IMG/VR virus record: IMGVR_UViG_3300020180_000109
Coordinates: 1-27,026 of that record
From: a virus
Strand: one strand, 5' to 3'
DNA length: 27,026 nucleotides
Part shown: in pieces, positions 1-27,026 of the stretch
How positions within the stretch are numbered: the stretch's first letter is position 1
Layout: the number at the start of each line of letters is the position of its first letter
Notes under the pieces: generated by a model
What the model was told of the DNA's origin: nothing
What the model saw: the letters and a program-made list of their open reading frames with translations, nothing else
The model's database searches: none
Translations under genes and position numbers: made by a program

Positions 1-27
1 ATATATAACTATAAACATTAAACTATT

Positions 28-486
28 ATGAAGACGTTTTGCGCAAGCTGTGGGTATGGTGCTGAATATTCAGGAAAAAAACCGAGCTTCTGTTGCTCGT
101 GTGGTCATCCATATGATGCAGCCTTTAAAAAAACTCCCGTTAATCAAGTAACTTCTACACCCGCTATAGCAAGAGTGGGCGATGGAAAAAGATCTTCCGA
201 TTACGAATACGACGATGAAGAGGTCTATACGGGACCAACGGTTAAATTTAGGAAACCTTCATTAGCCAGTACAAAAATTAGTATTGGACGTTTTATGAAA
301 ACCGACGATTTAAAGACAATGGGGCCAGACGCCAGAATTGAAAGAGGACAACAATTATCCCTTGAGGAATTAAACAAGAATAGTAGTGGCGCGATTGAAT
401 CTACTCGATCCAATGCTAATGTTCTTAGTAACTTACTAAAAGTTACGGCTCAAAATACGGTTCACGAGCAGCAAAAAACAAACTAA
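28..486 (+). CDS. Small zinc-ribbon protein of unknown function
   Basis: This 152-residue protein opens with four paired cysteines (C5-x2-C8 and C22-x2-C25, with a further C23), the layout of a zinc ribbon. The rest is hydrophilic and low in hydrophobic residues, rich in Ser, Lys, Asp and Glu, with an acidic stretch near residues 58-66, so it looks largely disordered after the N-terminal knuckle. It has no membrane segment or signal peptide. It is followed after 3 bp by the sigma-like gene, so the two are probably co-transcribed. The ATG follows an AT-rich leader without a Shine-Dalgarno sequence. Its place just before a sigma factor and the packaging genes would fit a nucleic-acid-binding or transcription accessory role, but that is inference. 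I do not recognise the family. Confidence 0.75.
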   Translation: MKTFCASCGYGAEYSGKKPSFCCSCGHPYDAAFKKTPVNQVTSTPAIARVGDGKRSSDYEYDDEEVYTGPTVKFRKPSLASTKISIGRFMKTDDLKTMGPDARIERGQQLSLEELNKNSSGAIESTRSNANVLSNLLKVTAQNTVHEQQKTN

Positions 487-489
487 TCG

Positions 490-1167
490 ATGCTTCTGAC
501 TTTTGAGGAGAGGCTTCCTGAAATAGAAAAAATTGTAGATAGTAGGAAATCAAAATGGTATCTTTCTACAATAGCTTGGGAAGATGTGAGGCAGATCTTA
601 TTGATTAGAATTTTTAACAAATATCATCTTTACGACGGGGAAAAAGGAGAATTTATTCGTTGGGCTAATCGCTTGATTACGAATGCAATAAGAAGTTTGC
701 TAAGAGATAACTTATATAAATATTCGAGACCCTGTATTCAGGGAAGAGGGTGTGTTTATAATTTGGGCGAAGAATTTTGCTCTTATACAAAAAGTGGTAA
801 ACAATGCGCCGAATGTCCTTTGTTCGCTAAGTGGAAAAATAAAAAAGGAAATCAGTATAATGTAAAACAATCGCTACCTCTTCAAAACCACATTCAGGAA
901 GTCAATAATATTCAACACGACTTTATTGAAATTGATAGTGCCAAAGTAATAATTGATGAAAAAATGAAAGAAACGCTAAAGCCTTATGAATATAGTATTT
1001 ATAAATTAATCTATATTGAAAATAAAAGTGAGCAAGAGGCTGGAAAAATTTTAGACTACAAAAAATGCAATAATAGTGATATTCCAGGATATCAAATTAT
1101 TCGTAAGGTAAAAAAACGAATTGTTGAAAGAGCGAGAGAAATTATAAATGAAGAGGGTTTAGTATAA
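490..1167 (+). CDS. Phage sigma-70-like factor with Cys-rich insert
   Basis: The 225-residue protein has the layout of a small sigma factor. Residues about 28-80 resemble sigma region 2: an acidic-aromatic helix (AWEDVRQ), then DGEKGEFIRWANRLITNAIR, which matches the 'F..W...I..N...' pattern that binds the polymerase coiled coil and the -10 element. Residues about 155-219 resemble region 4, with a helix-turn-helix-like 'EYSIYKLIYIENKSEQEAGKIL' region (given here by its pattern, residues about 166-187) and a basic helix after it. Between them lies an insert with cysteines at 82, 88, 97, 106 and 109, likely a zinc-binding module. The stop and the next start overlap as TAATG. Its likely role is directing host RNA polymerase to phage late promoters, as T4 gp55 does. 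The family call rests on pattern only and no homology search was possible. Confidence 0.68.
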   Translation: MLLTFEERLPEIEKIVDSRKSKWYLSTIAWEDVRQILLIRIFNKYHLYDGEKGEFIRWANRLITNAIRSLLRDNLYKYSRPCIQGRGCVYNLGEEFCSYTKSGKQCAECPLFAKWKNKKGNQYNVKQSLPLQNHIQEVNNIQHDFIEIDSAKVIIDEKMKETLKPYEYSIYKLIYIENKSEQEAGKILDYKKCNNSDIPGYQIIRKVKKRIVERAREIINEEGLV

Positions 1168-2288
1168 TGGCCGAAGAAGAATACGAATTAACAAAAGCGG
1201 ATAAAAAATACATTTTAGATAATGTTTCTACTACTGACTTAGTTACAATGACCCGGTACATTACCGGTGATGAAAAAGCAGACGGACGTAATAAAATTGG
1301 TAAGAAGATTAGAATTTTTGCTTCAGAATCCGGTTTAGAAATTGAGACTTCCCGGTACAGAAAGAAAGATCCGTACATACTAGAAGTCGAAGCCCAACAA
1401 TTCATTGAGTCCAACATAGGAAAAATGGAATGGATGGAAATGGCTAAACATATATTTCAAGATAAGGGTATCGCGTCAAGGGACATGCGTGCTCAGGCGG
1501 TCTATAATTACATTAAAGAGGTCGCCCCTACCTATATCCGCTCTAACGATGAAATAGTGGATGAAGAAACCTACGAAGCGCCTAAGAGTCTTTATCATTT
1601 AGTCAATGTTGTGAATAGATATGTACAGAATCCAAATGATGAACTGAAAATGTATTATGAAAATATTCGTTGCCATGACGATATTAAAAAGCTTCCAAGT
1701 CAAGAAATAAAGAATCTTAGGGCACTTCATGGGTTTATGAAGATTCGTAGGTTTAGCATTCAAGCGAGTGGTTATAAAAAAAAGCACTTGAGGGATCTTT
1801 TCGAATCAACTTTTGTAGGACATACCTACGACAAACCGGACTTATTAAGAGAAGAGGTGGAGCAATATATCTCATTGGCGGCTGAAACAGTTACTTGTGT
1901 AAGTATAGAAGCTCAAATTCAGATGCTGGAAATTCAAATCGACGAAACTCTTAATGATAACTCTATAGATGCTAAACGACTTAGTATGACCTATGTTGAG
2001 TTGTTAGATAAATCTAGAAGAAATTTAGATTCTGCCAAAAAACAAGTCGCTGATCTTCAAGATTCTCTCGTTGGCTCTCGCGCCACTCGGCATAAAAATC
2101 GTCTAGCCGCTACATCCAATCTCCACGAATTCATCAAGATGTGGAAAGAAAAGGCTGGTAGAGAACTTATGTTGCAGGCCGCAAGGGACAGACAAGCTTT
2201 ACTGAGTGAAGAAGTTGAGCGTTTGTCAGCCTTGGATACTATTAAAGCACATATATTTGGGCTTGACCCGAAGAGCATTATTAAGTAA
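1167..2288 (+). CDS. Unrecognised helical protein, possible small terminase
   Basis: This 373-residue protein is mostly alpha-helical and highly charged. The N-terminal third contains short helical repeats ('ADKKYILDNVSTTDLV', 'KMEWMEMAKHIF') that could form DNA-binding helix bundles. Residues about 245-355 are rich in heptad-like leucines and charged residues and probably form a coiled coil, ending in a basic tail. There are no enzymatic motifs. It overlaps the upstream sigma-like gene by one base (TAATG) and lies two genes before the large terminase. Position, helix content and coiled coil fit the small terminase subunit, which binds packaging sites and forms a ring by its coiled coils, but the length is greater than usual for that family. 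The alternative is an early or transcription accessory protein. Function is not assigned. Confidence 0.65.
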   Translation: MAEEEYELTKADKKYILDNVSTTDLVTMTRYITGDEKADGRNKIGKKIRIFASESGLEIETSRYRKKDPYILEVEAQQFIESNIGKMEWMEMAKHIFQDKGIASRDMRAQAVYNYIKEVAPTYIRSNDEIVDEETYEAPKSLYHLVNVVNRYVQNPNDELKMYYENIRCHDDIKKLPSQEIKNLRALHGFMKIRRFSIQASGYKKKHLRDLFESTFVGHTYDKPDLLREEVEQYISLAAETVTCVSIEAQIQMLEIQIDETLNDNSIDAKRLSMTYVELLDKSRRNLDSAKKQVADLQDSLVGSRATRHKNRLAATSNLHEFIKMWKEKAGRELMLQAARDRQALLSEEVERLSALDTIKAHIFGLDPKSIIK

Positions 2289-2300
2289 AATAAAGAATAA

Positions 2301-3233
2301 ATGGCATTTGTTTGTTTGGTGGATAAGACAGAATTTGATGATTTGGATGCCCTGCACTATCATCTTAAAGAGCTAAAAGTTTCCCAGAAGACTTACTATC
2401 TTCAATATTGCAACAAGAAGGATTTATTAACGGGAGAGACGTTGGAATTTAAGTCTGTCGAACAGTATTTAAGCAACGACTTCCAAGACAAGAATAACCT
2501 TAAAAAATACCTCAAAACAAACGTCGAAGAGGGAAAAAAATGGTCTCTTAACTGGCTTAAATTGAGGAAGGAATCGAAAAATCTTCGGTGGGCTCCCTCG
2601 CAGGTTGAATTAAGATCCCTTCCGTGTCCAACAATTCCTTATTTTGATTTTATCGGTGGCTATAATAAAATTTGTACTGAAATGGGTATGCAGTTAAAAT
2701 ATACCAACGAAGATTTGGTATTTAAAAAACTCCCAGTTGAGGCAAAGATTATTGTGGATAGTCGAGAACAAAAACCGCTATCTTTTAATAACTCGGTTAT
2801 TGAGGCCGTAAACGTTGGCGATTATGCGCTAACAAAACCATATGATAAAAAAATCTACGTAGAGAGAAAGAGTCTATTGGATTTTATAGGTACGCTTACA
2901 AAAGATCTTGGACGCTTCGAAAGAGAAATAGAACGAGCTGTTAAAGATAAGAGCTATATTGTTATGTTAGTCGAGAACGACATTAATGACTGTTTGGGTT
3001 TTACCTTTCTGGCCAAAAAATACATTGGTTTACGATATGTAAAAACCACGCCAGCACATGTATTTAAAAATTTGAGAGATTTGCTCCAGAAATATGATAA
3101 CTTCCAAGTTCTATTCGTCAATGGACGTATCGAAGCGAAAAATGGCGTGATTAAGATTTTTGAGTTGGGTGAACAAGTAAAGAAGACTGACCTTCAGTTA
3201 TTCTATGAACTAAAAAAGTTAGTATTATTATAA
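2301..3233 (+). CDS. ERCC4/XPF-type nuclease domain protein
   Basis: The C-terminal half carries the signature of the ERCC4 nuclease fold: VDSREQKP (D153, R155, E156), then VGDYAL, then the diagnostic E188-R189-K190 followed by D194 (VERKSLLDFIGTL), then a helix RFEREIERA and a hydrophobic strand YIVMLVEN. In this family these acidic residues bind the metal that cuts branched or flapped DNA. The N-terminal half (residues 1-140) is separate: a degenerate zinc-finger-like start (C4, H18, H20) and a segment 'DLLTGETLEF...QYLSNDF...NNLKKYLK' that I have a sense of in other phage proteins but cannot name. No helicase or HhH domain is present, so this is a stand-alone nuclease. It lies 3 bp before the large terminase and may resolve branched replicating DNA before packaging. 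Confidence 0.8.
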   Translation: MAFVCLVDKTEFDDLDALHYHLKELKVSQKTYYLQYCNKKDLLTGETLEFKSVEQYLSNDFQDKNNLKKYLKTNVEEGKKWSLNWLKLRKESKNLRWAPSQVELRSLPCPTIPYFDFIGGYNKICTEMGMQLKYTNEDLVFKKLPVEAKIIVDSREQKPLSFNNSVIEAVNVGDYALTKPYDKKIYVERKSLLDFIGTLTKDLGRFEREIERAVKDKSYIVMLVENDINDCLGFTFLAKKYIGLRYVKTTPAHVFKNLRDLLQKYDNFQVLFVNGRIEAKNGVIKIFELGEQVKKTDLQLFYELKKLVLL

Positions 3234-3236
3234 ATT

Positions 3237-6200
3237 ATGGCTTGGGACGCAGGAAAAAATCGTATAAAGAAATGGGAAGATACAAATGAAAAGTTATCGC
3301 AACTAGAAGGAGAGTTAACTGATCAGGAGGCTATGGAGACTTTCGCCGAATACTTGTTTGCCAATCCAAGTATTTGTTTGGAATTATTGGCAAATTTAAA
3401 AATTTACCCCCTTCAAGAGCTAATGATAAAGGGATGGATGAGAAATGATTATTCGATGGCAATTTGGGGCCGAGGCATGAGTAAATGCATAGACATTAAT
3501 AGCTCAGTATTAACGAACAAGGGAATTATTCCAATAAAAAATGTGGAAGTTGGCGATAATATTTATGCCGAAAAGGGCGTTCAAAAAGTATTAAATAAAT
3601 GGTTTAATCCAGAAGAAGACGGATTTAAAGTTACGACAAAAAAAGGCTATAGTTTTATCGCAAAGAAGGGTCATAAATTTAAAATTTACGATCCAGAAAC
3701 ATTTGAAACCAAGTTTATAAATATAGAAGATACTCGTTTAGAGAATCTTATTCCAATAAAAGTCGGTCCTAATTACTGGGGAAATCAAAGTTTAGATTTT
3801 GATAGTAAGGTGAAAGAAAAATTTTTAGTTAATATTGAAAACGATTTAGACTTTTATTATTATATTGGACGGCTCTTAGGAGACGATTGTACTACTCACA
3901 AAATTGGAATTACATCTCCTGATAAAGAAATGATTGATTTTTTAATAGATTATTACAAGAAGATAGCACCAGAAAATAATATTGAACAGTATAAAAAAGT
4001 TGATAATGAAACATCCGGCGCATGTATTTCTAACCAAAACCTAACATGTGTTTTAGAGTCTCTTGGCTTTGATTTATCATTACATTCGGTCTATAAAAAA
4101 ATTCCCTCTAAACTATTATCTGTTTCGGGTGATAAAATTGCTATGATTCTTCGGGGTCTTTTCGATACCGGCGGTTACGTTTCATTGATGGAGAAGGAGG
4201 AAAAGAAATCTATTAGTTGTCTAATCGGGTATAGTTCTTCTTCTAAAGAAATGGCTAAACAGGTTCATACATTGTTGCTGAATTTCGGTGTTGTCTCTTC
4301 ATTCGCTTTGCATTCGTCTGGAGAAAAAAATAAACTGGTAAATGGACAATTCTGCGAAACTCAAGACGATTATAAGGTGATTATTACTGGGAGTAAATAT
4401 ATAGAAAAATTCAATCAAATTATTGGGTTCGGATTAACCAGAAAACGAGAGAGAGTTGAAAAATATTTAGCTCTAAAGAATCCAAAGAGTCTTTATTTTG
4501 ATAATGTTATACCGAATCTCAGGAAAGCTTTGAAGAAAAAATTTACTCACTGTGGATTTAAAAAAGAAGAGTTTGAGCTACACGATTCAATGAATCTAGA
4601 AAAACTTAAGGAGATTTTTCCATTAATCCCAGAAGGTAAAGAAAAAAATAGCCTTAAAGAGCTAATAGATAGCGATTTTTATATCGATAAAATTGAATCT
4701 ATAATACCGTGGAAAACTCAAACTTGTGATATAACAGTAGACAAAGAAGAGTGTTATTGGTCAGATGGAGCTATTCATCATAATAGCTTCACGGCAGCAG
4801 TTTTCTGTCTTTTTTGGTCAGTCTTCAACCCCGATAATCGTATCATTCTAATTTCGTTCGTCTTTCGTGCGACCAGAAGAATTCTTGAACAAATCGAAAA
4901 GTTTGTAAACGCAGATGGGGCTCATAATATTAAAAGTTGTTTTCCTAGCGATTTGCAAAAGAGAAACGATGAATGGAAATGGGCATTGCCAAATGGGGCT
5001 TCTATTGTTTGTTTACCTTTGGGCGATGGAACAAAGATTCGTGGTTTCCGTGCAGATACTCTCATTATCGATGAGTATAATTACATGAATTCTAATGTTA
5101 TTACAGAAGTAATTCAACCATTCCTCGTCTCCTCAAATAATGTTTCCTCACAAATGGAAATTGATCGTATCGAAGACAAACTAGTGGCACAGGGAAAAAT
5201 AAGAAATGACCAGAGAACAACTTTAGATGAAAATATTAAAGTTATCGCCTTAAGTTCGGCTGGTTTCCAGTTCGAAGACATGTACAAAAAGTATTCTTAT
5301 TGGGTGTCCAATATTATGGAAGGAGGTATTACAAAGAGAGACAGTGGCGAAGAGGAGGTGAGGCTTGGTGTTGGTGAAAATATTTCCTATTTTGTTTCAA
5401 GACTCAGTTATGAAGCCGCTCCCAAGGGATTGTTAAATGCAAAAGTTATTGAAGAGGCACGACAAGGCGCTAGTCAAAGCGTTTTCGATAGAGAATATAG
5501 GGCAATTTTCACAGCAGACTCGGACTCTTACTATTCTGCTAAAAAAATGGTAGAATGCACAATCCCAAATGGCCAATCGCCATGTATGGAAATAGAGGGC
5601 GATAATGGATCGGAATATATTCTTTCAATCGATCCATCTTTCTCTTCGGCAGAGCACTCTGACTATTTTGCAATGGTTATTTTAAAAATCGTCAAGAAAG
5701 ACGGGAAGAAAATTCCCCTTCTTGTGCATTGTTACGCAGTTGCGGGCGGAAGTCTTAAAGATCATACTCTTTATTTATATTTTTTACTTAAAAAATTTAA
5801 TGTAGTTTATGTAGCTATTGACTCTTCTGGTGGAGATAGTAATGAATTTATTAATTCTTCAAATAATTCTAAACTATTTAAAGATAGTAAAATAGAATTA
5901 TTGGACATACAAGCGGATTTTGCTAAACATGATAATTCTGATCTTATAAAAGAAATTAAAAAAAGTTATAACTTGCAGCAAAAAAGAATTGTACAAAAAC
6001 AACATTTCGGCGCTGGTAATTTTTTAAGATCCGCAAATGAATATATGCAAGGTTGCTTTGATAGAAAGAATTTAATGTTTGCTGGTAAGATTAATAGTAA
6101 TGCCAACGAACTTTCCAGAATATCGGGTACCAGTATGGATATACTAAAAGATCATAAATCCTTTAAAGATATTGATATCGAGGAATTTATCGAAGACCAA

Positions 6201-6440
6201 GATAATTGGATAGATGTCACAAAACAAGAATGCGCACTTATAGAAATTAGCACAAGCGCACTTGGAACAATGTCGTTTGATTTACCATTGTCTTTGCGAA
6301 GAAGTAAACAGGCGAATAGAGTGCGTAAGGACTTGTACTCAGCGTTGTTACTGGGAAATTGGGCGTTCAAACTATATATTGAATGTTTGAATGAGCCCGA
6401 GGTAAAGACTTTTGCGACTTTTGCTCCGTTTTTGGGATAA
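3237..6440 (+). CDS. terL: Terminase large subunit, interrupted by an intein
   Basis: This is the packaging motor: an ATPase that pumps DNA through the portal and a nuclease that cuts it. The open reading frame is 1067 codons; removing the intein (residues 84-516) gives 634 residues, normal for a T4 gp17-type terminase. The Walker A motif is split: GRGMSK (78-83) lies before the intein and S517 after it, giving GRGMSKS when joined. Walker B is TLIIDEYN (D612, E613). The RuvC-like nuclease acids are visible at D799 (LSIDPSF), D862 (VAIDSSGG) and D1032 (RKDLYSALL). Without protein splicing the ATP-binding loop would be broken, so packaging depends on splicing. The last 67 bp of the region around 6338-6404 recur downstream at 6664-6730 (see repeat entries). 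Confidence 0.95.
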   Translation: MAWDAGKNRIKKWEDTNEKLSQLEGELTDQEAMETFAEYLFANPSICLELLANLKIYPLQELMIKGWMRNDYSMAIWGRGMSKCIDINSSVLTNKGIIPIKNVEVGDNIYAEKGVQKVLNKWFNPEEDGFKVTTKKGYSFIAKKGHKFKIYDPETFETKFINIEDTRLENLIPIKVGPNYWGNQSLDFDSKVKEKFLVNIENDLDFYYYIGRLLGDDCTTHKIGITSPDKEMIDFLIDYYKKIAPENNIEQYKKVDNETSGACISNQNLTCVLESLGFDLSLHSVYKKIPSKLLSVSGDKIAMILRGLFDTGGYVSLMEKEEKKSISCLIGYSSSSKEMAKQVHTLLLNFGVVSSFALHSSGEKNKLVNGQFCETQDDYKVIITGSKYIEKFNQIIGFGLTRKRERVEKYLALKNPKSLYFDNVIPNLRKALKKKFTHCGFKKEEFELHDSMNLEKLKEIFPLIPEGKEKNSLKELIDSDFYIDKIESIIPWKTQTCDITVDKEECYWSDGAIHHNSFTAAVFCLFWSVFNPDNRIILISFVFRATRRILEQIEKFVNADGAHNIKSCFPSDLQKRNDEWKWALPNGASIVCLPLGDGTKIRGFRADTLIIDEYNYMNSNVITEVIQPFLVSSNNVSSQMEIDRIEDKLVAQGKIRNDQRTTLDENIKVIALSSAGFQFEDMYKKYSYWVSNIMEGGITKRDSGEEEVRLGVGENISYFVSRLSYEAAPKGLLNAKVIEEARQGASQSVFDREYRAIFTADSDSYYSAKKMVECTIPNGQSPCMEIEGDNGSEYILSIDPSFSSAEHSDYFAMVILKIVKKDGKKIPLLVHCYAVAGGSLKDHTLYLYFLLKKFNVVYVAIDSSGGDSNEFINSSNNSKLFKDSKIELLDIQADFAKHDNSDLIKEIKKSYNLQQKRIVQKQHFGAGNFLRSANEYMQGCFDRKNLMFAGKINSNANELSRISGTSMDILKDHKSFKDIDIEEFIEDQDNWIDVTKQECALIEISTSALGTMSFDLPLSLRRSKQANRVRKDLYSALLLGNWAFKLYIECLNEPEVKTFATFAPFLG
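3486..4784 (+). mobile_element. Intein with LAGLIDADG endonuclease, in Walker A of TerL
   Basis: The 433-residue insert covers TerL residues 84-516. It begins with Cys84 (CIDINSSVLTNKGIIPIKNV, splicing block A), has a block B-like 'FIAKKGHKFKIYD' with the expected His, and ends 'CDIT...GAIHHN' (block F/G, penultimate His and terminal Asn) before Ser517, the +1 nucleophile. All residues needed for splicing are present. The central part is a LAGLIDADG homing endonuclease: motif 1 is YIGRLLGDD with the catalytic D216, but motif 2 is LRGLFDTGG, where glycine 312 replaces the expected catalytic aspartate. That suggests impaired or lost cleavage with splicing kept. Insertion between the Walker A Lys and Ser is a typical site, since loss of the intein must be exact there. 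Confidence 0.93.
6338..6404 (+). repeat. Direct repeat A, copy 1 (inside terL 3' end)
   Basis: These 67 bp of the terminase 3' coding region recur at 6664-6730 with a single difference (G6354 versus A6680). In this copy they are read as terminase codons close to the C terminus; in the second copy they are partly read in another frame by the small 6520 reading frame. The copy marks one edge of a tandem duplication spanning the terminase-portal junction. Confidence 0.95.
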
Positions 6441-6483
6441 TTGTACAATATTTTAACATTTAACTACTTTTGGGTGTAAATTA

Positions 6484-6663
6484 GATAGTATATAAAGTTA
6501 ACAATTAAGACATTAAGCTATGATAAAACATAAATATGAAAAGAAAAATCTAGACTACTGGAAAAGAGTAGTGGCAGAAGAAGCGGTAGCTAAAGAAGTC
6601 GTACAAGCTATTATCTTGACGCAAAAAGCATACGCGGGCGTGGCTGTTGTCCGTAACACTATC
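6484..6663 (+). repeat. Direct repeat B, copy 1 (degraded portal 5' region)
   Basis: This segment matches 6731-7117, the portal leader and first ~117 codons, but with two gaps: 9 bp (an aataacgtt equivalent just after the codons for NLDYW) and 198 bp equivalent to 6863-7060. Both are multiples of three, so the frame is kept. A few substitutions also separate the copies (for example I2 versus T2, H4 versus R4, A versus V in the RVV-EE segment, and Thr versus Ala before QKAYAG). The base changes speak against an assembly error. Confidence 0.92.
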
Positions 6664-6708
6664 CTCAGCGTTGTTACTGAGAAATTGGGCGTTCAAACTA
6701 TATATTGA
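6520..6708 (+). pseudogene. Truncated duplicate of the portal N terminus
   Basis: The 62-codon frame reads as the portal N terminus joined to a later piece: residues 1-29 match portal residues 1-32 with a 3-residue gap, then AIILTQKAYAGVAVVRNTI matches portal residues 99-117, then 14 residues come from the duplicated terminase 3' end read in a different frame. It ends within repeat A copy 2. It keeps the same leader as the portal, including the TATATAAAG box and the spacing to the ATG, so it may be transcribed and translated. The most likely explanation is a decaying tandem duplication. A small peptide acting on portal assembly is a possible but unsupported alternative. Confidence 0.8.
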
Positions 6709-6730
6709 ATGTTTGAATGAGCCCGAGGTA
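6664..6730 (+). repeat. Direct repeat A, copy 2 (terL fragment before portal)
   Basis: A 67-bp copy of terminase positions 6338-6404, 66 of 67 bases identical. It runs directly into the portal leader at 6731, lacking the 79 bp (6405-6483) that separate the original from the first leader. It therefore sits as a scar between the broken portal copy and the real portal gene. Confidence 0.95.
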
Positions 6731-6766
6731 GATAGTATATAAAGTTAACAATTAAGACATTGAGCT

Positions 6767-8737
6767 ATGACAAAACGTAAATATGAAAAGAAAAATCTAG
6801 ACTACTGGAATAACGTTAAAAGAGTAGTGGTAGAAGAAGCGGTAGCTAAAGAAGTCGTACAAAGGCAATTGATGCCCACTCTAGATTATAAATTCGACGA
6901 CAACGAGCATTTTACGGCTGTCGCAGCATGTGGCGGCGGCGCTTCTCGTTCATATAGAGACGGTGGATCGCCGGAAGTGTCACCTATAGATGCTTATGCT
7001 AATATCGATTCTCAAATTTTACCTTGGGAAACTTCTAACGGTAGAATTAGTATTTCTAGAGCTATTATCTTGGCGCAAAAAGCATACGCGGGCGTGGCTG
7101 TTGTCCGTAACACTATCGAATCCCAAGTTGAATTCAGTAATAGTAGGATTCATTTGAAGGGTTCGAATACAACTGCGAACGATTTTTATAAGGCGTGGTT
7201 CGACGTTATAGGACTATTTAAAGTCAAAGAGCAATTCTTTAGAGAGCGTTATTGTTCAGGTAACTGGTTTGTTTATAAAATGATGGGGAGAATTCCCGAC
7301 TCCCAAATGGCAAAAGTAAAAGGAATTGGGGTGAAGGGGAATCTTATTCCAATTAGATATTATACTTTAAATCCTTCTCAAGTTTATTTACAAAATGGTT
7401 TAGGTTATTCTCCGGGGCAATGGGTAAAGATCATGAGTTCTTATGAAATTGATCGACTAAGATTTCCCCAAACAGACGAAGACAGACAGGTTTTTAATTC
7501 CCTACCTCCAGAAACGAAAGATTTAATTAAAAGAGGCGGGGGTTTGGGAGAGTTATACATTCCATTAGACCCGAAACGTTTACGATATGTATTTTACAAA
7601 AAACAAGATTACCAACCGATGGCTATTCCGATGGTTTATCCTGTATTAAACGATATCGAATGGAAGTTGGAATTAAAGAAAATGGATATGTCGTTGTCTC
7701 GTACAATTGAACAGGTGATTCTCTTAATTACAACTGGTGAAAAAACTGATCAATACGGCGGCGGCATCAATCCCGAAAATTTAGCGAATCTTAGAACAAT
7801 TTTTAACAGCCAAACGTTGGGAAGGGTATTAGTCGCCGACTATACAACTAAGGCTGAATGGAAGATTCCCGACATCGGCGCTATTCTAGGACCAGAAAAG
7901 TATAAACAGGTAGAGCAAGATATTAAAGAGGGCCTTCAATCGATTATGATGGGAGACGATAAATTCGCAAATGCTCAAATTAAAGCGAAGGTCTTTATCG
8001 AAAGAATGAAAGAGGGCCAAGAGGCTTTTTTAAACGAATTCCTTATTCCCGAGATGCGGATTATCGCCGAACAAATGAACTTTAAGAGCATTCCAGAGGT
8101 AGAATTTGAAGAGATTGATATCACAGATCCGAGCGTCATGGCGAGAATCTTCTTACGCATGGCCGAAGTCGGTTTATTAACTCCTGATGAACTGAATACG
8201 GCGTTAACAAGTGGTGTTTTACCAGAATCTGAGACTTCCAAGCACTCTCAAACGGAATACAAAAAAGAGAGAGATAAGGGATTGTATGCGCCTCTAATCG
8301 GTGGTGCTAAAGATCCCGCTGCCGGTGCAAACGGGAGGCCGCAAGGCACTAAAGCGCCCCAATCTACAAAAAAGATGACGCCGCAAGGCACTAAAGGCTC
8401 TGATGTTGAAGAGGAAAATAGATATAGTCAGGCGAAATTTATTGAATTAGTCCCTATTGCCAACTCTCTTAAAAAATTAGTAAAAGCTGAATTGTGTAAA
8501 AAATACAAGCTTGACCAAAATACGTTAAATCATGAGCAAGAAGAGTTAGTGGAAACATTGACCAAATGTATCGTCGTCAATGAAAGTCCTGACGATTGGA
8601 CGTCTAAAACCGCGAAGATGTATATTAAGGAACCAAAGATAATTAGCGATGATATCGGTAATGTTATCGATGATATTGCGGTGTCCCACGATTTATCGGG
8701 TTGGAATGCCTCTCTGGCATACAAATGTATAGTATAA
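6767..8737 (+). CDS. Portal protein
   Basis: The 656-residue protein sits between the large terminase and the prohead protease, the normal portal position. Its length and features fit the family: a helical N terminus, a clip/wing region with 'IPIRYYTLNPSQVYLQNG' and 'YIPLDPKRLRYVFYKKQDYQPMAIPMVYPVL', a stem with 'MDMSLSRTIEQVILLITTGEK', and a crown with 'FIERMKEGQEAFLNEFLIPEMR' (residues given by motif only). Portal dodecamers form the DNA entry channel and the platform for the terminase. The C-terminal tail from about residue 520 is a Pro/Thr/Lys linker that includes a 16-bp direct repeat (8339-8354 and 8381-8396, coding PQGTK) and then a ~130-residue acidic helical extension of unknown role. 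The first 32 residues and the leader are duplicated just upstream. No Shine-Dalgarno sequence precedes the ATG. Confidence 0.85.
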   Translation: MTKRKYEKKNLDYWNNVKRVVVEEAVAKEVVQRQLMPTLDYKFDDNEHFTAVAACGGGASRSYRDGGSPEVSPIDAYANIDSQILPWETSNGRISISRAIILAQKAYAGVAVVRNTIESQVEFSNSRIHLKGSNTTANDFYKAWFDVIGLFKVKEQFFRERYCSGNWFVYKMMGRIPDSQMAKVKGIGVKGNLIPIRYYTLNPSQVYLQNGLGYSPGQWVKIMSSYEIDRLRFPQTDEDRQVFNSLPPETKDLIKRGGGLGELYIPLDPKRLRYVFYKKQDYQPMAIPMVYPVLNDIEWKLELKKMDMSLSRTIEQVILLITTGEKTDQYGGGINPENLANLRTIFNSQTLGRVLVADYTTKAEWKIPDIGAILGPEKYKQVEQDIKEGLQSIMMGDDKFANAQIKAKVFIERMKEGQEAFLNEFLIPEMRIIAEQMNFKSIPEVEFEEIDITDPSVMARIFLRMAEVGLLTPDELNTALTSGVLPESETSKHSQTEYKKERDKGLYAPLIGGAKDPAAGANGRPQGTKAPQSTKKMTPQGTKGSDVEEENRYSQAKFIELVPIANSLKKLVKAELCKKYKLDQNTLNHEQEELVETLTKCIVVNESPDDWTSKTAKMYIKEPKIISDDIGNVIDDIAVSHDLSGWNASLAYKCIV

Positions 8738-8748
8738 AACGTTAGATT

Positions 8749-8760
8749 TTAAGTGTATTG
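8749..8760 (+). promoter_or_regulatory. Candidate late promoter before protease-scaffold gene
   Basis: AAGTGTATTG at 8751-8760, with TATAAAAC at 8733-8740 overlapping the portal stop codon. The start codon is 12 bp after the A of GTGTA, so any transcript would have a very short leader. It matches the motif seen at the other candidate sites. Confidence 0.45.
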
Positions 8761-8768
8761 CATTAATC

Positions 8769-10508
8769 ATGCCTGAAACAGAAAAACTCTTTTCTAAATT
8801 TACCTCAACCGCAAAAGTTTTGACGAGTACGCCAGAGAACTTTGCGGAAGCGTCTTTGGAAAATTTAGCTAATGTTTTCAGTGAAAAAATTGTAGAAGAT
8901 ATTCAGAGAAACCCAGATTTACTATTTATCGCCTCGACTCTTCTTGAAATAGGTTATGCAAATAGAAACGGCGATGCAATTATGCCGTATGATTTTGTGC
9001 CGATATCCGATACTTTTAAAATGAAGTATATCGATTTGGAGCATAAGAGAAGCGATATAGTTGGGTCTATTAATGAGTGCGGGTTTACCTCCAATGGGAT
9101 ATATGTACAAAAAGATCTTGTTTCAAGACTCGTTGAATTGGGCGAAAGAGTTGAATTTGTTATTGGCGGCTATCTATGGAGGGTTGTTAATAAAGAATTA
9201 TGCCAATTTATTGAAGAATCTTCTTCTTTAGAAGACGGAAGGGCGTCTACCTCATTTGAAATAATGTTTGAATATTATGACATTTGCGTGAGCCCGACCT
9301 TACGTGTTTTGGATGGAAAAATTTACGCCAAAGGTAGCAAAGAATTTAAACAATATAATTCAACTCTCAAATTTAAAAAAGGTTCGGGTAAAGTTGGGGA
9401 TCTAAATGTCTTTCGTATCTTGCGAGGTCCTATTATTCCCGTTGGAGCCGGTTTAGTGGCGAATCCAGCAAGTGGTATTAAGGGTGTTTTGGCGCTTTAC
9501 GGCACCGTCGTTATTGAAGAGGAATCCGTTGAACAAGAAACTGTAGACCACGAAGAAGAGGTCCCAGTTCCGGAGATCAAGAATAATGATGAAGAGCGGA
9601 ACGATAATAAAGAAGAAGATGATGGCGAAAAGGGTGAAAAGCTAAAATTATTTACTAAAAAAGCTCTTTTCGACGGTAAAATACCCGAAGAAATGTGCGA
9701 CGCCAATATAACTTCTTTTACTAATACCGTCATTTCTAACAATATTAGAATACCGAGTATAAATATAAACGATTTAAGTGTAAACACTAAAACAACAACT
9801 ATAGAAAAAATTAGCAACATGCCGATTACCATTAAGAAAGTTGAAGACATCCAATCCAATTGGACTGAACTTCAGAAGCCCGAAGCACAAGCCTCGGTTG
9901 TTACCGAATTTATCAAAACTAAGCTAGAAGAGGAATCTCTTCGTTACGCTCAAGAGTTAAAAGCCAAAGAAGACGCGATTGCAAATGCTGAAACCCAAAA
10001 GGTCGCCGCTGATGAAAAAATTGCTAATCTTGAAGCCGCTCACGCTAGTTTACAGGCGAAATTAAGCGATTTAGAACAAAAGCAAGCCGCCGCTGATGCC
10101 CAATCCGCCTTTGATGGCAGAATGGCTGAGGTCGAAAACGAATTCGAATTAGACGAAGAATCTGAAAAGATCATCGTTGAAGAGGTCAGAGAACTTCCAA
10201 CCGATGAAGCGTTTGCCAATTGGTTCGATAAGAAGAAAAAACTTCTAAAAGACAAGAGTAAGAAAGCAGTCAAGGAAAAGAAAGACAAAGCCGAAGCTGC
10301 TAAAGCCTCTGCAATCGCCGCTGGTGTAAAACCAGAAGCTTTTGCTGGTGAAGAAATCAACTTTGTTGAATTTCTATCCAATCTTAAAGAAGTAACCGCG
10401 AATGACGCCGTTACTAGTGTTGTTACACAGACACCAAATCTCAAAAACGAGATTCAGGCCAAATTCGCGAATAAAACTACCATTAATGGTAAAAAATTCA
10501 AGAAATAA
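8769..10508 (+). CDS. Prohead protease fused to scaffold
   Basis: This 579-residue protein joins two functions. Residues about 50-245 look like a herpes/HK97-type prohead serine protease: 'GYANRNGDAIMPYDF', then the probable catalytic His92 in YIDLEHKRSDIVGSI, and a probable nucleophile in STSFEIMF (Ser160 or Ser162) followed by strands ending in 'VGAGLVANPASGIKG'. Residues about 255-310 are a strongly acidic low-complexity linker. Residues about 395-480 form a long Ala/Glu/Lys/Gln-rich coiled coil, followed by a lysine-rich helix, as in capsid scaffolds. The scaffold would organise capsid subunits and then be digested by its own protease. The gene stands between portal and capsid genes, as expected. 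The exact catalytic serine is inferred from the pattern only. Confidence 0.8.
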   Translation: MPETEKLFSKFTSTAKVLTSTPENFAEASLENLANVFSEKIVEDIQRNPDLLFIASTLLEIGYANRNGDAIMPYDFVPISDTFKMKYIDLEHKRSDIVGSINECGFTSNGIYVQKDLVSRLVELGERVEFVIGGYLWRVVNKELCQFIEESSSLEDGRASTSFEIMFEYYDICVSPTLRVLDGKIYAKGSKEFKQYNSTLKFKKGSGKVGDLNVFRILRGPIIPVGAGLVANPASGIKGVLALYGTVVIEEESVEQETVDHEEEVPVPEIKNNDEERNDNKEEDDGEKGEKLKLFTKKALFDGKIPEEMCDANITSFTNTVISNNIRIPSININDLSVNTKTTTIEKISNMPITIKKVEDIQSNWTELQKPEAQASVVTEFIKTKLEEESLRYAQELKAKEDAIANAETQKVAADEKIANLEAAHASLQAKLSDLEQKQAAADAQSAFDGRMAEVENEFELDEESEKIIVEEVRELPTDEAFANWFDKKKKLLKDKSKKAVKEKKDKAEAAKASAIAAGVKPEAFAGEEINFVEFLSNLKEVTANDAVTSVVTQTPNLKNEIQAKFANKTTINGKKFKK

Positions 10509-10527
10509 TAGATTTCCATCACAATTA

Positions 10528-10560
10528 TATATAAAAAAATATTTTTTAGTGTATTAAATA
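10528..10560 (+). promoter_or_regulatory. Candidate late promoter before capsid genes
   Basis: TATAAAAA at 10530-10537 is followed after 10 bp by AGTGTATTA at 10548-10556, 34 bp before the decoration-protein start. This is one of the clearest instances of the recurrent motif, in a 78-bp gap. An AAGGA ribosome binding site (about 10574-10578) follows, one of few in the window, which fits strong expression of the capsid genes. Confidence 0.5.
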
Positions 10561-10586
10561 TCAACTATTCATAAGGATAAAACAAA

Positions 10587-11174
10587 ATGTTACAAAACTT
10601 TACATATGCTTTACCGCTACGTGATTACTCTGATCACGATCTTCTCCAGTTCTACTCTCTAAATGGAACAGGCATGGGCGGTCTCTTCGTCATCGCAGAA
10701 ACGGGTAATCAAAATCCGGTTCTCACCGCAGGACGCTATACCAATACCTCTGTAGGCGCTGCTTACGAAGGTACTACATCACTCCGTTACGAAAACCCAC
10801 GCAAGGTTAGATTGGCTGGCTCTGGCGACAATCAATACAAGGTACTTGGCCTCATGCTATTTGGTACCGTTGAAACCGATGGAAACGGCCAAAGACTTAT
10901 CCTCAACCCCAATCTTGCTAAAGAAATCGGTTGCGTGTATTCAGGTCAGACCACCCCTATCGCGTCTGCGGGTTATTTCCGTCTTCAGTTCGGCGCTTCA
11001 ACTGGTATTCCAATTCCCGGCTTTGTCGGTATTATTCATAATACCCAACCCGGTAAGATTGCTTATGTCGATTCCGCGAACGTCTCTGACAAATCGCTAA
11101 TCGTATGTAAGGTTCTCTCCAGCTCTGGTTCTGCTTTCGGTGGATATGCTGATGTTCAGCTAACACTTGGCTAA
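10587..11174 (+). CDS. Probable capsid decoration protein
   Basis: The 195-residue protein is mostly beta strand, rich in Gly, Ser, Thr and Val, with no enzymatic motif, signal peptide or membrane segment. It lies between the protease-scaffold gene and the major capsid gene, where capsid-cementing proteins usually lie, and its start has a good ribosome binding site (AAGGA). Its codons end in C far more often than those of the neighbouring nuclease or tail genes, a bias shared only with the major capsid gene, suggesting high expression. A decoration or head-fibre role is inferred from position, composition and codon use. I do not recognise the sequence family. Confidence 0.6.
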   Translation: MLQNFTYALPLRDYSDHDLLQFYSLNGTGMGGLFVIAETGNQNPVLTAGRYTNTSVGAAYEGTTSLRYENPRKVRLAGSGDNQYKVLGLMLFGTVETDGNGQRLILNPNLAKEIGCVYSGQTTPIASAGYFRLQFGASTGIPIPGFVGIIHNTQPGKIAYVDSANVSDKSLIVCKVLSSSGSAFGGYADVQLTLG

Positions 11175-11221
11175 TCATTAAGTACGGTTTATATAAAACT
11201 TAACTAAAAAGAAATTTAAAA

Positions 11222-12373
11222 ATGTCTAAATATCAGATCAATATCGAACAAGACGCAGATCTTTCAAAGCTAATCAAAGGTCTTGGCTCCAGAAATAGAG
11301 CTGAGTTCGATGCAGCGATGGAAGCTGTTGCGGCTTATATCGGTGAAGTTATTCTACAGGTTGTAGAACAATCTCCGGTTATCTCCAACCTTTACACGAC
11401 CGTTACCTACAATGAAGGTTCCGCTCCCTCACTACCCCTCGATGTATACTATGACATCAAGGATAAGAACTACCTCCAAGTTTGGACTCAGTCCATGCCC
11501 GGTGGTTTAGCCACTAACTTCGTTCACGGTTTGAACGAACTAATGGTTGCATGTTACGACATCATGAGCGCGGTTTCTATGCACAAGCGCTATGCTCGCG
11601 AAGCACGTCTCGACGTTCTTGCCGCGACCATGGAACGTATGGCACAGGAAATCCTAGTTGTACAGGAAACGAATGGTGCTAATATCCTATTCGCAGCTGT
11701 TGCTCAAGCTCGTTATAATGCAGTCGGCGGTGCTTCAACCCCACAGGTTATTCGTTCGGCTGTCGCTAACATTTTCCAGATGGACGATTTCAATCGTATC
11801 ATCACTCTCCTACAGAGAATCCGCCCATCATGGGTCGGTGGAACGCCTGTTGGTGGTAACACAATCTCACACCTCATTGGTTCACCTGAGTTCCATGAGC
11901 AGCTAAGATCAATCGCTTATCAACCTCAGAATACCCGCGCTGGTTCTTTGGCCACTAACGGTGCAACCGCTCTAGCGGCCCCTGATGCTGTTCGTGATAA
12001 TATCTTCACTACCGCTGGTAATCCTAATTTCTTCGGCGTTGAATTGGTCAACGTCTTCGAAATGGGTGTTGCTCAACCATACAATCAGTTGTTTGCTGAT
12101 TACATCGGTGCTACAACCTTCCAAGGCTACGGTGGCGGCTCTAATGCTGTTTTCTCTCCTACAACCGAAGAAGTTGTGCTAGCTCTATCTCTCAACTCGA
12201 ACCGCAGAGCGCTAACCCGCCTTGTCGAACGTGGTGCGGAAAATGGCGCGACCTTAACTGTTCGCCCTGATGACTCATTCCCAATGAGAGCCGATAAGGT
12301 CGGTTTCTATGGTTCTCTTCGTGAAGGGCGCGTCAGTCTTGACAGCCGCCATTTGGCTGCAATTGTATTCTAG
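11222..12373 (+). CDS. Major capsid protein
   Basis: The 383-residue protein follows the protease-scaffold and decoration genes and is closed by a strong intrinsic terminator, as expected for the most expressed structural gene. The N-terminal ~45 residues are helical and charged and could be the delta region removed at maturation. The rest alternates helices (LAATMERMAQEILVVQETNG) and loops with 'RPSWVGGTPVGGNTISHLIG' and 'TLTVRPDDSFPMRADKVGFY', typical of an HK97-fold capsid. Codon use is strongly biased to C-ending and preferred codons. No clear Shine-Dalgarno sequence is seen, but an A-rich leader with TATAAAAC (11192-11199) precedes it. The call rests on position, size, composition and codon bias, not on a diagnostic motif. 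Confidence 0.82.
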   Translation: MSKYQINIEQDADLSKLIKGLGSRNRAEFDAAMEAVAAYIGEVILQVVEQSPVISNLYTTVTYNEGSAPSLPLDVYYDIKDKNYLQVWTQSMPGGLATNFVHGLNELMVACYDIMSAVSMHKRYAREARLDVLAATMERMAQEILVVQETNGANILFAAVAQARYNAVGGASTPQVIRSAVANIFQMDDFNRIITLLQRIRPSWVGGTPVGGNTISHLIGSPEFHEQLRSIAYQPQNTRAGSLATNGATALAAPDAVRDNIFTTAGNPNFFGVELVNVFEMGVAQPYNQLFADYIGATTFQGYGGGSNAVFSPTTEEVVLALSLNSNRRALTRLVERGAENGATLTVRPDDSFPMRADKVGFYGSLREGRVSLDSRHLAAIVF

Positions 12374-12415
12374 TTCTTACTAAATAACAATTTGTAAAAG
12401 ATTGTAACATTATTG

Positions 12416-12445
12416 AAGGCCGAGTTAACTCTCGGCTTTCTTTTT
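12416..12445 (+). terminator. Intrinsic terminator after the major capsid gene
   Basis: The stem GCCGAG (12419-12424) pairs with CTCGGC (12431-12436) across a 6-base loop, extended by a G-U and two A-U pairs, and is followed by a T-rich run (12437-12445). It is 45-70 bp after the capsid stop codon. It separates the capsid unit from the homing endonuclease gene, which therefore probably depends on read-through or its own weak promoter. Confidence 0.88.
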
Positions 12446-12491
12446 GTATTATATCCATGGCACATAGCAACAATAACAGAATTTAAAATGA

Positions 12492-13349
12492 ATGGCTGGA
12501 ATAATTTGGGAAGATTGCGAAGATATTAAATTAATAGAGTTAGTTTCTTTAGGGAAATATACATTTCAAGAAATGACAGCTTGGATGTCAAATAGAACAG
12601 CAAGTGCTTTACAATCAAGATCCTCTATTTTGGGGCTTCAAAATAACTATCAATGGCATCAATATGAATTTGATAAAAATTTCTTCGAGACGCCGAATAA
12701 TAGAAATTGTTTTTGGGCTGGATGGTTGGCCGCAGACGGCAACTTCGAAAATTATTGCGGGGAAAGATATGCTCTAAGATGGTCTATACACCAACAAGAT
12801 ATCGAAATGATGGAGTTATTTAAATCGGACATAAAGTTTACTGGGCCAATAACTAAGTTCACGAAAAAATTAAAAACGGGGGTGTTATCGCCACATGCGG
12901 TTATTCGGATTAATCAGGTGGATATTCAAAAATACCATTTGTATAAATGGGGAATGATCCCAAATAAGACTTACCGATTACCTCCCTCAATTTTAGAAAC
13001 ATTGGAACTAAAACTGGCTTTTATCGTCGGCTATATTAATGGGGATGGCTGTATAAATTATTACAAAAGTAAAAAGGGGAAAGAAAACTTTTGTATTAAA
13101 TTTACTAATTCGTCGTTGCAAATTCTTCAGTGGATTAAACAGATTGCGGAAGATTTCAACTTTCCGAAACTTAAAAATAAAAAGAAGCCAATTCGAAAGA
13201 TCGGCAAAACAAATTGCTATGAAGTAGTCTTTAATGGTTTGGAAGCCGCTTCCCTATTCAAACTCTTAAAAACTGTACATGTACCAAGTCTGGCGCGAAA
13301 ATGGGAAAACCCTGAAATCTTAGAATATATCGAAAGAATTTTAAAATAA
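12492..13349 (+). CDS. Free-standing LAGLIDADG homing endonuclease
   Basis: The 285-residue protein has two LAGLIDADG motifs: FWAGWLAADG (catalytic D82) and FIVGYINGDG (catalytic D185), with intact acidic residues, so it is probably an active monomeric site-specific DNA endonuclease. The N-terminal ~45 residues (WEDCEDIKLIELV...MSNRTASALQSR) resemble a SANT/Myb-like helix-turn-helix, a common DNA-binding add-on. It is not inside another gene: it lies between the capsid terminator and a small unknown gene, the usual spot for a selfish free-standing endonuclease that spreads by cutting phages without it. Its A-rich codon use differs from the capsid gene before it. An out-of-frame ATG lies 4 bp before the chosen start. 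Confidence 0.87.
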   Translation: MAGIIWEDCEDIKLIELVSLGKYTFQEMTAWMSNRTASALQSRSSILGLQNNYQWHQYEFDKNFFETPNNRNCFWAGWLAADGNFENYCGERYALRWSIHQQDIEMMELFKSDIKFTGPITKFTKKLKTGVLSPHAVIRINQVDIQKYHLYKWGMIPNKTYRLPPSILETLELKLAFIVGYINGDGCINYYKSKKGKENFCIKFTNSSLQILQWIKQIAEDFNFPKLKNKKKPIRKIGKTNCYEVVFNGLEAASLFKLLKTVHVPSLARKWENPEILEYIERILK

Positions 13350-13352
13350 ATA

Positions 13353-13380
13353 TATAAGTTTATAACGAAGTGGTGTATTG
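13353..13380 (+). promoter_or_regulatory. Candidate late promoter before 13425 gene
   Basis: GGTGTATTG at 13372-13380 with a TATAAG box at 13353-13358, 20 bp start to start, in the 75-bp gap after the endonuclease gene. It deviates from the consensus by one base (GGTGTA for AGTGTA). The start codon lies 48 bp downstream of the A of GTGTA. Confidence 0.4.
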
Positions 13381-13424
13381 TATATTGCTAACTAGAATTT
13401 TAAGGTAAAAGGAAAATATAATAT

Positions 13425-13895
13425 ATGGCAAAGAAAATTAAGATCAAAAATCAAATCGTTAATCCAGCCGTAGCTTCCGCTACATCAAAAACAGTTCCGG
13501 CCCCAAGCCATCGCCCCCGTAAAGTAGTTATAGGCGAAACCCCCGCGCCAACGCCGTTTACAAAGAAACAGCAAACGCATGGTAACATTGAAGAGGGTCC
13601 GGCTATCTTCGCTTATTTAAAGGGGCGAGAGTTTCCGTATACAGAAAAGACACTTAAGGAATATCAATTGTCATTAGCTAAGATGAGTAAGAATCAGCTT
13701 CACGAAGAAATGATGAAGGTAAATTTGATTCCGAATATTACCGAAAGAACCGAAATCGTTCTTAGGCTTGAAAAAGCTTATCTTGAAAAACAAGCGAGTT
13801 TTCTTCTTCGCTATACGAAATCAGCAATTCCCGCCAGTGACGGCGGTATTGATGCAGATCGAGCGGCAAGTATAATTTCAATTCTTAATCGATAA
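13425..13895 (+). CDS. Small basic protein of unknown function
   Basis: The 156-residue protein has a basic, Pro/Thr/Ala-rich and probably disordered N terminus (residues 1-55) and a helical part. Residues about 84-125 (LAKMSKNQLHEEMMKVNLIP...RTEIVLRLEKAYL) resemble a helix-extension-helix of the SAP or Rho-N type, which binds nucleic acid, but the match is loose. No membrane segment or catalytic motif is visible. AAGGAAAA lies about 13 bp before the ATG. It has its own upstream promoter candidate and its own downstream terminator, so it may be expressed as a single-gene unit. Between the capsid and connector genes it could be a minor head protein, but I cannot assign a function. Confidence 0.7.
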   Translation: MAKKIKIKNQIVNPAVASATSKTVPAPSHRPRKVVIGETPAPTPFTKKQQTHGNIEEGPAIFAYLKGREFPYTEKTLKEYQLSLAKMSKNQLHEEMMKVNLIPNITERTEIVLRLEKAYLEKQASFLLRYTKSAIPASDGGIDADRAASIISILNR

Positions 13896-13897
13896 TC

Positions 13898-13932
13898 AAA
13901 AGGGCTGAATGTTTCAAAACATCGGTCTTTTT
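13898..13932 (+). terminator. Hairpin terminator before the connector gene
   Basis: A long imperfect stem with a short loop: 13898-13913 pairs with 13918-13932 through G-C, A-U and three G-U pairs with one bulged A (13908), ending in a run of five T. It lies 3 bp after the stop codon of the 13425 gene. The stem is weaker than the capsid terminator, so termination may be partial. Confidence 0.65.
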
Positions 13933-13941
13933 AGTGTATAA
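13933..13941 (+). promoter_or_regulatory. Candidate late promoter abutting the terminator
   Basis: AGTGTATAA begins on the base after the terminator T-run and lies 12 bp (from the A of GTGTA) before the ATG of the 13950 gene. TCAAAAC at 13914-13920, 20 bp upstream, resembles the TATAAAA box of the other sites but lies in the hairpin. Confidence 0.45.
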
Positions 13942-13949
13942 TTACTACT

Positions 13950-14468
13950 ATGAGTTGTGAGTATATTTTTGCATTAAGTACAGGTATCTGGCTAGAAATT
14001 GACGGCCCGTCTTCGATATCCGTTGCGTCAATTTCGGGAAGGCTCGTATCTTCTGGATTTCTTGGGCAATTAGATACACGGATAAATGGTTGTCATACTG
14101 TTGTTTCGGGATGTATCCAGCCTCCATTGAATATTGAAGAACAGGCTATTTACGAATACATGTATTTAGCCGGTTACTATAAAAAAAGATCTCTACAATC
14201 TTTTGGTAGCGCTTCTCCAGATAATCCAATGGCGGGCATCGAGTGGACTAGAATTCAAGAAAACGATAGCGTTGTCTCCAGAGCAAACCCGAACGAAATT
14301 GCAAAATTCTGGAGAACGCTCTATAATGATGCAAATATTGAAGTTAACCGCCTAGTTGATCTTTATAAGAGAAACCGTTCTGCGGCTTCATCGGTAGACT
14401 ATATTACGATTAATCAGTACGGCGGTAATGGCGTAGACGGTGGATCGAGAAATTATCCGTCTTCATAA
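13950..14468 (+). CDS. Probable head-tail connector protein
   Basis: The 172-residue protein has a beta-rich start (residues 1-60, with 'STGIWLEIDGPSSISVASISGR') and a helical core: 'EEQAIYEYMYLAGYYKKRSL' and 'ANPNEIAKFWRTLYNDANIE' then a helix 'VNRLVDLYKRNRS'. It ends in a Gly/Ser/Asn-rich flexible tail. Its place between the capsid genes and the tail-tube-like gene, its size and its helical content fit a head completion or head-tail adaptor protein, but no signature motif proves this. It has a promoter candidate directly upstream. The next gene starts 12 bp after its stop. Confidence 0.55.
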   Translation: MSCEYIFALSTGIWLEIDGPSSISVASISGRLVSSGFLGQLDTRINGCHTVVSGCIQPPLNIEEQAIYEYMYLAGYYKKRSLQSFGSASPDNPMAGIEWTRIQENDSVVSRANPNEIAKFWRTLYNDANIEVNRLVDLYKRNRSAASSVDYITINQYGGNGVDGGSRNYPSS

Positions 14469-14480
14469 TAAAAAGACATT

Positions 14481-15665
14481 GTGTTTAGATACAACACACA
14501 TAGCGCTTTAATTTCATCAGGGGACATTACATCGTTACAAACTGGCGATGGAGATATCCTTCAAATTAGCCGTGTTCAAGATTGCACCATTGGTTTTGAA
14601 ACACCAACGGATACGATCACATTTCTTGATACTAATATTGAGCTAGTGAGATTACAAGTTCCAACGGTAAATGTCACCTTAGAATATTTGACTACGAATG
14701 GCATGAACGAAAGAAATATTGGATTTGTTACCAATGGAACTTCGGGTGCATTCATAAAATTAGATCAAGAGAGAAATTTCTACTTTGTAGCCCAACAGGA
14801 TAGCCAAGATGCTGCGGGCGGCAGTCTGGAAGCGAGGAACGTTTTGGCGGTTGGCAATGCACTTTTGCAAGGCTATACCTTTTCGGCGGCGGTTGGGGAT
14901 TTTGCCCGTTCGACTTTAAACTATTCCGCTTTAAATATTTGTGTCAACGAAGGAAGTACTGGTTTGAATCCAGCTTTATCTTATACCGATGGGAGTGTTC
15001 TACCGGGAACCTATGCTCTACCCATAATCACGTCTCAAGTCACGGTCAATAGCCCGAACCCTGCCGATGATGTAACAGCAATTCACTCGAAAGACATTCT
15101 TTTAACGTTCTCTTCGGGCGCGGGAATGGGAGTCAATCTTTCGGGTTACTACGGTTGTCAATTGCAAAATTTTAATCTTTCGGTGTCGCTGGAAAGAGAA
15201 TCGGCTATATCGATGGGGCAAAAGTATCCGGCATCCAGATCTATTGTTTATCCAATTACGATTGAATTACAAGCGGAAGCGCACATTGATCGTTTTACAA
15301 AAGAATGTTTGCGCCAATATTTTTGCGATGTGGAACAACATAGCGTTACAATAACACTTAAACAGCCTTGTTCCGAACTGGTTGCCTTCGAAATTGGCCT
15401 TAATAATCTTCGCTTAGCGAATCAATCTTTCGTTGCAACTATCGGAGAAATCGATGTTGTAAACTTTACTTGGCAAGGGGTCATTCGTTCAGCTTTCGAT
15501 ACCGGAGCGAATTTGTTTATTACCTCTTACGAGGGAACTGAATTATGGATTCAGGAAAGTTGTTTTCCCGTTACGGGAGTGGATATCAATGGAGATTTCT
15601 ATTTTACGTCGGGCTGTTTCTACAGTAAATCTTTCGTTGAAAACATATTCCAGTACGGAACATAA
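14481..15665 (+). CDS. Probable tail tube (major tail) protein
   Basis: The 394-residue protein starts with GTG, the only sensible start since the next in-frame ATG is far downstream. It is dominated by beta strands with many Thr, Ser, Val and Asn. The segment 'LQNFNLSVSLERES' followed by 'IVYPITIELQAEAHI' and a helix 'FTKECLRQYFC' resembles a tail tube domain, whose beta hairpins stack into hexameric rings. Position just before the LamG tail protein and after the connector fits the major tail protein of a siphovirus. No transmembrane segment is seen. It is followed after 3 bp by the next gene. The assignment is inferred from fold-like pattern and context. Confidence 0.55.
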   Translation: MFRYNTHSALISSGDITSLQTGDGDILQISRVQDCTIGFETPTDTITFLDTNIELVRLQVPTVNVTLEYLTTNGMNERNIGFVTNGTSGAFIKLDQERNFYFVAQQDSQDAAGGSLEARNVLAVGNALLQGYTFSAAVGDFARSTLNYSALNICVNEGSTGLNPALSYTDGSVLPGTYALPIITSQVTVNSPNPADDVTAIHSKDILLTFSSGAGMGVNLSGYYGCQLQNFNLSVSLERESAISMGQKYPASRSIVYPITIELQAEAHIDRFTKECLRQYFCDVEQHSVTITLKQPCSELVAFEIGLNNLRLANQSFVATIGEIDVVNFTWQGVIRSAFDTGANLFITSYEGTELWIQESCFPVTGVDINGDFYFTSGCFYSKSFVENIFQYGT

Positions 15666-15668
15666 TTC

Positions 15669-17555
15669 ATGGCGGATCTTCCTTTCAATCCTTTCTATAA
15701 CGGGTATACGACAAGACAAAATATCTTAGCGTATGTCGATGGCCCCGATAATGTAGGGCAAGTTTTAACTTCTGGACAATTTTACTCTGGCCGTTGGGGA
15801 GGTTGGTATAGTATCGCGTCTCAATCATTTAAATATGCCAAAGCGTCGAACAACAGTTTTAATCTTACGGTAAATAGCGACGGAACCAATTTTGGAAATC
15901 TAATACCGCCAGCGACATCGAACATTCTTCGTATATCAAATGTCGGAATGGCATTTGATGAAAACGCGAATCCTGTGATGTCATTTCAAGATAACGGAGA
16001 TTCTAATGTGGGATTTTTTAACCCGCCTTTGGTTACGGTTGCTACAACCGGATTAAGTCTCCAGTTTTCGGGAAAAAATGCCGTCTTGTTTGCAACGGTT
16101 CAAACGAACTATCCTTATGGAATTCCAAATTTTCTATATAAAAGATATCAGACAGGCGACGTAGCTTGTTATTACAGTATTGAAAATGATAAAATTTATT
16201 CTAGATATAAAAGTGAAAATTTCGCCATTCAGCGCTTAATGTCTTCTGGCGTTCCCAATAGCGGAATGGCATTTGCAAATATTAATGTCTATCCATTTAT
16301 CGATAGAACGAGTCAAGAATATCCGCCGTTTCGAAAAGTATACTCGTCGATTTCCGCCGATGGAAGAACTTTAAGACTAATACAGGGCGCTCCAACAATC
16401 AATTTTGCCGCTGATACATTCCAAAATTATCTTAGTGGAGAAGCGCCAGCGGTTTTGGTTTCGGGCTATGGAAGATGGATCGTTTCGACTTTATTGGGTG
16501 CCACAGTTGGGAGACAATTCACCGCGCAGCCTCGGGTGCAAGACGATTTTGAAGCGTATTCGTCCGGAGAAATAGCTAATTTAATCAGCGGATATCTCGT
16601 TTACCCTCAGATTACAGTTCCGACAACCGGGAGGGTATACGTGCAAGGCTTACTCATTGAACCCTATACTGGTTATGCAACGGGGTATGATACTACTTTC
16701 GATAAAGGTTTTATAAATTTTAAAACGATTGTCGTCGCCACATCGGGGAGGTCTTATGACCCCGATTTATATTTCTTTGAGGGGTATGAAAATTATGCGT
16801 CGGGTTTAAGAAATACATTTCTTAGCTTCATCACTGGAAAACAATATAATGGTGTAAATGGAAGCGACGGGAGATCTTTTGCGGGATGGTCCCCATTGCA
16901 ATTTTTAGGTATTCTTAGCGGGCTACAAAATCTGGGACTTGGACCCGCGCCTTTTACCGGAAGCGGGAGATTGAACATAGGAAATAACGATTTGATAACG
17001 AGAAATTATGTAGGATATCCCTATAAGGGAACCGGTATTTTCTTCAACAACAATGTATTTTCTTGGCAAAGACCTTTGGACCCCATTACCGATTTTACAG
17101 TTGAAATTGCCGCTTGGCCTAGTGGTTGGGCGACTTCAGATGCGAAAATTATTGAGGCAAATCCTGTCGCTGGTTTTTCCTTGGGGAGATATTCCACAAC
17201 CAATAATGTCGCGTTTATACTAAATAATGTAACTCACACGGGCACATTTTCACTAGGTTTAAATGATTGGAATTTCTTATCGTTCTCTAGGAGTGGCGGC
17301 GTTGGTTCTCTCTATTGGAGCGGTAATCTTATGAATACTTTTCCAGTCAGCACGGGCGCTATTACGGGCGGCGTTACGGTTAGTTTCGGTAAAAACTTTA
17401 CCTCAAACAGTCAAAGATTTCTTGGATACCTCGACGAATTTAGATTCTGGGATACGGTCCGAACCACCGGAGAGATTTATCGAGATTGGAATATTTTAAT
17501 AAATCCACAACCTGATTTGATAGGCTATTTCTCGTTAAGAGACTACTCGTCTTGA
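15669..17555 (+). CDS. LamG-domain tail protein, likely receptor-binding
   Basis: The 628-residue protein is beta-rich. The C-terminal ~170 residues (about 455-625) form a LamG/concanavalin-like domain: 'DFTVEIAAWPSGW', 'SDAKIIEANPVAGFSLGRY', 'DWNFLSFSRSG', 'GSLYWSGN', then YLDEFRFWDTVRTTGEIYRD and a C-terminal strand LIGYFSL. It shares this domain with the minus-strand gene ending at 19273. Residues about 300-390 contain F-x-x-Y-x-SG segments (DDFEAYSSG, YENYASGLR) that recur in the partner protein too. Such domains bind sugars at the host surface. The stop codon TGA (17553-17555) lies at the edge of the omega-RNA-like segment, so the last residues may have been replaced when that segment arrived. 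Confidence 0.75.
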   Translation: MADLPFNPFYNGYTTRQNILAYVDGPDNVGQVLTSGQFYSGRWGGWYSIASQSFKYAKASNNSFNLTVNSDGTNFGNLIPPATSNILRISNVGMAFDENANPVMSFQDNGDSNVGFFNPPLVTVATTGLSLQFSGKNAVLFATVQTNYPYGIPNFLYKRYQTGDVACYYSIENDKIYSRYKSENFAIQRLMSSGVPNSGMAFANINVYPFIDRTSQEYPPFRKVYSSISADGRTLRLIQGAPTINFAADTFQNYLSGEAPAVLVSGYGRWIVSTLLGATVGRQFTAQPRVQDDFEAYSSGEIANLISGYLVYPQITVPTTGRVYVQGLLIEPYTGYATGYDTTFDKGFINFKTIVVATSGRSYDPDLYFFEGYENYASGLRNTFLSFITGKQYNGVNGSDGRSFAGWSPLQFLGILSGLQNLGLGPAPFTGSGRLNIGNNDLITRNYVGYPYKGTGIFFNNNVFSWQRPLDPITDFTVEIAAWPSGWATSDAKIIEANPVAGFSLGRYSTTNNVAFILNNVTHTGTFSLGLNDWNFLSFSRSGGVGSLYWSGNLMNTFPVSTGAITGGVTVSFGKNFTSNSQRFLGYLDEFRFWDTVRTTGEIYRDWNILINPQPDLIGYFSLRDYSS

Positions 17556-17623
17556 ACCTCCCCCGGCTAAAGCCGAGGGATTCTGAATCAGTGAATTGTT
17601 CTGCGGATGCAGAGCAATGCTCA
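17553..17623 (-). ncRNA. Omega-RNA-like / IS200-IS605 right-end hairpins
   Basis: Read on the minus strand, the segment begins at the stop codon of the 18469 gene, shows a GAGC-ATT-GCTC hairpin (17622-17612), an overlapping TCTGC-ATCC-GCAGA hairpin (17613-17600), then AGAACAATTC, then AGAATCCC leading into a strong 10-bp hairpin (17581-17560, loop of two), then GGGGGAGGTTCAA. This order (short hairpin, GAACAA, spacer, GAATCCC hairpin, GGGGAG-N-TTCAA) is the layout of IS200/IS605 right ends and the omega RNA scaffold of TnpB. The main stem pairs fully as minus-strand RNA (one G-U) but has a C-A mismatch as plus-strand RNA, and it has no T-run, so it is not a normal intrinsic terminator. No tnpB, tnpA or left end is in the window. 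Confidence 0.6.
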
Positions 17624-18469
17624 CGCGTATCGTTCGACAATGAGCGAACTGATTCGAAGCTTACAAGTAAAAAACGGAGAGTAAATAATTACACCCTTGG
17701 GTTTCTGTAAAGGAATTCCGCCCGCAGTAAAATCGTGGGTATACGGAGTTCCAGAGCTAATCCAAGTGTTATTTGGGTAGGCCGTGCCGCCAGCCATTTG
17801 GCGAGTCGCCAAAACATTTGGATCTGAAGTCTGGGTGATTCCTGCCGGGGTCGAATCCATAAAGGCGAAATTGATTCTGTTTGTGGAGGGATTGTATTTC
17901 ATTCCAACCCCGTTTAAATTAGTAAAGCCCGTATTGTTTTGAGGCAAATAACTGTTACCGCCCGGCCTACCGGGGAATGTGGGGGCCGCACCCACGGTAT
18001 TGGATCTAAAGACTCCGGTAAAATTTCCAGAAGTGCTAACGGCACCAACAAAGAATTCGTAGTGAATAGCGCCGTCTTCTAGTAAATAGCCAGCTTGAGT
18101 AGCCCTTACTTGAAAAGTAGAGGGAGATTGGTATGGATCAGTTGTTAGGCCGACAAAGGTTGTTCCGTTACTCGATCCATTGGCATTTGGAACGCCATAA
18201 AATTCTCGAATATTCCCCGTCCAACCAATAAACCCCATCCAATAGTTGTTAGAAGGGTTGCCAGCAGCCAAGTTCTCAACGAAGGAATTGGCAAGAAATT
18301 CATTATTACCCGTGACACTAACAATAGACAAAGCCATCCCCATGCGGATTTCCGTCCAATCATCGCCAAAATCGAAAGGATAGATAAGTGCCTCGCGAGG
18401 CTCTAAAATAAGCATTGTGTCGATCAGAGCGCCCGTTTGACCAAACTTTTTTTCGAAAATTATCGCCAT
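17621..18469 (-). CDS. Unknown protein, paralogue A of a tandem pair
   Basis: The 282-residue protein is beta-rich and aromatic, with no signal peptide or membrane helix. It shares a frame of motifs with its upstream neighbour (18503-19261): MA-I-F start, 'LEPREAL-Y-FDFGD' near residues 22-37, 'E-RMG' and the terminal 'SLIVERY'. The middle regions have diverged. The family is unknown to me. It is last in the minus-strand tail block, next to tail tip and LamG genes, so a tail fibre, tip or adhesion-associated role is likely by position. A promoter candidate lies 14 bp before the start, so it may be transcribed separately. Its last codons overlap the start of the omega-RNA-like segment. Confidence 0.65.
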   Translation of the reverse strand: MAIIFEKKFGQTGALIDTMLILEPREALIYPFDFGDDWTEIRMGMALSIVSVTGNNEFLANSFVENLAAGNPSNNYWMGFIGWTGNIREFYGVPNANGSSNGTTFVGLTTDPYQSPSTFQVRATQAGYLLEDGAIHYEFFVGAVSTSGNFTGVFRSNTVGAAPTFPGRPGGNSYLPQNNTGFTNLNGVGMKYNPSTNRINFAFMDSTPAGITQTSDPNVLATRQMAGGTAYPNNTWISSGTPYTHDFTAGGIPLQKPKGVIIYSPFFTCKLRISSLIVERYA

Positions 18470-18480
18470 ATTATGTTATA

Positions 18481-18489
18481 AATACACTA
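18481..18489 (-). promoter_or_regulatory. Candidate late promoter, minus strand, before 18469 gene
   Basis: TAGTGTATT on the minus strand (18489 to 18481) in the 33-bp gap between the two paralogues, 14 bp before the ATG of the downstream one. The upstream box is weak (CAATAAC about 20 bp upstream, overlapping the stop codon of the previous gene). Confidence 0.42.
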
Positions 18490-18502
18490 TTTTTTGAGGA
18501 GG

Positions 18503-19261
18503 TTATTGATATCTTTCTACTACCAAAGAATGAATTCTTGACCTACTAGAAAAATAAGGCGAATAAATAAACGCCGAATTAAGCTCGTTCGGGAAGTATC
18601 CAGTCATTGGTTGGCCTTGTATAAAGGAGGTGTTTAAAGAAGTGCTGATCAAACGTCTGCAACTAAAAACGCTATAGTCTGTTGTAAGTTCATCTGGACT
18701 AGAGTTTTGAGTGGTCGATAACCATCCGGTTCCGCTATAATTACTACCCCTTCTGAGGGTAATGCAATTAAATTTGGCATAAAGTCCGGCACTCGCCGCC
18801 GATGTAATCATGGTTCGGGGACCGTTTGCGTTAGTTACTCCATTGTATACGGTTCTTCCGCTGTAAGCGATTCCGTTATTGGCCACCCCACTGACAACCG
18901 CTAATCGGGCCGTTCCATTAAAATTGAAATAGTCAATATTTCCTTGGATACTATGTAGTAATCCCGGAATAGTTGTACACCCCGCGAAAACAACTCCAGT
19001 TTCTCCATTATATGGCAGTCTAAAAGAAGAATCTTTGAACCCAATAAAAAGCTGCCCTTGTGGGGAATTGTCTGTAATCGAATCATTAAATGCTCCGGGA
19101 TAATTTTGATTATCATTTCCGTTTTGTGTTTGACTGACAAAAAAGCCCATACGAAGCTCTCTCCAATCACCGAAGTCGAAAGTATATAAAAGAGCTTCTC
19201 TCGGTTCTAATATAACGCATTTTTCACCTGATGCGACTGATTTTAAGAATATCGTTGCCAT
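18503..19261 (-). CDS. Unknown protein, paralogue B of a tandem pair
   Basis: The 252-residue protein shares 'ILEPREALLYTFDFGDWREL' (about residues 16-35), an 'RMGFFVS' segment and a C-terminal 'SLVVERYQ' with the following gene. The intervening region is Asn/Gly/Ser-rich and beta-like, with 'GQLFIGFKDSSFRLPYNGETG'-type strands (given by motif). No known domain is recognised. Spacing to the LamG gene is 11 bp, so the two probably share a transcript. It starts MATIFLK, which parallels MAIIFEK of paralogue A. The pair probably arose by gene duplication, then diverged, as happens with surface-exposed tail proteins. Confidence 0.65.
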   Translation of the reverse strand: MATIFLKSVASGEKCVILEPREALLYTFDFGDWRELRMGFFVSQTQNGNDNQNYPGAFNDSITDNSPQGQLFIGFKDSSFRLPYNGETGVVFAGCTTIPGLLHSIQGNIDYFNFNGTARLAVVSGVANNGIAYSGRTVYNGVTNANGPRTMITSAASAGLYAKFNCITLRRGSNYSGTGWLSTTQNSSPDELTTDYSVFSCRRLISTSLNTSFIQGQPMTGYFPNELNSAFIYSPYFSSRSRIHSLVVERYQ

Positions 19262-19272
19262 AATTTTGTTTT

Positions 19273-20385
19273 TTAGAGTTTTAAATAACCGATTAATCCC
19301 GCTGAATTAACGATAGAACCCGTTGCTCCAGAGGCAATTTCGTCTCGTGACCTCACGTAGTTCCAAATCCGAACTTCATCGATCCATCCCTGATATTGTT
19401 GAGAATTTCCATTAGTCATACGACGGCCAATAAAATAATCCCAATTGTTCAAAATCGTAAAATTAATTTGTGGCCCCGAATTTCTTCTCATCCCGCTGAT
19501 ATAAAAAGTTCCGCTTATACCGCTTTTCACAAACGCAACGTGTGTCCATGATTGCTCGGAAATTGAGACATCACAATTGAAGGCGCTTCCGGTAACACCA
19601 GCCCTAAGAAAGTCCGTGCTCGCGTTTCTACTTACAGTAAAACCAGATTGGCTATTGTGGTCGATCAATCTCGCATCAGCATCTCCCCAACCACTGCGTC
19701 TCATTTGGAATTCAACAGTAAAGTCATTGATAGCAGCCGGGTCTTTGTACAACTGTAAAAAAGTTCCGTTCCGCAAGAAAAGTCCCGATTCTTTATTATT
19801 ATAACCAAGCCGAGTATTTCCTGCGCGATCCCATCCGCCAGTGAATATAAGACCCGACCCCGTGAATGTGGCTGGGGGCGATGCGCCGTGATTAACAAAA
19901 CTTGTTCCCGTCACAATAAATACGGGGGGTATCCAACCCCAAATAGTCGTACCGGTTCCAAAATAAGGCATTGGCCCCGATGCTGTCCAGCCCGAATAAA
20001 GTCCGGTGAAAATTAAACTATCCCCTGTAACAATAGGATATTTTCTCCAATCATCCATTATAAACGAGTAAGCATTAAACGCCTTTCCTGTTGTATATAA
20101 GGGAACGGGTAGAGGATTAAAAACGCCGCTATAGTCGGTCGTAAAACCAGTCAGAGCGCCAGACGCATATTGGTCAAAAGGCTCTACGAAATATGAACTT
20201 GCTAAGAAACTGGTTCCCGTTGAAAATCCAGTTCGTGGAAGATTAAACCCATTTTCGTATACGAATCCAGATTTATAAGTATCCCTAAAACCATCATTAT
20301 ATATATCAAAGGCTTCATATAAACCCGTATATACGAGTAAAGCAAGATCGCTTTGAGAAAATAAAGTAAAAGGAAATGGGATCAT
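19273..20385 (-). CDS. LamG-domain tail protein, second copy
   Basis: The 370-residue protein carries a C-terminal LamG/concanavalin-like domain at about residues 205-370 (INDFTVEFQMRRSGWGDADA, then 'GFTVSRN', 'SWTHVAFVKSG', 'GTFYISG', WIDEVRIWNYVRSRDEIASG, and a final LIGYLKL strand). These elements line up with the C terminus of the plus-strand gene at 15669. The N-terminal part has the same F-x-x-Y-x-SG segments (EPFDQYASGALTG, EAFDIYNDGF). It begins 1 bp after the stop codon of the J-like gene, so it is translated from the same messenger. It is likely a receptor-binding or tail-tip accessory protein attached to the J-like tip. Confidence 0.75.
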   Translation of the reverse strand: MIPFPFTLFSQSDLALLVYTGLYEAFDIYNDGFRDTYKSGFVYENGFNLPRTGFSTGTSFLASSYFVEPFDQYASGALTGFTTDYSGVFNPLPVPLYTTGKAFNAYSFIMDDWRKYPIVTGDSLIFTGLYSGWTASGPMPYFGTGTTIWGWIPPVFIVTGTSFVNHGASPPATFTGSGLIFTGGWDRAGNTRLGYNNKESGLFLRNGTFLQLYKDPAAINDFTVEFQMRRSGWGDADARLIDHNSQSGFTVSRNASTDFLRAGVTGSAFNCDVSISEQSWTHVAFVKSGISGTFYISGMRRNSGPQINFTILNNWDYFIGRRMTNGNSQQYQGWIDEVRIWNYVRSRDEIASGATGSIVNSAGLIGYLKL

Positions 20386-20386
20386 C

Positions 20387-23300
20387 TTACTTAAAGTCTT
20401 TCGATAGGATGGCGCGGATTACAGTCCCATCATAAGCGCACGTAAGGGTATCCCTCGCTAGGGTATCGGGTGTTAAAGTTGGAATTGTTCCACCGGGAAA
20501 CTTAAATACCGTATTATAAGTCAATGCCCGACCGCCACCCGCGTCTTGGTCTATGAACCAAATATATGTTGCGCCAGCGGCTAGATTGGTTGGAGCACCT
20601 AATATTCGAGACCCACCTAGGGTAACTTGAAAAACATTTCCCGTTAAACAGTCTGTAGCGATTGTCGCAGCGTCAACTAGGTTAATAATACCTTTATTGA
20701 TATTCGCACGAGAGGTTGTCGGACTTGTGACTTCCCTTAAATTACCCGTGATAGTGAGTAGATCCCCGCTGATCGTTATCGAATTAGATCCACGGAAAAT
20801 CGAAAGACCGTGACCTGACCTTAAGATGTCGCCACTGATCGTAATCGTCTGCCCGTCTTGAGTATAATTTAAGAAACCCGTACTCTTTAATATAACCCCT
20901 GCTTCGATAAAAGGGTTATCATTCGAACGTATCCCAGTGACGCCAAGATTGGTTCGCATTACAATCGGCCCATAGATAGGGCAACCGCTGACACCAAATG
21001 AGTCGATGATTGAATACCATAACTTGTACGCTCCCGTCATGCGATGGGTGATAAATCCCGCGACGGATTGACTTTCACCGCTCTTATTTTGAAAAGTCGG
21101 AGTTAAATCGGGAACATCGTTGCTGTACCAAAAGTAAACCCCACTAATGTCTGTATCTCTGGGATCAGGGTCAATGTTATATTGAAACCCACCATTCGCA
21201 CCATAAAAACCTGAATTTATAGGGGATCGCGGAGCGGGATTGGTAATATTGATTGCACCACCGACAATTGTAGAGCCGAAAATGTCGCTAGTTTCCACTT
21301 GAAACTTCCAAGTTCTCAAGCGCCCCCCGGTGAAATTATAAATAATTCCTGTAGGAATATCGAAGTGCGTAATACTTGGATCTTCAACAATGTAAGGTTG
21401 GGAAATTTGAGTCCCGCCAACGGTCATTGCAGTTAATCTATATGTATCTAAAAATTGAACCTTTGGATCAGGATTTCCATTTGTATCGTAAATAGTGTCC
21501 CATGAAATTCCGGGTTGAACACCGAAATAACCCGTTGTAATACCGGACGAGTTGGGTGAAACTGTATTTGGATCTCCGTTAAAATAAACCGATAAACCAG
21601 TAACAACGGGAGGTCCGCCTACAGGATTTGTTGTAGGAACAACATAAAAACCAGAGACGAATGTTGACTCCTTACCTCCGTAAGAGACTGCCCCTAGAAG
21701 GAAATTATGCCTTCCAGTTTTAATTACTGGATAAGTTGTATTTCGAGATTGGGGATTCGCAAAGTTAATCCAGTTCCCACCGTGAACTTGACCAGATACG
21801 CGATAATATGCTAAAACGGCGGAAGCAGAACCAGTCCAATTTAATTGTATGTAAGCGAAATAGTCGTTATTATTGAGCAACCCTGTAACTGGGGTAACAC
21901 TAAAGTTAGATGGTGGAGTAATCGCCGTTCCATCCCCGGTATTCGCGGGTAAAGACTGAACTGAATATGAGCGTTCGATGGAATAGTTAATGCCAGTTGA
22001 GTATTCCAATCCTAAAATTTCAAGCGTTCCGGGTTTCCCCTCAGAAGTCGCCAAGCAACGATATAGAAGAGATTTGTCCGCGACGGTCGCGGCATCACCC
22101 GACGCCGAAATAATAAAGGTTGTCCCTTTATTTAACTCTATCCCGAAACCAGCATTCGCGGTAATCGTACTATAATTGCCGGGGGTGTTTAAAAGAAGTC
22201 TCGTTTGGATTTGAGAATTTCTAATCAAAGGAATTTGGGAAGACCCGGTAATCTGGTTCGGATCATCTAAATTACCAGTAGGCGTGATACAAGAAAGATT
22301 ATATGAAAAACCAGCGTCTAAAGTTATAGTTCTATCAAGGGTAATAGCTGTTTTATTAACACTAAAATCGATAATTCTTCCACCCTGTTGTTTATTAAAA
22401 CGATAGTTGTCATAAACGGAAAAAACATCGCCGGGACGAAGATAGTTTCCATATTGTCCGACAGAGAATGTAATGGTTTCAGTAATTAACCGCTCCGTTT
22501 GGAGAATCCATGAACCCAAACGATAAGCTTGACCTTTAGATGTGCAAGCGAATGCGGTAACTTCCTTTTCAATATACCCATAGCGTAAAATACCCTCTTG
22601 ATCTTCGATTCTTTCAATTGCTTCTCGATAAAGGTCTGAGGGATCAGTATATCGAACGATTATAACAGTTGACCGAGTATTTTTGGCAGTATCGGCGTAT
22701 TGAAAAGACCCATTTACAATATTGGCGTTTGTGTAATTATAAACTGGGCCTTTATCGGAATTTTGAGTGGCGAAAATCTTGCCATTCGCAAAATACATCA
22801 TTCCACGAAATGCTGAAACTATATTTTGAAGTAAATCGTAGGCTTCGGTTCTTTGTTGTAGAGAACAATTTACGGTGTATCGAGGTTCTGATCCACCCTT
22901 TCCGTTATCAACCATTTCATCGCAATGCTGGGCGATTTCATATAGGCTCCATTTATCAACCCATTGTGTCGCAACGTATTTTCCCAAACCGTATCGTTTA
23001 TTGGTGATTAAATCATATAAAATCCAAGCGGGGTTATTGGTCCATTTTAAAGTCGAATCAAAGGTTCCATTCCAGACTGAAGGGTAAACGGCGGAAGTAT
23101 AGGTTCCGTCAGAATTTATAACTGTTGGTGTATATCCTTGCGGAACCTGAATTTGCGCCCCATCTAATTCGTATGCTCTTGAAGGGATAGCGGGAAATTG
23201 TTCTGCGTCTAGTATAGTGCCAACTAAAACAGACGTTGGGTAGCTGAGAGAACTAGAGGAGATAACCGAAAGCGATTCAAAATATAATTCATTTTGGGTT

Positions 23301-23974
23301 TTAATAGATAAAATATTGTTTGTAGTTCGCCTAACTCTAACCCTCCAAGAAAGATTGCTTTGTGTCGGTAAACCCTTGGGAAGAGTGTGGATTGTTTGTC
23401 GGACATACGCAGAAGTACATTTGCCGATGATTGAATATTCTCCTTGTTGTACCCAAGCTGTTTCGGCGACAGCAATATCTACCGCATATTTGATCTCGAA
23501 GCCATTTGTATTACCCTTGTCATCTTGGGTTAGTAATGCTGGGACTCTAACGGAAACTTTAATCGAATCTGCGTCAGGATAGGTGTTGGTGTTTAGAGTT
23601 GCTACAACACTTGTTGCGATGCCTTGATTCACTGGGGGTTGAAACAATCTAACATTACCGCCAACGGGAATTATGTTTTCGATTTTTTCAAAACTAGAGA
23701 TCGGCGCTTGATCGGTTGTGCCAAGTGTATATCCAAGACTAAATCCCTGACCGGATACGTTATAATTGTATGTGCCGTCTAAATTTCTGACCCGAAGATC
23801 GTTATAGAATACTGAGGTAAGAGGGTCAGAACCGTATACCCCCGATTGAACAACGAAACCCTTAATCTGACCTTCTCCGACCAGATCTAAAATCTTAATT
23901 TGCTGTTGAGAAAATAATGTATTCGGCGCTTCATATGGCGGAGGCGGTTGAGCCGGTTGTTTCTTTTTACTCAT
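20387..23974 (-). CDS. Tail tip / host specificity protein (lambda gpJ-like)
   Basis: This 1195-residue protein is the central tip protein. Its N terminus matches the start of gpJ-like proteins (NTLFSQQQIKILDLVGEGQI, then 'GFVVQSGVYGSDPLTSVFYND'). Residues about 310-520 hold a phage-tail-3-like hub domain ('WILYDLITNKRYGLG', 'WSLYEIAQHCDEMVDNG', 'RPGDVFSVYDNYRF'). Residues about 690-790 contain a fibronectin-III-like domain ('LNWTGSASAVLAYYRVSG', 'NFLLGAVSYGG'). The C terminus is beta-rich with 'TITISGD' repeats and a final 'FPGGTIPTLTPD' strand block. It overlaps the gpI-like gene by one base (TAATG). In lambda, gpJ binds the receptor. Length is close to the lambda protein (1132 residues). 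Confidence 0.9.
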   Translation of the reverse strand: MSKKKQPAQPPPPYEAPNTLFSQQQIKILDLVGEGQIKGFVVQSGVYGSDPLTSVFYNDLRVRNLDGTYNYNVSGQGFSLGYTLGTTDQAPISSFEKIENIIPVGGNVRLFQPPVNQGIATSVVATLNTNTYPDADSIKVSVRVPALLTQDDKGNTNGFEIKYAVDIAVAETAWVQQGEYSIIGKCTSAYVRQTIHTLPKGLPTQSNLSWRVRVRRTTNNILSIKTQNELYFESLSVISSSSLSYPTSVLVGTILDAEQFPAIPSRAYELDGAQIQVPQGYTPTVINSDGTYTSAVYPSVWNGTFDSTLKWTNNPAWILYDLITNKRYGLGKYVATQWVDKWSLYEIAQHCDEMVDNGKGGSEPRYTVNCSLQQRTEAYDLLQNIVSAFRGMMYFANGKIFATQNSDKGPVYNYTNANIVNGSFQYADTAKNTRSTVIIVRYTDPSDLYREAIERIEDQEGILRYGYIEKEVTAFACTSKGQAYRLGSWILQTERLITETITFSVGQYGNYLRPGDVFSVYDNYRFNKQQGGRIIDFSVNKTAITLDRTITLDAGFSYNLSCITPTGNLDDPNQITGSSQIPLIRNSQIQTRLLLNTPGNYSTITANAGFGIELNKGTTFIISASGDAATVADKSLLYRCLATSEGKPGTLEILGLEYSTGINYSIERSYSVQSLPANTGDGTAITPPSNFSVTPVTGLLNNNDYFAYIQLNWTGSASAVLAYYRVSGQVHGGNWINFANPQSRNTTYPVIKTGRHNFLLGAVSYGGKESTFVSGFYVVPTTNPVGGPPVVTGLSVYFNGDPNTVSPNSSGITTGYFGVQPGISWDTIYDTNGNPDPKVQFLDTYRLTAMTVGGTQISQPYIVEDPSITHFDIPTGIIYNFTGGRLRTWKFQVETSDIFGSTIVGGAINITNPAPRSPINSGFYGANGGFQYNIDPDPRDTDISGVYFWYSNDVPDLTPTFQNKSGESQSVAGFITHRMTGAYKLWYSIIDSFGVSGCPIYGPIVMRTNLGVTGIRSNDNPFIEAGVILKSTGFLNYTQDGQTITISGDILRSGHGLSIFRGSNSITISGDLLTITGNLREVTSPTTSRANINKGIINLVDAATIATDCLTGNVFQVTLGGSRILGAPTNLAAGATYIWFIDQDAGGGRALTYNTVFKFPGGTIPTLTPDTLARDTLTCAYDGTVIRAILSKDFK

Positions 23975-24663
23975 TAGTCTTGATACTGAACGCCGCCACC
24001 ATCTAAGACCGTCTCAGTAACGGAACCGATTTGATTGGTGTTGGTTGTTGAACGCTCTTGGGTATTCGTCGCCGCAGAAATCGGCATCGGTGATACTAAA
24101 GTTCTCCCATATATGATACCAACGGAGCCGCCCTGAGCGACCGCGTTAGCGTTTCCTTGGAATAAATTGGAACCGCCATCATCTACCGCTCCACTTGAAC
24201 TAGTATCAAATTTTGGAACAGGCGTTAATAATTGCATAACGCCTCCTAAAATTAAAGAAGCTGCCAAACCGTAACCAATAGTTGCGGTTCCAGCGGAAAT
24301 AAGAGCATTGGCACCAAAAACACCGGGGGTGGCGGCACCCCAAGTGACAATGATAAGAACGATTCCAACGACAATTTGCAGCCAAGGACTATCCCCAGAA
24401 CCTTTGATGGTCGGCATAATATATATATCAGATGAACCGATTGGGCCGCTTGACTCATTTCTGACATCAATAATATTTTTTTTACTTTGAAGGCCGATCT
24501 TATAATAGCGTTTAGCACCTTCTGTGGACATATATTTCATAAACTCACCCTTGGTGTTTACGTCGATAGCACGTAAAGCTTCGCGAACTGTGTCTACGTC
24601 AAGTTCCCATTTGCGTCCAAATAGTTTTCCCAATTTACCTTCTAAATATACAGTTCTTAACAT
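23974..24663 (-). CDS. Tail assembly protein (lambda gpI-like)
   Basis: The 229-residue protein resembles lambda tail protein I: an N-terminal ubiquitin-like start (YLEGKLGKLFG, 'TVREALRAIDVN', 'IGLQSKKNIID'), then two hydrophobic helices (about 95-111 and 122-146, Gly/Ala/Ile-rich), then a Ser/Gly/Asp-rich tail with 'QGGSVGIIYGRTLVSP' close to the C terminus. In lambda, I is needed for tail tip assembly and is not in the finished virion. It precedes the J-like gene, overlapping its start by one base. A candidate promoter is found 25 bp before its start, so the I and J-like genes can be read separately from the M-L-K part. Confidence 0.82.
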   Translation of the reverse strand: MLRTVYLEGKLGKLFGRKWELDVDTVREALRAIDVNTKGEFMKYMSTEGAKRYYKIGLQSKKNIIDVRNESSGPIGSSDIYIMPTIKGSGDSPWLQIVVGIVLIIVTWGAATPGVFGANALISAGTATIGYGLAASLILGGVMQLLTPVPKFDTSSSGAVDDGGSNLFQGNANAVAQGGSVGIIYGRTLVSPMPISAATNTQERSTTNTNQIGSVTETVLDGGGVQYQD

Positions 24664-24684
24664 ACCTTTTACCTATTCAAATGG

Positions 24685-24694
24685 AAATACACTT
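24685..24694 (-). promoter_or_regulatory. Candidate late promoter, minus strand, before gpI-like gene
   Basis: AAGTGTATTT on the minus strand (24694 to 24685), with CATAAAAG at 24710-24703, about 18 bp upstream start to start. The upstream box overlaps the 3' end of the K-like gene. An AAAAGGT sequence lies directly before the ATG, close for a ribosome binding site. Confidence 0.45.
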
Positions 24695-25409
24695 AAAACA
24701 AGCTTTTATGTCTTAAAACTTTGGAAAGTTTACTTAACATTCTCGCTTCGATCATCGCCGTTTGAGAAAGCTGCCTGATCGGATGATGAATCATTTTAGA
24801 ATTACCAATAAAAATACCGAGGTGCTGTGGATAAGCTCTCATAGAATTAAACAGTAAAACATCATGTTTGTGCAATATTGTTTTTGTATTTGTTTCTATA
24901 AATCCTTCATCAGCAAATTTTAATAACATTTCTTCATTATCGCTATCTTCATAACTTTCATCTCTATCATAGTCTTTAATTAAAATACCAAAGTTTTTTT
25001 GATAGTAGTGACGAACTAAACCCAGACAGTCATTAATCCCCCAATCAAATTGAACACTTTCTATTTTATGCTCTTTAGAGAGTGGATAATACTCCAACCA
25101 TTCTCCGGTTTCATGAACAAAAAGATACACTGGAAGCATCATTATTTCAGATAGTTCCTTATCGTCATCAGAAAAAGCAATTTTTTGACCAATGGGGTGA
25201 CTATGAAAAATTCCGTAAGGGATACTCCATTTGGCGGCGTCTAAGTAGTCTTCGGCTGAAATTTCAAAATGATTAATCTTATCAATTGAAATATTTTGAC
25301 ATTTAATAAAATGGACCTTACCGTTTCCGCAGGTAATTAGACCGCAAGCCTCTTCATTTAGATTTAGTTTCGCATACTCAATTGCTTCATTTTTGATTCT
25401 AGTATTCAT
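24693..25409 (-). CDS. JAMM and NlpC/P60 tail protein (lambda gpK-like)
   Basis: The 238-residue protein has the two domains of lambda K. The N-terminal JAMM metallopeptidase has E19/E20 followed by CGLI, then HSHPIGQKIAFSDDD with H69, H71, S80 and D83, the zinc-binding set. The C-terminal NlpC/P60 cysteine peptidase has the catalytic Cys128 in GINDCLGLVRHYY and His196 in YPQHLGIFIG, with a possible third residue at His208 or H209. Both catalytic sets look intact. Such proteins cut peptidoglycan stem peptides or tail precursor and act during tail tip assembly or DNA entry. It starts directly after the L-like stop (0 bp gap) with no Shine-Dalgarno sequence, suggesting translational coupling. 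Confidence 0.9.
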   Translation of the reverse strand: MNTRIKNEAIEYAKLNLNEEACGLITCGNGKVHFIKCQNISIDKINHFEISAEDYLDAAKWSIPYGIFHSHPIGQKIAFSDDDKELSEIMMLPVYLFVHETGEWLEYYPLSKEHKIESVQFDWGINDCLGLVRHYYQKNFGILIKDYDRDESYEDSDNEEMLLKFADEGFIETNTKTILHKHDVLLFNSMRAYPQHLGIFIGNSKMIHHPIRQLSQTAMIEARMLSKLSKVLRHKSLF

Positions 25410-26315
25410 TTATTGAATCCTCGCTCTCGAAACTCCCGGAAAAAAGCCACCTCTTAAAATTGCGCTGCCGGGGAAATGTAATCGGCAACCGAGGGGACTC
25501 CGAGAGCAGGCATCGACTAACCACTTGCTGGGAGCGCGTAGGGGGCTGTTTTCCGCACCAGTAATACTTCCACCCCTGCACACAAAGAAAGTGCGGTCTC
25601 CAGAGGTTTGGGGTAGCGTGCTATCGATGTAGACGTAATCCCCCTCAACATAGGTCGTCACTGCATTCCATTGACCTTTGTCTTGTAAACCAGAAAGATT
25701 CCACCCCGAACCCACAAACGCTTTATTATTTTGGTCCGTAACGGGAATACCAATGTACTTACAGGTTGAAGCATCTCTAAATCTGAATGGGCATACTAAA
25801 GCTAAAACTTGCCTATTTGGTAATTTTGCACCATCAATTTCTAACACAGTAGCTAATTCAAATTGTACGAATTGAGAATTTTCCGTTACTTTTCTATTAA
25901 TAAAGAAAATATCGTCAACATAGGCGGTTGTATCTGGAGTGCCAAATGGGTTTACGCCACCCCTAAAATTTACCGCATCAATGAATCGAGAGTATACTTT
26001 ACGCCTCGTTACTTGAGCGCCAACAAGGTTATCAAAATTATATAATATTGTAGATAATGCTCCGCCAATATTTGAAACAGTTAGTTTTGGTCTTGGCAAA
26101 GAACCCTTGCCGTCAATTTCTACCGCTTCGATAGCAATTGGAAATTGTTCATAAGCTTGGCTATTAAAAGTTATTCGCCCTCCAACTTCATTGGAGCCAT
26201 TAACAAAATAATAAATATCAGCTACGCCAAGATTCGTTCCGTCTAGTTGGAATAACTCCAACAGTGAGGAAGGTACGAATTTTGATTCTTCTGAATTAAC
26301 AATTGTTTTCGGCAT
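25410..26315 (-). CDS. Minor tail protein (lambda gpL-like)
   Basis: The 301-residue protein matches lambda gpL by order and features: N-terminal 'SSLLELFQLDGTNLG', a 'LPRPKLTVSNIGG' strand, 'GAQVTRRKVYSRFID' and 'FFINRKVTENSQFVQFELATVLEID' (given by pattern, about residues 137-161). The C-terminal cysteines C175 and C185 (LVCPFRFRDASTCKYIG) with C270 and C277 (DACSRSPLGCRLHF) fit the four ligands of the iron-sulfur cluster known for gpL; C246 is extra. It lies between the M-like and K-like genes in the lambda order. A GTGTA motif lies 5 bp before the ATG, too close for a usual promoter. Confidence 0.87.
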   Translation of the reverse strand: MPKTIVNSEESKFVPSSLLELFQLDGTNLGVADIYYFVNGSNEVGGRITFNSQAYEQFPIAIEAVEIDGKGSLPRPKLTVSNIGGALSTILYNFDNLVGAQVTRRKVYSRFIDAVNFRGGVNPFGTPDTTAYVDDIFFINRKVTENSQFVQFELATVLEIDGAKLPNRQVLALVCPFRFRDASTCKYIGIPVTDQNNKAFVGSGWNLSGLQDKGQWNAVTTYVEGDYVYIDSTLPQTSGDRTFFVCRGGSITGAENSPLRAPSKWLVDACSRSPLGCRLHFPGSAILRGGFFPGVSRARIQ

Positions 26316-26353
26316 TAACTACACTATAGTAACGGTTTCAGAACAAAAAGCAA

Positions 26354-27026
26354 TTAACTTATATCAAAAACTTGAACAACGTCTACGGAAGCGTCATTTA
26401 TATTATATGACTGTGTCGAATAGCTAAAGCTTTTCGATATATATTTTAGACTTGGATTGTTAGTAAGTCTACCAACGGGCATCAATAATTGGAAGAGGTC
26501 AACGCCGCCTTTTTCTTCAATAAAGGTTTGTATAGCAAGAGTTTCCTTATCGGAACGACCTTGAAACGCAAGTTTCCACATATTAATATTATTATTAAGA
26601 GATACTCGCGCCCTTTGGCTATAGCCATCACCTAGTTGGGCTTCAATAACTTGTGAAGTATTTTCTAAAGAAGTCGAATAAGATGGTAAAAAATTGAAAC
26701 CCGTTGTCCAAGCCGGGTTCATTAAACCATTGATAGTCCAAGCAACCGCGCTAGGTAGGGAGTTCACGCCGGGAGATAGAAATTGAACAAATCCGCTTCC
26801 AGCATTAAGAACCATACCCGTATAATCAACCGTTTCGATAAGACTCCCTCTTTGGAAATCAGGGAAAAGTCCGGTTGAAGAAAAATACAAAGTTCCAAGA
26901 TTATCTTGGCGTCCAAAAAAACTCGCTGTATAAGATGGCTTATGTAATGGAATATAACCAGAATTTAAATCCATCGTTGAAAAATATAATGTCGGATTGG
27001 AGATGCTAGCCCGAACTATATCATAT
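26354..27026 (-). CDS. Minor tail protein (lambda gpM-like), likely 5' partial
   Basis: The C-terminal part (from about residue 96 of the ATG-started frame) matches the lambda M family: 'LENTSQVIEAQLGDGYSQRA', then NINMWKLAFQGRSDKE, then 'AIQTFIEEKGGVDLFQ'. The usual family starts near here, so at least 90 residues form an N-terminal extension of Ser/Gly/Phe-rich strands. A start at ATG 26974 is possible, but no ribosome binding site precedes it, and the frame stays open to the window edge with no stop and no alternative start codon. The words TLYFS appear both before and after that ATG (PTLYFST and GTLYFSST). I therefore give it as partial. Its stop is 38 bp before the L-like gene, and tape measure would be expected upstream. 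Confidence 0.75.
   Translation of the reverse strand, partial: YDIVRASISNPTLYFSTMDLNSGYIPLHKPSYTASFFGRQDNLGTLYFSSTGLFPDFQRGSLIETVDYTGMVLNAGSGFVQFLSPGVNSLPSAVAWTINGLMNPAWTTGFNFLPSYSTSLENTSQVIEAQLGDGYSQRARVSLNNNINMWKLAFQGRSDKETLAIQTFIEEKGGVDLFQLLMPVGRLTNNPSLKYISKSFSYSTQSYNINDASVDVVQVFDIS

Follow-up and report, generated by a model that had tools for sequence, protein, structure and literature searches.

TnpB is usually studied together with a guide RNA encoded at its own 3′ end, and the concept of solitary guide RNAs serving OMEGA nucleases is not new. Non-autonomous IS200/IS605 derivatives of the PATE or MITE type keep both ends and are multicopy. The ISDra2 RNA is described with stems 1-4, a UUUA tetraloop and a pseudoknot pairing the terminal U-U-C with G-A-A near -104 (PMC10097598). 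A guide RNA can be cut from a longer mRNA by TnpB (PMC10278001), and a frameshifted tldR locus may still supply guide RNAs in trans (PMC13418256). The titles and abstract openings that made up our literature survey mention neither solitary TnpB guide RNAs nor tnpB right ends fused behind phage genes.

Here, we analysed a 27,026-nucleotide stretch of viral DNA (IMG/VR record IMGVR_UViG_3300020180_000109), called the window, which is 99.96% identical to part of a longer contig, G001 (145,870 bases), and likewise to G002 (48,080 bases) over the overlap. At the junction of two convergent genes, the first-pass annotation had read an IS200/IS605 right end on the minus strand. Our analysis gives good support to the conclusion that this junction holds the truncated 3′ end of an IS200/IS605-type tnpB element, with the following features (R1 is the covariance model presented below):

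15669..17555, plus strand: gene with a LamG domain (PF13385), convergent.
17527..17551, minus strand: presumed guide position, by analogy with TnpB elements; bases past TTCAA, antisense to the 3′ end of the LamG gene.
17552..17583, minus strand: hairpin of the IS200/IS605 right end, comprising stem 4 with a UUUA loop, and the terminal GGTTCAA, from sequence, fold and covariance model match.
17552..17663, minus strand: full extent of the match to the omega-RNA model R1 (40.3 bits, E 8.2e-7), with low posterior upstream of 17583.
17553..17555, plus strand: stop codon of the LamG gene within the right-end sequence (TGA in the window, TAA in G001).
17585..17655, minus strand: perfect 8-bp inverted repeat (17585-17592 and 17648-17655) closing a predicted multibranch fold.
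17595..17621, minus strand: remnant of the tnpB C-terminus, S I A L H P Q N N, with the ALHPQN codons at 17598-17615; the TnpB of locus L078 ends KAFALHPQNK.
17619..17645, minus strand: predicted hairpin over the last codons of the tail-region gene, with a GAAC loop at 17632-17635.
17621..18469, minus strand: tail-region gene, named by its position, whose stop codon adjoins the tnpB remnant.

The LamG and tail-region genes are separated by 65 bases, and this gap is filled by the right-end fragment, which runs in sense with the tail-region gene that precedes it on the minus strand. Positions 17583-17552 of that strand read GAATCCCTCGGCTTTAGCCGGGGGAGGTTCAA: nine base pairs form a stem capped by a UUUA loop, and GGTTCAA comes next. 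The conserved GAAUCCC...GGGAG of the terminal hairpin is found in this sequence. The GUUCA-type terminal motif is GGUUCAA in the window and GGUUUAA in G001, and it could engage in pseudoknot pairing. As for the LamG stop codon, which had been placed at the edge of the scaffold, the TGA lies inside the right-end sequence. The tail-region gene, without any match in Pfam or PHROG, stops 5 bases ahead of the ALHPQN codons. Its C-terminus, SLIVERYA, is native, as it resembles the SLVVERYQ of its paralogue (18503-19261).

The ISDra2 omega-RNA shares with the window a UUUA-loop terminal stem, a GUUCA-type 3′ end and, over the about nine codons that remain here, an overlap with the last tnpB codons (PMC10097598). 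Unlike in ISDra2, stem 1 with its pseudoknot loop and stem 2 were not recovered in canonical form in the window, which has no tnpB and no visible left end. Indeed, inspection of the locus by eye revealed no IS200/IS605 left end, and a domain search of the window record (0 of 1 record) confirmed that there is no tnpB nearby. The junction does not hold an autonomous IS200/IS605 element, with no tnpB in the window and no tnpA in G001 or G002; both contigs cover the locus, and among the six records searched a tnpA domain was found in one, the contig G011. Like PATE or MITE-type elements, the window has an end without tnpB, but it holds one copy and no left end was seen; the fragment being single-copy in G001, an element of this type is also ruled out at the junction. 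The multicopy type is rather suggested by G006, where three 272-base right-end copies (L108, L109 and L110), 98.5-99.3% alike and without adjoining tnpB, stand in different contexts with different sequences following, in a MITE-like manner, while the single G006 TnpB has its own right end.

The right-end scaffold had been read at the junction, and a covariance-model search proposed as a check. With Rfam 15, no match was obtained at the junction up to E 5, and four weak matches were found elsewhere in the window; a nucleotide search of phage records with the junction returned 10 records, of which 8 matched across the right-end hairpin, with a best E of 0.3. We built R1 from an alignment, A1, of 12 right ends that includes neither the window nor L075. 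Of the 30 right-end rows at hand, twelve were left out for an unclear correspondence to the same stem 1 arrangement (L039, L044, L047, L049, L057, L058, L061, L063, L064, L066, L068 and L074), five as near-duplicate or short (L040, L041, L046, L052 and L056), and L075 was kept for testing, while L106 stands for L073; this choice of 12 rows out of 30 makes the A1 consensus look cleaner than the full set. The consensus consists of stems 1, 2 and 4, and in 11 of its 20 pairs both sides are changed in at least one sequence. In a TnpB omega-RNA, stem 1 is expected to carry a GGAAC-type loop that pairs with the terminal motif, and stem 2, of the CCUG/CAGG type, to adjoin the terminal hairpin. R1, whose short calibration makes its E-values rough, was run over 251,594 bases (window, G001, G002, G003 and L074). 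It matched the junction at 8.2e-7 in the window and in G002 and at 4.5e-6 in G001, the L075 copy in G003 at 4.1e-9, and L074 at 1.1e-8; the next match below these stood at 0.063. A structure-aware model built without the window hence bears out the minus-strand right end where Rfam did not detect it. As the right ends in R1 had been picked by a hairpin-containing pattern, the match mostly confirms the hairpin. Moreover, only stem 4 fits the window fully; since stems 1 and 2 fit poorly and with low posterior (non-standard pairs at 2 of 6 and 1 of 5 positions, respectively), the match rests mostly on the terminal part. The predicted window fold forms neither canonical stem, and the GAA loop that R1 assigns to stem 1 in the window does not coincide with the GAAC loop. 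From this modelling, canonical stems 1 and 2 do not seem convincingly present.

The codons just before the hairpin, S-I-ALHPQN-N, were not part of the first-pass annotation: the junction piece retains about nine codons from the end of a lost tnpB, oriented like the tail-region gene, and part of this remnant is predicted to fold as a hairpin. In L078, where TnpB is intact, the protein terminates in NAAINIKAFALHPQNK and a right end of the window's type comes next. Both loci have in common the ALHPQN C-terminus and the right end GAATCCC...CTTTAG...GGGAG.TTCAA, but only L078 has a full tnpB, and only there does an RNA core separate its last codons from the terminal hairpin. When the viral collection was scanned for ALHPQN-type codons, 17 stretches were found, five of them followed by a right end (L001, L019, L075, L076 and L078); in the other 12, none was seen within 130 bases downstream. 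Two right-end patterns, run over the same collection, returned 19 and 9 stretches, two of them common to both, which makes 26 distinct ones. In 17 of these, tnpB lies directly upstream, or the RuvC-III end does where the stretch begins there (L023). In five others, the right end stands alone at the stop codon of a gene (L001 and L019 from the window phage, L075, L076 and L073); three have no tnpB beside the right end (L025 and L030, on one contig, and L074) and one, L018, is cut by the contig end. That the hairpin arose by chance or convergence, unrelated to IS200/IS605, would fit with its short length and with the lack of an Rfam match at the site, but the R1 E-value of 8.2e-7, the adjoining tnpB codons and the same fusion in L075 make this highly improbable.

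Pairing had also been described as complete only on the minus strand. This holds for the terminal stem, whose U-G pair becomes a C-A mismatch on the plus strand. It does not hold for the 128 bases from 17553 to 17680, which fold at -44.6 kcal/mol (z -4.17) as minus-strand RNA and at -45.0 (z -4.53) as plus-strand RNA, none of 200 shuffles folding as well on either strand; because the two strands are about equal, the asymmetry supports the terminal hairpin only. The strong fold on both strands, in a fragment that fills the gap between convergent genes, could point to a co-opted roadblock or terminator, in which the hairpins would stop or stabilise both converging transcripts without any guide role. 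However, we found no intrinsic terminator-like site (hairpin and T-run) between 17300 and 18700, for a shuffle mean of 1.6; this speaks against an intrinsic terminator at the junction. Furthermore, the comparable fragments of L075 and G011 stand between genes running the same way, and we consider such a roadblock very unlikely.

We also examined the hairpin predicted over the last codons of the tail-region gene. Its GAAC loop occupies positions -84 to -81 relative to the 3′ end, which are also those seen in L072 and L073, and could pair with the right-end GUUC. Several relatives have such loop-to-end pairs, with GGAAC, GGGAC or GGAAG facing GGUUC or GCUUC, and L075 retains stem 1 (CGGCA GGAAG UGCCG), joined directly to stem 4. 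In a synonymous-codon test on 2000 variants, 1.45% (own-gene usage) or 1.1% (four-gene usage) folded as well, compared with 1.25% in an earlier version of the test, and none of the 2000 in either usage set combined such a fold with a GAAC apical loop. The GAAC letters themselves were found in 41% of the variants, because Glu-Arg favours them, and formed an apical loop in 0.5% and 1.45%. With 500 variants at each of 19 further gene ends in the window, the corresponding proportions ranged from 3.8% to 99%, the junction ranking first of 20 and no better. The test is post hoc, as the fold was already known when it was run, and so was the loop when GAAC loops were counted; it is modest and suggestive evidence that selection may have acted on this predicted hairpin in the codons of the tail-region gene.

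A TnpB encoded elsewhere in the phage had been envisaged, and there is one indeed: a TnpB domain was found once in each of the two near-identical longer contigs. In G001, it is located at 57 kb, about 39 kb from the junction. The tnpB with a matching right end that had been sought is a different matter, since the right end of the phage tnpB terminates in GUUGAC facing a GUCAAC loop, while the junction has GUUCAA. With both its right end and its C-terminus being different, the phage TnpB, encoded at L005:1390-2580, was rejected as parent of the fragment. It could nonetheless be the partner of a working trans-acting guide RNA, where the 3′ end of the tail-region mRNA would be processed by TnpB, either the phage's own or the host's, and the 16-20 bases antisense to the LamG gene end would serve as guide. 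Such an RNA would direct cleavage of co-infecting or related phage DNA without the insert and favour its own allele like a homing endonuclease. Consistent with this, the phage TnpB retains the RuvC motifs GIDLG, LEDL and DADVN, scores 142.1 bits against guided_TnpB (cut-off 100), and the GAAC loop is at the position seen in L072 and L073. The excision of guides from longer mRNAs by TnpB (PMC10278001) and the homing-type elements of the neighbourhood (the LAGLIDADG domain of the terminase gene and a free-standing LAGLIDADG gene) also go in this direction. On the other hand, stems 1 and 2 are not convincingly present and the phage TnpB is associated with another terminal motif. Moreover, of the 10 differences that separate G001 from the window, one turns TTCAA into TTTAA, so that the terminal motif is changed in one of three near-identical phages. 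Finally, the sole perfect match of the presumed guide in G001 is its own flank; the second-best site has 2 mismatches in 16, with about 0.08 expected by chance according to our estimate, which we take to be within chance.

Other features were noticed in the same phage genome. A second right-end-like hairpin lies between tRNA-Glu and tRNA-Gln (L013:15109-15186, plus strand; G001 115,109-115,186), with weak R1 matches (E 0.063 and 0.035). A UUUA-loop hairpin upstream of the phage tnpB (L005:2660-2700, minus strand, the same in L004) is perhaps a left end; the G001/G002 alignment stops near it and the upstream genes differ. In the window, the structural cluster is rich in homing-type elements, with an intein-like LAGLIDADG domain in the terminase gene (3237-6440) and the free LAGLIDADG gene at 12492-13349. 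Direct repeats of 58-134 bases, 90-98% identical, surround the start of the 6767-8737 gene (6338-7117) and look like a partial duplication of that start.

Solitary right ends were found in other phages. In L075 and L076, the tnpB codons INIKAFALHPQNK and a right end immediately follow the stop codon of a gene that has no match in Pfam, and no TnpB was found in either contig, both of which may be fragments. In G011 (166,613 bases), a 146-base solitary copy and the 3′ end of a full tnpB element on the same contig share 98.6% identity; the copy extends into the final codons of a gene whose match to an HD domain is weak and below the cut-off, and a different sequence follows. These loci and the window have in common a tnpB 3′ end in sense at a phage gene stop codon. 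Unlike the window, L075 retains stem 1 with a GGAAG loop, and in G011 the RNA is whole, a complete tnpB element being present at another place in the contig. As the G011 copies (L072 and L106) and L078 belong to R1, its matches to them are not independent. Solitary RNA units without adjoining tnpB are found in L074 (E 1.1e-8, no TnpB in its 28,869-base contig), in Enterocloster phage CB457P1 (E 1.9e-12, TnpB elsewhere in the record), in Enterococcus phage EF1 (L138:1798-1946, E 4.1e-5, no TnpB match in this partial genome record) and in Nodularia phage 2AV2 (E 0.00025, five TnpB matches elsewhere). The EF1 RNA is 92.6% identical to phage EFP01 over 149 bases, the identity starting at the 5′ edge of the RNA; of 11 differences, 8 are unpaired and 3 fall in pairs that stay paired, too few to decide on covariation. 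In EFP01 and in Paenibacillus phage Unity, a transposase gene lies directly ahead of the RNA. A group I intron was suspected by eye around the L138 and L140 copies, and Rfam detected none at E 0.01.

The fuller among the solitary units argue for a guide RNA acting in trans, as does the sense orientation of the fragment with the preceding gene in all three cases (window phage, L075/L076 and G011); in L075 and G011, the fragment begins only about 40 and 54 bases, respectively, ahead of stem 1. Weighing this against the poorly fitting stems, the different terminal motif of the phage TnpB and the base change in G001, we regard a working trans-acting guide at the junction as possible, if unlikely. 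The reading that we favour, and consider probable, is that of a truncated element now persisting as a partly decayed relic. An IS200/IS605-type tnpB element would once have stood between the tail-region gene (minus strand) and the LamG gene (plus strand); insertion followed by deletion would have removed its left end and nearly all of tnpB, leaving about 70 bases that run from the last tnpB codons through the terminal hairpin to TTCAA, the right boundary. By read-through transcription, this remnant would now form the 3′ untranslated end of the tail-region gene transcript, and it also supplies the LamG stop codon. At present, it is most likely a partly decayed guide-RNA end that would have lost its function, with residual activity at most. 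Stems 1 and 2, backed by covariation in the relatives, fit the window poorly, which argues for decay, and the change from TTCAA to TTTAA in one of three near-identical phages points the same way. Against a relic stand the substitute hairpin, whose GAAC occupies the place expected of the pseudoknot loop, and the unusually good fold that the last codons of the tail-region gene form together with the remnant. Regarding the inserted element proposed at first, the truncated tnpB 3′ end (ALHPQN codons, L078) supports its former presence, while the insertion and the deletion are our reconstruction. Searches for relatives with an empty site through the tail-region gene, the 11222-12373 gene (taken as the capsid gene by its position) and the L075 gene found only the known near-identical contigs, so that insertion boundaries are not visible at the junction; the 11222-12373 protein itself had no match among 50,697 phage records.

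Retention of the fragment may have been selected, since other phages keep fuller solitary copies; the window copy itself is one of the weaker in the set. In a broader and unlikely scenario, phages would domesticate tnpB right ends as stand-alone guide RNAs attached to phage genes at their 3′ ends, for use by a TnpB whose gene lies elsewhere; the lost parts of the window scaffold would have been rebuilt from the last codons of the tail-region gene, and the guide at the LamG gene end would mark rival phages without the insert for cleavage. The related loci show that phages can carry guide-RNA ends without an adjoining nuclease gene, as illustrated by the 98.6% identity in G011 and by the 92.6% identity from the RNA 5′ edge in EF1. 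If such RNAs work in trans, one TnpB could be directed to several targets, and this could serve homing or phage-phage exclusion. The cultured phages EF1 and CB457P1 and, more weakly, 2AV2 would make the idea of guides acting in trans testable.
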